64,000 bases of DNA from Sneathiella sedimenti (lineage in GTDB: Bacteria; Pseudomonadota; Alphaproteobacteria; Sneathiellales; Sneathiellaceae). Below the pieces are notes generated by a model that saw only the letters and a list, made by a program, of their open reading frames with translations, was not told the DNA's origin and did not search any database. Of this stretch, positions 1 through 64,000 are shown in pieces (within the stretch, counting starts at the first letter, position 1; every line of letters starts with the position of its first letter). The position numbers were made by a program, and so were the translations under genes. Where the stretch lies: the NCBI RefSeq assembly GCF_017313765.1, contig NZ_JAFLNC010000001.1, positions 434,001 to 498,000 of the forward strand, in the 5' to 3' direction.

Positions 1-263
1 GGGATATAAAGGGCGGGCAGAACAACGGCATAGGCAAGTGGAAAGACGGCGAGCAAACCGCCGCCGCCCAGAACGAGCCAGGTTTCATTGCCGTCCCAGA
101 TTGGCGCAACCGAATTCATCATCACATCGCGATGACCTGATTCTTCCGGAACCAGCGGAAACAGTATACCGACCCCCAGATCGAACCCGTCGAGCGACAC
201 ATAGGCAAGGATCGCGAACGCAATGATTGCAGCCCAAATAAGAGGTAGATCAAATTCCAGCAT
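1..263 (-). CDS. cydB: Cytochrome bd-type quinol oxidase subunit II, N-terminal part
   Basis: The first 87 codons of subunit II of a bd-type terminal oxidase; the rest lies beyond the left window edge. The translation begins MLEFDLPLIW, has a first hydrophobic helix, the conserved DGFDLG motif at residues 25-30 and WDGNETW at 56-62, both hallmarks of CydB/CioB. The ATG is preceded by a strong Shine-Dalgarno (GGGGAGG, about 8 bases upstream). It follows cydA by 18 bases, so the two form an operon. The enzyme sits in the inner membrane and reduces oxygen with quinol electrons without pumping protons. Confidence 0.95.
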   Translation of the reverse strand, partial: MLEFDLPLIWAAIIAFAILAYVSLDGFDLGVGILFPLVPEESGHRDVMMNSVAPIWDGNETWLVLGGGGLLAVFPLAYAVVLPALYI

Positions 264-281
264 GTTTTTTCCTCCCCTGCG

Positions 282-1679
282 TCAAGATTGGGAGTGATCA
301 AAAGTTGAGGGGGCCCCTGTCATCCCGGATGCCCTCTTTAGACTGGCCGTTGTGGTCTCGGGAACAGATACGGGCGACTTCGCCATCAGCCGCAACATAT
401 AATACACGCCGGTACCAAACAGGACAAAATAGACGAGAATGAAGGCGATCAAAGTGCTGCCGACTTCCGTCCCATTGAGGGGGGAAGCGCTGTCCGCCGT
501 TCGCAGCAACCCATAAACAGTCCAGGGCTGCCGGCCCGCCTCGGTCGTGACCCAGCCACAGAGCACGGCAATGAAGCCAATCGGACCTGCCGCAACCGCG
601 GCGCGGGCAAGCCACCGATCCTCATAGAGGCGCCCCTGATACCGACGAAGCAAGCTCCACAGCCCAATGAAGAGCATGATCATGCCCATTCCCACCATGA
701 TCCTGAACGTCCAGAAAATCAGGAAGGTATTTGGCCAATCTTCCCGCGGGAATGATTCCAGACCTTGCAATTCGCCATCCCAGCTATGGGTCAGGATAAG
801 GGATCCCAGCCTTGGCACCTCAACCGTGTAGAGGGTCTTCGCCTGTTCATTGTCCGGAATACCGAAAAGAAGAAGCGGCGCGCCTTTCACATTTTTATAA
901 TGTCCCTCAATCGCCGCAATCTTTGCCGGTTGATGCTCAAGCGTGTTTAATCCGTGCTGGTCGCCCGCGACTATCTGGATCGGGGTCACTATCGCCGCCA
1001 TCCACATTGCCATTGAAAACATTAATCGGGCGTTCTTGTTGGTCTTATCTTTCAACAGATGGAAGGCTCCGACAGCGCCAACGACAAAGGCCGTGGTCAA
1101 ATACGCCGCCAGCACCATATGAACCAACCGATAAGGAAAGGAGGGATTGAAAATCACGTTAAACCAGTCGTCAGGGACGAACTGCCCGGCCGCATTGATA
1201 ATGTGTCCGGTGGGGGTCTGCATCCACGAATTTACGGAGAGGATCCAGAAGGCAGAGAACAGCGTCCCTGCAGCAACCATCAATGTCGCAAAAAAGTGGA
1301 GTCTGGGCCCGACCCGTTTTTGTCCAAAGAGCATAACGCCGAGGAAGCCTGCCTCGAGGAAAAAAGCGGACAGAACTTCATAGCCCATTAATGGCCCGAT
1401 CACCGGCCCGGCCTTGTCTGAAAACACGGACCAGTTCGTGCCGAACTGATAGGCCATCACGATCCCAGAGACGACCCCCATCCCAAAGCCGACCGCAAAG
1501 ATGGTCTTCCAGTAATTGAAGACCTCGATATATTTTTGTTCCTTTTTCCAGAGCCACAGGCCTTCCAAGACCGCGAGGTAGCTGGCCAACCCGATGGAGA
1601 AAGCCGGGAAAATAATATGAAACGACACCGTAAAGGCGAACTGCATTCGGGCGAGATCAATTGCGTCAATGCCAAACAT
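282..1679 (-). CDS. cydA: Cytochrome bd-type quinol oxidase subunit I (short Q-loop, CioA-like)
   Basis: A 465-residue, multi-helix membrane protein that carries the haem groups and quinol site of a bd oxidase. Visible conserved residues are His21 (b595 ligand position), Glu101 and Glu109 (the proton-path pair spaced as in E. coli Glu99/Glu107), a His in the RLVHM helix, and the GRQPW motif near the C-terminal third. E. coli CydA is about 520 residues; the shorter length here fits the short Q-loop class often called CioA or cyanide-insensitive oxidase. Sensitivity cannot be read from sequence. It is the first gene of the operon, with cydB downstream. Confidence 0.95.
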   Translation of the reverse strand: MFGIDAIDLARMQFAFTVSFHIIFPAFSIGLASYLAVLEGLWLWKKEQKYIEVFNYWKTIFAVGFGMGVVSGIVMAYQFGTNWSVFSDKAGPVIGPLMGYEVLSAFFLEAGFLGVMLFGQKRVGPRLHFFATLMVAAGTLFSAFWILSVNSWMQTPTGHIINAAGQFVPDDWFNVIFNPSFPYRLVHMVLAAYLTTAFVVGAVGAFHLLKDKTNKNARLMFSMAMWMAAIVTPIQIVAGDQHGLNTLEHQPAKIAAIEGHYKNVKGAPLLLFGIPDNEQAKTLYTVEVPRLGSLILTHSWDGELQGLESFPREDWPNTFLIFWTFRIMVGMGMIMLFIGLWSLLRRYQGRLYEDRWLARAAVAAGPIGFIAVLCGWVTTEAGRQPWTVYGLLRTADSASPLNGTEVGSTLIAFILVYFVLFGTGVYYMLRLMAKSPVSVPETTTASLKRASGMTGAPSTFDHSQS

Positions 1680-1811
1680 GCTGCCTTACTCCGCATATTC
1701 CAGAATTGACACAGACTAACATTTATTCGGGCAATGTCAGGTACAATTACTCACTCTGGTACTATTTGCCGCAAGCCAGTAAAGAAATCTAATATGTCAG
1801 AGGTGTATTTT

Positions 1812-3161
<1,350 letters not shown>

Positions 3162-3449
3162 TTATGTTTTACTCCTCTTCAGAGGTTATTATTGTTAAGC
3201 TGCATCAAACAGAATTTGTCACGCATGCGAATTATTTTATGTATTTCATATAGATAAAAATTTTCGACACAAGAAAATTTCTCTCGATTTTCTTAAAGGC
3301 CTGCTAATTCCAAATGGTCCTGTTAAGGTGTGGTTAACGAGCAGGAAAAATATTCCAAAACCCAATCATCTTATCGATGACTCGCTGCCAGTAGTTTATA
3401 GTTTATTTTGCGTTGGAAGGCAGAATTGCAGAGTACAAGTTATTCTAAA
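3162..3449. other. Non-coding region upstream of gdhA
   Basis: AT-rich spacer between the gdhA start and the tRNA-Ser gene. It must hold the gdhA promoter on the minus strand, but I cannot pick convincing -35/-10 boxes. The one clear element is the TTAA-N7-TTAAC site at 3323-3338. A short perfect inverted repeat (CCTC-TTCA-GAGG) lies just upstream of the gdhA ribosome-binding site. No open reading frame here looks real. Confidence 0.6.
3323..3338 (+). promoter_or_regulatory. CtrA-like binding site
   Basis: The sequence TTAAGGTGTGGTTAAC is an exact match to TTAA-N7-TTAAC, the full CtrA box known from Caulobacter and relatives. It lies between gdhA (start 3161, minus strand) and tRNA-Ser. Binding is inferred; the match itself is seen directly. 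Confidence 0.45.
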
Positions 3450-3539
3450 TGGCGGTCGGTGAGAGATTCGAACTCTCGAAGGGCTTGCACCCTTACCGGT
3501 TTTCGAGACCGGCGCATTCAACCACTCTGCCAACCGACC
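3450..3539 (-). tRNA. tRNA-Ser (anticodon CGA)
   Basis: Read on the minus strand, a 7-bp acceptor stem GGTCGGT/ACCGACC closes the cloverleaf. The anticodon stem CCGGT/ACCGG encloses CTCGAAA, giving anticodon CGA (reads UCG serine codons). A long variable arm (AGGGTGCAAGCCCT type) marks it as class II tRNA-Ser, and the T arm has GAGAGTTCGAATCTCTC. The 3' CCA is encoded (3450-3452). It stands alone with no other tRNA nearby. Confidence 0.97.
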
Positions 3540-3777
3540 GCAATCACATTTTTAGCGAATGGGACTATATATGCCCCGATTACGTCCAAATTTTGTGGAA
3601 AACGGCTTGTAGCGCATGGGTTTTAGCGGTGCAAGCGTTGAATGAGCCAAAAACTTCAAATCGACGCTTGAATCAGGTTGACTTCGCCCTGTCCATGGAT
3701 ATATTGCGGCCTTCAATTGAGGTGCGCTGAGAAATTAGTCTTGGCGGCCCATTCAACATGTTCGAAACGGATCAGCC
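3540..3777. other. Non-coding region between tRNA-Ser and rplU
   Basis: The left part must contain the tRNA-Ser promoter (minus strand) and the right part the rplU promoter (plus strand, proposed at 3678-3705). A 93-codon reading frame crosses the tRNA and this spacer but has no homology-like features and overlaps the tRNA, so it is not called as a gene. Confidence 0.6.
3678..3705 (+). promoter_or_regulatory. Candidate sigma-70 promoter of rplU-rpmA
   Basis: TTGACT (3678-3683) and TATATT (3700-3705) are separated by 16 bases, close to the consensus -35/-10 pair. This would give a leader of about 65 bases before the rplU ATG at 3778. It was chosen by eye and no other equally good pair was found in the spacer. 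Confidence 0.45.
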
Positions 3778-4287
3778 ATGTTTGCAGTGATCAAAACCGG
3801 CGGCAAGCAATATAAAGTCGCCAAAGACGATATTATCAAAGTGGAGCGCCTGACAGGTGAAGCTGGCGACAGCGTTCAGCTCAATGAGGTTCTTGCCATC
3901 TCAGGTGATGACGGCGCATTGACGCTTGGCTCGCCACTTCTGGAAGGTGCCGTCGTATCAGCAACGCTGCTGGAGCAAGCGCGTGCCGATAAGATAGTTG
4001 TCTTTAAGAAAAAGCGTCGGCAGAACTATCGCCGGAAGGCCGGGCATCGCCAGGACCTCTCCGTTCTTAAAATCACCGATATTGCCGCCAAAGGCGCAAA
4101 GAAAGCTGCTCCTAAGAAGGAAGCCGAGGTAAAAGCCGACGCTCCTGCTAAGGAAGAGAAAGCTAAAGCCGCACCAAAAAAGGCAGCCGCCAAAAAGGCA
4201 GCCCCAAAGGCAACAACTGCAGAAAAGAAAGCCCCTGCTAAAAAGGCAGCGCCCAAAAAGGCAGCCGCCAAGAAAACCGAGGAGTAA
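3778..4287 (+). CDS. rplU: 50S ribosomal protein L21 with a long Lys/Ala-rich tail
   Basis: Residues 1 to about 103 are a normal L21 (start [18 protein letters not shown], and [17 protein letters not shown] in the rRNA-binding C-terminal part). Family members are usually just over 100 residues. Here about 65 further residues follow, built of repeated KKAA/PKKA-like units with little else, resembling histone H1-type tails. The tail continues in frame without a break and ends 5 bases before rpmA, so it is not a frameshift. L21 binds 23S rRNA in the large subunit. The tail is probably disordered and nucleic-acid binding (inference). Confidence 0.95.
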
Positions 4288-4292
4288 TCTAA

Positions 4293-4541
4293 ATGGCACA
4301 TAAAAAAGCTGGCGGTTCATCCCGCAACGGTCGCGACTCAGCGGGTCGCCGCCTCGGCATCAAGAAATATGGTGGCGAGAAAGTTATCCCGGGCAACATC
4401 ATTCTGCGCCAGCGCGGCACCAAATGGTACCCGGGCGAGAATGTGGGCATTGGCAAGGATCACACCATCTTCGCCGTTACCGATGGTAATGTTAAATTTA
4501 CCAAGAAAAGTGGCGGAAAGATCTATGTATCCGTAGAATAG
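4293..4541 (+). CDS. rpmA: 50S ribosomal protein L27
   Basis: An 82-residue L27 whose N-terminal arm [16 protein letters not shown] reaches the peptidyl-transferase centre in known ribosomes. No N-terminal presequence of the Firmicutes type is present. It follows rplU by 5 bases and is closed by a strong terminator at 4581-4612, so rplU-rpmA is a two-gene unit, the usual pairing in bacteria, with obgE beginning downstream. Confidence 0.97.
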
Positions 4542-4580
4542 CAGGCATAACGCCCGCTTCTCACGGCTAAAAGATTGAAG

Positions 4581-4612
4581 AAGGGGAATGGTCCAGCCAT
4601 TCCCCTTTTTTG
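4581..4612 (+). terminator. Rho-independent terminator after rplU-rpmA
   Basis: An 11-bp perfect stem (AAGGGGAATGG / CCATTCCCCTT) with a 5-base loop TCCAG is followed directly by a run of Ts. It ends the ribosomal-protein transcript 40 bases after rpmA. Confidence 0.9.
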
Positions 4613-4667
4613 TTTTAAATGACGTTCGGATATTGTCCGGCGTCGAAAAAGGGTAAGCGACAGCGAT

Positions 4668-5732
4668 ATGAAATTTCTCGATCAAGCGAAAGTCTACCTT
4701 CGCTCCGGCAACGGGGGCCCTGGCGCCCTCAGCTTTCGGCGCGAAAAATTCATCGAGTTCGGTGGTCCTAACGGTGGCGATGGCGGCCGGGGTGGGTCTG
4801 TCGTTGTCGAATGTGTTGAAGGGCTCAACACGCTGATCGATTACCGCTATCAGCAGCACTTCAAAGCGAAAAGCGGTGGCCATGGCATGGGACGTGACAG
4901 GACTGGCGCGGCGGCGGACGACATCATCCTCAAGGTACCTGTCGGCACCCAGATATTTGAAGAGGACAATGAAACCCTGATTGCTGACTTTACGGAAGTC
5001 GGGCAGCGAATTGTGCTGTGCAAGGGCGGCGACGGAGGTCGGGGAAATGCGGCCTTCAAAACAGCAACAAACAGGGCCCCGCGTAAAATCGAGCCAGGCT
5101 GGCCTGGCGAAGAACGCTGGATCTGGTTGCGCCTAAAACTGATTGCCGATGTTGGACTCGTTGGCCTGCCAAATGCAGGAAAGTCTACCTTCTTGAGTGT
5201 CACCAGTCGCGCCAAACCCAAAATAGCGGATTATCCCTTTACCACACTTGTTCCCCAGCTTGGCGTTGTTGCCGTGGGCGAACGGGAATTCGTCCTTGCC
5301 GATATACCTGGGCTGATTGAAGGGGCCTCGGACGGCATCGGTCTTGGACACCGGTTCCTCGGGCATGTGGAAAGATGCCGCGTGCTTTTGCATCTGATCG
5401 ACGCTACCGAAGAGGATGTTGTCGGCTCATATGAAACGATCCGCAGCGAGCTTGCCGCCTACGACGAGGGCCTAGCCGAGAAGCCGGAGATAATCGCGCT
5501 CAACAAAATGGATTCGGTAACGGATGAAGAGCTGGACGCAAAGGTCAAGGCGATCGAGGATGTTTCCGGAAAGCCCGTTCATGCCATTTCTGCCGTAATC
5601 GGTGAGAATGTCGACCCCCTTCTTTTTGCACTTTTGAAGGTTGTGGATGAAAGCAAAGCAGAAGAAAAGGCGGAACAGGAAGCGGAAGAAAAACTGCTGG
5701 CCGGAGAAGAACCCACAACATGGCGTCCCTGA
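4668..5732 (+). CDS. obgE: Obg family GTPase (CgtA)
   Basis: A 354-residue ribosome-assembly GTPase. The N-terminal glycine-rich Obg fold covers about residues 1-158. The G domain then follows with the P-loop GLPNAGKST, the switch region [11 protein letters not shown] (G3) and NKMD (G4). The C-terminus is a short Glu/Ala/Lys-rich tail rather than the longer OCT-type domain of some relatives. The protein acts on the 50S subunit and has roles in stress and cell-cycle control. Its stop codon overlaps proB by 13 bases, so translation is probably coupled. Confidence 0.97.
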
Positions 5733-6844
5733 TTAACAGATTTACCCGCGCGAAACGCGTTGTCATCAAGATTGGATCTTCCCTACTCGTGGATGGTGCC
5801 ACGGGGCAGTTGCGGCGGGATTGGCTAACGGCGCTCGGCCAGGATATTGCACATATGAGACGGCGTGGTCAGGAAGTCCTGATCGTTTCCAGCGGTTCTA
5901 TCGCAATGGGCCGCCATGTCCTCGGCCTGAAAAACACTCCCCTCCGGCTGGAAGAAAGCCAGGCCGCCGCCGCAACCGGCCAGATCCAGCTCGCCCATGC
6001 CTATCAGGAAATTCTCGGGCTTGAAAACATCCAGGTAGCACAAATCCTGCTCACTCCGGGGGATACCGAAGAACGCCGCCGTTATCTAAACGCCCGGAGT
6101 ACGGTTACAACCCTTCTCTCCCTCGGCGCACTGCCCGTCGTGAACGAAAACGACACCGTTGCAACAAGCGAGATCCGCTATGGCGATAACGACCGCCTTG
6201 CGGCAAGAGTAGCGCAGATGATTTCAGCAGACTGCCTGGTTCTGCTGAGCGATGTCGACGGACTGTATACTGCCGACCCGAAGGGTGATGCACATGCAAA
6301 ATTCATTCGGGAAGTGAAAGACCTCGATAGTGAAATTCTCGCCATGGCGAGCAAGACGAAGACTGACGTCGGCCGCGGCGGCATGGAAACCAAATTGAAG
6401 GCGGCGCAGATTGCCATGGCAGCCGGGTGCAACATGTTCATTACGAGCGGTACGGTCATGCATCCGTTAAGGGCGTTGGAAGACGGCGCGCCATCGACCT
6501 GCTTTATCGCCCATGAGACCCCGCGCAAGGCCCGCAAGAAGTGGATCGCGGCCAGCCTGTCCTCACGCGGACAGCTAACGATCGACAAGGGAGCCGAAAA
6601 AGCCCTCAAATCCGGCAAGAGTCTTTTGCCGGCCGGCGTTCTCAGGGTGGAGGGGCCGTTTGAGCGAGGCGATCTTGTAACTGTCGTGAATATTGACGGG
6701 CAGGAGCTCGGGCGCGGCCTGGTCGCCTATTCTTCTGATGATGCGCAATGTATTATCGGCCATAAAAGTGGTGAGATCGCAGAAATTCTCGGCTATTCTG
6801 GCCGTGATGAGATGATTCACCGGGATGAACTTGCATTAAACTAA
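5720..6844 (+). CDS. proB: Glutamate 5-kinase
   Basis: This catalyses the first step of proline synthesis, ATP-dependent phosphorylation of glutamate to glutamyl-5-phosphate. The 374 residues comprise an amino-acid-kinase domain (KIGSSLL near the N-terminus, [17 protein letters not shown]) and a C-terminal PUA domain from about residue 280 ([13 protein letters not shown]). The start lies inside the end of obgE (13-base overlap), and proA follows 22 bases after the stop. ProB of this length with PUA is the proline-feedback-regulated form in characterised bacteria. Confidence 0.97.
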
Positions 6845-6866
6845 TCCGATTAACGGGAAGCAAAAA

Positions 6867-8153
6867 ATGACAGCACAGCCACAGATCAGCAACAGCGACG
6901 ATATCGCCCGCATGATGGAAGAATTGGGCCGCGGCGCACGAAAGGCCGCGAATGAGCTGTCCCTTGCCCCAACGGAAACGAAGAACAAGGCACTCCGAGA
7001 GGCGGCCAACGCCCTTCGTGCCCGCAAAGACGAGATTATGAGCGCCAACGCGAAAGACATGACCGCAGCCAGCGGCAAAGGAATTTCGGCGGCGCTTCTC
7101 GACCGGCTGGAATTGAACGAGGCGCGGATCGAATCAATGGCGGCGGGGCTTGAGGCGATTGCAGATTTAAGAGATCCCGTTGGCGAGATCATTGCCGAAT
7201 GGGACCGGCCAAATGGCCTTCAGATTTCGCGGGTCCGCGTGCCCCTGGGTGTGATCGGGATCATCTATGAATCCCGCCCCAACGTAACAGCGGACGCAGG
7301 CAGCCTTTGCCTTAAATCCGGAAACGCCTGCATCTTGCGCGGCGGATCAGAAAGCTATCATTCCAGCCGCGCCATCTGGTCCTGCCTGCAGGACGGACTT
7401 GCCGCTGCGGATCTCCCCGTCGAGGCGATCCAGATGATCCCGACAACCGATCGCGCGGCCGTCGGTGAATTACTGACCATGTCCAACTATGTAGACGTCA
7501 TCGTTCCCCGTGGCGGACGCAACCTGATTGAGCGGGTGCAGAAGGAAAGTCGCATTCCCGTCTTCTCCCACCTTGATGGACTGGTTCATATATATATCGA
7601 CGAAAAGGCGGACCCCGCAAAGACACGAGACATTGTTCTCAATTCGAAAATGCGCCGGGTCAGCATCTGCGGTGCCCTTGAAACCCTGCTCGTCAACCGC
7701 GCGGTGGCCAAGGATCTCCTCCCTGCTATCCTTGACGATTTGATTGGCGCTGGGTGCGAGGTACGGGGCGACGCCGATGTTCAGGCTCTGGACAGCCGTG
7801 TTGTTGCCGCGACAGAAGAAGACTGGCACACAGAGTATCTGGAACCCATCCTTTCCATCCGCATTGTCGATGATATGGCAACCGCCATCAATCATATCGA
7901 AACCTACGGCTCCCATCATACCGACTGTATCATCACCGAAAATGACGCGGCAGCAGCGGAATTTATGCGGAAAGTCGATAGCGCGATTGTCCTGCATAAT
8001 GCCTCGACCCAGTTCGCAGACGGGGGGGAATTTGGCATGGGTGCGGAAATCGGGATTTCAACTGGCAAGATGCATGCCCGCGGGCCTGTTGGTGTCGAGC
8101 AGTTGACCAGTTTTAAGTATATCGTTAAAGGCACCGGCCAGACACGGCCCTGA
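6867..8153 (+). CDS. proA: Gamma-glutamyl phosphate reductase
   Basis: This is the second enzyme of proline synthesis: NADPH-dependent reduction of glutamyl-5-phosphate to the semialdehyde, in an aldehyde-dehydrogenase fold. The 428 residues include the cofactor-loop region [18 protein letters not shown], and the catalytic-cysteine segment [11 protein letters not shown]. It sits between proB and nadD in one operon; nadD starts six bases after its stop. Confidence 0.97.
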
Positions 8154-8159
8154 CATCTA

Positions 8160-8765
8160 ATGCGGGCACAAAAAATTGGATTGCTGGGTGGATCGTTCAA
8201 TCCCGCCCATGAAGGGCACCGCCAGATCAGTCTGGCGGCGCTTCGTATTCTGAATCTCGATCAGGTGTGGTGGCTGGTCTCTCCACAGAATCCACTGAAA
8301 TCGACGGATGGCATGGCGGAGTTTGAGGATCGGTTGGCAGCCGCCAACAACGTCGCCCGGCATCCCAAAATACATGTCTCCGATTTCGAAGCGCGAATAG
8401 GTGAACAGAGAACGGCACGTACTCTGGCGGTTCTCAAAGTGACTTATCGGCAACATAAATTTGTATGGTTAATGGGGGCAGATAACATGGTTCAGCTTCC
8501 TCAATGGCAGAACTGGGAACAGATCATGGAGCTGGTTCCGGTGGCTGTTTTCAACCGGCCGGGATATATGTACAAGGCATTAAACGGCAAAGTTGCAACA
8601 AAGTATCGAAACCGACGCATTTTGAATGGACTAGGTAGCGACGGTCGCCGCCGGCTCGCCGAAATGTCCCCGCCAGCATGGACATTTCTGCCTGAAACAG
8701 TCATCAAACTTAGCAGTACGCAAATAAGAAATTATCGTGACACGGCAGGAAATACTTGCCCTTGA
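8160..8765 (+). CDS. nadD: Nicotinate-nucleotide adenylyltransferase
   Basis: This enzyme converts nicotinate mononucleotide to deamido-NAD in NAD synthesis. The 201-residue protein starts with the nucleotidyltransferase signature GGSFNPAHEGH (GxFxPxHxGH) and ends with KLSSTQIRNY, matching the conserved ISSTxIR motif. The VSPQNPLK stretch that follows the signature is typical of NadD. It is cotranscribed after proA, and rsfS is next, the common alphaproteobacterial order nadD-rsfS-rlmH. Confidence 0.95.
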   Translation: MRAQKIGLLGGSFNPAHEGHRQISLAALRILNLDQVWWLVSPQNPLKSTDGMAEFEDRLAAANNVARHPKIHVSDFEARIGEQRTARTLAVLKVTYRQHKFVWLMGADNMVQLPQWQNWEQIMELVPVAVFNRPGYMYKALNGKVATKYRNRRILNGLGSDGRRRLAEMSPPAWTFLPETVIKLSSTQIRNYRDTAGNTCP

Positions 8766-8827
8766 GGGAAAAAATTCCCAAATTAGGTGTGTTAGGACGA
8801 TTTATGATTATTACTTTTGGAGAATAA

Positions 8828-9199
8828 TTGATCCCTATTATGAAAGCTAACAAAGCTGTAGTTGCTAAACTCCGTGACCTCGTTGAGAAAACATTGAGCG
8901 ACGACAAAGCGGAAGATCTCGTCTCTATCGACCTTGCCGGAAAAACCTCCTTCGCTGATTTCATGGTTATTGCCAACGGCCGCTCCACCCGTCAGGTGGC
9001 GGCGATGGCTAATCATTTGAAAGAGCGTATCAAGGAGGAAGGTTTTGGCTCGGTCCGGATGGAAGGACAAACCGGTGGCGACTGGATCCTGGTCGATGCC
9101 GGTGATGTCATAATTCATCTTTTTAGACCCGAAGTTCGGAATTTTTACAACCTGGAGAAAATCTGGGCTCCTGATATTCCGATGGAAATGATCAACTAA
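8828..9199 (+). CDS. rsfS: Ribosome silencing factor RsfS
   Basis: A 123-residue RsfS/Iojap protein, which binds L14 and blocks joining of ribosomal subunits under starvation. Conserved stretches are DLAGKTSFADFMVIANGRS and GGDWILVDAGDVIIHLF. Start choice: GGAG at 8819-8822 is 5 bases before a TTG at 8828 but 17 bases before the in-frame ATG at 8840. TTG is therefore preferred, giving four extra residues. It lies 62 bases after nadD in the same operon. Confidence 0.93.
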   Translation: MIPIMKANKAVVAKLRDLVEKTLSDDKAEDLVSIDLAGKTSFADFMVIANGRSTRQVAAMANHLKERIKEEGFGSVRMEGQTGGDWILVDAGDVIIHLFRPEVRNFYNLEKIWAPDIPMEMIN

Positions 9200-9238
9200 C
9201 CCCTAAAGGGGTTTGGTTACTACGCTCGAGGAAAGTGG

Positions 9239-9697
9239 ATGCGCCTTGTTATTGCCAGTGTCGGCAGGTTTCGGGGCGGTCCGCTGCAGGCGATGTATTC
9301 TGAATACGCAGGTCGCTTGCCTTGGCCGCTCGACTTAAAGGAAGTCGAGGAAAAAAAGCCGCTCAAAGGTGAGAAACGCAAAACCCGTGAAGCGGAATTA
9401 CTTATGGGCGCCGTACCGGACGGTTCGACCCTTATTGCTCTTGATGAAAAGGGCAAGACAATGACAAGCCCAGAATTCGCCAAAATGCTCGGACAGTTTG
9501 CCGATGATGGCGTGCAGACGGTATCTTTTCTTATCGGAGGCGCAAACGGTCACAGTGCTGGAACTCTGGCAAGAGCGGATAGGCTGCTCTCCCTTGGTGC
9601 CATGACATGGCCGCATTTGATGGTCCGGGGCCTGCTGGCGGAACAGCTTTATCGGGCCTCCTCAATTTTGGCCAATCATCCGTATCATCGCGCATGA
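9239..9697 (+). CDS. rlmH: 23S rRNA (pseudouridine1915-N3)-methyltransferase
   Basis: A 152-residue SPOUT-family methyltransferase that methylates pseudouridine 1915 in helix 69 of 23S rRNA. The C-terminal knot shows FLIGGANGH, LLSLGAMTWPH and VRGLLAEQLYRA, with the YHRA terminus typical of the family. It follows rsfS by 39 bases, in which a very short CCCC-TAAA-GGGG hairpin occurs. It is likely cotranscribed with rsfS. Confidence 0.96.
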   Translation: MRLVIASVGRFRGGPLQAMYSEYAGRLPWPLDLKEVEEKKPLKGEKRKTREAELLMGAVPDGSTLIALDEKGKTMTSPEFAKMLGQFADDGVQTVSFLIGGANGHSAGTLARADRLLSLGAMTWPHLMVRGLLAEQLYRASSILANHPYHRA

Positions 9698-9739
9698 TTA
9701 TAATGGAATCTTAATTTTATCGGGACTATAAAGACGGTT

Positions 9740-11323
9740 ATGAAAAGCCACACTGATCATTCTTCTGCCCCCCGCCCCGTTTTGCTCTGTATCCTTGACG
9801 GATGGGGCCACAGCGACACAAATGTCGATAATGCCATCGCGGCGGGAAATACACCACATTGGGATCAAATGGTTGCGACGCAGCCACATAGCCTGCTGGG
9901 CACTTCAGGCGCCGATGTCGGTCTGCCGGAAGGACAAATGGGCAACTCCGAAGTCGGGCATATGACGATCGGCAGCGGCCGGATCATCCTTCAGGACCTG
10001 CCCCGTATCAATCACGAGATCGAGACCGGGGCGCTGGCGAACAATCCTGAACTCCTGGATGTCATTGCGAAACTGAAGGCGTCGGGCGGACGCTGTCATA
10101 TTGCCGGCCTGCTGTCTCCGGGCGGTGTTCACTCCCACCAGGATCACATGGCAGCGCTCGCCAAGATTATGGATAATGCCGGTATTGAAGTTTGCCTCCA
10201 TGGCTTTATGGATGGCCGTGATACGCCCCCAACGAGCGGAGCGGACTTCACGAGAGAGATTGTGCGAAAGCTTGAGGTTCTCTCACATGCGCGGATCGTG
10301 ACCCTCATCGGTCGCTACTATGCGATGGATCGCGACACCAACTGGGATCGCGTCGAGAAAGCCTACAACGCAATTTTTGGTGCTGTCGGCGAAAGGTTTT
10401 CTGACCCGGTCGCCGCGCTGAAGCATGCCTATGAGGCAGGTGAAACGGATGAGTTTTTCAAACCTCATATCGCGGACGGCTATGAGGGCGTACAGGACGG
10501 CGATGCGTTCATCATGGCAAATTTTCGGGCCGATCGCGCCCGCGAAATTCTAACCGCGATCACCGACAACGGCTTTAGCGGTTTTAAGCGCACAACGCAG
10601 CCGAAATTGGCGGCGATCAAGGGAATGGTTGAGTATTCAACAGATCTCGCCGGCTCTATCCCCGCGTTGTTCCCACCAGTCGAAGTAAGGCATACACTTG
10701 GTGAAGTCGTTGCCGGCGCCGGCAAGACGCAGCTTCGAATTGCGGAGACCGAGAAGTATGCGCATGTGACCTTTTTCCTGAATGGGGGAGAAGAGCGGGT
10801 TTATAACGGTGAGGAGCGCATCCTGGTACCAAGCCCGAAGGTCGCAACCTATGACTTGAAGCCGGAAATGTCCGCATTTGAAGTCCGGGACAAGCTGATC
10901 GACGCAATCCACTCCGAGAAATTCGACCTCATTGTCGTTAATTTCGCCAATCCGGACATGGTTGGCCATACAGGCGTGATGGAAGCCGCCATCAAAGCGG
11001 TGGAGGTGATTGACGATTGCATCGGCATGTTGGCCCAGGCGATTGAAAATGTTGGTGGGGCGATGCTGATAACCGCGGATCACGGGAATATCGAGGTTAT
11101 GCGCGATCCAACGACACAGGCCCCCTATACTTCGCATACGACGAACCTTGTTCCCTTCGTACTAGCCGTCGGCCCGGAAGGGGCCTCTGCAAGTGATGGA
11201 ACACTGGCAGACCTTGCGCCTACGGTTCTAAATCTCATGGGCATGGACATCCCATCTGAAATGACCGGTACAAACCTTGTCCATGTAAGGGAGGGGCTGG
11301 GAAAAGACCGTGTTGCGTCCTGA
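9740..11323 (+). CDS. gpmI: 2,3-bisphosphoglycerate-independent phosphoglycerate mutase
   Basis: A glycolytic enzyme interconverting 3- and 2-phosphoglycerate with two manganese ions. The 527 residues open the alkaline-phosphatase-like domain with LCILDGWG, carry the phosphoserine motif MGNSEVGHMTIGSGR and the metal-binding NFANPDMVGHTG and TADHGN. The length is close to the usual 510-550 residues. It overlaps the downstream envC-like gene by 14 bases; in many proteobacteria gpmI-envC-ctpA form a conserved unit, as here. Confidence 0.97.
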   Translation: MKSHTDHSSAPRPVLLCILDGWGHSDTNVDNAIAAGNTPHWDQMVATQPHSLLGTSGADVGLPEGQMGNSEVGHMTIGSGRIILQDLPRINHEIETGALANNPELLDVIAKLKASGGRCHIAGLLSPGGVHSHQDHMAALAKIMDNAGIEVCLHGFMDGRDTPPTSGADFTREIVRKLEVLSHARIVTLIGRYYAMDRDTNWDRVEKAYNAIFGAVGERFSDPVAALKHAYEAGETDEFFKPHIADGYEGVQDGDAFIMANFRADRAREILTAITDNGFSGFKRTTQPKLAAIKGMVEYSTDLAGSIPALFPPVEVRHTLGEVVAGAGKTQLRIAETEKYAHVTFFLNGGEERVYNGEERILVPSPKVATYDLKPEMSAFEVRDKLIDAIHSEKFDLIVVNFANPDMVGHTGVMEAAIKAVEVIDDCIGMLAQAIENVGGAMLITADHGNIEVMRDPTTQAPYTSHTTNLVPFVLAVGPEGASASDGTLADLAPTVLNLMGMDIPSEMTGTNLVHVREGLGKDRVAS

Positions 11324-12629
11324 GTTCAGTTCTTTTAGTCCACGCCGATATTTGCGGCGTTTCGCCTGTGGGCTTCTCGGGCTGTCCCTTCTGCTGCCAG
11401 TCGCGCCTGTAGAGGCCTCGCCCGATCAAGACCTTGAGAAGTTGCGCAAGGCGCTGGCGGAATCGGAAAACCGGCAGGAAAGTTTTACGAGCCAGCTTAA
11501 CGATCTCAGCGGTGAAATCCGGGTTCTCAAGCAACGACTGGTCACGGCGGGACGAAACCTCACCCTTCTCGATCAAAACCTTGTCGACGTGGAAGATCGG
11601 CTGGATCAAATCCGGCAGGTTGAAAATGATACCCTCCAGAATCTTTCAAAAAGAAATGCCGACCTGGCAGTCATGCTTTCTGCTCTGATAAATCTCAGCC
11701 GCCAGCCTGAAGGGACCCTGATGGGGAACCCTAGTGGCCTGGTCAATAGTTTACGTGCCTCATCCCTTTTGCAGTCAATCTTGCCAAAGCTGAAAAAGGA
11801 GGCGGATCAACTCTCGATACAGCTTGATACGCTTGCTAGCCTTCGCGCACAGTACGATGCCGAAAGAAAGGAGTTCAGCTCGCTTCGTGAACAGCGTACG
11901 GCCGAGCAGGAGAAGCTAGACCAGTTGCTTAATGAGAAGCGCGCTGCACAGAAAAAAATTTCAACCGCCAGTCTTGCCGAGCAGCAAAGGCTGCAGAAGC
12001 TGACGGCGAATGTGCGTGATACGGAGACGCTCATGTTGCGTCTGGAAGAAGACAAGGCGCGACAAAAGGCGGCAGAAGAAGCGCGACTTCAACGGGAAAT
12101 AGCGGAAAAAGAAAAGCAGGCGCTAGCCGAGCAGAAGGCTGCAGAAAAGCAGAAGTCACAAGAAGAAATCAAGATTAGGCCTATCGTTTCACCCAAACTG
12201 GCAAGCATCGGCCCAGCACGTCACTTTACGGAGGCGAAAGGATTGCTTCCGTTACCAGTGGGGGGGCGGATCGTTACAAAATATGATGAAAGTGATCAGG
12301 CGGGTAACAAAAAGGGTATAGTTATTGAAACCCGCCCCGAGGCGGCCGTTATCTCACCATTCGACGGCCAGATTGCCTTTGCCGGCCCTTTCCGGCACTA
12401 TGGCTTATTGCTGATCATTGACCATGGTGACGGATACCATACACTGTTGTCTGGCATGGGATCTATTGACGGAACAGTCGGCCAATTGTTGCTTGCCGGG
12501 GAACCGGTCGGGCAAATGAAAAAAAGTAGTAAAGAAAATCCAAAGCTCTATATGGAGCTTAGAAACAACGGTGCGCCCATTGACCCTGTCCCCTGGTTAA
12601 TGGCCGCAAATAGAAAGGTTAGCGGATAA
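11310..12629 (+). CDS. envC: EnvC-like murein hydrolase activator (degenerate LytM domain)
   Basis: A periplasmic protein of 439 residues: an N-terminal signal/anchor (CGLLGLSLLLPVAPVEA), a coiled coil from about 30 to 275 rich in Glu, Lys, Gln and Leu, and a C-terminal M23/LytM domain (about 310-435). The zinc ligands of active M23 peptidases are missing: the first motif reads KKGIVIET instead of HxGxD-like, and the final one LYMELR instead of LHFE-type. That is the pattern of EnvC, which activates amidases rather than cutting peptidoglycan. The GTG start overlaps gpmI by 14 bases, and the stop overlaps the ctpA start (TAATG). Confidence 0.88.
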   Translation: MLRPEFSSFSPRRYLRRFACGLLGLSLLLPVAPVEASPDQDLEKLRKALAESENRQESFTSQLNDLSGEIRVLKQRLVTAGRNLTLLDQNLVDVEDRLDQIRQVENDTLQNLSKRNADLAVMLSALINLSRQPEGTLMGNPSGLVNSLRASSLLQSILPKLKKEADQLSIQLDTLASLRAQYDAERKEFSSLREQRTAEQEKLDQLLNEKRAAQKKISTASLAEQQRLQKLTANVRDTETLMLRLEEDKARQKAAEEARLQREIAEKEKQALAEQKAAEKQKSQEEIKIRPIVSPKLASIGPARHFTEAKGLLPLPVGGRIVTKYDESDQAGNKKGIVIETRPEAAVISPFDGQIAFAGPFRHYGLLLIIDHGDGYHTLLSGMGSIDGTVGQLLLAGEPVGQMKKSSKENPKLYMELRNNGAPIDPVPWLMAANRKVSG

Positions 12630-13921
12630 TGAGACATGTTGTAACAGGTGTGTTGGCCGCGGCGGTGTTAGTGCTGTCGATCGCGATCATTACGACACCG
12701 GATGATCGGGTTGAGGCCAGTTCCGAAACCTATCGTCAACTAAATCTGTTTGGCGACGTGTTTGCAAAAATTCGCGAAGATTACGTTGAAGAAGTTGATG
12801 ATGAAAAGCTGATTGAGGCGGCCATTAACGGCATGCTCAGCTCTCTCGACCCGCATTCAAGTTATCTTAATCCGAAAAACTATGACGGCATGAAAGTGCA
12901 AACACGCGGCAAGTTCGGCGGACTCGGAATTGAAGTGACGATGGAAAATGGCCTGGTCAAGGTTGTGGCACCAATTGATGACACACCCGCCGCCAAGGCG
13001 GGCATTCTTGCGGGCGATTATATTACTCACCTCGATGACGAGCCAGTCCTCGGCCTCACACTAGCCGAAGCTGTTGAGAAAATGCGCGGCCTGGTCGACA
13101 CGGACCTAAAGCTCACTATCCGGCGCGCCGGCGAAAAGGAGCCGCTCGATATTACGCTCACCCGCGCCATCATTACCGTGCAATCCGTTCGGGGCCGGCT
13201 TGAAGGCGACGACATTTTCTATGTCCGGATTTCCAGTTTTACGGAACAAACCGATGATGGGCTTCGGAAAACGATTAATCGGCTAAAAGAGGAATCTGGA
13301 AATGAGTTCAAAGGGCTTATTCTTGATCTTCGAAACAATCCCGGCGGGCTGCTCGATCAGGCCATTGCCGTTTCCGATGATTTCCTGGAAAAAGGCGAAA
13401 TTGTCTCGACCCGTGGCCGCAAGGCAGATGATGCGCAACGGTATAATGCAAAACCGGATGACATCGTAGATGGCAAGCCAATTGTCGTCCTGATCAACGG
13501 CGGATCCGCGAGTGCCTCCGAAATCGTTGCCGGCGCCCTTCAGGATCACGGTCGTGCAGTTATCCTCGGCACCAAAAGTTTTGGTAAAGGATCCGTACAA
13601 ACGATTGTCCCGCTCCAGGGGAACGGGGCAATGCGGATGACAACTGCACGCTATTATACGCCATCAGGAACCTCTATTCAGGCCAAAGGCATCGTGCCGG
13701 ACATAGAAGTGGAACAAGCAAAACTCGAAGTTTTGGAGCCGCTTAAAGGCAGGTCCGAGGCAGATTTGCGGAATCATCTGGATAATGGCGAAGAAGCGGA
13801 ATCTTCGGCAAATAGCGCAACAGAAGCAGCGACTAAGGAAGAAATTCTTGACTACCAGCTTCTGCGCGCAAAAGATCTACTCAAGGGTGTCTGGCTTTTC
13901 GCTAAAAAGGATGCGAAATAG
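12629..13921 (+). CDS. ctpA: Carboxy-terminal processing protease (S41A)
   Basis: A 430-residue periplasmic serine protease. It has an N-terminal membrane anchor (about residues 7-24), a PDZ domain (about 85-170, with GGLGIEV) and the S41 catalytic domain. The catalytic serine is in GGSASASEIVAGALQDH and the lysine in GTKSFGKGSVQT, a Ser-Lys dyad. The start shares one base with the envC-like stop, so translation is coupled. CtpA with EnvC and the next gene suggests an envelope-remodelling group. Confidence 0.96.
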   Translation: MRHVVTGVLAAAVLVLSIAIITTPDDRVEASSETYRQLNLFGDVFAKIREDYVEEVDDEKLIEAAINGMLSSLDPHSSYLNPKNYDGMKVQTRGKFGGLGIEVTMENGLVKVVAPIDDTPAAKAGILAGDYITHLDDEPVLGLTLAEAVEKMRGLVDTDLKLTIRRAGEKEPLDITLTRAIITVQSVRGRLEGDDIFYVRISSFTEQTDDGLRKTINRLKEESGNEFKGLILDLRNNPGGLLDQAIAVSDDFLEKGEIVSTRGRKADDAQRYNAKPDDIVDGKPIVVLINGGSASASEIVAGALQDHGRAVILGTKSFGKGSVQTIVPLQGNGAMRMTTARYYTPSGTSIQAKGIVPDIEVEQAKLEVLEPLKGRSEADLRNHLDNGEEAESSANSATEAATKEEILDYQLLRAKDLLKGVWLFAKKDAK

Positions 13922-14009
13922 ACAGCTGTATATCTTAGTTCTTCCGGCGGTGCCTCATAGCTAGACAACGGCACTACGTCGGTAGGATTGAAAACACCGG
14001 CGGATTATT

Positions 14010-15710
14010 GTGGGAAAGCTAAACACAGACGATACTTCCAAACCGGCACCTAAAAACAAGGTGTCGGTTTTATTTATACTTACTCTGTCCATAATTCTTG
14101 CCACTATCGGCATTATGAGCTGGAGTTTTTTTGGTAAGCATAACCAGAAGGCTGCCCTCATTACTACGGCCAGAACGACGATAAACGCACCGGTCCAGCC
14201 AAAGCCGCAATTGCCGCCAGAACCGCAGGAAGACGACATCGCTCCCGCGGCAACTTCCTCTGCCCCGGAACCTTCTTCCGTTAATCCCGAAATCCCTGAA
14301 GCACCAAAGATTGGAGCGATTTCGGAGTCTGCGCAAGAAGCAGACCCAGAGAAGGAAATAACCACCAAATCAGATGTAGAGATCGAGCAACCGGCGCAAA
14401 CCGGCAGCACCCCTACCCCAACCGCATTTCCCGAAGCAGAGACTCCGCTCTCCCGGGAAATTGCGCCGCCGTGGGGTCAGGAAGACCTTGCAGACGACTT
14501 TAATGCCGCGTCCGACCCTGAGACATTCGACCAGCCCCAAATGGAAGCTTCCGGGGCGATAGAATCCCCGCCTCAAACGGAGGAAGTGCCGGAATCGGTA
14601 GACACATCGGAAGACATGTTATCGACTGACGACGGGTTACCCCCAACGACTACTGCGGTTGAAAAGCGAAAAGAAGAACTCGCGACAGAAACAGCGCCAG
14701 ACCTTGAGGCAAATGATCCGCCGACCGATGAGGTCCCCGACACCAAAGTTGAGGCTCAGAGCCAACCTGAAGTCTTAGTACCGTCCAAAAATCCTGAAAT
14801 TGCGGACCCAAATACAATCCCCAGCGACAATCCAACCGATACTCAAGTTGGGATAACGGAAGAAGTTTCGCCTCCGTCCTCGGCCTCAATTTCGCCGGAG
14901 CGCCCAGAGAAAGCAGATGACTTAGCGCCTGAGCTGGTAACAGCTATCGCGGAATCTAGTGAAAAGCCCGCCAAAGCGGCGATAAAGGGTACGGAACTCC
15001 CCTGGCAGAAATACGCAGGCTCCTTCGATTATTCGGATGACCGACCCCGCATCGCGATCGTGATTAGCGAGGCTGGCATTAGTGCCCCCCGCACGCGCGA
15101 TGCTATCGAGAAGCTTCCAGCTGCTGTGACATTGGGCTTCAATCCCTACGGCAGAAACCTACAAGACCTGGTCGATCAGGCGCGAGAGGCAGGACATGAA
15201 GTGCTTCTCCAACTCCCCATGGAGCCATTGGGCTATCCGCGGATCGATCCCGGACCGCAGGCCATGCGTACAGACCTGACAGACGACGAGAATCAGGCGC
15301 GGCTTGCCTGGGCTCTTACTCGATTTACAGGGTATGCCGGCGTGACCAATCAGATGGGATCGAAATTTACATCAGACCCAGCAAGCATTCAGTCGATTTT
15401 GACGGTTCTCAAGGAAAAAGGTGTCCTGTACCTGGATAGTCGCACAGCCAGCGATAGTGTCGCGGCTGACATAGCCGAAAAGCTTGATATTCCAGTTGCC
15501 ATCAACAACCGGTTTCTAGATCATAAGGCTGATGGCGCCCTTATTGATGCTCGCCTCGAGGAACTGGAATCAATCGCTAAGAGGACAGGATCGGCCATCG
15601 GGGTCGCCTATCCCCATAGTGTAACTTATCAACATCTTTCGGAATGGGCGGCCACATTAGATCAGAAAGGCCTGGTTCTGGCACCCGTGTCAGCCCTAAT
15701 TAGAAGGTAG
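14010..15710 (+). CDS. Divergent polysaccharide deacetylase family protein (DUF610/YibQ-like)
   Basis: A 566-residue envelope protein. A single membrane helix lies near residues 11-32 (VLFILTLSIILATIGI), so most of it is periplasmic. Residues about 50-330 form a low-complexity linker rich in Pro, Glu, Thr and Ser. The C-terminal 230 residues match the divergent deacetylase fold (PRIAIVISEAGIS, LQLPMEPLGYP, VLYLDSRTAS, IGVAYPH). Close relatives usually have a much shorter linker. The role is not established; the genomic link to envC/ctpA is widely conserved. Start is GTG. Confidence 0.85.
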   Translation: MGKLNTDDTSKPAPKNKVSVLFILTLSIILATIGIMSWSFFGKHNQKAALITTARTTINAPVQPKPQLPPEPQEDDIAPAATSSAPEPSSVNPEIPEAPKIGAISESAQEADPEKEITTKSDVEIEQPAQTGSTPTPTAFPEAETPLSREIAPPWGQEDLADDFNAASDPETFDQPQMEASGAIESPPQTEEVPESVDTSEDMLSTDDGLPPTTTAVEKRKEELATETAPDLEANDPPTDEVPDTKVEAQSQPEVLVPSKNPEIADPNTIPSDNPTDTQVGITEEVSPPSSASISPERPEKADDLAPELVTAIAESSEKPAKAAIKGTELPWQKYAGSFDYSDDRPRIAIVISEAGISAPRTRDAIEKLPAAVTLGFNPYGRNLQDLVDQAREAGHEVLLQLPMEPLGYPRIDPGPQAMRTDLTDDENQARLAWALTRFTGYAGVTNQMGSKFTSDPASIQSILTVLKEKGVLYLDSRTASDSVAADIAEKLDIPVAINNRFLDHKADGALIDARLEELESIAKRTGSAIGVAYPHSVTYQHLSEWAATLDQKGLVLAPVSALIRR

Positions 15711-15718
15711 GAATAGTC

Positions 15719-16198
15719 ATGACTGAAACCGTGTCACGAGAAGACCTTCCCTATCGTCCCTGTGCGGGCATGATGGTTTTGAATAAAAAGGGACAGGTAT
15801 TTGTCGGTCGACGGCTTGATATGGTCACTGAACATTGGCAAATGCCACAAGGTGGAATTGATCCAGGAGAAGACCCTCTAAAAGCCGCCTTTCGTGAGCT
15901 TGAAGAAGAAATTGGCACCCGGAATGTTGAGCTTATCCATGCTCTTGATGAATGGCTCAATTATGATTTACCTGAAAGCCTGATAGGCAAAGTCTGGAAA
16001 GGTAAATATCGCGGGCAAACGCAAAAATGGTTCCTTTTTCGCTATCTCGGCCGGGATAAAGACATCAATATTAAAACGCATCACCCCGAATTTTCTGAAT
16101 GGAAATGGGCGGAGTTTTCTGAGTTACCGAATTTAATTGTGCCTTTCAAACGTGATCTTTATGAGACAATTTTACAAAAATTTTCTCGGTTCGTATGA
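15719..16198 (+). CDS. rppH: RNA 5'-pyrophosphohydrolase (Nudix)
   Basis: A 159-residue Nudix hydrolase that removes pyrophosphate from the 5' end of mRNA and triggers decay. The full Nudix box is present (GGIDPGEDPLKAAF, then RELEEEIG: Gx5Ex7RExxEExG). PYRPCAGMMVLN at the start and KGKYRGQTQKWFLFR in the middle are typical of RppH/IalA rather than other Nudix enzymes. It follows the deacetylase-like gene by 8 bases and is the last gene of this plus-strand run; no clear terminator follows. Confidence 0.95.
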   Translation: MTETVSREDLPYRPCAGMMVLNKKGQVFVGRRLDMVTEHWQMPQGGIDPGEDPLKAAFRELEEEIGTRNVELIHALDEWLNYDLPESLIGKVWKGKYRGQTQKWFLFRYLGRDKDINIKTHHPEFSEWKWAEFSELPNLIVPFKRDLYETILQKFSRFV

Positions 16199-16535
16199 TT
16201 TTCGCCTACCAAACACTGGCTTGCCATCACAATTTGTAGTGATTAAACAAAAATATTCGCCAGTAAATCTCAATATCTAGTATTAATAAGCCGAACAAAG
16301 AGTTCGGACCTTATCTGGTTGTATTTCAATTTAAGATACGATTATAATCTTAACCAATTGTTAACTGTAATTAATTGGTTATAGTTAACAATAAGAATTA
16401 GTTTTTTAATCACACGATCAGCAGTTGGGTGGTTATTTAAATATAATTTTATTCAAAATTTAACTGGTTGCAAAATATACGCCCTACCAGTAGCTTAAAT
16501 GAAAAACGTCTAGTAATCGTTTAGTGAGCGTAAAT
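16199..16535. other. AT-rich non-coding region upstream of the PilZ-methyltransferase gene
   Basis: About 330 bases, clearly more AT-rich than the flanking genes, with no credible reading frame. It holds the CtrA-like palindrome at 16350-16365, a nested inverted repeat TAACCAATT / AATTGGTTA (16351-16359 and 16373-16381), and a further GTTAAC at 16384-16389. The promoter of the downstream gene must lie here; I could not fix -35/-10 boxes. Confidence 0.6.
16350..16365 (+). promoter_or_regulatory. CtrA-like binding site
   Basis: TTAACCAATTGTTAAC matches TTAA-N7-TTAAC exactly and is nearly palindromic, with TTAA half-sites also spaced correctly on the minus strand. It lies about 170 bases upstream of the PilZ-methyltransferase start. 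Confidence 0.5.
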
Positions 16536-17996
16536 ATGAAACACTATGAAGAGCTTACCGGGGGTGAGGGGAGACGCGTTTTTTATCGCGCTGAACGGTT
16601 CGACGCAAAAACCCTGATGAGCAGCATTTCTCCCGTCGTCAAGGTAGACGACAAGGCCTTTGACCTTTTCGATATCAGCATGAGCGGAATTAGCTTCGTG
16701 AGTCCGCAAAATTTTTCATGGCTCGAAGAGATGAACAAGGACGTTCCCTTAAGATTGAACCTGGGAACGACTGAAATTTTTGCAGGCAACGGCAAAATCC
16801 GCCGTATAGAACCGCACGAAAACCAGCACAAGGTTGCCATAGAACTCACTAAGGGATTTCTCGATATACGGAAGATCCTGGACCAACACGATGATTTAGC
16901 GCTTCAGGAGGCGGTAACCGTCGGCCTCGCGGATCAATCCCATCTGGTCCCCGCGTCTTACAAGGAAGCAATCGGCGATGCCGTCTATATGCTGCGTTCC
17001 ATTCACAAGGTATTGGACAAGGTCGAAAAAGACCTCAACTCGGAAGATTCCCGTCGCGATGATCGCATAAAGGATATTATCCTAGCCTGCGAAACAAAGG
17101 CTCTCGCCCGCTGGAAAGAGATTTCCAAAAGATGTTTGAAGATCACCAAGGAACTCGGTGACAATGAGGCGGCAATCGCCGCAACCAAGAAATATACGGA
17201 GTTAGTTTTAACTCCCGAGATTCTGCCCGGCGCGAGCTGGAACCGAGCCTATACGAAACCACTTGGATATCCGGGTGATTATCAGGTCATGAACTATGCG
17301 TATAACCTCAGCCTTGAGGGAGATACGGCCTACGCGAAATTCTGCCATCGGCTCGGCACTTCAACAGGCGAGTTTATTACAACTCGCATGACGATGACGA
17401 AACAGGCAATCGCCAAGCTAAGTATCAAGGCAGCAGAAAAAGGCCTTAAAAGTTTCAAGGTTGCGAGCCTCGGGTGTGGTCCGGCGCAGGAGGTGGCAAA
17501 CTATCTGAAATCAATGGTTCCGCCTCTCGCTATGGAATTTACCTTGATCGATCAGGACCATGACGCCCTTTCCTACGCCTATAACAGCACATACCCGCAA
17601 GTCGCCCAGTTAGACGGAAAAGCCTCGGTCAAGTGTCTGCATGCGACTTTCCTGGAGTTTCTGGCAACCGGAAAGCTCTTTAGGAAGCTGGAGAAACAGA
17701 ACCTTATCTATGCTGTAGGCCTCGCCGATTACCTTGGTAAGAAACGGGCGACGAGAATGGTCGATGACCTCTATGCCAATCTCGCTCCCGGCGGAACGCT
17801 GATCATCGGCTGCATGAGGACTTCAGAAACAAGCCTGGAATGGCAGGTTGAGTATGCCGTGGACTGGACTTTGGTTCACCGAACAGAAGAGGAAATGCTG
17901 GAACTCGCGCATAATCTTGACGATGAAGCCACCCGGGAGATAGCCGTTGATTCAACAGGTCATTGCCATTTGCTGATTATCACCAAACCGGAATAA
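16536..17996 (+). CDS. PilZ-like domain fused to a PhcB-related SAM-dependent methyltransferase
   Basis: A 486-residue soluble protein. Residues about 13-116 look like a PilZ domain: RVFYR (RxxxR, 14-18) then DISMSG (DxSxxG, 46-51), the pair that binds c-di-GMP. A helical linker follows. PLGYPGDY (242-249) is characteristic of the family often annotated as 3-hydroxypalmitate methyl ester (PhcB-type) biosynthesis protein, and LGCGPAQE (312-319) is SAM motif I. The product is unknown; a lipid or fatty-acid methyl ester signal is possible by family only. Start: ATG at 16536; an upstream in-frame GTG (16524) lacks a ribosome-binding site. It converges with a histidine kinase gene. Confidence 0.75.
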   Translation: MKHYEELTGGEGRRVFYRAERFDAKTLMSSISPVVKVDDKAFDLFDISMSGISFVSPQNFSWLEEMNKDVPLRLNLGTTEIFAGNGKIRRIEPHENQHKVAIELTKGFLDIRKILDQHDDLALQEAVTVGLADQSHLVPASYKEAIGDAVYMLRSIHKVLDKVEKDLNSEDSRRDDRIKDIILACETKALARWKEISKRCLKITKELGDNEAAIAATKKYTELVLTPEILPGASWNRAYTKPLGYPGDYQVMNYAYNLSLEGDTAYAKFCHRLGTSTGEFITTRMTMTKQAIAKLSIKAAEKGLKSFKVASLGCGPAQEVANYLKSMVPPLAMEFTLIDQDHDALSYAYNSTYPQVAQLDGKASVKCLHATFLEFLATGKLFRKLEKQNLIYAVGLADYLGKKRATRMVDDLYANLAPGGTLIIGCMRTSETSLEWQVEYAVDWTLVHRTEEEMLELAHNLDDEATREIAVDSTGHCHLLIITKPE

Positions 17997-18043
17997 ACTT
18001 CCCAGAACGGGGACCGGAAATTATCGTCAGGATTTTTCTGGTT

Positions 18044-19504
18044 TTACCCGCGGGCCTGTAGCTTTGTTTCGTCTCCAGTGTGGTGGTTTATCAATCGCTC
18101 CTTCGGGAATTCAACTGTCGCAACGGTGCCTTCTCCCAACTGGCTGTCCAGCGTGATGGTGCCATTGTGCAGTTCCATGATATTTTTGGTAAGGGGCAAA
18201 CCAAGACCCGTTCCCTCGTAATTCCGGGCCATTGAACTTTCAATCTGCACGAACGGAGCAAATACCTTTTCTATATTCTCCGGATCGATCCCTATGCCGG
18301 TATCCTTGATTCGGATCGCAAGATTACCAGAGGAGTCCAGTGCCTCGAACCCAATGGCGACTAACCCGCCCTTGTGAGTAAATTTTACAGCGTTGGAGAA
18401 GAGATTTAGGAACACCTGCACCAGCAGGCGCGGATCACCAATCATGTGATAATCTTGCGCCGGTATATCAAAGGCCAGACGTACGCCGCGTTCCGCCGCA
18501 TGATCCCGAATGATCCGCAATGTTGAATTAACGATATCTACCAAAGATACTTCCTCTTCTTGCAGAACCAGCTTGCCGGCCTCCGCCTTCGATAGGTCGA
18601 GAATATCATTGATGATACTAAGTAGATGTTGTCCACTGACGTTAATGTCCTTGGAGTATTCCTTGTATTGCTCCTTCCCGAGAGGGCCGAACATCTCTTT
18701 TTCAAGAATTTCGGAGAAGCCGATGATAGCATTGAGGGGAGTCCGCAATTCGTGAGACATAATAGCCAGAAACTCGGATTTCGAATGATTTGCCGCCTGT
18801 GCCTTTTCAGCCAGGATATCACTTTTCACCCGCTCCTCATCGAGCGTTTTCATATTGATAAAGTCGCGCCGTTGAGCCAGTTCCTGGAAATAGGCCGCGA
18901 AGACCCCCATCCCCGCAGCCGTCAGGAGGAAAAAGTCATTCGCCATCAGAATGAGTAGGGGAATTGGATTAATCCAAATAGCCGCGATGTGGTATGTCAC
19001 AACAAGAAATGCAGTTACTGATGTTGCGTAAAGAAAACGGGTTGGAGGCAGGCAGCAACAAAAAATGATTAATGGTGTCAGCCCCGCGTAGTAAAGATAA
19101 TTTCCCGGCTCATTGGCAATTGCTGTCATGACAATAATACTGACGCCAGAAGCGAGCATGCAGAACGCGGCTCCCGGTTGGGCCACCGCCGCATAATACT
19201 TCGTGTATGTCATAAATAGCGTGATTAAGAATATGGGTATGGCAATGCCAAACCTGATGAGTAAAGCTGCTTCGAATACTTCCGGAATTACGTAAAAATC
19301 GAGAATAGAGAAGCAAGCATAGATTATCACAGCAGATAGCAGGGACAGGCGCATAACGGCCAAAGACCGCCCGATAGCGGCATCGTTATAGTCACTTTCG
19401 ACGGAACGATCTACAAATCTTAGCGAGAACCTATTGAGCTCAGTCCCATTGAGCACAGATTCAATCGTTGCAAATTGTCCTATAAACCGCAAGTTTGCCG
19501 CCAA
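18044..19504 (-). CDS. Membrane sensor histidine kinase with six-helix input domain
   Basis: A 486-residue kinase. Residues about 50-205 contain six hydrophobic helices; the segment before and in the first helix resembles the membrane input domain of some adenylate cyclases. A short coiled linker leads to HisKA with His251 in SHELRTPLN. The HATPase has N371 in the N box, DTGIGI (401-406) and GTGLGLPL (431-438), so it should be active. No response regulator is adjacent. It ends 47 bases from the convergent PilZ-methyltransferase. The start appears to be TTG with AGGAAG upstream; a CtrA-like box lies 48 bases upstream. Ligand and partner are unknown. Confidence 0.9.
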   Translation of the reverse strand: MAANLRFIGQFATIESVLNGTELNRFSLRFVDRSVESDYNDAAIGRSLAVMRLSLLSAVIIYACFSILDFYVIPEVFEAALLIRFGIAIPIFLITLFMTYTKYYAAVAQPGAAFCMLASGVSIIVMTAIANEPGNYLYYAGLTPLIIFCCCLPPTRFLYATSVTAFLVVTYHIAAIWINPIPLLILMANDFFLLTAAGMGVFAAYFQELAQRRDFINMKTLDEERVKSDILAEKAQAANHSKSEFLAIMSHELRTPLNAIIGFSEILEKEMFGPLGKEQYKEYSKDINVSGQHLLSIINDILDLSKAEAGKLVLQEEEVSLVDIVNSTLRIIRDHAAERGVRLAFDIPAQDYHMIGDPRLLVQVFLNLFSNAVKFTHKGGLVAIGFEALDSSGNLAIRIKDTGIGIDPENIEKVFAPFVQIESSMARNYEGTGLGLPLTKNIMELHNGTITLDSQLGEGTVATVEFPKERLINHHTGDETKLQARG

Positions 19505-19551
19505 TCCTATTTCTTCCTAAAAATTCTTATTAAAAAATATAAGGATTGGTG

Positions 19552-19567
19552 GTTAATTTTATCTTAA
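19552..19567 (-). promoter_or_regulatory. CtrA-like binding site upstream of the histidine kinase
   Basis: On the minus strand the sequence reads TTAAGATAAAATTAAC, an exact TTAA-N7-TTAAC, 48 bases before the kinase start. An overlapping near-match (TTAA-N7-TTAG) occurs on the plus strand at 19564-19578. Confidence 0.48.
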
Positions 19568-19635
19568 ATTAGAGTTAGTTGGTCCTGAGATGGAAAAAGC
19601 TATTTAAGATTGTTTTTAGTTTTATTATATACTCT

Positions 19636-20970
19636 TTATCCTGTTCTTTTGAACCCCGCCGAAAGATATTTCCATACCCATTTGGGATGGTAGAGGGTTC
19701 TTTCTTTCTCTACTAAATGCACAATCTGGTAGAACCTTTCGATAATATCAATCGATGACGATCCCATGATAATGCTTTTCAAACTATTCTTCAGCTTCAA
19801 CCCAAATGGCTTTTTACCGATAGTTTCTGGGTATCTAAAATCCTGGCCGAGCGCCAGATCCCAGGGGGTCGCGAAAATTTTCCGAAGCTCCAAAAAATAG
19901 CTGTTTTTAATGTGAGCCATAGTCTCAATACTGTCGAAGGTCACCCCCCCGATAGATCTGGCAAGGGCTCCAACAGAAAGGGCAGTAACACTCATGCCCT
20001 GGCCAAATAACGGGTTAAGGCTCGTATTTGTATCACCGACCGGTAATATCCCGAGAGGAAAAGCCGGCAAATCGTCGTAGTGACGCCATTGACCATAAGG
20101 AAATTTATGAAGTCGAATGTCACTGAGAATTTTTGCGTTCTTTATCGCCTCGTATATATCGGGCCGGGGAAGCGACTTCGCGAAGGCCAGGAAGCCCTCT
20201 ATGTCCGCAGGCGGGTGCTCGTTATGATAACCTGCGAGCGTCAATAACCATTTACCATTCTCAACCCGCACCAACGTTGAGCCGCGAATTTCCGAGGGGC
20301 CTTTAGGATAAATTAGAATACTTTTCCAGTCTCTGGCTTCATCCGGCAACTCAAGTAGACAACTGGCATATCCAAGATTCACTTTGATGTGATCTTCCGG
20401 CACTTCACCAAATCCCTCGCGCTTTAGCCATCGCGGAAAAAAACTGCCCCTACCCATCGCATCGACAAAGAAATCGCCCGGGAGTGTTTCTTTAGCGCCA
20501 TTCTCCAGGCGAACGACGGCCGCAGCTACCCTTCTGTGTGCGTCGTCCAGCAGGAAGTCCTCAACCCGACATTCATGTATGAGCTCAACATTTGGGAGCG
20601 CCCTGACCTCTTCCCGAAGACAATTTTCAAGAAGAGGGCGCGTCTGGAAATAGATAGTCAGGGACCCTTCAAACCTAGGCATCCATTTTTCATTGATATA
20701 CCAGCGGACTTCATTGCTAAAGTTGCAGGAGACAGCTCCTGCTCGTTCAAGATGCTCCGGTAATCCAGGGAAAATTTCCGTAAGGGCATCTCCCCCGCCT
20801 TTTAGCAATCCATGCACATGGTTCGCTTGTGGTGTCCCTTTTCGGGCCACATTACCGTTTTCAATTTGATCCGGTTCCAAGACCAGTACGCGATCAAATA
20901 TCGCCGATAGAGCTTTAGCTGACGCCAACCCGGCGATACTTCCGCCGGCAATGATCGCAGTCCTTGTCAT
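19636..20970 (-). CDS. FAD-dependent oxidoreductase (aromatic hydroxylase/halogenase-like fold)
   Basis: A 444-residue flavoprotein. The N-terminal Rossmann motif is IAGGSIAGLASAKAL, followed by an acidic residue at the end of beta-2 (VLEPDQ). The second FAD motif is PVGDTNTSLNPLFGQGMS (GD...NP..GQGM), as in class A flavin monooxygenases and related dehydrogenases. The substrate cannot be told. It is transcribed toward the histidine kinase but 131 bases apart, with a CtrA-like box in the gap, so a shared operon is uncertain. The ATP synthase terminator lies upstream. Confidence 0.85.
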   Translation of the reverse strand: MTRTAIIAGGSIAGLASAKALSAIFDRVLVLEPDQIENGNVARKGTPQANHVHGLLKGGGDALTEIFPGLPEHLERAGAVSCNFSNEVRWYINEKWMPRFEGSLTIYFQTRPLLENCLREEVRALPNVELIHECRVEDFLLDDAHRRVAAAVVRLENGAKETLPGDFFVDAMGRGSFFPRWLKREGFGEVPEDHIKVNLGYASCLLELPDEARDWKSILIYPKGPSEIRGSTLVRVENGKWLLTLAGYHNEHPPADIEGFLAFAKSLPRPDIYEAIKNAKILSDIRLHKFPYGQWRHYDDLPAFPLGILPVGDTNTSLNPLFGQGMSVTALSVGALARSIGGVTFDSIETMAHIKNSYFLELRKIFATPWDLALGQDFRYPETIGKKPFGLKLKNSLKSIIMGSSSIDIIERFYQIVHLVEKERTLYHPKWVWKYLSAGFKRTG

Positions 20971-21051
20971 AGCTTAATTTTACTTTTCATTTTACCTGTA
21001 ATCAGCCTACGTCATCAGCACAGAAATGAAAATAACTTCAAACGCATCAAT

Positions 21052-21077
21052 AAAAAAAGGGGCCATTGGCCCCTTTT
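21052..21077 (-). terminator. Terminator of the atp operon
   Basis: A GC-rich inverted repeat (GGGGCCA/TGGCCCC) flanked by A and T runs. On the minus strand it reads hairpin then seven Ts, 25 bases after the atpC stop. Confidence 0.85.
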
Positions 21078-21102
21078 AGCATTCTGAATATTCTCCAGCC
21101 TG

Positions 21103-21504
21103 TCAGCCCATCGCATCCAGTAGTTGCTGAAGATGATCACGATTTTCAGCAGCGCGGCGGCGAGTTTCATCATCCTTCGCGTCTTCCTCGTCCTCGCGGG
21201 CGTCCTGGATACGCTGCTCCAGGTCGGGGCGATCAAGATCTGCAATATAAATCGCTTCTTCCGCAAGAACCGTCAGTTTGTCATTCGCAACTTCAGCAAA
21301 GCCGCCGTTGACAAAAATGCGCTCTTTTTCTGTATCCCCGTCATAGATGCTAATGACACCGGGACGCAAGGAAGAGGTGATCGGAGAATGACCAGCCAGA
21401 ACGCCGAAATCCCCTTCGGCGCCCGGCAATACGACCATTTCAAACTCATCCGAAAGCAGGAGCTTTTCGGGAGATACCAGATCCATGGTGATCATGTCGG
21501 TCAT
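21103..21504 (-). CDS. atpC: F1 ATP synthase epsilon subunit
   Basis: A 133-residue rotor subunit of the F1 sector. The N-terminal beta-sandwich shows LVSPEKLLLSDEFEMVVLPGAEGDFGVLAGHSP, and the C-terminal part is a charged two-helix domain rich in Asp, Glu and Arg. It is the last gene of atpHAGDC, 26 bases after atpD, and is followed by a terminator. Confidence 0.97.
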   Translation of the reverse strand: MTDMITMDLVSPEKLLLSDEFEMVVLPGAEGDFGVLAGHSPITSSLRPGVISIYDGDTEKERIFVNGGFAEVANDKLTVLAEEAIYIADLDRPDLEQRIQDAREDEEDAKDDETRRRAAENRDHLQQLLDAMG

Positions 21505-21530
21505 TTCAATACTCCTTCAGGCGGCAATGA

Positions 21531-22976
<1,446 letters not shown>

Positions 22977-23002
22977 TCAGTTCTTAACAGTCGATGGGAA
23001 AA

Positions 23003-23881
23003 CTAGAGAGCTTCCGCACCGGAGATAATTTCAATCAGTTCACTCGTAATCGCCGCCTGACGTTCACGGTTATATTGCAAGGTCAATTTATCGATCATTT
23101 CCCCTGCATTGCGCGTGGCGTTTTCCATAGCTGACATCCGGGCTCCTTGCTCGGAGGCAGAATTTTCCAACAGCGCCCGGAACACCTGAACCGAAAGATT
23201 TCGCGGCAACAATTCCGCCAAAATTTCTTCTTCGTCCGGTTCATATTCGTAGACGACGTCACTTGCTTCATCGTCGGTAGCTTCCGGAATGGACGCAGGG
23301 ATAATCTGCTGCGCCGTCACTTCCTGGGTCAACACCGAGACGAATTTCGCATAGAATATTGTACAGACATCAAACTCATCTGCATCAAACATCGCCAGTA
23401 CACGCTGCGCAATTGGCTGCGCATCATCGAAGCTGATGCGCTTGGATCCGGAAAGATCCACCAAACCAATAATCAGATGTCCGTATTTGCGTTTCAGTGC
23501 ATCACGGCCCTTCTTGCCCACACAAAGAACTTTGACATCCTTGCCCTGGGCAATCAGTTTATCAATTCTTTGTCCGGCGGCCTTGGAGATGGAGTTGTTA
23601 AAACCACCGCACAATCCACGTTCGCCGGTTGCGACAACAATCAAGTGCCGTTGATCAGAACCGGTTCCGGCAAGCAGCTTCGGTGCATCATCGCGCCCGA
23701 CCATGCCGGATGCGAGCGATGCCATCATATTATCCATACGCTCGGCATACGGCCGGGCGGCATTTGCCGCCTCTTCCGCATGACGCAGCTTGGCCGCCGC
23801 CACCATTTTCATGGCTTTAGTGATCTTTTGCGTTGAAGTAACGCTGCTGATCCGGTTTTTGAGTTCCTTAAGGTTCGCCAT
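23003..23881 (-). CDS. atpG: F1 ATP synthase gamma subunit
   Basis: The central shaft of F1, 292 residues. The N-terminal helix [20 protein letters not shown] and the C-terminal helix with [15 protein letters not shown] and NRERQAAIT are the conserved coiled-coil arms that turn inside the alpha/beta ring. [10 protein letters not shown] is also typical. It is cotranscribed between atpA and atpD. Confidence 0.97.
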
Positions 23882-23912
23882 GTTCCGGCTACCCCTTTCT
23901 TAAGCTCAATCT

Positions 23913-25442
23913 TTACGCAAATGTCTTCGAGAAGCTGCTCAGAATTTCGCTCAGCTTCGTTTCGCTTTCCTGCGACAGCGCGCCTTCTTTCAGGATCGTA
24001 TCGAGAAGATCCTGATGCTTGGCATGCATTTCCGACAGGAATTGCTTTTCAAAGTCGCCGATCTGGCCGACTTCGATGCTATCAAGATAGCCCCGTACAC
24101 CGGCGAAAATCACAACAACCTGCTCTTCCATGGTCAGCGGGCTGTACTGTGGCTGTTTCAGCAGTTCCGTCAAACGGGCACCACGAGCCAGCAGCTTCTG
24201 CGTCGCTGCGTCAAGGTCAGAACCGAACTGCGCGAAGGCAGCCATTTCACGATACTGCGCCAGTTCCAGCTTAATTGAACCGGCAACCTGCTTCATCGCT
24301 TTCGTCTGAGCAGAAGAGCCCACACGAGACACCGACAGACCCACGTTAATTGCGGGACGAATGCCCTGGTAGAACAGTTCTGTTTCGAGGAAGATCTGAC
24401 CGTCTGTAATCGAGATAACGTTTGTCGGGATATAGGCCGACACGTCACCGGCCTGGGTTTCAATAACCGGCAATGCGGTCATGGACCCGGAACCATTTTC
24501 CTCGTTTAGCTTTGCAGACCGCTCCAGAAGACGGGAGTGGAGGTAGAAAACGTCGCCCGGATATGCTTCACGTCCAGGAGGACGACGGAGCAGAAGGGAC
24601 ATCTGACGATAAGCAACTGCCTGCTTGGAAAGATCATCATAGATGATCAGAGAGTGCATGCCGTTATCGCGGAAATATTCAGCCATGGCGCAACCGGTAA
24701 AGGGTGCAAGATACTGAAGCGGCGCCGGGTCAGAAGCGGTAGCTGCAACCACGATGGAATACTCCAACGCGCCGTTTTCTTCCAATGTCTTCACAACCTG
24801 CGCAACAGTGGAGCGTTTCTGCCCAATCACGACATAGACGCAATAGAGCTTCTTGCTTTCATCACCAGACGCATTAACAGATTTCTGGTTGAGGATTGCG
24901 TCAACTGCGACCGCCGTCTTACCGGTCTGGCGGTCACCAATGATCAGCTCACGCTGGCCTCGACCGACTGGCACAAGACTGTCAATTGCCTTAAGGCCCG
25001 TCATCATCGGTTCATGCACCGATTTACGCGGCATGATACCCGGAGCCTTAACGTCAACACGGCGGGTTTCTGTTGCCTCGATCGGGCCTTTACCGTCAAT
25101 CGGATTGCCGAGACCGTCAACAACACGACCCAACAGGCCTTTGCCGACACCGGTTTCAACAATCGCGCCCGTCCGCTTCACCGTGTCACCTTCACGAATG
25201 TCACGGTCGGAACCGAAAATCACGACACCGACGTTGTCGGTTTCAAGGTTCAGGGCCAGACCCTTAATACCGCCCGGGAACTCGACCATTTCACCGGCCT
25301 GAATATTGTCCAGGCCATATACGCGGGCCACACCGTCACCGACGGAGAGCACCTGGCCAACCTCTGAGACTTCAGCTTGCGTGTCAAAACCCGCAATCTG
25401 TTGTTTAAGAATTTCGGAAATTTCTGCGGCGCGGATGTCCAT
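23913..25442 (-). CDS. atpA: F1 ATP synthase alpha subunit
   Basis: The regulatory nucleotide-binding subunit of F1, 509 residues from ATG at 25442. The P-loop is [13 protein letters not shown]; the [16 protein letters not shown] segment holds the arginine finger region. The start ATG overlaps the atpH stop (TGATG), with GGGG about 7 bases upstream; a GTG one codon earlier is also possible. Part of atpHAGDC. Confidence 0.97.
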
Positions 25443-26002
25443 CACCCAACCCCTTTCATCGCAAACTTAAGATTCTGAAGTTTAGTCCGGATCGAATTAT
25501 CGACCATACGTGAACCAACCTTTATTACCAGGCCCCCGATCAGGCTCTCATCGACATCCGATTCGAGACTGACATCACTGCCGATGGCAGATTTAAGAGC
25601 CGCTGACACAGCGTTTAGCTGACTTTCACTGAGTTTCTTAGCCGAACTGACACGGGCGACAACCTCGCCACGCTCAGCTGCGAGCAGTTGATTGTAGGCC
25701 CCGATCATACCAGCCAGCGCAAAAAGCCGGCGGTTCTGCGCGACGGTTCCAACGAACCGGCGCACCAGATCGCCAACCCCAAGCTTCTCAAGGACGGCCC
25801 CCATGGCACGAGCTTGATCAGCACGGCTGATAATCGGGCTTTTGACAAGACGGGCGAGATCTTTATTCTCTTCCATCATTGAGTTGATTGTCGCCAGATC
25901 ACTGGCGACGGCATCGAGTTCTTTGGCCGATACAGCCAAATCAAACAGAGCCGTTGCATAACGACCCGCGATACCGGAAACTGTTATGTTCTCAGCTGAC
26001 AA
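25442..26002 (-). CDS. atpH: F1 ATP synthase delta subunit
   Basis: The stator subunit linking F1 to the b subunits, 186 residues. The reading frame extends 32 codons further upstream, but that part does not resemble delta. A TTG at 26002 is preceded by GGGGA with 7-base spacing and gives (M)[22 protein letters not shown], the usual alphaproteobacterial N-terminus; I place the start there. It is the first gene of the F1 operon. The F0 genes are not in this window, as is usual for alphaproteobacteria. Confidence 0.93.
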
Positions 26003-26204
26003 GAAACGATCCCCAGGCCTGAAAAAAGACGTGAAATACGTCCGACAAAAATGAAATCCCCCTCCCGTATGGGCACCCTTCCAGGTCCCCATCGTCAAGG
26101 CACGGGGTTATTAGCACAGGGAAATCCGGGTGGCAATATGCTGCACACCAGTTTATTCACCAAAATTTCCGTTTTACGGGTCAGGTATCTAAAAAATCCC
26201 GATT

Positions 26205-28385
26205 TTACATGAAATTATACGGGTCTATATCTATCTGCAGCCTGATATTATTCGGCACTTTACGCCCTTGCAGCCATTTTCCGAGAACAGACTGAATTGG
26301 AATGTCTTTCGTACATTTCACCAAAAATCGGTAGCGATGGCGTCCCCGGATCATGGAAAGCGGCGCCGGTGCCGGCCCGAGCACCGTAATTTTCTCCCCC
26401 ATCGGCGCCTGTCTTGCCAGCTCGGAGGCAAAACCGGCAACTGATTCGGCATTCGTACCGGATAATATCACCGCCGCCAGACGGCCATATGGCGGCATTC
26501 CGGCGCTTTCGCGGCCTGCCGCCTCTAGCTTGAAAAACGCCTCCCCTTCCTGACGCGCGATTGCTTCAATAACAGGATGCTCCGGCAAATAGGATTGCAG
26601 AAACACCGTACCTGAGCTGGATTCGCGCCCCGCCCGCCCGGTGACCTGCGACAACAGCTGGTAAGTTCGCTCAGATGCTCTCAAGTCCCCGCCCGCGAGT
26701 CCAAGATCCGCGTCGACAATGCCAACAAGCGTCAGATTTGCGAAGTGATATCCCTTCGCAACAATCTGGGTCCCGATCAGTATTTCAATCTCGCCGCGCT
26801 CCATCGCCGCAACAAATTCTGCCGCGGCGCGCGGACTTGAAATCGTGTCACTTGCCATCATCGCGATACGACGGCCTGGAAATAGAGCCTCCGCTTCCTC
26901 GACCAGCCGCTCGATACCCGGCCCGCATGCCTTAAAACTCTCCTCGGCGCCACATTCGCTGCAGCATTTAGGCAGCGCGGAAGTAAATCCACAATGATGG
27001 CATTGCAACCGCTTCATCAGGCGGTGTTCCACCAACCACGCGCTGCAATGCGGGCATTGCAGCCGATGACCACATGTATCGCACAGGGTGAGGGGTGCAT
27101 AGCCGCGCCGGTTCAGGAACAACATCACCTGTTGCCCCATGGAGAGTGTTTCTTCCATCGCCTCACGAAGCGGGTCTGATATCCAGCGCTGCGACCCGAG
27201 CTTGTGCTCCTTCAGGTCGACGATATTGACATTGGGAAGAGTGGCGCCGCCATAGCGGGACGGCAGCTTGAGATATTCATATTTTCCGTTGCGGGCATTT
27301 ATCAGACTTTCAAGCGACGGCGTGGCTGACGCAAGTACAACCGGGCAGCCCCCTATTTTTCCCCGCACCACGGCCATATCCCTCGCGTTATAAGGGACAC
27401 CTTCATCCTGCTTGAAGGAGGATTCATGTTCCTCATCCACGACGATGAGACCGAGTTTCGAAAAAGGCAGGAACAGAGCCGACCTCGCGCCCACAACAAT
27501 ATCAGCCCGCCCGTCGATGACCGCGCGCCAGTTGCGGCGGCGGATCGACTGACTGAGATCCGAATGCCACTCCACCGGCCGCGCGCCAAACCGATCTTCG
27601 AATCGGGCGAGCCATTGCGCCGTCAAGGCTATCTCCGGCAACAGCACCAAAGCCTGCCGACCCTCCTTCAAGCAGGCCGCGATAGCTTCAAAGTAAACTT
27701 CGGTCTTACCCGATCCCGTCACGCCTTCAAGAAGCGCAACATGGTAGCTGTCTTCCGCGACAAATGAAGTAAGTGCCGTTGCTGCTGTATCCTGATCCGG
27801 GGAAAGGTCAAACGCGGCATGTTGCCAGTTCGCTGGTTGCAGAGGGGCCTCCGCAGGCAGGTTCACCGTTTCCAGGACGCCCTTGACGGCAAGCCCCTTG
27901 ATAACAGAAGTACTCACCCCAGCAATTGCCGCAAGATCGGTTGCTGTTTGCGCCCCTCCCTCCGAAACGACGTCAAGCACCCGTTGCCGCGCCGCCGTAA
28001 TCTTTTCCGGCAGCTCTCCGGTAAAGCGATATCCGGTGCGCGGGGCTTTCGGATAAAGGGCGTCGGGTACGCTCATCGCCATACGGAGAACCCGGCCGCG
28101 TCGCTGCATGGTATATTGGGAAACCCAGTCGATAAACTTGAGGCTTTCCGGCGGGAGTTTCGCACAAGGCAGAACAGAAAGGATATCCTTCATACGTTCT
28201 TCGGCGAGGACGGAGTTGATTGCCTCTTCCCAGACCACGCCGACTACCTCTCTCTTGCCAAGAGGAACAGTTACAAAATGACCGATTTCAATGTTAAGAG
28301 AGTCCGGCGCGCGATAGTCATATACATCCCCGATTGAGAGAGGCAGAAGAACACGAACGCGACGATGTTTATTTGTGCTACTCAT
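26205..28385 (-). CDS. priA: Primosomal protein N' (replication restart helicase)
   Basis: A 726-residue DNA helicase that reloads the replisome at stalled forks. The helicase core has Walker [14 protein letters not shown] and the DEEH box in [12 protein letters not shown]. The zinc region contains four CxxC pairs (CDTCG, CPHC, CHHCG, CSEC), and the later motif [11 protein letters not shown] is typical. The N-terminal region is the DNA-binding domain. It is divergent from the transaldolase gene (65-base spacer) and followed in the same direction by the atp operon 202 bases on. Confidence 0.97.
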
Positions 28386-28450
28386 ATCTATGCGATAGAC
28401 TATTCTGGCATTTCGAACCAGTGATTAGCATCAGGATTAAAGAATTACCT

Positions 28451-29110
28451 ATGAAATTTTTTGTTGATACAGCGGATACAGAAGAAATCCGCGAGCTTGC
28501 CGAAACCGGTCTTCTCGATGGTGTCACAACCAACCCATCCCTTATCGCAAAATCCGGCCGCGATTTTTTCGAGGTCATAAAGGAGATTTGCGAACTGATC
28601 GATGGGCCGGTAAGCGCCGAAGTGGCTGCGACCGAATATCCAGCAATGCTGGAAGAAGGCAAAAAGCTGGCAGGACTTGCGGAAAATATCGCCGTTAAAG
28701 TTCCGCTGACCATGGCCGGACTTAAAACCTGCGCGGAACTCAGCCGTGCAGGCACACAGGTGAACGTCACGCTTTGCTTCTCCGCTGCCCAGGCCATCCT
28801 GGCCGCCAAAGCCGGAGCTACCTTTATCTCCCCCTTTGTCGGGCGCCTTGATGATATTGGCCAGACCGGCATGGACCTCATCGGCAATATCGTCCAGATT
28901 TACAATAATTATCCGGACCTGAATACTGAGGTCCTTGTCGCCTCTATCCGCAATCCGACTCATATTGTGGACGCCGCTCTAATGGGCGCAGATGTATGTA
29001 CCATTCCACCCGCCGTTCTAAAGCAGCTTGTCTCGCATCCGCTTACAGACAAGGGGCTTGCGGCCTTCCTTGCGGATTGGGAGAAAACAGGTCAGACTAT
29101 CCTTGGTTAA
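28451..29110 (+). CDS. tal: Transaldolase (fructose-6-phosphate aldolase-like, short type)
   Basis: A 219-residue short transaldolase of the pentose-phosphate pathway (TalC/MipB class). It starts [18 protein letters not shown] with TTNPSL in the first strand. The Schiff-base lysine is in IAVKVPLT, and [23 protein letters not shown] is the downstream signature. The frame is open further upstream into the priA leader, but ATG 28451 gives the family N-terminus. DUF484 follows 20 bases later in the same direction. Confidence 0.94.
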
Positions 29111-29133
29111 CTGTCGAGAAGTGAGTAGATTTG

Positions 29134-29859
29134 GTGACGGAAATATCAGATAAGAAAGCCAGTGCCGGCGAGGAGGTCGCTCCCCAGTTGACGGAGGACG
29201 ATGTACGCAACTGGCTGATCGATCATCCTGACTTCCTGACACATAATGCCGACCTGCTGACTACGGTGATTCCCCCGGAACGTGTTTCGGGGGACGGCGT
29301 TATCGACATGCAGTCCTTCCTCGTAAGTCGCCTGCAAAAAGAGGTGACTTACCTTACCGCCCTGCAGGACGATTTCGTCGAAGCCGCACGGAACAATATG
29401 CATACGCAGGACATGGTCCATGCTTCCATTCAGGCGGTATTGGGTGCCTCCAGTCTCGCACATTTTGTTCATATCCTGACCCAGGACCTGCCGGAACTTC
29501 TTGAAATCGACGTCATTACCCTTTGCGTGGAAGACGGCCCGATCCCGCTTCCGGACATGACAGGCCTGCAACGCCTCAAACCGGGAAGTATTGACCGTGC
29601 CCCGTGGCGGGGACATGCCATCCTTTTGCGCCCGGAAGCGCCGAAATCAAAAGCCATTTTCGGCCCGGCCAAGGATCTTGTTCATTCTGATGCCCTGATA
29701 AAACTTGACGTGCCTTCCCTTCATGCCCAAGCAATGGTCGCATTTGGCAGCCGGCAGGACGGCCATTTTCGTGAAGACCAGGCAACAGACCTCCTTCGGT
29801 TTCTGGCCATCGTTATTCAATCCTGCCTGCAAATGTGGCTGGAGCAGAAGCCGGCGTAG
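29134..29859 (+). CDS. DUF484 family protein (GAF-like)
   Basis: A 241-residue protein of the DUF484 family. It contains LTEDDVRNWLIDHPDFLTHNADLL near the N-terminus, a short helical SFLVSRLQKEV segment, and a GAF-like second half. The function is not known; the gene is nearly always just upstream of xerC, as here, which hints at a chromosome-dimer or cell-cycle link. The start is GTG 29134, with TTG one codon earlier as an alternative. The stop precedes the xerC ATG by two bases. Confidence 0.85.
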   Translation: MTEISDKKASAGEEVAPQLTEDDVRNWLIDHPDFLTHNADLLTTVIPPERVSGDGVIDMQSFLVSRLQKEVTYLTALQDDFVEAARNNMHTQDMVHASIQAVLGASSLAHFVHILTQDLPELLEIDVITLCVEDGPIPLPDMTGLQRLKPGSIDRAPWRGHAILLRPEAPKSKAIFGPAKDLVHSDALIKLDVPSLHAQAMVAFGSRQDGHFREDQATDLLRFLAIVIQSCLQMWLEQKPA

Positions 29860-29861
29860 CC

Positions 29862-30779
29862 ATGCCCTCCCGCCCTACTCTCACTGTTGCCTTTGGAAAC
29901 TGGATAGACTGGCTAGTCCACGAGAGAAGAGCAAGCCAGCACACCGTTCAAGCCTATGAACGGGATATGCGGGACTTCCTGGCGTTTATTACCGGCCATA
30001 TCGGCAAGGAACCAGACCTGAGCGATCTTGAGAACCTGCGTGCTGCTGATTTCCGCGCCTATCTCGCGCATCGGCGCCAGGAAGGCTTGACGGCCACCTC
30101 CTTGCGCCGCGTCCTCTCCTCGATCCGGAGTTTTTTCAAACGACAGGAGCGGGATGGGCATTTACATAACCCGTATCTTAAAACCTTGCGTACCCCGAAG
30201 GCTGGAACAAAATTGCCCCGCCCGCTTTCCGCTGTCGATACCAAGAAGTTGCTGGCAGATGCCCCAAATCCGCAGGAGGCGAACTGGGTTCGTCATCGGG
30301 ATCTAGCGGTTCTCACATTGCTGTACGGATGCGGCTTGCGTATTGGTGAGGCTCTTTCTCTCAATTTCAATGCCCGACCAACCGGTGAATTCATGACGGT
30401 CATCGGCAAAGGAAACAAGGAGCGCATGGTGCCAGTCTTACCCGCTGTCCGCGATGCGCTCACTCTTTATATCAAGGAGTGTCCGTTTTCACTGAAGGGA
30501 GCCGGCCCGCTCTTCGTCGGGCGCCGTGGCAAAAGGCTCAATGCGCGGAATATACAGCTGAAAATGCAGGCGCTACGCCGCAACCTGGGTCTACCTGAAA
30601 CAGCAACGCCACATGCGCTGCGTCACAGCTTCGCCAGTCACCTGCTGGCTGGTGGCGGCGATTTAAGGTCGATCCAGGATTTGCTCGGTCATGCGTCCCT
30701 TTCGTCCACTCAACGCTATACCGATCTGGATACGGAAAAACTGCTGGCTGTGTATGACAAGGCGCATCCCAAGGCTTGA
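29862..30779 (+). CDS. xerC: Tyrosine recombinase XerC
   Basis: A 305-residue site-specific recombinase that resolves chromosome dimers at dif with XerD. The N-terminal SAM-like DNA-binding domain spans about 1-95. The catalytic set is visible: Arg in LYGCGLRIGEALSL, Lys in GKGNKERMVP, HxxR in HALRHSF, His in LLGHASLSSTQ and Tyr in RYTDLD. An upstream in-frame GTG (29835) inside DUF484 lacks a ribosome-binding site, so ATG 29862 is chosen. It converges with the MFS gene, with five bases between the stops. Confidence 0.94.
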   Translation: MPSRPTLTVAFGNWIDWLVHERRASQHTVQAYERDMRDFLAFITGHIGKEPDLSDLENLRAADFRAYLAHRRQEGLTATSLRRVLSSIRSFFKRQERDGHLHNPYLKTLRTPKAGTKLPRPLSAVDTKKLLADAPNPQEANWVRHRDLAVLTLLYGCGLRIGEALSLNFNARPTGEFMTVIGKGNKERMVPVLPAVRDALTLYIKECPFSLKGAGPLFVGRRGKRLNARNIQLKMQALRRNLGLPETATPHALRHSFASHLLAGGGDLRSIQDLLGHASLSSTQRYTDLDTEKLLAVYDKAHPKA

Positions 30780-30784
30780 ACGCG

Positions 30785-31984
30785 CTATTTCTTTGTCAGC
30801 CGAAGGGCGAAGGGGCCAAGCAAGGTTATCGCCCCCATGGAGATAAACATCAAGCCCCAGCCCATGGTTGAGTCCGGCCCACCCGCCTGATCAAGGACGA
30901 TTCCTGCAACCACGGGACCTATCATGCCACCACCAAATCCGAGGAAACTATGTACGGCCATGGTCGCACCCCGAAGGTCGGCAGGTGCACTGCTAACCGC
31001 ACCAGCGGTAAGGGACGACGAATCCGCCGTAATCATAATGCCGTAGAGAGCCGCCATCGCGACAACAAATGCGAACGGCATGTTTGCTGTAAAACCTATC
31101 GTAAAGGAAAAGGCGAGACAGCAAATCATGATCAAAGTGATCGACCGTTGCCGTCCTATTTTCAATGACAACTCGTTCCCGAGAACACTTGATGGAAGAC
31201 CAAGAAACACCGCTGCCGCCGTAATGACGGAAACATCCATCCATCCGGGCGCATCGGTCAGGGCATGCGAGTAGGCAAGAAAGGCGAGCATGAAGGACCG
31301 CATCGCCACAAGTTCCCATGTGTGGCACACGTAAGCCAGGACATAGCCCATACTGAAGCGGTTGGTTATCACCGGGGCATAATTAAAGATCTGCGACCAG
31401 GGCCTGGGCGCTAAAAGCGGCTTGGACGAGGTCGCAAGAAAAATGATCGCCATGGCAATCGGTGGGCCGGCGATTACCGAAATTAACGCCATTTCCCAAC
31501 CCAGCCACAGATCAACCTGGCCAACGAGCAGAAAGGAGACAGCGGAGCCCGTCGAAAAACTCGCAGTATAGAAAGCAATGGCGCGTGACTGATCACCGGT
31601 CGGCAGCCGATCTGTAAGCAGTTTCAGGCCCGGCATGTAAGTGCAGCCAAGCCCGGCGCCAGAGATAAAACGCCACGGCAAAGAGGAATAAAATCCATCC
31701 GCATGGAAGGCAAACCCATAGGCACCTAAGAGTGCCAACAGACATCCTGCGAGAAAGACCTGACGCGCATCAAGGCGATCGGTCAGCGACGTCGCGAAAG
31801 GTCCAACAATTGTAAAGCCGAAGAAAAAGGCCGCATTTACCCAGCCCGCATCTTCCCCCGACATTTGCCAGTGATCAAAAAAGAAGGGGGTTAATGCGGG
31901 AAAAGTGGCGAAGGACGACATCGCCACGATTTCGGCAATGCAAATTGCCAGCGTCAGCCGGGGTCCCGTAACGGCCGCAGTCAT
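30785..31984 (-). CDS. MFS transporter
   Basis: A 399-residue inner-membrane protein with about 12 hydrophobic helices, in the major facilitator fold. The loop between helices 2 and 3 has TSLTDRLDARQVFLAG, the degenerate GxxxDRxGRR-type motif of the family. The substrate is unknown. The start is three bases downstream of the GST stop on the same strand, so both are probably cotranscribed. Confidence 0.88.
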   Translation of the reverse strand: MTAAVTGPRLTLAICIAEIVAMSSFATFPALTPFFFDHWQMSGEDAGWVNAAFFFGFTIVGPFATSLTDRLDARQVFLAGCLLALLGAYGFAFHADGFYSSLPWRFISGAGLGCTYMPGLKLLTDRLPTGDQSRAIAFYTASFSTGSAVSFLLVGQVDLWLGWEMALISVIAGPPIAMAIIFLATSSKPLLAPRPWSQIFNYAPVITNRFSMGYVLAYVCHTWELVAMRSFMLAFLAYSHALTDAPGWMDVSVITAAAVFLGLPSSVLGNELSLKIGRQRSITLIMICCLAFSFTIGFTANMPFAFVVAMAALYGIMITADSSSLTAGAVSSAPADLRGATMAVHSFLGFGGGMIGPVVAGIVLDQAGGPDSTMGWGLMFISMGAITLLGPFALRLTKK

Positions 31985-31987
31985 AAT

Positions 31988-32587
31988 TTAGGCCGGAGCG
32001 GTCTGCGCCATTGACGGACGGGCAACGAAACCCTCATACCATTTAGTCAGCTTCGGCCGGCCATTTCGCCATTTTTCATCCCCAAACCGGAAATCATGGT
32101 AACCAAGCGCGCAACCAACTGCGATAGTACCAATATTAACTTTATCGCCGTAGCTTTCGGCTTGCTTTTCCATCTCATTCAGGCAGCTTTCCATGGAAAG
32201 CTTAAGGCGAGCGCTCCAGCTGGGAGAGCCTTCTCCTTCCGGCAGGATACTGTCCACGCGCCGCTGATAAGCCGCATCCGTCATGCCGTTTGCCATTTCA
32301 TGAAGAGTCAATACCTGCCACCGCTCAGACCCAGCCGCAGGAAACAACGACGGGCCGCTCCCGATGCTGTCGAGATACTCGCAAATCACAAAAGAATCAA
32401 AAAGAACATCCCCGTTCTCCAGCGTCAGGCTGGGCACCTTGCCAAGGGGATTCGCCGGATTGATGCCTTTGAACATGTCACTATGGTCGGAATCGACAAT
32501 TTCGATTTTATCCATCAGATTGTGTTCAATTGCCGCAACTCTGACTTTGCGAACAAAGGGAGAGAGGGCGCTATAACAGAGCTTCAT
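31988..32587 (-). CDS. Glutathione S-transferase family protein
   Basis: A 199-residue protein with an N-terminal thioredoxin-like fold (MKLCYSALSPFVRKVRVAA) and PSLTLENGDVLFDSFVICEYLD, the glutathione-binding region with cis-Pro, followed by an all-helical C-terminal domain. YSxxSPF in place of a CxxC motif points to a bacterial GST of the beta/theta-like group. The substrate is unknown. It probably forms a unit with the MFS gene; the lpdA terminator isolates it from the TCA block. Confidence 0.88.
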   Translation of the reverse strand: MKLCYSALSPFVRKVRVAAIEHNLMDKIEIVDSDHSDMFKGINPANPLGKVPSLTLENGDVLFDSFVICEYLDSIGSGPSLFPAAGSERWQVLTLHEMANGMTDAAYQRRVDSILPEGEGSPSWSARLKLSMESCLNEMEKQAESYGDKVNIGTIAVGCALGYHDFRFGDEKWRNGRPKLTKWYEGFVARPSMAQTAPA

Positions 32588-32613
32588 GACGTCTCCTTGG
32601 GGATATAGATATT

Positions 32614-32645
32614 AATAAAAGAGGGGCTGGAAATCCCAGCCCCTC
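32614..32645 (-). terminator. Terminator of the suc-lpdA block
   Basis: A 10-bp stem GAGGGGCTGG/CCAGCCCCTC with a 5-base loop; on the minus strand it is followed by TTTTATT. It lies 27 bases after the lpdA stop and just upstream of the GST gene. Confidence 0.88.
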
Positions 32646-32671
32646 ATTGTGATGACTTATTTAGAGGAACG

Positions 32672-34075
32672 TCAACTATTTATTGTGCGTCCGGCAACCG
32701 CCAGCGCGGCTTCCTTGACGGCTTCGTTGAGTGTTGGATGTGCATGACAGGTCCGAGCAATATCTTCGGCAGACGCGCCGAATTCCATTGCCAGAACACA
32801 TTCATGAATAACGGTTCCGGCATCCGGGCCAATTATATGAACCCCAAGGACCTTGTCGGTTTTCTTGTCAGCCAGAATTTTTACGAAACCATCTGTAAAA
32901 CCGTTGGCGCGCGCACGGCTGTTCGCCATGAAGGGCACCTTGCCAACATTATACTCGACCTTGTCCTCTTTCAGCTGTTCTTCCGTCTTGCCGACCGTCG
33001 CAACTTCCGGCCAAGTGTAAATTACGCCTGGAATAGTGTTGTAATCGATATGTGGCTTTTGTCCGGCGAGTTTCTCGACGCAGACGACGCCTTCGTCTTC
33101 TGCCTTGTGGGCCAGCATCGGACCATCGATCACGTCACCGATAGCGTAGATTCCGTCCACACTGGACTTGAAACTACTGTCGACAACAATACGCCCTGCT
33201 TTATCCGTCTCAACCCCCAGATCGTCGAGACCAAGTCCTTCCGTATAGGGTCGACGGCCAATCGCTACCAGGACAATATCTGCCTTGAGCGTTTCTTCAT
33301 CTCCGCCTTTTGCGGGCTCCATCGTCAGGGTAACCGCGGTTTTCGTCTTTTTCGCACCGGTTACCTTTTTGCCAAGCATGAAATTAATGCCCTGCTTTTT
33401 CAGGATCCGCTGGGTATTTTTAGCGACCTCATTATCCGTACCGGGCAGAATGCGATCCAAAAACTCGACAACCGTGACTTCCGCGCCCAATCGTCGCCAG
33501 ACGGTTCCAAGTTCTAAACCGATCACGCCAGCACCAATAACGATAAGCTTCTTTGGAACCTTTGCCAGCTCAAGCGCGCCGGTGGAGGATACGATCTGCT
33601 TTTCATCAATCTCAACATTGGGAAGAGGCGTTACCTCGGATCCCGTCGCGATCAGGATATTCTTCGCCTTCAGGGTTTTTGCATCATCCCCGGTCACTTC
33701 AATCCGGCCGCCACCCTGCAATGTTGCAGCGCCTTTGACATAGGTAACCTTGTTTTTTTTGAATAGAAATTCAATGCCCTGCGTCAGCCCCTGGACTGTG
33801 GCATCCTTCTGCCCCATCATTTTCTTCAAATCGAGCTTGAGGGAGCCGACCGATATGCCACGGTCCTCGAAACTGTGCTGCGCTTCTTCGTATAATTCGG
33901 ACGATTGGAGCAGTGCTTTGGAAGGGATACATCCGACATTCAGGCAAACACCGCCTAATGATCCACGCTTTTCAACGCAGGCTGTCTTCATACCGAGCTG
34001 TGCAGCCCGAATAGCGGCCGTATAGCCGCCCGGGCCACCGCCCACAACGACCAGATCGAATGTTTCGTCGCTCAT
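32672..34075 (-). CDS. lpdA: Dihydrolipoamide dehydrogenase (E3)
   Basis: The flavoprotein E3 of 2-oxo acid dehydrogenase complexes, 467 residues, which reoxidises dihydrolipoyl groups with NAD. The FAD motif is VVGGGPGGYTAA, the redox disulfide Cys44/Cys49 is in GGVCLNVGC, the NAD motif is VIGAGVIGLELG, and the catalytic His/Glu pair is in HAHPTLNEA. It is the last gene of the block after sucB and is followed by a terminator. The position argues for the E3 of the 2-oxoglutarate complex. Confidence 0.96.
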   Translation of the reverse strand: MSDETFDLVVVGGGPGGYTAAIRAAQLGMKTACVEKRGSLGGVCLNVGCIPSKALLQSSELYEEAQHSFEDRGISVGSLKLDLKKMMGQKDATVQGLTQGIEFLFKKNKVTYVKGAATLQGGGRIEVTGDDAKTLKAKNILIATGSEVTPLPNVEIDEKQIVSSTGALELAKVPKKLIVIGAGVIGLELGTVWRRLGAEVTVVEFLDRILPGTDNEVAKNTQRILKKQGINFMLGKKVTGAKKTKTAVTLTMEPAKGGDEETLKADIVLVAIGRRPYTEGLGLDDLGVETDKAGRIVVDSSFKSSVDGIYAIGDVIDGPMLAHKAEDEGVVCVEKLAGQKPHIDYNTIPGVIYTWPEVATVGKTEEQLKEDKVEYNVGKVPFMANSRARANGFTDGFVKILADKKTDKVLGVHIIGPDAGTVIHECVLAMEFGASAEDIARTCHAHPTLNEAVKEAALAVAGRTINS

Positions 34076-34102
34076 TTTATTCCTCGCATTCTTTTGGAAT
34101 GA

Positions 34103-35392
34103 TTACAGGTCCAGCAACAATCGCTGCGGATCCTCAAGGGCGTCTTTCACACGAACCAGAAACGTCACGGCTTCCTTGCCATCAATAATTCTGTGGTCGT
34201 AGGTTAGCGCCAGATACATCATTGGGCGGACCTTGATCTCACCCTTGATTACCATCGGCCGCTCCTGGATCTTATGCATACCAAGAACTGCTGCCTGCGG
34301 CGGGTTGAGGATCGGTGACGACATCAGGGAGCCGTAAACCCCACCGTTAGTGATGGTAAATGTACCACCCTGCAGATCAGCCATGCTGAGTTTGCCGTCC
34401 CGTGCCTTCTTGCCAAGTTCCGCAATGCCTTTTTCTACTGCAGCGAAGCTGAGCTTATCGGCGTCGCGCAACACGGGCACCACAAGACCGGAATCCGTGC
34501 CCACCGCGATGCCCATATTATAATAGTTCTTGTAAACCAAGTCATCGCCATCGATTTCTGCATTCACTGCCGGAGTTTCCTGCAGGGCAGCAATACAGGC
34601 CTTCGTGAAAAACGACATGAAGCCGAGTTTTACGCCATGTTTTTTCTGGAAAAGCTCCTTGTATTCAGCTCTCAAATCCAACATGGCCGACATATCCACC
34701 TCATTGTAGGTGGTCAGCATCGCGGCTGTATTCTGCGCATCTTTCAACCGCGCAGCAATGCTCTTGCGCAGCCGTGTCATTTTCACGCGTTCTTCACGTG
34801 CCTCTTCTGCGCGTGGTCCTGACGGAGCGGCAGGTGCCGGTGCTGCCGGCGCAGCGGCAGGCGCGGCATCAGATGCAGGAGCCGTCGGAGAGGCGCCCCC
34901 GTTTTCGAGAGCTTCCAGAACGTCACCCTTGGTGATCCGGCCATCCTTGCCCGTTCCGCGAATCTTGCCGGTATCTAGATTGTTCTCGTCAATCAGCTTT
35001 TGCGCTGCCGGCAATACCTCAACTTTCGCCGACGATGCTGGGGACTCTGCCGGCGCAGGTTCAGACTTAGAAGCCGGAGCAGGAGTGGTCGCCGGTTTCT
35101 CGGCAACCTCTTCTTTTGCTGCTTCCTTTTTCTCTTCCGGCGCGCTTCCGGTTGCGCCTTCCGCGATTTGACCCAACAAGGCGCCTACTTCAACGTCTTC
35201 GCCTTCGGCAACGATAATTTCTTCCAGGCGTCCTGCTTCTGAAGCGTTGACCTCAAGCGTGACCTTATCCGTCTCAAGCTCCAGGAGCGGTTCATCCTTA
35301 GCAACTGATTCACCAACTTTCTTGAACCATTGACCAACCGTTGCCTCAGTTACAGATTCCCCAAGCACGGGAACACGAATTTCAACCGTCAT
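34103..35392 (-). CDS. sucB: 2-oxoglutarate dehydrogenase E2 (dihydrolipoyl succinyltransferase)
   Basis: The acyltransferase core of the 2-oxoglutarate complex, 429 residues. It comprises a single lipoyl domain with the lipoylated Lys43 in ETDKVTLEV, an Ala/Pro-rich hinge, a peripheral-subunit-binding domain (about 125-165, [13 protein letters not shown]), a second Ala/Pro hinge, and the catalytic domain with [13 protein letters not shown]. It lies between sucA and lpdA on the same strand with spacings of 12 and 27 bases. Confidence 0.96.
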
Positions 35393-35404
35393 GATGTGAC
35401 TTTC

Positions 35405-38293
35405 CTATTCAGATTTGACGCCAAGCGCGTCATCTACCAATGCTGCTTGCTCAAGATTATGCTTCTTGAGAAGTCCCGTCGCCGTCGCGGCAGATTCCTT
35501 CCGGCCTGCATATCGTGGACGCGACACCTTCTTCATTTTCAAATCCTTGAATACTTTTTCAAGATGCGGCTCAACGAAAGTCCACGCCCCCATATTCTTG
35601 GGTTCTTCCTGACACCAGACCACTTCCTCGACATGAGTAAAGTTCTGCATTTCCTGTTCCAACGCCTGATACGGGAACGGATAGAGCTGCTCCAGCCTCA
35701 AGAAATAGGTATCTTTCAGACCCAATTCCTGTCTGCGCGCATAAAGGTCATAATAGACTTTTCCTGAACAAAGCACGACGCGCTTCACATCCTTGTCCGC
35801 GCATAATTTTTCGTTGTCATAAAGGACGCGGTGGAACGTGGAGCCCGGACCCATATCTTCAAATGTTGACACCGCCTGCTTATGTCGCAGTAGCGATTTC
35901 GGCGTCATAATCACGAGAGGTTTCCGAAACTTGCGATGGATCTGCCGGCGCAAGACATGGAAATAGTTCGCCGGTGTTGTGCAGTTCACGACCTGCCAGT
36001 TATCTTCCGCAGACTGTTGCAGATACCGCTCCAGCCGTGCCGACGAGTGTTCCGGCCCCTGCCCCTCATAACCATGTGGCAGCAGCATGACCAAACCGCT
36101 CATCCGGAGCCATTTGGATTCACCACTCGAAATGAACTGATCGATAATAACTTGCGCACCGTTGGCAAAATCACCGAATTGGGCTTCCCATAGGACCAGA
36201 GCTCTCGGCTCGGCGAGTGAATATCCATACTCATACCCGAGCACAGCCGCCTCAGACAGCAGACTGTCAATCACTTCAAAATGAGCCTGGTCGTCACTCA
36301 GATTATCCAACGGAATATACCGATCTTCCGTCACCTGATCGACAATAACGGAATGCCGTTGGGAGAAAGTTCCCCGGCCACAATCCTGACCCGAGAGTCG
36401 AACCGGCACTTTTTCCTTCAGCAACGATCCGAATGCGAGCGCCTCAGCCGTCGCCCAATCGATATTTTCACCGCTTTCGATCATCTTCTTCTTGGCTTTA
36501 AGAATACGCTGAAGCGTCCGGTGAACATTGTGACCTTCCGGAATTTCCGTAAGTTTCCGGCCAATTTCTTTGAGTTCCTCAATTGGAACCGCTGTGCTGC
36601 CGCGCCGCGCGCCATCATCAGCGCGCTCAAAACCCTGCCAGCGCCCTTCAAACCAGTCCGCCTTATTCGGCTTGAAGCTGTTAGCCGTCTCAAACTGCTT
36701 TTCAAGATAATCCTTGAATTCAGCGATCCAGCCTTCGACCTCTTTCTCGGTCGTCACACCTTCCGCGATGAGTTTCTTCGCGTAAATCTGCATGGTCGTC
36801 GGATGCTGGGCGATCGTGCGATACATGAGCGGCTGTGTGAAGGCCGGCTCATCCCCTTCGTTATGACCATGGCGCCGATAGCAGAACATATCGATGACAA
36901 CGTCAATCTGGAAAAGTTGCCGGAACTCGGTCGCGATCTTTGCCACATGGCAAACCGCCTCCGGATCATCGCCGTTCACATGGAAAATCGGCGCCTGCAC
37001 CATCTTCCCGACATCGGAAGGATAGGGGCTGGAGCGGGAATATTTCGGACTGGTCGTGAACCCGATCTGGTTATTGACAACAAAATGAATGGTACCCGAA
37101 GTACGATAACCCTTCAGCTCCGACAGCCCAAAGCATTCAGCGACAATACCCTGACCTGCGAATGCCGCGTCGCCATGCATCAACAGCGGCATGACCTTGC
37201 CGCCCACATCCGGGCCAATCTGGGCCTGCTTGGCACGCGCCTTGCCTAGAACAACGGGGTTCACGGCTTCCAGATGCGACGGGTTGGCCGTCAGGGACAT
37301 ATGAACGTTATTGCCGTCAAATTCCCGATCCGAAGAAGTACCCAGGTGGTACTTCACGTCGCCAGAACCTTCGACATCTTCGGGGTTGGCAGGATTTCCC
37401 TGAAACTCCGAGAACACGGCCCTGAAGGGCTTGGCCATCACGTTAGTCAACACGTTGAGCCGGCCGCGATGAGGCATGCCGAGGACAATTTCCTGTACCC
37501 CAAGCTGACCGCCGCGTTTAATGATCCCTTCCATTGCCGGGATCAGAGATTCCCCGCCATCGAGACCAAAGCGCTTCGTGCCGGTATATTTCACATTCAG
37601 AAAATGTTCGAACCCTTCGGTTTCGATCAGTTTGCGCAGGATGGCAATTTTACCTTCCTTGGTGAATGAGATTTCCTTGTGACGACCTTCGATGCGCTCC
37701 TGAATCCAGGCCTTCTGGTCAGGTTCCTGGATATGCATGAATTCAACGCCGATTGTCGAACAATAGGTCCGTTTGACAATAGCAAGAATTTCGCGAATGC
37801 TTCCAGTTTCCAGACCCAGTACGTTGTCGAGAAAGATCGGCCGGTCCCAGTCTTTTTCCGTAAAGCCGTAGGTAGCCGGATTGAGTTCCGGATGTTCCTT
37901 CGGGATTTCAAGTCCGAGCGGATCAAGATTAGCCTTCAAATGGCCGCGCACCCGGTACGACCGGATCAACATCAGCGCGCGGATGGTATCAATGGCGGCG
38001 GACCGGATATCTTCCTGACTTGCGCCCGCTTCAACCGCGCGTTCTGTTGCCCGATTTGCCGCATCCCCGAGAATTTCATATTCATCCTCGGGTTCGATAC
38101 CATTTGTTGGTGTCCACGGGGCCCCGCGGGTTTCGGCAACAACCGTGCCTGCATCATCTCCCAGCGAGCCAAAATACTGTTGCCAGCTGGTATCTACGGA
38201 AGAAGGATCATCAAGATAGCGCGCGTATAGTTGCTCAATGAAACCGGCGTTGGATCCAAAGAGGAAAGAAGAGTTTTCCAGTTGCTGAGACAT
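35405..38293 (-). CDS. sucA: 2-oxoglutarate dehydrogenase E1
   Basis: The thiamine-diphosphate E1 enzyme, 962 residues, which decarboxylates 2-oxoglutarate and hands succinyl to E2. It starts with the E2-binding segment (FLFGSNAGFIEQLYARYLDDP), and later shows GMPHRGRLNVL, HGDAAFAGQGIVAE (with the ThDP GD...N-type motif) and YRRHGHNEGDEP. The length matches the OdhA/SucA family. It begins 75 bases after the sucD stop. Confidence 0.97.
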   Translation of the reverse strand: MSQQLENSSFLFGSNAGFIEQLYARYLDDPSSVDTSWQQYFGSLGDDAGTVVAETRGAPWTPTNGIEPEDEYEILGDAANRATERAVEAGASQEDIRSAAIDTIRALMLIRSYRVRGHLKANLDPLGLEIPKEHPELNPATYGFTEKDWDRPIFLDNVLGLETGSIREILAIVKRTYCSTIGVEFMHIQEPDQKAWIQERIEGRHKEISFTKEGKIAILRKLIETEGFEHFLNVKYTGTKRFGLDGGESLIPAMEGIIKRGGQLGVQEIVLGMPHRGRLNVLTNVMAKPFRAVFSEFQGNPANPEDVEGSGDVKYHLGTSSDREFDGNNVHMSLTANPSHLEAVNPVVLGKARAKQAQIGPDVGGKVMPLLMHGDAAFAGQGIVAECFGLSELKGYRTSGTIHFVVNNQIGFTTSPKYSRSSPYPSDVGKMVQAPIFHVNGDDPEAVCHVAKIATEFRQLFQIDVVIDMFCYRRHGHNEGDEPAFTQPLMYRTIAQHPTTMQIYAKKLIAEGVTTEKEVEGWIAEFKDYLEKQFETANSFKPNKADWFEGRWQGFERADDGARRGSTAVPIEELKEIGRKLTEIPEGHNVHRTLQRILKAKKKMIESGENIDWATAEALAFGSLLKEKVPVRLSGQDCGRGTFSQRHSVIVDQVTEDRYIPLDNLSDDQAHFEVIDSLLSEAAVLGYEYGYSLAEPRALVLWEAQFGDFANGAQVIIDQFISSGESKWLRMSGLVMLLPHGYEGQGPEHSSARLERYLQQSAEDNWQVVNCTTPANYFHVLRRQIHRKFRKPLVIMTPKSLLRHKQAVSTFEDMGPGSTFHRVLYDNEKLCADKDVKRVVLCSGKVYYDLYARRQELGLKDTYFLRLEQLYPFPYQALEQEMQNFTHVEEVVWCQEEPKNMGAWTFVEPHLEKVFKDLKMKKVSRPRYAGRKESAATATGLLKKHNLEQAALVDDALGVKSE

Positions 38294-38368
38294 TTCCTGT
38301 AATTGGGCGGGACTACACCCGCCCCCTTAAGAGCCTGTTAAAGAATTAATGGTTAACCATATAATAGG

Positions 38369-39244
38369 TCAACCTTTCAAAACCCTTACCAAAGTTGAGC
38401 CCAGTGCAGACGGACTGTCGGAAACCGTTATTCCGGCACTCCGCATTGCGTCCATCTTGTCCTCGGCGCCGCCTTTGCCGCCGGAAATAATGGCGCCGGC
38501 GTGACCCATTCTCCGTCCGGGAGGTGCCGTCACACCGGCAATAAAGCCGACAACGGGTTTTTTGGTCTTAGACGCTTTGAGGAACTCGGCGGCCTCTTCT
38601 TCGGCTGAACCACCAATTTCACCGATCATGATGATGGATTCAGTCTCGTCATCACCGAGGAACAAATCCAGGCAATCGATAAAGTTGGTGCCATTGACCG
38701 GGTCGCCGCCGATACCGATACAGGTCGTTTGACCGAGACCGGCTGCCGTGGTTTGGGCTACCGCTTCATAAGTAAGTGTGCCGGAGCGCGAAACAATGCC
38801 GACGTTGCCCCGACGATGGATATGGCCCGGCATGATGCCAATTTTACATTCGTCCGGCGTGATGATGCCGGGGCAGTTCGGCCCAATCAGACGGGAACCG
38901 CTATTCTTGAGCGCCCGCTTGACCTTTACCATATCAAGGACGGGAATACCTTCCGTGATGCAAACGATCAGTTCAATCTCGGCGTCAATCGCCTCCAGAA
39001 TGGCGTCCGCAGCGAATGGCGGCGGAACATAGATCACACTCGCATTTGCACCGGTTGACTCTCTTGCCTCACCGACGGTGTTGAAAATCGGCAGATCGAG
39101 ATGTTTTTCCCCGCCTTTACCCGGCGTTACACCGCCAACCATTTTCGTACCATAGGCGATAGCCTGTTCGGAATGAAATGTCCCCTGAGAGCCCGTGAAA
39201 CCCTGACAGATGACCTTTGTGTCCTTATTAACGAGAACGGCCAT
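38369..39244 (-). CDS. sucD: Succinyl-CoA synthetase alpha subunit
   Basis: The CoA-binding, phosphohistidine-bearing subunit, 291 residues. The N-terminal CoA domain has [14 protein letters not shown] and [14 protein letters not shown]; the active histidine lies in [12 protein letters not shown] near the C-terminus. The start codon overlaps the sucC stop by one base (TAATG), so the two subunits are coupled. Confidence 0.97.
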
Positions 39245-40413
39245 TACGCTGCCTCCTTCACTGCTTTTACAATTTTCTCTGCGGCGTCGCCCAAGTCGTC
39301 AGCTGACAGAATTGGTAATCCTGATTCCGCGAGAATTTTCTTACCCAGATCCACATTAGTTCCTTCAAGGCGAACAACGAGAGGCACGCTGAGCGCGACT
39401 TCCTTTGCCGCCGCAACAACGCCCTCAGCGATCACATCGCAGCGCATGATGCCGCCGAAAATATTCACGAGTATGCCTTCGACATTTTCATCTTTCAGAA
39501 TAATCTTGAAAGCCTCGGTTACTTTCTCCTTCGTCGCGCCACCGCCCACATCGAGGAAGTTCGCCGGCGTACCGCCGTTCAGCTGAATAATGTCCATCGT
39601 TGCCATGGCCAGACCAGCGCCGTTCACCATGCAGCCGATGTTTCCGTCCAGCTTGATGTAGTTCAGATCATATTGTGCGGCTTCAAGTTCAGCCGGGTCT
39701 TCCTCGTCCGGATCGCGAAGCTCGGCGATGTCCTTGTGGCGGAAAAGCGCATTGTCATCGAAATTCATTTTCGCATCCAGGGCGATGACATTGCCGCTTC
39801 CGGTTACCACCAACGGGTTGATCTCGACAAGGCTTGCGTCCGTGTCGACGATTGCCCGGTACAGGGCCATGATGAACTTGACGGCCGCGCCAACCTGCTT
39901 GCCCTCAAGCCCGAGGCCAAACGCGATCTTTCGGGCGTGGAAAGGCATAATACCCGTCGCCGGGTCAATACTGACCATGAGGATTTTTTCCGGTGTTTCC
40001 GCGGCGACTTCCTCAATCTCCATGCCGCCCTCTGTAGAGGCCATGAAGGTTATGCAGTCGTTCGCGCGGTCTATAATAGCGCCAAGGTAAAGCTCACGGG
40101 CGATGTCGCAGCCTTCCTCGATATAAACACGTTTAACTTCCTTGCCTTCCGGTCCGGTCTGATGCGTGATCAATTGCATCCCGATCATGGCCTTTGCAGT
40201 TGACAACACCTCTTCAGTGGATTTGACAACCTTCACACCGCCGCCCTTACCACGGCCACCTGCATGGATCTGGGCTTTCACGACCCAGACTGGCCCCCCC
40301 AACTCCTGTGCAACTGTCTTGGCTTCTTCAGAGGTATAGGCTACGCCACCTTTGGGCACTGTCACACCATATTTCGCGAGCAGGCTTTTTGCCTGATATT
40401 CATGAATATTCAT
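39244..40413 (-). CDS. sucC: Succinyl-CoA synthetase beta subunit
   Basis: The nucleotide-binding subunit, 389 residues, starting [17 protein letters not shown]. An ATP-grasp domain ([15 protein letters not shown]) and EINPLVVT lead to the C-terminal flavodoxin-like part ([16 protein letters not shown]). With sucD it makes ATP or GTP from succinyl-CoA; which nucleotide cannot be read here. First gene after the mdh terminator. Confidence 0.97.
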
Positions 40414-40500
40414 TGTGTTCCGTTTTTGCTGCTATTCAAAGACATCGATTTATACTGATCACTCAATTCGCAAAGCATGGAGCTTACGGTATAGCACCAT

Positions 40501-40540
40501 AAAAAGGGGCACAACCGGTTATTGGCGTGCCCCTTATTTT
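40501..40540 (-). terminator. Terminator after mdh
   Basis: AAGGGGCAC / GTGCCCCTT arms (40504-40512 and 40527-40535) enclose a 14-base loop, with As and Ts on the two outer sides. On the minus strand the hairpin is followed by a short T run, 11 bases after the mdh stop. It separates mdh from sucC and could also act on the other strand. Confidence 0.8.
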
Positions 40541-40545
40541 TGCCC

Positions 40546-41864
<1,319 letters not shown>

Positions 41865-42992
41865 ATGACTGAAATAACCGGCCCTTTCGATGCATACCGC
41901 AAACTGATCGCAAGCAATCAGCTGCAGCATGACCCGATTCAGCTGCTCGCCGTCGAGAAACTCCAAACTCTGCATCGGCGCCTTGTGAACTACGATCCCG
42001 GCACAAGCCCCAAATGGACTCATATATTCCGCCTGGGGCCGCGCAAGCCAAGGGTTGAGCCGCCACAGGGCCTCTATATTTACGGCGATGTGGGGCGCGG
42101 CAAATCCATGCTGATGGATCTATTTTTTGAAACCGCACCAGTCGCCCATAAAAGACGGGTTCATTTTCACGCCTTCATGCTGGAAGTTCACGCTTTTATG
42201 CATGAGGAAAGACAGAAACAAAACAGAGGGGATGATGACCCCGTAGTGGCCCTCGCCAATTCTATCACCGAAGATGCCTGGCTTCTCTGTTTCGATGAAT
42301 TTCAGGTAACGGATGTAGCGGACGCGATGATTCTCGGACGCCTGTTCGAGTTTCTGTTTGATCGGGGAGTGGTCGTTGTGGCGACCTCAAACCGGGTGCC
42401 TGACGATCTGTATAAAGACGGATTAAACCGGCAATTATTTCTTCCGTTTATTGCCTTACTTAAAGAACAACTGGATATTCTGCACCTGGCAGGCGGGCGT
42501 GACTACCGGCTGGAAAGACTGGCGGAAAGCCCGGTTTACTTTACCCCTCTAGATGATACCGCCGCTTCAGAGATGGACCGGATATTCGCCGAGATGACGG
42601 AGGGGTATAAGCTTTCCCCTCAAACACTGACAACACAGGGGCGGGACCTGGAGGTCAAGAGAACCGCTCATGGCGTTGCCCGATTTACTTTCGAGGAGCT
42701 TTGTGCCCGCCCGCTCGGGGCGTCGGATTATTTGACCCTGACCGAGCATTTTCATACCCTGCTTCTGGAAGATGTCCCTCAGCTAAGTGCCGCGCGCCGT
42801 AATGAGTCCAAACGCTTCGTCACATTGGTCGATATCTTGTATGAGGCCGGTGCAAACCTTGTGATCTCCGCCGACGTGGAAGCGGAAGACCTCTATCCGG
42901 AAGGCGACGGTAAATTCGAGTTCGCCCGGACGGTGTCCCGATTGATGGAGATGCGATCAGAGGATTATCTTAAGGGCCGGAAGGGAAAATAA
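41865..42992 (+). CDS. zapE: AFG1-like ATPase (cell division protein ZapE)
   Basis: A 375-residue AAA-type ATPase. The P-loop is YIYGDVGRGKSMLMD and the Walker B LLCFDEFQVTDVADA, followed by VATSNRVPDDLYKDGLNR, all signatures of the AFG1/ZapE family. In E. coli ZapE affects Z-ring constriction; in mitochondria AFG1 is linked to protein quality control. It is divergent from mdh and not obviously part of an operon. Confidence 0.94.
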   Translation: MTEITGPFDAYRKLIASNQLQHDPIQLLAVEKLQTLHRRLVNYDPGTSPKWTHIFRLGPRKPRVEPPQGLYIYGDVGRGKSMLMDLFFETAPVAHKRRVHFHAFMLEVHAFMHEERQKQNRGDDDPVVALANSITEDAWLLCFDEFQVTDVADAMILGRLFEFLFDRGVVVVATSNRVPDDLYKDGLNRQLFLPFIALLKEQLDILHLAGGRDYRLERLAESPVYFTPLDDTAASEMDRIFAEMTEGYKLSPQTLTTQGRDLEVKRTAHGVARFTFEELCARPLGASDYLTLTEHFHTLLLEDVPQLSAARRNESKRFVTLVDILYEAGANLVISADVEAEDLYPEGDGKFEFARTVSRLMEMRSEDYLKGRKGK

Positions 42993-43074
42993 TGAATCCC
43001 GCCGTATCCTTTTGAGGAATAAATGCATATAATTTCATAAGGGGCTGGATAAAATCACAAAAAAGGCAGTCAAA

Positions 43075-44235
43075 ATGACCGAACCCGCTTTTCCCGACAT
43101 GACCAACATAAAAGAGCGCCTGGTGATTAACCAGGATATCTCAACTGCCCTTTCGGATATTATCGCAAGCGTCGAAAATCCTCGCATTTTGATTTCGGTT
43201 TCACGCTCTCTGGCCAAGAATTCTCCCGTTGTCGAGGACCTCAAGAAAAGCTTTGGCGGGAAAATTGCAAACGCCGTCAGTGTACTGACTGAGCATACGC
43301 CTTACGACAGTGTTTTCGAACTTGCAGCAGCCATTACCGACAGCCATGCCACTCATCTCGTTTCTATCGGCGGCGGCAGTGTTATTGATGGTGGGAAAAT
43401 TGCCCTTCTTGTTGCGAACCTGCAAGTTAAGGACGCCGCGGGGCTTGAGGAGATGGCGTCTTCAGGCAAAAAAAGCGTTGAGTTCACGTCCTGGCCCATA
43501 CAGCATATTGCAGTCCCGACAACTCTTTCCGGCGCGGAATTTACGCCGATCGCCGGGGCGACAAGCAGCATTACCGGACGCAAGACCGGCTTTGCACATG
43601 CCTACCTCGTTCCCAATTACATTGTCCAGAGCTCGACGCTCAGCAAATATACGCCAGAACGGCTCTGGCTCTCGACCGGTATCCGCGCGGTTGACCATGC
43701 GGTGGAAACGGTATGCGCCCCCGGCGTCGATCCGGATATTGCCGACTATTGCCTGAAAGGCCTGAACCTGCTTTATACCGGCATGCAGGAAACCAAGAAT
43801 GATCCTGAAAGTCTTACCCATCGCGAAAATAGCCAACTCGGCGTTTATTATGCCACAGCGGGCATTTCAAGATACCGCATGGGCGCCAGTCACGGGCTCG
43901 GATACCTTCTCGGCGTTATTGGGCATGTGCCCCACGGGATAACCTCCTGTGTCTTCCTGCCGGCGGTTGTTGCCTATAATCTCTCGGAGACCGAAGGCCC
44001 ACAGACGGATATCGCAAAGGTTCTGAAGGTACCCTCCGCCGCCGACGTATCGTCAGCCCTGAAAGATTTTATTGGCGGACTTGGTTTGCCAAACAGACTC
44101 AGCATGCTTGATATTTCCGATGAAGCAATCGCCGAAATAAAATCAGCCGCCCTCACCCACCCGGTCGTGCAGGCAAATCCGAAGGCAATCTCGAGTATCG
44201 AGGATGTCGCCAAGATTATGAAGTTCTCAGGCTAA
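43075..44235 (+). CDS. Iron-type alcohol dehydrogenase family protein (maleylacetate-reductase-like, altered metal site)
   Basis: A 386-residue group III dehydrogenase. The nucleotide motif is SIGGGSVIDGGK (97-108), followed by VPTTLSGAEFTPI, which resembles maleylacetate reductases. In classic iron ADHs the metal is held by Asp (four residues before a His), that His, and two further His. Here the helix reads GIRAVDHAVE: His208 is kept but the Asp position is Arg204. His273 and His287 (VPHGI) are kept. Metal use is therefore doubtful. The substrate is unknown; no aromatic-degradation genes are adjacent. It converges with the PaiB-like gene. Confidence 0.82.
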   Translation: MTEPAFPDMTNIKERLVINQDISTALSDIIASVENPRILISVSRSLAKNSPVVEDLKKSFGGKIANAVSVLTEHTPYDSVFELAAAITDSHATHLVSIGGGSVIDGGKIALLVANLQVKDAAGLEEMASSGKKSVEFTSWPIQHIAVPTTLSGAEFTPIAGATSSITGRKTGFAHAYLVPNYIVQSSTLSKYTPERLWLSTGIRAVDHAVETVCAPGVDPDIADYCLKGLNLLYTGMQETKNDPESLTHRENSQLGVYYATAGISRYRMGASHGLGYLLGVIGHVPHGITSCVFLPAVVAYNLSETEGPQTDIAKVLKVPSAADVSSALKDFIGGLGLPNRLSMLDISDEAIAEIKSAALTHPVVQANPKAISSIEDVAKIMKFSG

Positions 44236-44249
44236 GCAAAGACGTCGAG

Positions 44250-44825
44250 TTACCATAACTTACCGATGGCCGCTTCGACGGCTGCCTGATCTTCGGCTGA
44301 CTTATTCTGGCCGAGCTTGGCTTTTCCCTCGAGCCGGTCGATGGGAATTTCGAAGGCGATAATGCCCCGCATTAATCCCTCGATACGCTTCGGATCCAGC
44401 TCGTCGGCGCTCCATGGCTCTACCGTGGCTTTCTCGTTATCAAGGGTCAACTGGTCAAGAAGCATGCGTATCTTGTCCCTATCTTCGATGATCCTTGGCG
44501 TCCCATACGCATGTACCGCGACATAATTCCAGGTCGGTACATTTACATTCGTCGCATAGTACCTTGGCGAGATGTAGGCATGCGGCCCCTGAAATATGAC
44601 AAGTGCCTCGCCTTTTTCAAGCAATTGTCCATGTGGATTGGCCCGAGCCATATGGGCGATCAAGGTGCCATATTCCCCGCGATCTTCGTCATAGGAAAAC
44701 GGAAGATGGGAGGCGATAGGCACACCGTCTTCGCCTGCGGAGACAAGAAGCGCAAAACTAGCCTCGGGCAGAAGCCGGGTCAGGGTTTCCTTGCCCGGAA
44801 CGGAGAAGTGCGGAGGGACATACAT
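44250..44825 (-). CDS. FMN-binding protein of the PaiB family
   Basis: A 191-residue split-barrel protein starting MYVPPHFS. ASFALLVSAGEDGVPIASHLPF, ANPHGQ, GPHAYISPRYY and VPTWNYVAVHAYG are the conserved PaiB/negative transcriptional regulator stretches. Bacillus PaiB is described as a regulator, but most members probably only bind flavin. The open frame extends ten codons upstream into the sdhB terminator (44838-44866), so ATG 44825 is taken as start. It is transcribed in the same direction as sdh, but after that terminator. Confidence 0.85.
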   Translation of the reverse strand: MYVPPHFSVPGKETLTRLLPEASFALLVSAGEDGVPIASHLPFSYDEDRGEYGTLIAHMARANPHGQLLEKGEALVIFQGPHAYISPRYYATNVNVPTWNYVAVHAYGTPRIIEDRDKIRMLLDQLTLDNEKATVEPWSADELDPKRIEGLMRGIIAFEIPIDRLEGKAKLGQNKSAEDQAAVEAAIGKLW

Positions 44826-44837
44826 TGTTTTATTCCA

Positions 44838-44866
44838 TAAAAAAGGCCGCTTCAAAGAGCGGCCTT
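44838..44866 (-). terminator. Terminator of the sdh operon
   Basis: AAGGCCGCT/AGCGGCCTT stem with loop TCAAAG; on the minus strand a run of six Ts follows. It lies 59 bases after the sdhB stop. Confidence 0.9.
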
Positions 44867-44924
44867 ACTTTATCGTCAAATTGGCTAGAAAACAGTGCCA
44901 ATTTTTTCATTTTCAAAGAACCAA

Positions 44925-45701
44925 TTACCGGCGCTCCACCATCATCTTCTTGATCTCGGCAATCGCTTTGGCCGGGTTCAGGCCCTTCGGGCAGGTATTC
45001 GCGCAGTTCATGATCGTATGGCAACGATAGAGCCGGAAGGGGTCCTCTAGATTGTCGAGACGCTCCCCGGTGTGTTCATCGCGGCTATCGATGATCCAGC
45101 GATAGGCCTGCAGCAGGATGGCCGGGCCAAGGAACCGGTCAGAGTTCCACCAGTAGCTCGGGCAGGAAGTGGAGCAGCAGGCGCATAGAATGCATTCATA
45201 AAGCCCGTCTAGCTTCTCACGATCCTCCTTCGACTGCAGCCGTTCCTTGGAAGGCGATGGTGTCTCCGCCTGCAGCCAGGGCTTGATCGACGCATACTGC
45301 GCGTAGAAATTGGTAAGATCCGGCACCAGGTCTTTCACGACTGGCTGATGCGGGAGCGGGTAGATATTTATATCGCCCTCGACCTCATCCATGCCAGTGG
45401 TGCAGGCCAGTGTATTCGTCCCATTGATATTCATCGCACAGGAACCGCAAATCCCTTCCCGGCAGGAGCGCCGGAACGTCAGCGTGGGATCAATCTCATT
45501 CTTGATCTTGATCAGCCCGTCCAGGATCATCGGCCCGCAAGTATCGAGATCGACGTAATACGTATCAATTGCCGGGTTCTGATTATCGTCAGGAGACCAG
45601 CGGTAGACATTAAACGCCTTGGTATTTGTCGCCCCGTCCGGCTTCGGATGCGTCTTGCCGGTACCGACCTTTGAGTTTTTTGGTAATGTCAGTTCAACCA
45701 T
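44925..45701 (-). CDS. sdhB: Succinate dehydrogenase iron-sulfur subunit
   Basis: The 258-residue electron-transfer subunit of complex II. The N-terminal ferredoxin part has [21 protein letters not shown] ligands for the [2Fe-2S] centre. The C-terminal part has [16 protein letters not shown] and [17 protein letters not shown] for the [4Fe-4S] and [3Fe-4S] centres. It is the last gene of sdhCDAB, 18 bases after sdhA, and is closed by a terminator. Confidence 0.97.
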
Positions 45702-45719
45702 GTTTCATTCCTAACGCGC

Positions 45720-47513
45720 TTAATACACACGTGCCTTTGGTTTGATATAATCGATCTCTTCCGTCAGCGTATAATCATGCACCGGTCGGTAGTCGAGCTT
45801 CACGCCGCCTTCATCGCTGTGATAGGTGAGCGTGTGCTTCATCCAGTTTTCATCATCACGATCAGGGAAGTCCTCATGGGCATGCGCCCCGCGGCTTTCC
45901 TTGCGATTTTCCGCTGCTGTCATTGAAACAACTGCTTGCCGGATCAGGTTGTCCAACTCCAGTGTTTCCACAAGGTCGGAGTTCCAAACAAGAGACCGAT
46001 CGGTCGTCTTGATATCGGCCATCTGATCCCACACCTTGTTGATCTTGCCTACGCCTTCAAGCAACGTCTTGCTGGTACGGAATACCGCGCAATCGTCCTG
46101 CATCACCCGCTGCATATTATCGCGAATGGTTGCCGTCGAACTGCCGCCATTCGCATGACGGAACTTGTCAAGACGCGCCAGAGACTCATCACAGGCATCT
46201 GCGGGAAGGGGCGCATGGGAAGCACCAGGTGTCACCACATCCTTTGCCCGAAGGGCTGCCGCCCGCCCGAAGACCACAAGGTCAATCAGGGAGTTGGAGC
46301 CAAGACGGTTCGCCCCATGAACGGAAACGCAGGCCGCTTCTCCTACGGCCATTAGGCCGGGCACTATCGCGTCCGGATTGCCGTCCTTCAGATCAACGAC
46401 TTCTGCATGATAGTTGGTCGGAATACCGCCCATGTTGTAATGCACGGTTGGCAGCACCGGAATAGGCTCTTTATGCACATCGACACCGGCAAAAATACGG
46501 GCGCTTTCCGAAATACCGGGAAGACGTTCGTCAATCATCGCCGGATCAAGGTGATCCAGATGCAGATAAATATGATCTTTCCGTGGACCGACGCCACGAC
46601 CCTCGCGAATTTCCAGAGTCATGGACCGGCTTACCACGTCACGGCTGGCCAGATCCTTCGCATGAGGCGCATAACGTTCCATGAAGCGTTCGCCCTCGCC
46701 ATTGACGAGGAACCCGCCTTCACCACGTACGCCCTCTGTAATCAGGCAGCCCGCGCCGTAAATACCGGTCGGATGGAACTGTGTGAACTCCATATCCTGG
46801 AGCGGCAAGCCTGCGCGCAGCACCATACCGCCGCCATCACCGGTACAGGTGTGAGCAGAGGTACAGCTGAAATAAGCGCGGCCAAAACCACCTGTTGCCA
46901 GAACAACCATATGCGCCCGGAACAGGTGCAAGGTGCCGTCTTCAAGGCAGAGACAGAGCACGCCCTTGCAGGCACCGTCCTTATCCATGATCAGATCGAG
47001 TGCGAAATACTCGATAAAGAATTCGGTGTCATGCTTGAGGCTCTGGCTATATAGCGTGTGCAACATCGCATGGCCGGTCCGGTCTGCTGCGGCACATGTA
47101 CGCTGCGCGGCAGGACCTTCCCCGAACTGGGTTGTCATCCCGCCAAAGGCGCGCTGATAGATCTTGCCCTCCTCGGTCCGGCTGAAGGGCATGCCGAATT
47201 GCTCCAGCTCAAGCACCGCTGCGGGCGCCTCACGGCACATGTACTCAATGGCATCCTGATCACCGAGCCAGTCGGACCCTTTGACCGTGTCATACATGTG
47301 CCATTGCCAGTTATCTTCGCCCATATTGCCAAGAGAGGCGGAAATGCCTCCCTGTGCGGCGACTGTATGGCTACGGGTCGGGAATACTTTTGTAATCGCA
47401 GCCGTTTTTAGGCCGGCGGCAGCCATGCCCATCGTCGCGCGCAAACCCGCTCCGCCGGCGCCGACGACGACGACATCATATTTATGTTCTGTAATTGGAT
47501 AGGCTTCTGACAT
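45720..47513 (-). CDS. sdhA: Succinate dehydrogenase flavoprotein subunit
   Basis: The 597-residue catalytic subunit, oxidising succinate to fumarate with covalently bound FAD. The dinucleotide motif is [12 protein letters not shown], and [11 protein letters not shown] holds the flavin-linked His. Active-site segments [16 protein letters not shown] and [11 protein letters not shown] are present. It forms the cytoplasmic head of complex II with sdhB. It begins 10 bases after sdhD. Confidence 0.97.
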
Positions 47514-47523
47514 AATTGTTTCT

Positions 47524-47904
47524 TTATCCCCCGAGCGCCAGCTTCAATATTGCGAGCGCAGCGGCCAAGCCGACGACCGCGCATAAAAAACTGTTGAGCA
47601 ACAGCAGAAAGACTTTCGTGCTTTCCGTATGAATATAATCTTCAATAACAACCTGCAGGCCGAGTTTGAGATGATAAAACATCGCAACAATCAGCAGTAA
47701 CATCACAAGCGAAATAAAGGGTTGACCAAGCACGTATCTCACATGGGTATATTCAGCGCCAACCAAGCTGATAAAACAACCAATTGCGATCAAAAAGAGC
47801 GGTATCAAGGCGATAGCCGTTACCTTCTGGTGCCACCAGTGAGTCGTGCCTTCTTTCGCGGAACCCAGGCCGCGGACATTTTTAAGAGGGGCTCTCATTC
47901 CCAT
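47524..47904 (-). CDS. sdhD: Succinate dehydrogenase membrane anchor, subunit D
   Basis: A 126-residue protein with three membrane helices. It begins with a soluble segment ([26 protein letters not shown]) in which HWWHQKVTA is the conserved anchor motif near the quinone site. [18 protein letters not shown] carries the likely haem-b histidine. It follows sdhC by three bases. Confidence 0.95.
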
Positions 47905-47907
47905 AAC

Positions 47908-48297
47908 TCAGGCTCCTATAGCGTAGGCGATGATCCAGGTGAGCAGGGTCAGCACGACAGAGGCGATAATCGCCGCCATACCGGACTTACGCATTGTCGG
48001 CAGTTCAAACCCCTTGCCCATGTCCCAGAAGAGATGACGAATACCATTGCAGAGGTGATAAAACAGCGACCAAGTAAAACCGAACAGGACGATCTGTCCG
48101 AACCAGGACGTCATAAACGCGCTGACCGTGGCATAAGCCTCCGGTCCCGCAACGACCGCAATCAGCCACCATGCCAGCAATAGCGTACCCACGCCGAGAG
48201 CTATCCCGGTCGCGCGATGCGTTATTGAGGTAACCATCGTAATCTGCGGCTTGTAGATTTGCAGATGTGGCGACAGCGGTCTTTCAATTTTCGCCAT
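47908..48297 (-). CDS. sdhC: Succinate dehydrogenase cytochrome b556 subunit
   Basis: A 129-residue, three-helix membrane subunit. The N-terminal RPLSPHLQIYKPQITMVTSITHRATGIAL contains the quinone-site Ser/Arg motif SITHRxTG. The second helix ends with LFYHLCNGIRHLFWDMG, whose His residues are haem ligands in homologues. It is the first gene of sdhCDAB; the 102-base upstream spacer, following the MaoC gene, should hold the promoter. Confidence 0.95.
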   Translation of the reverse strand: MAKIERPLSPHLQIYKPQITMVTSITHRATGIALGVGTLLLAWWLIAVVAGPEAYATVSAFMTSWFGQIVLFGFTWSLFYHLCNGIRHLFWDMGKGFELPTMRKSGMAAIIASVVLTLLTWIIAYAIGA

Positions 48298-48399
48298 TTG
48301 GAAGTCTTTCTCGCTGATAAAATTCCGAAATTTCTTATTCTTTTTTCGCCGAGGAGTTTAATCCTCAGCTATCTCAAGTCAATAGAACTGTGTACTTAT

Positions 48400-49464
48400 T
48401 TACACCTCGAGCGATCTTTTTGGCAAGATCACCCAATAATCAATATCCAGCACCACAGCAGGATCACGCTTTCCGTCAACCAGCTTATCAGGAAAGCTTT
48501 CACACGGGGCATCTTTTGTCGCTATTGTTCGAATACGCAGGGCGCCCGCTGTTGGATTATCAGCAAGCTCGGATTTTTCCAGAACTTCGCTCCAGGCGTA
48601 AATAGTGTGGCCGGCAAATGTCGGCGCCGTATGAGACCCGCCATTGATTGCACCGATGAGCTGGGCATTGCCGAGACCATTGAAGGATAGCGCCCGTGCA
48701 AGGCTGATAACATGGCCACCATAAATCAAACGCCGGCCAAAACGGTCATTCTGCATCTGATGCTGGTTAAAATGAACCTTGGCCGTATTCTGGTAGAGTC
48801 GCGTCGCCATCATATGCTCGGCTTCCTCAATCGTCATGCCGTCCACATGATCGATTTTTTCACCGACGTCATAATCTTCAAAATAATGAGGGGATCCGGC
48901 GAGCGTGTCATCATAGCCTGAGAAATCAATCCCCTGCGGCAAGGAAATCTGCGATGGGTCAACACGATCCGGCAGCTCTGGCACGACGGTTTCCGGCGCT
49001 GGCGCGTTTTCATCTTTCTTGCGGACCATCACCCAGCGCACATAATCAAGAACGATCGCGCCCATCTGGTTTGTACCGGTCGAACGCACATAGACGACGC
49101 CGGTCTTGCCGTTGGAATTTTCCTTGAGCCCGATCACCGTCGAGCTGGTCCTAACGGTATCACCCGGAAAGACCGGCGCCTTGAACTGGACATCTGCGTA
49201 ACCGAGATTGGCGACCGCGTTCAGGGAAACATCAGGCACGGTTTTGCCGAAAACTATGTGAAAGACCAGCAGATCATCAACCGGCGCGGCTTCAAGGCCA
49301 CATTCCATGGCAAAACTGTCCGCAGATTGCAGCGCAAATCGTCCGCCATAAAGCGCGGTATAGAGGGAGACATCGCCCTCGGTTATGGTCCGCGGTGTTG
49401 CATGATCGAGCACTTGCCCGATTTTGAAATCTTCGAAATAATTTCCGGGATTGGTTTTGCTCAT
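48400..49464 (-). CDS. mch: MaoC-type dehydratase, probable mesaconyl-CoA hydratase
   Basis: A 354-residue protein with two hot-dog (MaoC-like) halves. The first has YFEDFKIGQVLDHATPRTITEGDVSLYTALYGGRF and the second a repeat of the theme (YFEDYDVGEKIDHVDGMTIEEAEHM). Length, N-terminus and the neighbour CitE-like gene fit mesaconyl-CoA hydratase of the ethylmalonyl-CoA pathway, which forms beta-methylmalyl-CoA. The assignment rests on family recall, not on a search. It lies 15 bases after the CitE-like gene in one operon. Confidence 0.8.
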   Translation of the reverse strand: MSKTNPGNYFEDFKIGQVLDHATPRTITEGDVSLYTALYGGRFALQSADSFAMECGLEAAPVDDLLVFHIVFGKTVPDVSLNAVANLGYADVQFKAPVFPGDTVRTSSTVIGLKENSNGKTGVVYVRSTGTNQMGAIVLDYVRWVMVRKKDENAPAPETVVPELPDRVDPSQISLPQGIDFSGYDDTLAGSPHYFEDYDVGEKIDHVDGMTIEEAEHMMATRLYQNTAKVHFNQHQMQNDRFGRRLIYGGHVISLARALSFNGLGNAQLIGAINGGSHTAPTFAGHTIYAWSEVLEKSELADNPTAGALRIRTIATKDAPCESFPDKLVDGKRDPAVVLDIDYWVILPKRSLEV

Positions 49465-49479
49465 TATTTTTCTCTTCCC

Positions 49480-50355
49480 TTACTCGGCGGCGGCGGCGAT
49501 GGCGTCGGCCATGGCGACTTTCGCTTTTGCAATCTCAACATGAAGGTTTTCGACGAGCTTGCCGTCAACAAGGACAACGCCCTTGCCTTCCTTCTCGGCA
49601 GCTTCGAAGGCCTCAATGATTTTTCGGGAATGGGCCACTTCTGCCTCTGACGGTGCGAACACCCCATTCGTGGAGGCAAGCTGCTTCGGGTGGATCAGGG
49701 TCTTGCCATCGAACCCAAATTCCAGGCCCTGTACACAAGATGCATGAAACCCGTCCTCATCAGCGAGATCGAGATAAACACCGTCAAGAACTGTCAAACC
49801 ATAGGCGCGGCCCGCCAGCAAACACAAGCCGAGCGACGTGACCACCGGAAGACGCATCGGCGTATGCTGTGCCTGCAATTCCTTAACAAGGTCGGAAGTG
49901 CCCATGACCAGACAGTCTACGCGCGAGCTCGATGATGCTATTTCCTCGGCCTTCAACATGCCGAGCGGCGTTTCCATCATGCACCAGATAGTAGTCGTCT
50001 CAGGCGCCCCTGCGCCTTCCATGATTTTTTCCAGCTCATGAACCTGCGCAGCGCTCTCGACTTTCGGAAGCAGGATCGCATCGGGGCCCGCTTTCGCCGC
50101 CGCGACAATGTCTTCCTTCCCCCAGAGCGTATCAAGACCGTTGACCCGAATGATGATTTCACGCTTGCCATAGCCGCCCGAAGCCGCATTTGCGCAGACG
50201 ATGTCACGGGCCTCTGCTTTGGCATCCGGAGCAACCGCATCTTCAAGGTCCAGAATAAGGGCGTCAGCCGCGAGCGTTTTTGCTTTTTCCTGGGCCCGGG
50301 CATTGGAACCCGGCATATAAAGAACCGAACGACGGGGGCGAATTGTTTTTGTCAT
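49480..50355 (-). CDS. CitE-like CoA-ester lyase/thioesterase (malyl-CoA family)
   Basis: A 291-residue HpcH/HpaI aldolase-fold enzyme. It starts with RPRRSVLYMPGSNARAQEKA and DALILDLEDAVAP (the Glu/Asp metal ligands), then IRVNGLDT, LLPKVESA, and GKTLIHPKQ. Members include beta-methylmalyl-CoA/malyl-CoA lyase (about 318 residues) and the shorter malyl-CoA thioesterase (about 292). The length favours the second, but either fits the adjacent mesaconyl-CoA hydratase. It is the first gene of the two-gene operon upstream of sdh. Confidence 0.85.
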   Translation of the reverse strand: MTKTIRPRRSVLYMPGSNARAQEKAKTLAADALILDLEDAVAPDAKAEARDIVCANAASGGYGKREIIIRVNGLDTLWGKEDIVAAAKAGPDAILLPKVESAAQVHELEKIMEGAGAPETTTIWCMMETPLGMLKAEEIASSSSRVDCLVMGTSDLVKELQAQHTPMRLPVVTSLGLCLLAGRAYGLTVLDGVYLDLADEDGFHASCVQGLEFGFDGKTLIHPKQLASTNGVFAPSEAEVAHSRKIIEAFEAAEKEGKGVVLVDGKLVENLHVEIAKAKVAMADAIAAAAE

Positions 50356-50498
50356 TGTTAATCCCTCGGGCGCATCGCCCTATCCATAAATATCAGCAAC
50401 TTGAGAAATGCGAGCCGCATCATAAAGGGTTTTTATTGCGACGCAACAATTAGGGACAAAAATGCGTTTGTTAGATATACCAACTTGCCCGAGACCCG

Positions 50499-51797
50499 TT
50501 ATTGCTTTTCTACCGCTCCGACATCAAGTCTCTTTCCTACAGGTCGGGGATTGCCAAAATAATCGATCTTCATGTCCGGGTCCGGCACGCCCCTATCGAT
50601 AACCTCGCTATTTTCCGGCAAACGAAAGTCTCCATCATCGATATCGACAAACACGTCATCCAGGTCATCGATTTCAATATTCCCGAAACGCTCAACGCCG
50701 TCTCCTTCGATTTTTATCTCATTCGCAATATTATTGGCGACCAGGCTGGCTTCCCTCGGGTCGTCCCCGGCGACGGAAATAATTGTGATTGCGGCAGGGC
50801 CGGGCGGAAAGTAGTCGATATCCATTACCGTATTATTCTTTATCCGTACATTGCGGGCACCGAAGACAGAAATACCATGCCAGTTGTCGACAGCAATGAT
50901 GTTGTTTTCGATGGTCCAGTCCTCATAGACACCGTCGAAAAGCCCAATTCCCTCGAGCTTGCAGGCATAGCGCTGATTAAAATCCTCATAATTCAGAATC
51001 AGATTACGGCGCAATGTCACATCTTTTATCACCCCTGTTCCGGGTCGCCCATCCGCACCGGTTGACCATGACTGAAATCCGTCTGAATGATTTGGGTTCA
51101 CCTGATAACAGTTTTTTACTACATTTTCTTCAAACAGGCTGTGATCACCCAACCCGCGCAGGCCATCCCCAGAGAAATTTTCGATGTTATTCCCTACTAC
51201 AGAGCTATGAACACCAAGCGTTGAAATTCCAAAGTTCACATTTCTGATATTGTTATTTCGAATATCCGTGTAGTCCGCCTCGGAAAAGATGCCATCCAGC
51301 GCCTTTTCATTCCAGTCATCCGCTGACCAGTCGGAGATATCCTCGACTGTATATATAGTGAATTCCTCTATCTTGATATTCCGGGATTTCTTATCGATAC
51401 GGACATGGTATTTTTCTTCCAGCTTGCGAAGGCCCGCTGAGGTTACGGTCAGGCCTGACAGGACCCAGTTGGCGCTTCCCATGATTTCCACATTTTCGAA
51501 GATTGCCTGCTGCCCGTCGGCGACCACAACCGACGTTACATCGGACATCATTTTATCCTGAATGACGAGCCGTCCATAGGATCCGCCCGCGAGGACCACG
51601 CGATCGCCGGCCAGAACAACATGTTCATTGAGAATGTCCTGCAAGCTGCGCCAGGGCGACGCCTTGCTGCCATCCGCTGTGCCGACAGACGCCGGGTCCA
51701 CGAAGTGATCCCGTGCCAATGCCGGCGGGATTGCCATCAGGGCAACCGCCAAAAAAACAAGGAATGAACTGGTGAGTTTCAGAGTATGTGCCGTCAT
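50499..51797 (-). CDS. Exported right-handed beta-helix protein
   Basis: A 432-residue secreted protein: signal peptide (about 1-28, LTSSFLVFLAVALMAIPPALARD, cleavage probably after ALA), then a parallel beta-helix (from about 60) with repeated asparagine- and isoleucine-rich rungs such as NNIRNVNFGIS, NNIENFSGDGLRGLG and NNIIAVDNWHGISVFG. No catalytic residue set of pectate lyases or alginate lyases was recognised. The ATG 51797 has GGAGG five bases upstream; 15 more codons are open upstream but lack a ribosome-binding site. Neighbours do not suggest a substrate. Confidence 0.8.
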   Translation of the reverse strand: MTAHTLKLTSSFLVFLAVALMAIPPALARDHFVDPASVGTADGSKASPWRSLQDILNEHVVLAGDRVVLAGGSYGRLVIQDKMMSDVTSVVVADGQQAIFENVEIMGSANWVLSGLTVTSAGLRKLEEKYHVRIDKKSRNIKIEEFTIYTVEDISDWSADDWNEKALDGIFSEADYTDIRNNNIRNVNFGISTLGVHSSVVGNNIENFSGDGLRGLGDHSLFEENVVKNCYQVNPNHSDGFQSWSTGADGRPGTGVIKDVTLRRNLILNYEDFNQRYACKLEGIGLFDGVYEDWTIENNIIAVDNWHGISVFGARNVRIKNNTVMDIDYFPPGPAAITIISVAGDDPREASLVANNIANEIKIEGDGVERFGNIEIDDLDDVFVDIDDGDFRLPENSEVIDRGVPDPDMKIDYFGNPRPVGKRLDVGAVEKQ

Positions 51798-51875
51798 AGC
51801 GACCTCCGGAATTTGAAAACAGCCGCGCGGCTGTTTTGACATCCTGCAAGATTATGACAACGGCAAGAAATGAAC

Positions 51876-51915
51876 AAGCCGGCCAGACGCAATTTTAATT
51901 TCGTCGGGCCGGCTT
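51876..51915 (-). terminator. Long inverted repeat downstream of asd
   Basis: AAGCCGGCC (51876-51884) and GGCCGGCTT (51907-51915) form a 9-bp outer stem, and GACG/CGTC (51886-51889 and 51902-51905) can extend it internally. It lies 21 bases after the asd stop but lacks a T run on the minus strand, so termination is only probable; an RNA-end stabilising hairpin is the alternative. Confidence 0.5.
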
Positions 51916-51936
51916 CATTATAGGTTATAGGGGCGA

Positions 51937-52959
51937 CTAGGCCGCTTTTTTCAGATACTCGCGTCCAACCAGTTCAGCAATCTGAACTGTATTTAGCGCC
52001 GCTCCCTTGCGGAGGTTATCCGAGACGCACCACAGATTAATACCGTTCTCGATCGTCGCGTCATCGCGAATGCGAGATATAAAGGTGGCATAATCACCAA
52101 CACATTCCACTGGCGTTACGTACCCATTCTCTTCCGGGTTATCGACAACCATAATACCCGGCGATTCACGCAGGATCTCCCGCGCGCGGTCCGCGGTCAA
52201 TTCGTTTTCGAATTCGATATTGACGCTTTCCGCATGGCCGACGAATGTCGGAACCCGCACACAGGTTGCCGTCAATTTGATGGCCGAGTCGATAATCTTC
52301 TTGGTTTCGACCATCATCTTCCATTCTTCCTTGGTATAACGGTCGTCCATGAAGACATCGATATGCGGGATCACGTTAAAGGCAATCTGCTTAGTGAATT
52401 TTGATGGGGTCGGCGTATCATTCACATAGATGCCCTTGGTCTGGGTGAACAATTCATCCATTGCCTCGTTGCCCGCACCGGACGTCGACTGATAGGTCGA
52501 AACCACGACGCGCTTGATGACAGCCGCGTCATGAAGCGGCTTCAACGCCACGACAAGCTGTGCGGTCGAGCAATTCGGGTTCGCGATAATGTTCTTCCGG
52601 GTATATCCGGCAGCATCCTGCGGATTAACCTCCGGTACAATCAGCGGCACGTCCGGGTCCATACGATAGTGCGAGGAGTTATCAATGACGATGCATCCCT
52701 GCGCAGCCGCAATCGGAGCGAACTTTGCCGATACCGTACCGCCTGCGGAAAAGAGGGCAAAATCCATGCCCGTGAAATTAAAATCTTCGAGCGCCTTCAC
52801 CTTCAGCGTCTTATCGCCAAAGGAGACTTCGCGCCCGACGGAACGTTTCGAGGCGAGCGCGATTACTTCCGTCACCGGAAATTGTCTTTCATGCAAAATA
52901 TTCAGCATTTCGCGCCCCACGTTGCCAGTGGCGCCGACTACCGCAACTCTGTATCCCAT
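51937..52959 (-). CDS. asd: Aspartate-semialdehyde dehydrogenase
   Basis: A 340-residue enzyme that reduces aspartyl phosphate to the semialdehyde, a branch point for lysine, methionine, threonine and diaminopimelate. It shows VVGATGNVGREML, NPNCSTAQLVVALKPLHD with the catalytic cysteine, and HIDVFMDD. It lies 69 bases after leuB on the same strand; the leu-asd order is common in alphaproteobacteria. The downstream inverted repeat probably ends the transcript. Confidence 0.97.
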   Translation of the reverse strand: MGYRVAVVGATGNVGREMLNILHERQFPVTEVIALASKRSVGREVSFGDKTLKVKALEDFNFTGMDFALFSAGGTVSAKFAPIAAAQGCIVIDNSSHYRMDPDVPLIVPEVNPQDAAGYTRKNIIANPNCSTAQLVVALKPLHDAAVIKRVVVSTYQSTSGAGNEAMDELFTQTKGIYVNDTPTPSKFTKQIAFNVIPHIDVFMDDRYTKEEWKMMVETKKIIDSAIKLTATCVRVPTFVGHAESVNIEFENELTADRAREILRESPGIMVVDNPEENGYVTPVECVGDYATFISRIRDDATIENGINLWCVSDNLRKGAALNTVQIAELVGREYLKKAA

Positions 52960-53028
52960 GGTCTTAATCTCTTCTCTTTCCCGGTGCGTTCACACCGATG
53001 GTTAAATCAATCGCGCATTTAGCGTGAA

Positions 53029-54141
53029 TTAACCGTTCGCCTTGTCCAGCTCACGGATAATGGCATCGCCCATTTCCGTGGTCGATACCTGCGTCATGCC
53101 CGCAGACATGATATCGCCAGTGCGAATGCCACTTGCAAGCACTTTTTGCACTGCTGTCTCTACAAGATCTGCCTCTTCGCCCATATCGAAGCTATAGCGC
53201 AACGCCATCCCGTAGGAGAGGATCGTTGCGATAGGGTTCGCGATATTCTGCCCCGCGATATCCGGTGCGGAGCCATGAACCGGCTCATAAAGGGCTTTGC
53301 GCCGTCCTGTCTCATCAACATCGCCGAGAGACGCCGATGGCAGCATGCCAAGTGAACCGGTCAACATCGCCGCACAGTCTGAAAGAATGTCGCCAAACAG
53401 GTTATCGGTGACAATTACATCAAACTGCTTGGGTTTGCGGACAAGTTCCATCGCGGCGGCATCCGCATACATATGGCTGAGCTCCACTTCGGGGAACTCG
53501 GTCTCGCCAATTTTAGTAACCTCTTCACGCCAGAGGACACCTGATTCCATGACATTTGCTTTTTCACTGGAGCAAACGCGATTATTGCGCTTCTTTGCCA
53601 ACTCAAAGGCGACGCGGGCAACCCGCTGAATTTCCGGCGTCGTGTAAACCTGCGTGTTCACACCCCGGCGAACACCGTTCCCGAGGTCTTCAATCCCGCG
53701 CGGTTCCCCAAAATAGACGCCACCCGTCAACTCGCGCACGATCATGATATCCAGGCCGCTTACCAATTCCGGTTTCAGGCTGGATGCATCTACCAATGCA
53801 TCAAAACAGACCGCCGGACGGAGGTTGGCGAATAGCTCGAGATCCTTGCGCAGACGCAAGAGGCCGCGCTCCGGTTTGATCGAGAAATCAAGGTTATCCC
53901 ATTTCGGGCCCCCAACCGCACCAAGCAGGACGGCATCTACATTCTGCGCCTTTTCGACGACTTCGTCCGTCACCGGTATGCCGTGTTTATCGATGGACGA
54001 ACCACCAACGAGATCTTCGTCAACATCGAAGGAAACGGCGCGATTATCTTCCATCCAGTTCACAATGCGGCGTACTTCGCCCATAGCTTCTGGGCCAATA
54101 CCGTCGCCGGGCAAGATCAACAGGGATTTATTAGATGCCAT
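53029..54141 (-). CDS. leuB: 3-isopropylmalate dehydrogenase
   Basis: A 370-residue NAD-dependent enzyme, third step of leucine synthesis. [20 protein letters not shown] opens the domain; [16 protein letters not shown] is the substrate-binding signature, and [28 protein letters not shown] carries the metal-binding Asp residues. It follows leuD by 32 bases. Confidence 0.97.
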
Positions 54142-54173
54142 AACAATACACTCTCAATTAATCGAAACTCAAA

Positions 54174-54779
54174 CTACAGCCAAGGCTGCTGCATTTTGCG
54201 GGTTTCCTCATACTCTGTGACCTTATTTTCCTTTTTCAGGGTCAGGCCGATTTCATCAAGTCCCGTCAACAGGCAATGCTTGTTGAACTGGTCGATCTCG
54301 AATTGTATGACACCTCCGTCCGGGCCCCGGATTTCCTGAGCTTCCAGATCAATAGAGATTGTCGCGTTGGCGCCGCGCTCAGCGTCTTCCATTAGTTTAC
54401 TGAGGTCTTCCTGAGATACCTCAATCGGCAAAATGCCGTTCCGGAAGCAATTGTTATGAAAGATGTCGGCAAAGCTCGTGGAAATAACGCAACGAATTCC
54501 GAAATCAAGCAACGCCCAGGGCGCATGTTCACGGCTGGAACCGCAACCAAAGTTGTCCCCGGCAATGAGAATTTCAGCGTTCCGGTATGCCGGCTGGTTC
54601 AGCACAAAATCTTCCTGCTCGCTGCCGTCATCCTTGTAACGCATCTCGGCAAAAAGGTTCTTGCCGAGACCTTTACGCTGAATTGTTTTCAGATACTGTT
54701 TGGGAATGATCATATCGGTATCGATATTGACCAGGGGCATTGGCGCGGCAACCGCCGTCAATTTGTTGAATTTTTCCAT
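54174..54779 (-). CDS. leuD: 3-isopropylmalate dehydratase small subunit
   Basis: A 201-residue small subunit of isopropylmalate isomerase. It starts [31 protein letters not shown], with [17 protein letters not shown] as its signature. It pairs with leuC, 12 bases upstream, and isomerises 2- to 3-isopropylmalate. Confidence 0.97.
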
Positions 54780-54791
54780 TTTCTTATTCCC

Positions 54792-56198
54792 TTATCCCAG
54801 TTCCCGAACGTCCGTCAAATGGCCGGTCACGGCTGCGGCTGCCGCCATTGCCGGGCTCACCAGATGGGTGCGGCCACCTTGGCCCTGACGCCCTTCAAAG
54901 TTCCGGTTGGAGGTTGACGCACAACGATCACCCGGCGCAAGTTTATCCGGGTTCATTGCCAGACACATGGAGCATCCTGGCTGGCGCCATTCAAATCCGG
55001 CGGCAACAAATATCTTGTCGAGCCCTTCAGCTTCCGCCTGAATTTTGACCAGTCCGGATCCCGGAACGATAATCGCGTTCACTGTATCCTTGACTTTCCG
55101 GCCCTCAACAATCTTGGCGACAGCGCGCAAGTCCTCAATCCGGCCGTTTGTGCAGGAGCCGATGAAGACATGATCTACCTCAATGTCGGAAAGCTTCATG
55201 CCGGCCGTAAGACCCATATATTTTAGTGCCCGCTCTGCCGCACCACGTTTGCCTTCGTCAGCGAAATCGGCAGGCGCAGGGACTGAACCCGTGATTGGCA
55301 ATGCGTCTTCAGGACTGGTGCCCCATGTCACATAAGGAATTAACTCGCTCGCATCGAGCTCGACTTCCTTATTGAAATGAGCGCCTTCGTCAGACTTCAA
55401 TGTCTTCCAGTAAGCCACAGCCTGTTCATAGGCTCCGGCTTTTGGCGCATATGGGCGACCCTTGATATATTCGAAAGTGGTTTCATCCGGAGCAATCAGG
55501 CCAGCACGTGCGCCCGCCTCAATTGTCATGTTGCAAAGGGTCATCCGCCCTTCCATGGAAAGCGAGCGAACCGCATCGCCGGCATATTCGATGACATGCC
55601 CGGTTCCACCTGCGGTACCTATCTTGCCGATAATGGCAAGCGCGATATCCTTCGCCGTAACCCCGAGAGGAATTTCCCCTTTTACGGTTACGCGCATGTT
55701 TTTCGCTTTCTCCTGAACCAGCGTCTGGGTTGCCAGCACATGTTCGACTTCGGAGGTACCGATCCCGTGGGCCAGAGACCCGAACGCACCGTGTGTCGAC
55801 GTATGGGAATCACCGCATACGATCGTCATGCCCGGCAGGGTCAGGCCCTGTTCTGGTCCGATGATATGCACGATACCGCGCCGGTCGTCAGTCATCGAGA
55901 AATAGGGAACACCGAATTCCGCCGTATTGGCTTCCAGTGTGTCTACCTGCAGCTTGCTTTCAGGGTCCGTAATACCCTTCTCGATGTCCTTGGTCGGAAC
56001 GTTATGGTCGGCAACTGCAAAAGTCGCGTCGGGGCGGCGAACCTTGCGCCCCGCGTTACGCAAACCTTCGAAGGCCTGCGGGCTGGTTACTTCATGAACA
56101 AGATGACGGTCGATGTATAGAATATAGGCTTCGTCTTCCAGTTGATCCACAACATGACTGTCCCAGATTTTGTCGTACAACGTTCTAGGGTTTCCCAT
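54792..56198 (-). CDS. leuC: 3-isopropylmalate dehydratase large subunit
   Basis: The 468-residue large subunit of isopropylmalate isomerase. It binds a [4Fe-4S] cluster through Cys in [11 protein letters not shown] and [26 protein letters not shown] is the aconitase-family active-site motif. It is the first gene of the leuCDB-asd run; the 67-base spacer to rplS holds its promoter. Confidence 0.97.
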
Positions 56199-56265
56199 TT
56201 TCTATCCTCGCAAATCGTCAAATTTTCTTATTCATTAATTTCCCGCAGGCGCGCCAACCGCCCGA

Positions 56266-56652
56266 TTATTCGCCGCTCTTGCTCGCGTAACGGTCTTCAC
56301 GACGTTCGCGAATACGGGCCTTCTTGCCACGCAGTTCGCGCAGGTAATACAGCTTCGCACGACGAACGACACCCTGGCGAACCAGTTCGATACGATCGAT
56401 ACGCGGGGAATAGAGCGGGAAAATACGCTCCACACCTTCACCGTAGGAAATTTTCCGGACCGTGAAGTTGGCATTGATGCCGCCGCCATTGCGGGCGATG
56501 CAGACACCTTCGAAGGCCTGGACACGCTCACGTGTACCTTCAACAACCTTCACATGTACCCGAAGGGTATCCCCGGGACGAAACTCAGGCACAGGACGTT
56601 CTGCTGTGAGTTTTTCGATTTGCTCTTGCTCTAGCTTTTCAACCGTATTCAT
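56266..56652 (-). CDS. rplS: 50S ribosomal protein L19
   Basis: A 128-residue L19 located at the 30S-50S interface. The C-terminal stretch [36 protein letters not shown] is typical. Start choice: ATG 56652 has AAAGGG eight bases upstream; a GTG three codons earlier has none. It lies 16 bases after trmD in the rpsP-rimM-trmD-rplS unit. Confidence 0.96.
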
Positions 56653-56668
56653 GGCTTTCACCCTTTTC

Positions 56669-57370
56669 TCAAAAATTACGCTTCCGTCGGTCCCACAGGT
56701 CCCGCCGTCGTTCCTTTGTCAACTCTTCAGACTGGCGAGTTCGCCACTCCTTTATTTTCTCGTGATGCCCCGAAAGCAGAACTTCCGGAACCGCCCGGCC
56801 TTCCCAGACCGATGGACGGGTGTAATGGGGATATTCCAACAACCCATCCGCAAAACTCTCTTCTTCCAGCGACTCTCTGTTGCCGGTTACCCCGGGCAGC
56901 AAGCGCACCACCGCATCCAATAATGCCAGCGCCGCAACCTCGCCGCCGGACAGGATGAAGTCGCCAAGGCTGACTTCTTCCACATTGCGGGTTTCCAGGA
57001 CCCGCTGGTCGACCCCTTCAAAGCGGCCGCAGATCATAACCGCACCTGGCCCATCCGCCAGTTCCCGGACAAATCCCTGATCCATCACCCGGCCGCGGGG
57101 ACTGAAATAAATCACCCGCGTAACGTCTTTAGACGCCGCAAGTGCCGCATCAATCGCGGGACCCACCACATCCGGCCGCATCACCATTCCGGCACCACCA
57201 CCAAAGGGACTGTCATCGACGCTGCGATGCTTGCCAATGGCAAAATCGCGAATATCTCTGACCGTCAGGTCCCAAGCCTTCTCCGCAAGTCCCCTGCCCG
57301 CCAGGCTTAACCCCAGCGGCCCCGGAAACATCTCCGGGAAAAGGCTTAAAATATGGGCGGTCCAGACCAT
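56669..57370 (-). CDS. trmD: tRNA (guanine37-N1)-methyltransferase
   Basis: A 233-residue SPOUT methyltransferase that protects the reading frame by methylating G37. Motifs: [36 protein letters not shown] (with the conserved Asp) and [22 protein letters not shown]. It lies 30 bases after rimM, the standard gene order. Confidence 0.97.
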
Positions 57371-57400
57371 CCGCTCTTCCCTCTTCCCGACTCAGTCACG

Positions 57401-57955
57401 TTACGGCTTTACCGTATTCTCCGGGTTTTCCGGAACCTCAAAGAAGTCCTCGTCCAACTCTACCACGACCCGGCCACCGGAAATATCCACCTCCGGCACC
57501 AAATCGACCGTGAAGGGAACTAGTACTGCGGCTTTCGCGCCTTTTCCCTCCGGCACGATCTCCAGCATGTCCCCAGCGCCAAAATCATGCAGGCGCAAAA
57601 TAGTACCGAATTTCGTTCCGTCCTGAAAGAACACAGGCAAACCGATCAGGTCCGCATGATAGTATTCTTCCTCTTCTTTCGTTTCGGGCAATCTGTCCCG
57701 CGACACATAGAGCTCTGTCCCCTTCAGGGACTCAGCCGCGTTGCGATCTGATATACCCTTAATCCGCGCCACCGGCAAACCTTTGCTGAGCCCGACGACC
57801 TTCAGTTCGAAAATCGACTTTCCCGACGCATCCTTCAAAGGTCCATAGGCAGCAATATCTTCAGGCTGTTCGGTGAAGCTTTTTACCTTCACCTCGCCCT
57901 TGATGCCCTTTGCCCCGACGATCACGCCCAGCAGCAACATGTCTGCTTGCGGCAT
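57401..57955 (-). CDS. rimM: Ribosome maturation factor RimM
   Basis: A 184-residue 16S-processing factor that binds S19 during 30S assembly. The N-terminal RimM barrel carries LLLGVIVGAKGIKGEVKVKSFTE; the C-terminal PRC barrel contains YYHADLIGLPVF and LEIVPEGKGAK. It lies between rpsP and trmD. Confidence 0.95.
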   Translation of the reverse strand: MPQADMLLLGVIVGAKGIKGEVKVKSFTEQPEDIAAYGPLKDASGKSIFELKVVGLSKGLPVARIKGISDRNAAESLKGTELYVSRDRLPETKEEEEYYHADLIGLPVFFQDGTKFGTILRLHDFGAGDMLEIVPEGKGAKAAVLVPFTVDLVPEVDISGGRVVVELDEDFFEVPENPENTVKP

Positions 57956-57967
57956 AGAATAACGTCC

Positions 57968-58417
57968 TTACGCTTCAGCCTGCTTATCAGCATCCTCGGC
58001 AGGCGCCTCTTCGGCCGGAGCAGCGCCCTCAGCCGGAGCTTCAGGCTGTGCAGCCGCTTCAGCAGCTGCTTCTTCGGCAGCCAGACGTGCTTCTTCCTGC
58101 TCCCGCAGGCGTTCCTGTGCCTTCGCTTTTGGCTTGGCTTTTTCAGGGTTGTTGCGAACCGGCTTCTCGCCGAGACCTGCAGTCGCCATCAGACGGGCTA
58201 CACGGTCTGTTGCTTTCGCGCCATTGCCGATCCAGTACTGGATCCGCTCCCCGTTCAGGGATACGCGGTTTTCATTGTCCTTCGGCAGCATCGGGTTGTA
58301 AGTGCCCAGACGCTCAATGTACCGTCCATCGCGCGGGCTGCTGGCTTCAGCAACGACAACGCGGTAGAAGGGACGCTTTTTTGCGCCCTGACGGGTTAGG
58401 CGAATCTTAAGTGCCAT
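57968..58417 (-). CDS. rpsP: 30S ribosomal protein S16 with a long acidic Ala/Glu tail
   Basis: Residues 1 to about 85 are a normal S16 ([36 protein letters not shown]). The protein is 149 residues long against roughly 80-90 in most bacteria. The extra 60 residues, after a basic KAKPKAKAQ stretch, are almost all Ala, Glu, Pro and Asp. The frame is continuous to the stop, 13 bases before rimM. It lies between ffh and rimM. Confidence 0.95.
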
Positions 58418-58451
58418 ATTACGCTCTTTCCTTTAACAAACTCAATTTCGA

Positions 58452-59813
58452 TTAAAACTTCATTCCTGGCGGCAAAAGCCCCTGCATGCCTCCGCGTGCA
58501 ATGCCTTTCTTACCAAGCTTTTTCACTTTTTTCATCATGCCTGCCATCTGCTTATGCTGTTTGAGCAGACGGTTGACATCCTGAACTGTCATGCCGGAAC
58601 CCGCCGCGATACGTTTCTTGCGGGAGGCGGCAATAATTTGCGGGTTGCGCCGTTCCTTCGGCGTCATTGATTGGATCATGGCTTCCTGACGGACAAGTAA
58701 TTTGTCATCAAGATTGGCGTTGTCCAGCTGCTTCTTCATCTTGCCAACGCCGGGCAGCATACCGATCAGGCTGTTCATGCCGCCCATTTTGCGCATCTGG
58801 CGCAACTGGCTCGCCAGATCATCAAGATCGAACATGCCCTTTTGCATTTTAAGGGCTAGTTTTTCGGCCTCATCCTTCTCAATCGTCTCCGCCGCCTTCT
58901 CAACCAGCGAGACGATATCGCCCATGCCGAGAATGCGGTTGGCAATCCGGTCCGGGTGAAAAGTCTCCAGCGCGTCCAGCTTCTCACCAGTACCGAGGAG
59001 CTTGATCGGGCAGCCGGTTACTTCGCGCATGGACAGCGCGGCACCACCGCGTCCGTCACCGTCGATCCGGGTCATGACGATACCGGTAACATCGACACGG
59101 GACTTGAACTGCTCGGCCACATTGACCGCATCCTGACCGGTCAAGCTATCTACAACCAGCAAGGTCTCTGTCGGATGGGTTTCCTTATAGACGGCCTCCA
59201 TTTCGGCCATCAGGGATTCGTCTACATGCAGCCGACCCGCAGTGTCGAGCATGACTACATCGATACCCTGCAGCTTTGCCGACTGGACGGCGCGCTTTGC
59301 GATATCGACCGGCATCTGCCCTTCGATAATCGGCAGGGTCGCAATCCCTGTCTGCTCACCCAGAATCTTGAGTTGTTCCTGAGCCGCGGGGCGACGTACG
59401 TCGAGAGAGGCCATCATGACCTTCTTGCCCTGCTTCTCCGTCAGCCACTTGGAAATTTTCGCGGTTGAAGTGGTCTTACCGGAGCCTTGCAGACCGACCA
59501 TCATGAAGACGACCGGTGGAACGGCGACGAGGTTGAGTTCCTGTTGTTCCGATCCAAGCATCTCGATGAGCTGGTCGTGAACAACCTTGATCACCATTTG
59601 CGCCGGATTGACGGATTTCAGAACTTCCGTCCCCACCGCTCTGGTTTTGACCCGCTTGATGAAGCTTTTGACAACAGGCAGCGCGACATCCGCCTCAAGA
59701 AGAGCAACGCGAACTTCGCGCAACGCTTCCGCGACGTCTGCTTCCGTGAGTGCGCCGCGCTTGGTCAACCGCCCAAGCACATCACCCAGTCTGCCTGTCA
59801 AACTTTCAAACAT
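58452..59813 (-). CDS. ffh: Signal recognition particle protein Ffh
   Basis: A 453-residue SRP GTPase that targets membrane proteins. It has N and G domains with P-loop GLQGSGKTTSTAKI, DTAGRLHVD and the RIDGDGRGG/LGTGEK loops, followed by a methionine-rich M domain with MTPKERRNP and the KRIAAGSG RNA-binding motif, ending in a GLLPPGMKF tail. It is the first gene of the minus-strand cluster, divergent from dapF across 237 bases. Its receptor ftsY is only 2.4 kb away on the other strand. Confidence 0.97.
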   Translation of the reverse strand: MFESLTGRLGDVLGRLTKRGALTEADVAEALREVRVALLEADVALPVVKSFIKRVKTRAVGTEVLKSVNPAQMVIKVVHDQLIEMLGSEQQELNLVAVPPVVFMMVGLQGSGKTTSTAKISKWLTEKQGKKVMMASLDVRRPAAQEQLKILGEQTGIATLPIIEGQMPVDIAKRAVQSAKLQGIDVVMLDTAGRLHVDESLMAEMEAVYKETHPTETLLVVDSLTGQDAVNVAEQFKSRVDVTGIVMTRIDGDGRGGAALSMREVTGCPIKLLGTGEKLDALETFHPDRIANRILGMGDIVSLVEKAAETIEKDEAEKLALKMQKGMFDLDDLASQLRQMRKMGGMNSLIGMLPGVGKMKKQLDNANLDDKLLVRQEAMIQSMTPKERRNPQIIAASRKKRIAAGSGMTVQDVNRLLKQHKQMAGMMKKVKKLGKKGIARGGMQGLLPPGMKF

Positions 59814-60050
59814 TCAGTTCTAAACCCGTTCAAAATCCACATTTCAGACGTCGAATCAAACAACGCAAAAAACGCCAGGGCGCGAAACTCGCGGGCTGGC
59901 GGATACCGTTACGGCACTTCTATGTTGCGACTCGACTGTCGTGATTGGCTGGAATTAGCCATAGGCACCGCCATAAGTCAAGCAGAACTCATCAGCACAA
60001 CGTGATAAATATACTGGACCGGACGCACCGAAACGCCTATATCGCGGGAT

Positions 60051-60890
60051 ATGGATCAGATACCCTTCATAAAGATGCACGGCCTCGGCAATGATTTTGT
60101 GATCATTGACGGACGGGAGCAACTGCCAAAACTTTCGGTTGCGGCCCTGCGCGCTATTGCCGACCGGCATCGGGGGGTCGGCTATGACCAGTTGATTGTC
60201 ATGGAACCAGCGACAAATGGCGCGGACGTCTTTATGCGTATTTATAACTCCGATGGCAGTGAGGCTGAGGCCTGTGGAAATGCAACCCGTTGCGTCGCCC
60301 ATCTCCTTATGGAAGAATCGGACAGTCGCTCGGTAACGATAGAGACATGCGCCGGACTCCTGGGAGGGACGACTGAAGACCGTCAGCATATCGTGATTGA
60401 TATGGGGTCTCCTAAGATGGGGTGGCAGGATATTCCTCTTTCCCGCGAGGAGGATACAATGCATATCAATCTGACGGTCGGGCCGCTCAGCAATCCCGTA
60501 GGCGTCAATATGGGGAATCCCCATGCTGTGTTCTTCGTTGAGGATGCCGATACTGTCGATCTTGAAAAATGGGGGCCCATCGCAGAGACGGATCCTCTTT
60601 TTCCCGAAAAAGCCAATATCAGCGTTGCCAGCAAGATGAAAAACGGTGATATCCGTCTGCGGGTCTGGGAGCGTGGTGTCGGAATTACGCTCGCTTGCGG
60701 GTCGGCCGCATGCGCCACGATGGTGGCCGCCAATATCAGGGGCATTGCGGGTAAAAAGGCAACATTACATCTGAACGGTGGCCCGCTTGATATGCGGATT
60801 AGCGATAACGGTCATGTTTTCATGGGTGGTCCCATCGCGATTTCTTTTCGGGGCGCGCTTGATGCGAGCCTGCTGGCGGGGGCCGTGTAA
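60051..60890 (+). CDS. dapF: Diaminopimelate epimerase
   Basis: A 279-residue cofactor-independent epimerase of the lysine/peptidoglycan branch (LL- to meso-diaminopimelate). The two catalytic cysteines are in EACGNATRC and LACGSAACATM. FIKMHGLGNDFVIIDGR opens the protein. It overlaps the next gene by one base (TAATG). Confidence 0.96.
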   Translation: MDQIPFIKMHGLGNDFVIIDGREQLPKLSVAALRAIADRHRGVGYDQLIVMEPATNGADVFMRIYNSDGSEAEACGNATRCVAHLLMEESDSRSVTIETCAGLLGGTTEDRQHIVIDMGSPKMGWQDIPLSREEDTMHINLTVGPLSNPVGVNMGNPHAVFFVEDADTVDLEKWGPIAETDPLFPEKANISVASKMKNGDIRLRVWERGVGITLACGSAACATMVAANIRGIAGKKATLHLNGGPLDMRISDNGHVFMGGPIAISFRGALDASLLAGAV

Positions 60891-62167
60891 TGGGGGAGAT
60901 CAAGCCGCTTGAGGCGCCGGAAATCATTACCTTCGGATGCCGCCTGAATACGTATGAGTCAGAAGTGATGCGCGGACATGCGATGTCGGCCGGAATGTCC
61001 AATGCGGTTATCATCAACAGCTGCGCCGTCACGAATGAGGCGGAACGACAAGCCCGGCAGGCCGTCCGCAAGGCTCGCCGCGAACATCCCGATGCCAAGA
61101 TCATTGTCACCGGCTGCGCCGCACAAACAAATCCGGAGCAATTCTCCAAAATGCCGGAAGTTGACCAGATTCTCGGCAATATGGAAAAGCTGGAACCGCA
61201 GTCCTTCGGCCTGGAACAGTCAGAACGCATACAGGTAAATGATATTATGTCCGCCGAAGAAACCGCCGGGCATCTTATTGAGGGATTTGATGGTCGCGCC
61301 CGCGCCTTTTTGCAGATCCAGAATGGCTGCAATCATCGCTGCACTTTCTGCATCATTCCCTATGGACGCGGCAATAGCCGGTCCGTGCCCATGGGCGCGA
61401 TTGTCGATCAGGCGCGCTCCCTCACCCGGAATGGATATAAGGAATTTGTTCTCACGGGTGTCGATATCACAGCCTATGGCGAGGACTTACCGGGACGACC
61501 GACGCTCGGGCAAATGTGCCGTCGCCTGCTCGCTGCCGTTCCAGAAATCGCGCACCTTCGTCTTTCTTCGCTTGATCCGGTCGAAGTGGATGATGACCTG
61601 TGGCGCCTGATTGAAACAGAACCACGTCTGATGCCGCATCTGCATATCAGCCTGCAGGCCGGCGATGATATGGTCCTCAAAAGAATGAAACGGCGCCATT
61701 TGCGCGAAGACGTCTATGATTTCGTCGAAAAGGCACGGCAGCTTCGTCCCGACGTCGTTTTCGGCGCGGATATCATTGCCGGGTTTCCGACGGAAACAGA
61801 TGAGATGGCGGCAAACAGCCTTAAGCTGGTTGAAGAGTGCGACATCGCCTATATGCATGTGTTTCCCTATTCCGCCCGTCCTGGCACACCCGCCGCAAAG
61901 ATGCCGCAGGTTCCGGGCGATGTCCGGAAGGCGCGCGCCGCTGATCTTCGGGCCGCCGGCGATAGCAACCTTGCACGGTTCCTTGAGAGACTGGTTGGGA
62001 CGGAACAGACGGTGCTGGTTGAGAATGAGACGACGGGACGGACACGTCATTATGCGCCGGTTGAGCTTGAATTCAAGGCCACCGGAGGCGAGATTATTCC
62101 TGTCCGCATAACCGGGACAGACGGCAAAAAAGTCTTTGCAGTACCCGCCGAGAATAGAGGCCAATGA
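60890..62167 (+). CDS. mtaB: tRNA t6A37 methylthiotransferase (MtaB-like)
   Basis: A 425-residue radical-SAM methylthiotransferase. The N-terminal UPF0004 domain has three Cys positions (FGCRLNTYES, NSCAVTNEA, TGCAAQ) that bind the auxiliary cluster. The radical-SAM motif is NGCNHRCTFCIIPYGRG (CxxxCxxC), and a C-terminal TRAM-like domain ends it. The sequence fits MtaB (ms2t6A) rather than MiaB, based on FGCRLN in place of MiaB-type GCQMN. It overlaps ftsY by four bases. Confidence 0.9.
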   Translation: MGEIKPLEAPEIITFGCRLNTYESEVMRGHAMSAGMSNAVIINSCAVTNEAERQARQAVRKARREHPDAKIIVTGCAAQTNPEQFSKMPEVDQILGNMEKLEPQSFGLEQSERIQVNDIMSAEETAGHLIEGFDGRARAFLQIQNGCNHRCTFCIIPYGRGNSRSVPMGAIVDQARSLTRNGYKEFVLTGVDITAYGEDLPGRPTLGQMCRRLLAAVPEIAHLRLSSLDPVEVDDDLWRLIETEPRLMPHLHISLQAGDDMVLKRMKRRHLREDVYDFVEKARQLRPDVVFGADIIAGFPTETDEMAANSLKLVEECDIAYMHVFPYSARPGTPAAKMPQVPGDVRKARAADLRAAGDSNLARFLERLVGTEQTVLVENETTGRTRHYAPVELEFKATGGEIIPVRITGTDGKKVFAVPAENRGQ

Positions 62168-63105
62168 GCGACACAAAAGAAAAAAAGGGCTGGTTCAGCC
62201 GCCTGCGCGACGGGCTCAAACGTTCCTCCACCGCGATTTCCGGCGGAATTACTGATATCTTCACCAAACGCAAGCTTGACGACGATGTCATCGAGGAATT
62301 GGAGGAACTGCTCATCAGCGCGGACCTTGGCGTAACGACTTCCGCCAGAATTTCCGCCAATATTGCCAAGAACCGCTATGACAAGGAGATTGCGCCGGAG
62401 GAAATCCGCGCAGCGCTTGCTGAGGAAGTTACGGCGATCCTCGATCCGGTGGCGGCTCCCTTTCTTCTTGATGAGAGCCGCAAGCCACATGTTGTTCTGG
62501 TGGTCGGTGTCAATGGCTCCGGCAAGACAACGACGATCGGCAAGTTCGCCAAGCAATATCGCGCGGCGGGCAAAAAAGTGGTTCTTGCCGCTGGAGATAC
62601 TTTCCGCGCAGCAGCGGTAGAGCAGCTTCAGATATGGGGCCAGCGGACCGGATGCGATGTCATCACCACGAAAGTTGGTGGCGACGCGGCGGGTCTGGCG
62701 TTCAGCGCGCTTGAAAAAGCAAAGGCTGATGGCGCGGATTTGCTGCTGATCGATACCGCCGGAAGGTTGCAGAACAAATCCGACCTGATGGCCGAGCTTG
62801 AAAAGGTCCTTCGGGTGATCAAGAAGCTTGATCCCGATGCCCCGCATTCCTGTCTTCTCGTACTTGATGCCACCACAGGACAGAATGCCCTGAACCAGGT
62901 CGAAATTTTCGGCAAAATCTGTAACGTTACGGGACTGGTGATGACCAAGCTGGATGGGACTGCCCGCGGCGGCGTCCTTGTCGCGATCGCTGATCGCTTC
63001 GGGCTGCCTGTTCATGCCATCGGCGTTGGAGAAGGCGAAGATGATCTGCAACCCTTTGCCGCAAGTGATTTCGCGCGCGCCCTGTCAGGCGCCGGCGCCA
63101 ACTAG
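62164..63105 (+). CDS. ftsY: Signal recognition particle receptor FtsY
   Basis: A 313-residue SRP receptor GTPase, comprising N and G domains only; the acidic membrane-targeting A domain of E. coli is absent, as in most alphaproteobacteria. Motifs: P-loop GVNGSGKTTTIGKFA, DTFRAAAVEQLQ, DTAGRLQNKSDLM, TKLDGTARGG, GVGEGEDDLQPF. It overlaps the MtaB-like gene by four bases (ATGA) and is followed by yciB. Confidence 0.96.
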   Translation: MSDTKEKKGWFSRLRDGLKRSSTAISGGITDIFTKRKLDDDVIEELEELLISADLGVTTSARISANIAKNRYDKEIAPEEIRAALAEEVTAILDPVAAPFLLDESRKPHVVLVVGVNGSGKTTTIGKFAKQYRAAGKKVVLAAGDTFRAAAVEQLQIWGQRTGCDVITTKVGGDAAGLAFSALEKAKADGADLLLIDTAGRLQNKSDLMAELEKVLRVIKKLDPDAPHSCLLVLDATTGQNALNQVEIFGKICNVTGLVMTKLDGTARGGVLVAIADRFGLPVHAIGVGEGEDDLQPFAASDFARALSGAGAN

Positions 63106-63121
63106 GAAGGACACCATAAGG

Positions 63122-63697
63122 ATGGCGACTGGAAAAGATATGCAGAAAGGATTGAAGCCGGCAACAGAACTCGGCCCGATTCTTGTCTTCTTTGCCGCCT
63201 ATTATTTCGGCGACCTCTTTATTGCAACCGGCGCCATCATGATCACAACGCTGATCGCGCTAGCCATCTCCTATTACTATACCCGCAGCCTTCCCATGAT
63301 GCCGCTGGTCACCGCGATCGTTGTCATGGTTTTTGGCGGGCTGACCCTCTATCTGAACGATGAAACCTTCATCAAGATGAAGCCGACGATCATCTATGCC
63401 ATTTTTTCGGTCATCCTGTTCGCCGGTCTCCTGCTCGGAAAATCCTTTGTTAAAATCCTGTTTGATAATTTCTGGAACCTGGATGATAACGGCTGGAAGA
63501 AGCTGACGGTGCGTCTCGCTGCCTTTTTCCTTCTCATGGCCGTCGCCAATGAGATCGTCTGGCGCAATTTTTCGACGGAACTATGGGTGAATATCAAGGT
63601 GTTTGGCTTCACCGCCGCGACCTTCCTCTTTTTCATCTCCCAGGTCCCGTTGATCACGCGCCATATGAAACAGGAAAAACCTCACACGGACGCATGA
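63122..63697 (+). CDS. yciB: Inner membrane-spanning protein YciB (septation protein A family)
   Basis: A 191-residue integral membrane protein with about five helices. ATELGPILVFFAAYYFGDLF, TFIKMKPTIIYAIFS and the later FWNLDDNGWKKLTVRLAAFFL are diagnostic for YciB/IspZ. It influences cell-envelope and septum synthesis in E. coli. The frame is open far upstream into ftsY, but ATG 63122 (AGGAAGG upstream) gives the family N-terminus. Confidence 0.92.
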   Translation: MATGKDMQKGLKPATELGPILVFFAAYYFGDLFIATGAIMITTLIALAISYYYTRSLPMMPLVTAIVVMVFGGLTLYLNDETFIKMKPTIIYAIFSVILFAGLLLGKSFVKILFDNFWNLDDNGWKKLTVRLAAFFLLMAVANEIVWRNFSTELWVNIKVFGFTAATFLFFISQVPLITRHMKQEKPHTDA

Positions 63698-64000
63698 CAC
63701 TCCGCTATTTTCCACTCGACGGCTCTGATTTCCGCCTGACCATGGGCTTGCAGGCATTAAGGGATCGCTCCTTCCTTGATATCGATGAGCATTATGAGAA
63801 TGATATCGCTGAGAAGCGCCGCCTTCTGGTGAAACATCGCGATCTGGTCTATTCCGACACGGAAGGCACGCAGGCTGCGCAAGAGAAAATCCACCATCTG
63901 GTTAGGCATGAACTCGCGGCAAAACATCCGGAAATAGCCCCCTCAACGGAACCGCAGGTCGAAGAGAGCCCACTCGTCCGGGCGGCGCTGCTGATACAGG
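63694..64000 (+). CDS. DUF3445 (haem-dependent oxidative N-demethylase-like), N-terminal part
   Basis: 102 codons of a gene that continues past the right edge. The translation MTLRYFPLDGSDFRLTMGLQALRDRSFLDIDEHYENDIAEKR fits the DUF3445 family (haem-dependent oxidative N-demethylase). The ATG overlaps the yciB stop by four bases (ATGA), so it belongs to the same operon. The haem-binding part is outside the window, so function is by family only. Confidence 0.7.
   Translation, partial: MTLRYFPLDGSDFRLTMGLQALRDRSFLDIDEHYENDIAEKRRLLVKHRDLVYSDTEGTQAAQEKIHHLVRHELAAKHPEIAPSTEPQVEESPLVRAALLIQ

Follow-up and report, generated by a model that had tools for sequence, protein, structure and literature searches.

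A PilZ-like methyltransferase and a convergent six-helix sensor kinase in Alphaproteobacteria: a probable PhcBS-like signalling locus with exchangeable sensor types

What might be made, and what sensed, by a SAM methyltransferase with a PilZ-like N-terminal domain whose gene ends 47 bases from that of a membrane histidine kinase? The pair lies in the window analysed here, a stretch of 64,000 nucleotides from Sneathiella sedimenti (contig NZ_JAFLNC010000001.1, positions 434,001–498,000), and an initial annotation had proposed that it links c-di-GMP to a lipid signal. Our preferred reading, to which we give a probability of about 0.6, is a PhcBS-like system for fatty-acyl signalling that takes a PilZ-type input. 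A search of the open-licence literature returned no description of this pair.

The methyltransferase is encoded by a plus-strand open reading frame of 486 aa (16536–17996), starting with an ATG at 16536 that is kept in relatives (MKHYEEL). In an AF2 model built from 57 aligned relatives (mean pLDDT 90.2), a disordered arm (residues 1–15) is followed by a six-stranded barrel (33–106), a helix (111–130), a helical linker (126–210; 16911–17165, plus strand) and the methyltransferase domain (211–486; 17166–17993, plus strand). The last carries KPLGYPGDY at residues 241–249 and LGCGPAQE at 312–319; the motif residues on which the initial annotation was built, these two together with R14/R18 and D46/G51, are all in place. 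The whole protein has no usable match among PDB sequences. The matches of a fold search with the AF2 model were filled by the methyltransferase domain, mostly small-molecule methyltransferases, and the search is therefore neutral on the PilZ question. Promoter-like and terminator-like sites at the locus occur at chance level.

The PilZ-like domain covers residues 1–125 (16536–16910, plus strand), that is, the N-terminal arm, the barrel and the helix from residue 111. The model places strands at 33–37, 40–47, 51–57, 69–76, 79–94 and 97–106 (pLDDT about 87–92), followed by the helix at 111–130; the PilZ-like barrel plus helix is judged from this AF2 secondary structure alone. The window protein scores 17.1 bits against Pfam PilZ (PF07238), under the cut-off of 22.5, and 45 of the 57 relatives match that family individually at E ≤ 0.05 (best 1.3e-5). 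Against bona fide PilZ domains of relatives, the profile gives a weak match (E 0.009), and the N-domain profile searched against PDB sequences reaches E 0.59 at best, with a chain of the YcgR flagellar brake at E 1. The proposed pair of PilZ motifs holds in one half: D46xSxxG51 (D46-ISMS-G51; 16671–16688, plus strand) recurs as [DN]xSxxG in 57/57 relatives and is real, whereas RxxxR (R14-VFY-R18; 16575–16589, plus strand) is only partly conserved, R18 and R21 being present in 57/57 relatives while position 14 has R in 31 relatives and K in 12. We accept the domain as PilZ-like, with putative c-di-GMP binding.

Across the gap between the convergent stop codons (17997–18043), the partner kinase occupies 18044–19504 on the minus strand, starts with TTG and contains HisKA and HATPase_c domains. 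Its AF2 model has six membrane helices N-terminal to HisKA, in line with the six input helices that had been read from the sequence. The kinase core (18044–18808, minus strand) tracks the species tree, and the six-helix sensor domain (18809–19504, minus strand) comes in swappable allele types, to which we return below.

The convergent pair is kept in all 20 neighbourhoods surveyed, four of which belong to other families and have no further gene of the window nearby, and also in the loci from a class-wide search, contig ends excepted. The kinase lies convergently 3′ of the methyltransferase in 77/80 named loci, usually at a spacing of 13–225 bases; the three exceptions are one contig end and two loci without an adjoining kinase (L196 and L197). 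Of 385 genomes of the class, 35 from 15 families encode the methyltransferase (E<1e-20), and precisely this set also matches the membrane sensor domain strongly (E<1e-36; Fisher p 1.6e-50, kinship ignored); 18 further genomes match the sensor domain only more weakly. The neighbourhood survey suggested by the initial annotation has thus turned up a near-universal pair. Chance synteny within Sneathiella is ruled out by the four other families and by the co-occurrence in the 385 genomes. None of the three findings that would speak against the earlier proposal (no PilZ fold, an unrelated methyltransferase, a pair not conserved) was made.

Some loci depart from the common arrangement. The two that lack an adjoining kinase are Parvibaculum loci. 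In two others (L185 and L223) the partners stand about 1.1 kb and 2.8 kb apart, still in convergent orientation, and a contig titled Deltaproteobacteria (L215) carries a PilZ-methyltransferase and a convergent kinase with an input domain that does not match the six-helix type.

How near is the locus to PhcB–PhcS, the 3-hydroxy fatty acid methyl ester quorum-sensing system of Ralstonia? Searching the whole phylum brought up relatives of about 460–500 aa in other classes. One such gene, of PhcB type, lies on a Paraburkholderia graminis plasmid in phcBSRQ layout, with genes for a kinase and two response regulators after it. Burkholderia-type loci of this layout, not the Ralstonia sequence itself, are the PhcB/PhcS anchor for all comparisons here. 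The methyltransferase domain aligns with the PhcB-type profile over 258 columns at E 1.5e-39 (hhalign), a remote homology that supports its proposed relation to PhcB-type enzymes, and the KPLGYxGDY motif is common to both. The membrane part of the kinase alone matches the PhcS-type input domain at E 1.4e-10 (0.12 for the reversed-profile control), and the whole kinase aligns with the PhcS-type profile over 384 columns. In identity, the window enzyme is nearer to a cyanobacterial enzyme without PilZ (40%), the highest-identity relative found outside Alphaproteobacteria, than to the Paraburkholderia PhcB-type protein (25%).

The likeness to PhcB–PhcS stands for the parts and fails for the layout. 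Homologous methyltransferase and kinase input domains, a domain N-terminal to the methyltransferase and adjoining genes are common to both systems, whereas here the genes are convergent rather than in one operon, phcR and phcQ are not adjacent, the kinase core is another one, PilZ-like motif residues are present and the sensor forms an allele cassette with a neighbouring enzyme. Because of the convergent order and the lack of adjoining phcR/phcQ-type genes, we class the locus as PhcBS-like and not as a Phc system.

The comparison may also bear on PhcB itself. In Ralstonia PhcB, the R22C substitution, which is not within the methyltransferase domain, delays quorum sensing (PMC6989110). All sequences of our anchor alignment have arginine at position 22, which both ties the anchor to PhcB and suggests that the N-terminal domain is functional. 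In PhcB-type proteins (L133, L134 and L144) this domain is about 100 residues long and matches the N-domain of the window protein weakly in profile comparison (E 9e-4); compared directly with PilZ domains, the PhcB N-domain profile gives no significant match. This domain may be a degenerate PilZ relative, a hint that an overlooked part of PhcB, the site of an adaptive mutation, may be a regulatory relative of the one described here.

Within Sneathiella, the sensor domain and an adjoining gene for an FAD-dependent, monooxygenase-like oxidoreductase (hereafter FADox; 19636–20970, minus strand) exist as two deeply diverged types, A and B, the window being of type A. Between two loci of different type (L042 and L035), identity is 91% for the methyltransferase domain and 94% for the kinase core, but falls to 50% for the sensor and 35% for FADox. 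The replaced block runs from approximately 18850 to 20950 with sharp edges, and the breakpoint falls at about residue 210–225 of the kinase, where the membrane domain ends, in Sneathiella and Parvibaculum alike. Sensor and FADox rise and fall together in pairwise identity (correlation 0.98), with almost no relation to the identities of the other genes. The sensor and FADox trees split by type with full support, every FADox falling in the type of its sensor, whereas the tree of kinase core plus methyltransferase gives two species clades, each with types A and B, so both types are probably older than the split. In AU tests, the kinase-plus-methyltransferase data reject a type A clade (p 3e-71), and the sensor (p 1.5e-11) and FADox (p 3e-6) each reject the species clade; these p-values are descriptive, the type groups having been named after the identities were known. 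Isolates of type A include S. litorea and S. chungangensis, and those of type B S. chinensis and strain HT1-7. Two Sneathiella loci without FADox (L043 and L044) have sensors that are further diverged. In two other kinases of the same genomes both halves track the species, which rules out a generally fast evolution of sensor domains in Sneathiella. A FADox homologue also adjoins the pair in another lineage (L212, L213 and L220), there upstream of the methyltransferase.

Parvibaculum repeats the pattern with a different enzyme. Loci L180 and L181 are 98% identical in methyltransferase plus kinase core and 51% in the sensor, and the same contrast is seen in L170/L195 and L165/L168, with methyltransferase and core identities of up to 98–99% across the pairs. 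Beside the sensor-coding end, one sensor type has a fatty acid desaturase (PF00487, E 1e-21), which is present in 6/6 loci of that type and in 0/11 of the other, a concordance of 17/17; all desaturase-bearing loci are from metagenome assemblies or uncultured organisms. The tree of methyltransferase plus kinase calls for five changes of type, four of them forced by well-supported branches, and the AU test gives p 6e-77. An independent-pairs sign test is concordant in 4/4 pairs, too few for significance. Each of the two genera requires at least four changes of sensor type.

Lipid-related genes recur beside the pair in other lineages too: MMPL exporters and outer membrane proteins of the FadL type (E<1e-84), counted here as raw neighbours. 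In one further locus (L222) a desaturase and a PF10118 protein stand in line with the kinase. The FadL and MMPL neighbours, the desaturase adjoining one sensor type and the six membrane helices would also suit the main rival to our reading, in which the kinase senses the state of the membrane and the desaturase, oxidoreductase and methyltransferase remodel its lipids, with no cell–cell signal at all. DesK-type kinases likewise have a membrane-embedded input and a link to a desaturase, and the likeness here is one allele type with a desaturase nearby. Most loci of the present system are without a desaturase, however, and the kinase is paired with a methyltransferase. The input domain is also remotely homologous to the PhcS type. 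Membrane sensing is further disfavoured by the repeated exchange of discrete sensor types between close species, which is expected for signal specificity instead, and we regard this rival as unlikely. Less probable still, to the point of being improbable, is that a CheR-like enzyme modulated by PilZ methylates the kinase or a partner protein as an adaptation step: sub-threshold CheR matches do occur in 27/57 members, but what they pick up is the SAM fold in general, PhcB-type enzymes are far more strongly related, and the fold matches are mostly to small-molecule methyltransferases, although the fold does not tell the class of substrate. In one further locus (L222) a desaturase and a PF10118 protein stand in line with the kinase.

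The exchanged enzymes themselves could be linkage bystanders or target genes of the kinase rather than tailors of a signal, in which case the product of the methyltransferase might still be sensed. They adjoin the sensor-coding end, so that one recombination tract moves both. Against this stand the 17/17 agreement between desaturase and sensor in Parvibaculum and the match of every Sneathiella FADox to its sensor type, seen with different enzymes in the two genera. We think this account rather unlikely; it competes with the tailoring step alone, and the weight we give it overlaps that of the PhcBS-like reading.

Under the PhcBS-like reading, the methyltransferase would make or finish a signal that is small and hydrophobic, in the simplest case a fatty-acyl methyl ester, and the PilZ-like domain would gate it through an intracellular ligand, plausibly c-di-GMP. 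As the methyltransferase is not exchanged along with the sensor, it could not set signal specificity alone; a lineage-specific tailoring enzyme (the flavin oxidoreductase in Sneathiella, the desaturase in some Parvibaculum) would alter the chemistry of the signal, and the matching six-helix sensor of the convergent kinase would read that variant. Sensor types that move together with a neighbouring enzyme are the pattern to be expected of a lipid signal that varies, and of its receptor. In peptide pherotype systems such as agr and ComQXPA, close relatives exchange discrete receptor variants along with a gene for signal processing. These use peptide signals, whereas the enzymes beside the present sensors point to a lipid, and the methyltransferase stays put; if our reading is right, the locus would be for lipids what pherotypes are for peptide signals, and would link c-di-GMP and autoinducer synthesis within one protein. 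The natural type swaps in near-identical backgrounds, such as L180 versus L181, would then make the specificity of signal and receptor directly testable. CqsA/CqsS and LqsA/LqsS resemble the present pair in that a synthase gene adjoins that of a multi-helix membrane histidine kinase, and the CqsS input domain has six spans (PMC4821796). Their synthase chemistry is different.

Where the kinase sends its output is suggested by its core, which is closest to a subset of kinases of the same genome with the pattern FG-x-x-G...Y..Y..DI..SG.HLL. This pattern we take to be that of the PleC/DivJ/PdhS group. In other alphaproteobacteria, kinases of this type target DivK and PleD (PMC7003649). Given the resemblance, output may run through DivK/PleD, which we offer from sequence as a lead and not as a result; as PleD makes c-di-GMP, a loop onto the PilZ domain would then close. 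A more speculative proposal, possible rather than probable, is a widespread system of lipid quorum sensing in Alphaproteobacteria: a c-di-GMP-gated synthase would make one fatty-acyl ester common to the types, exchangeable cassettes of sensor and tailoring enzyme (desaturase or flavin oxidoreductase) would render the types mutually deaf, and DivK/PleD output would return c-di-GMP to the synthase.

The same lead arises from a cyanobacterial version of the pair. On plasmid pPSE7367.01 of Pseudanabaena PCC 7367, the methyltransferase without PilZ, whose 40% identity extends over residues 216–485, is convergent with a kinase, the two genes overlapping by 4 bases (L143, 5959–8578), and that kinase is 36% identical over nearly its full length to one alphaproteobacterial pair kinase. 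A single-domain response regulator adjoins it. The best match to this regulator in the Sneathiella genome (42% identity, E 5e-30; next best 4e-17) adjoins a gene for a REC-REC-GGDEF protein, and from their sequences we read the two as a putative DivK–PleD pair. The plasmid-borne methyltransferase and kinase lie near recombinase and Tn3 transposase genes.
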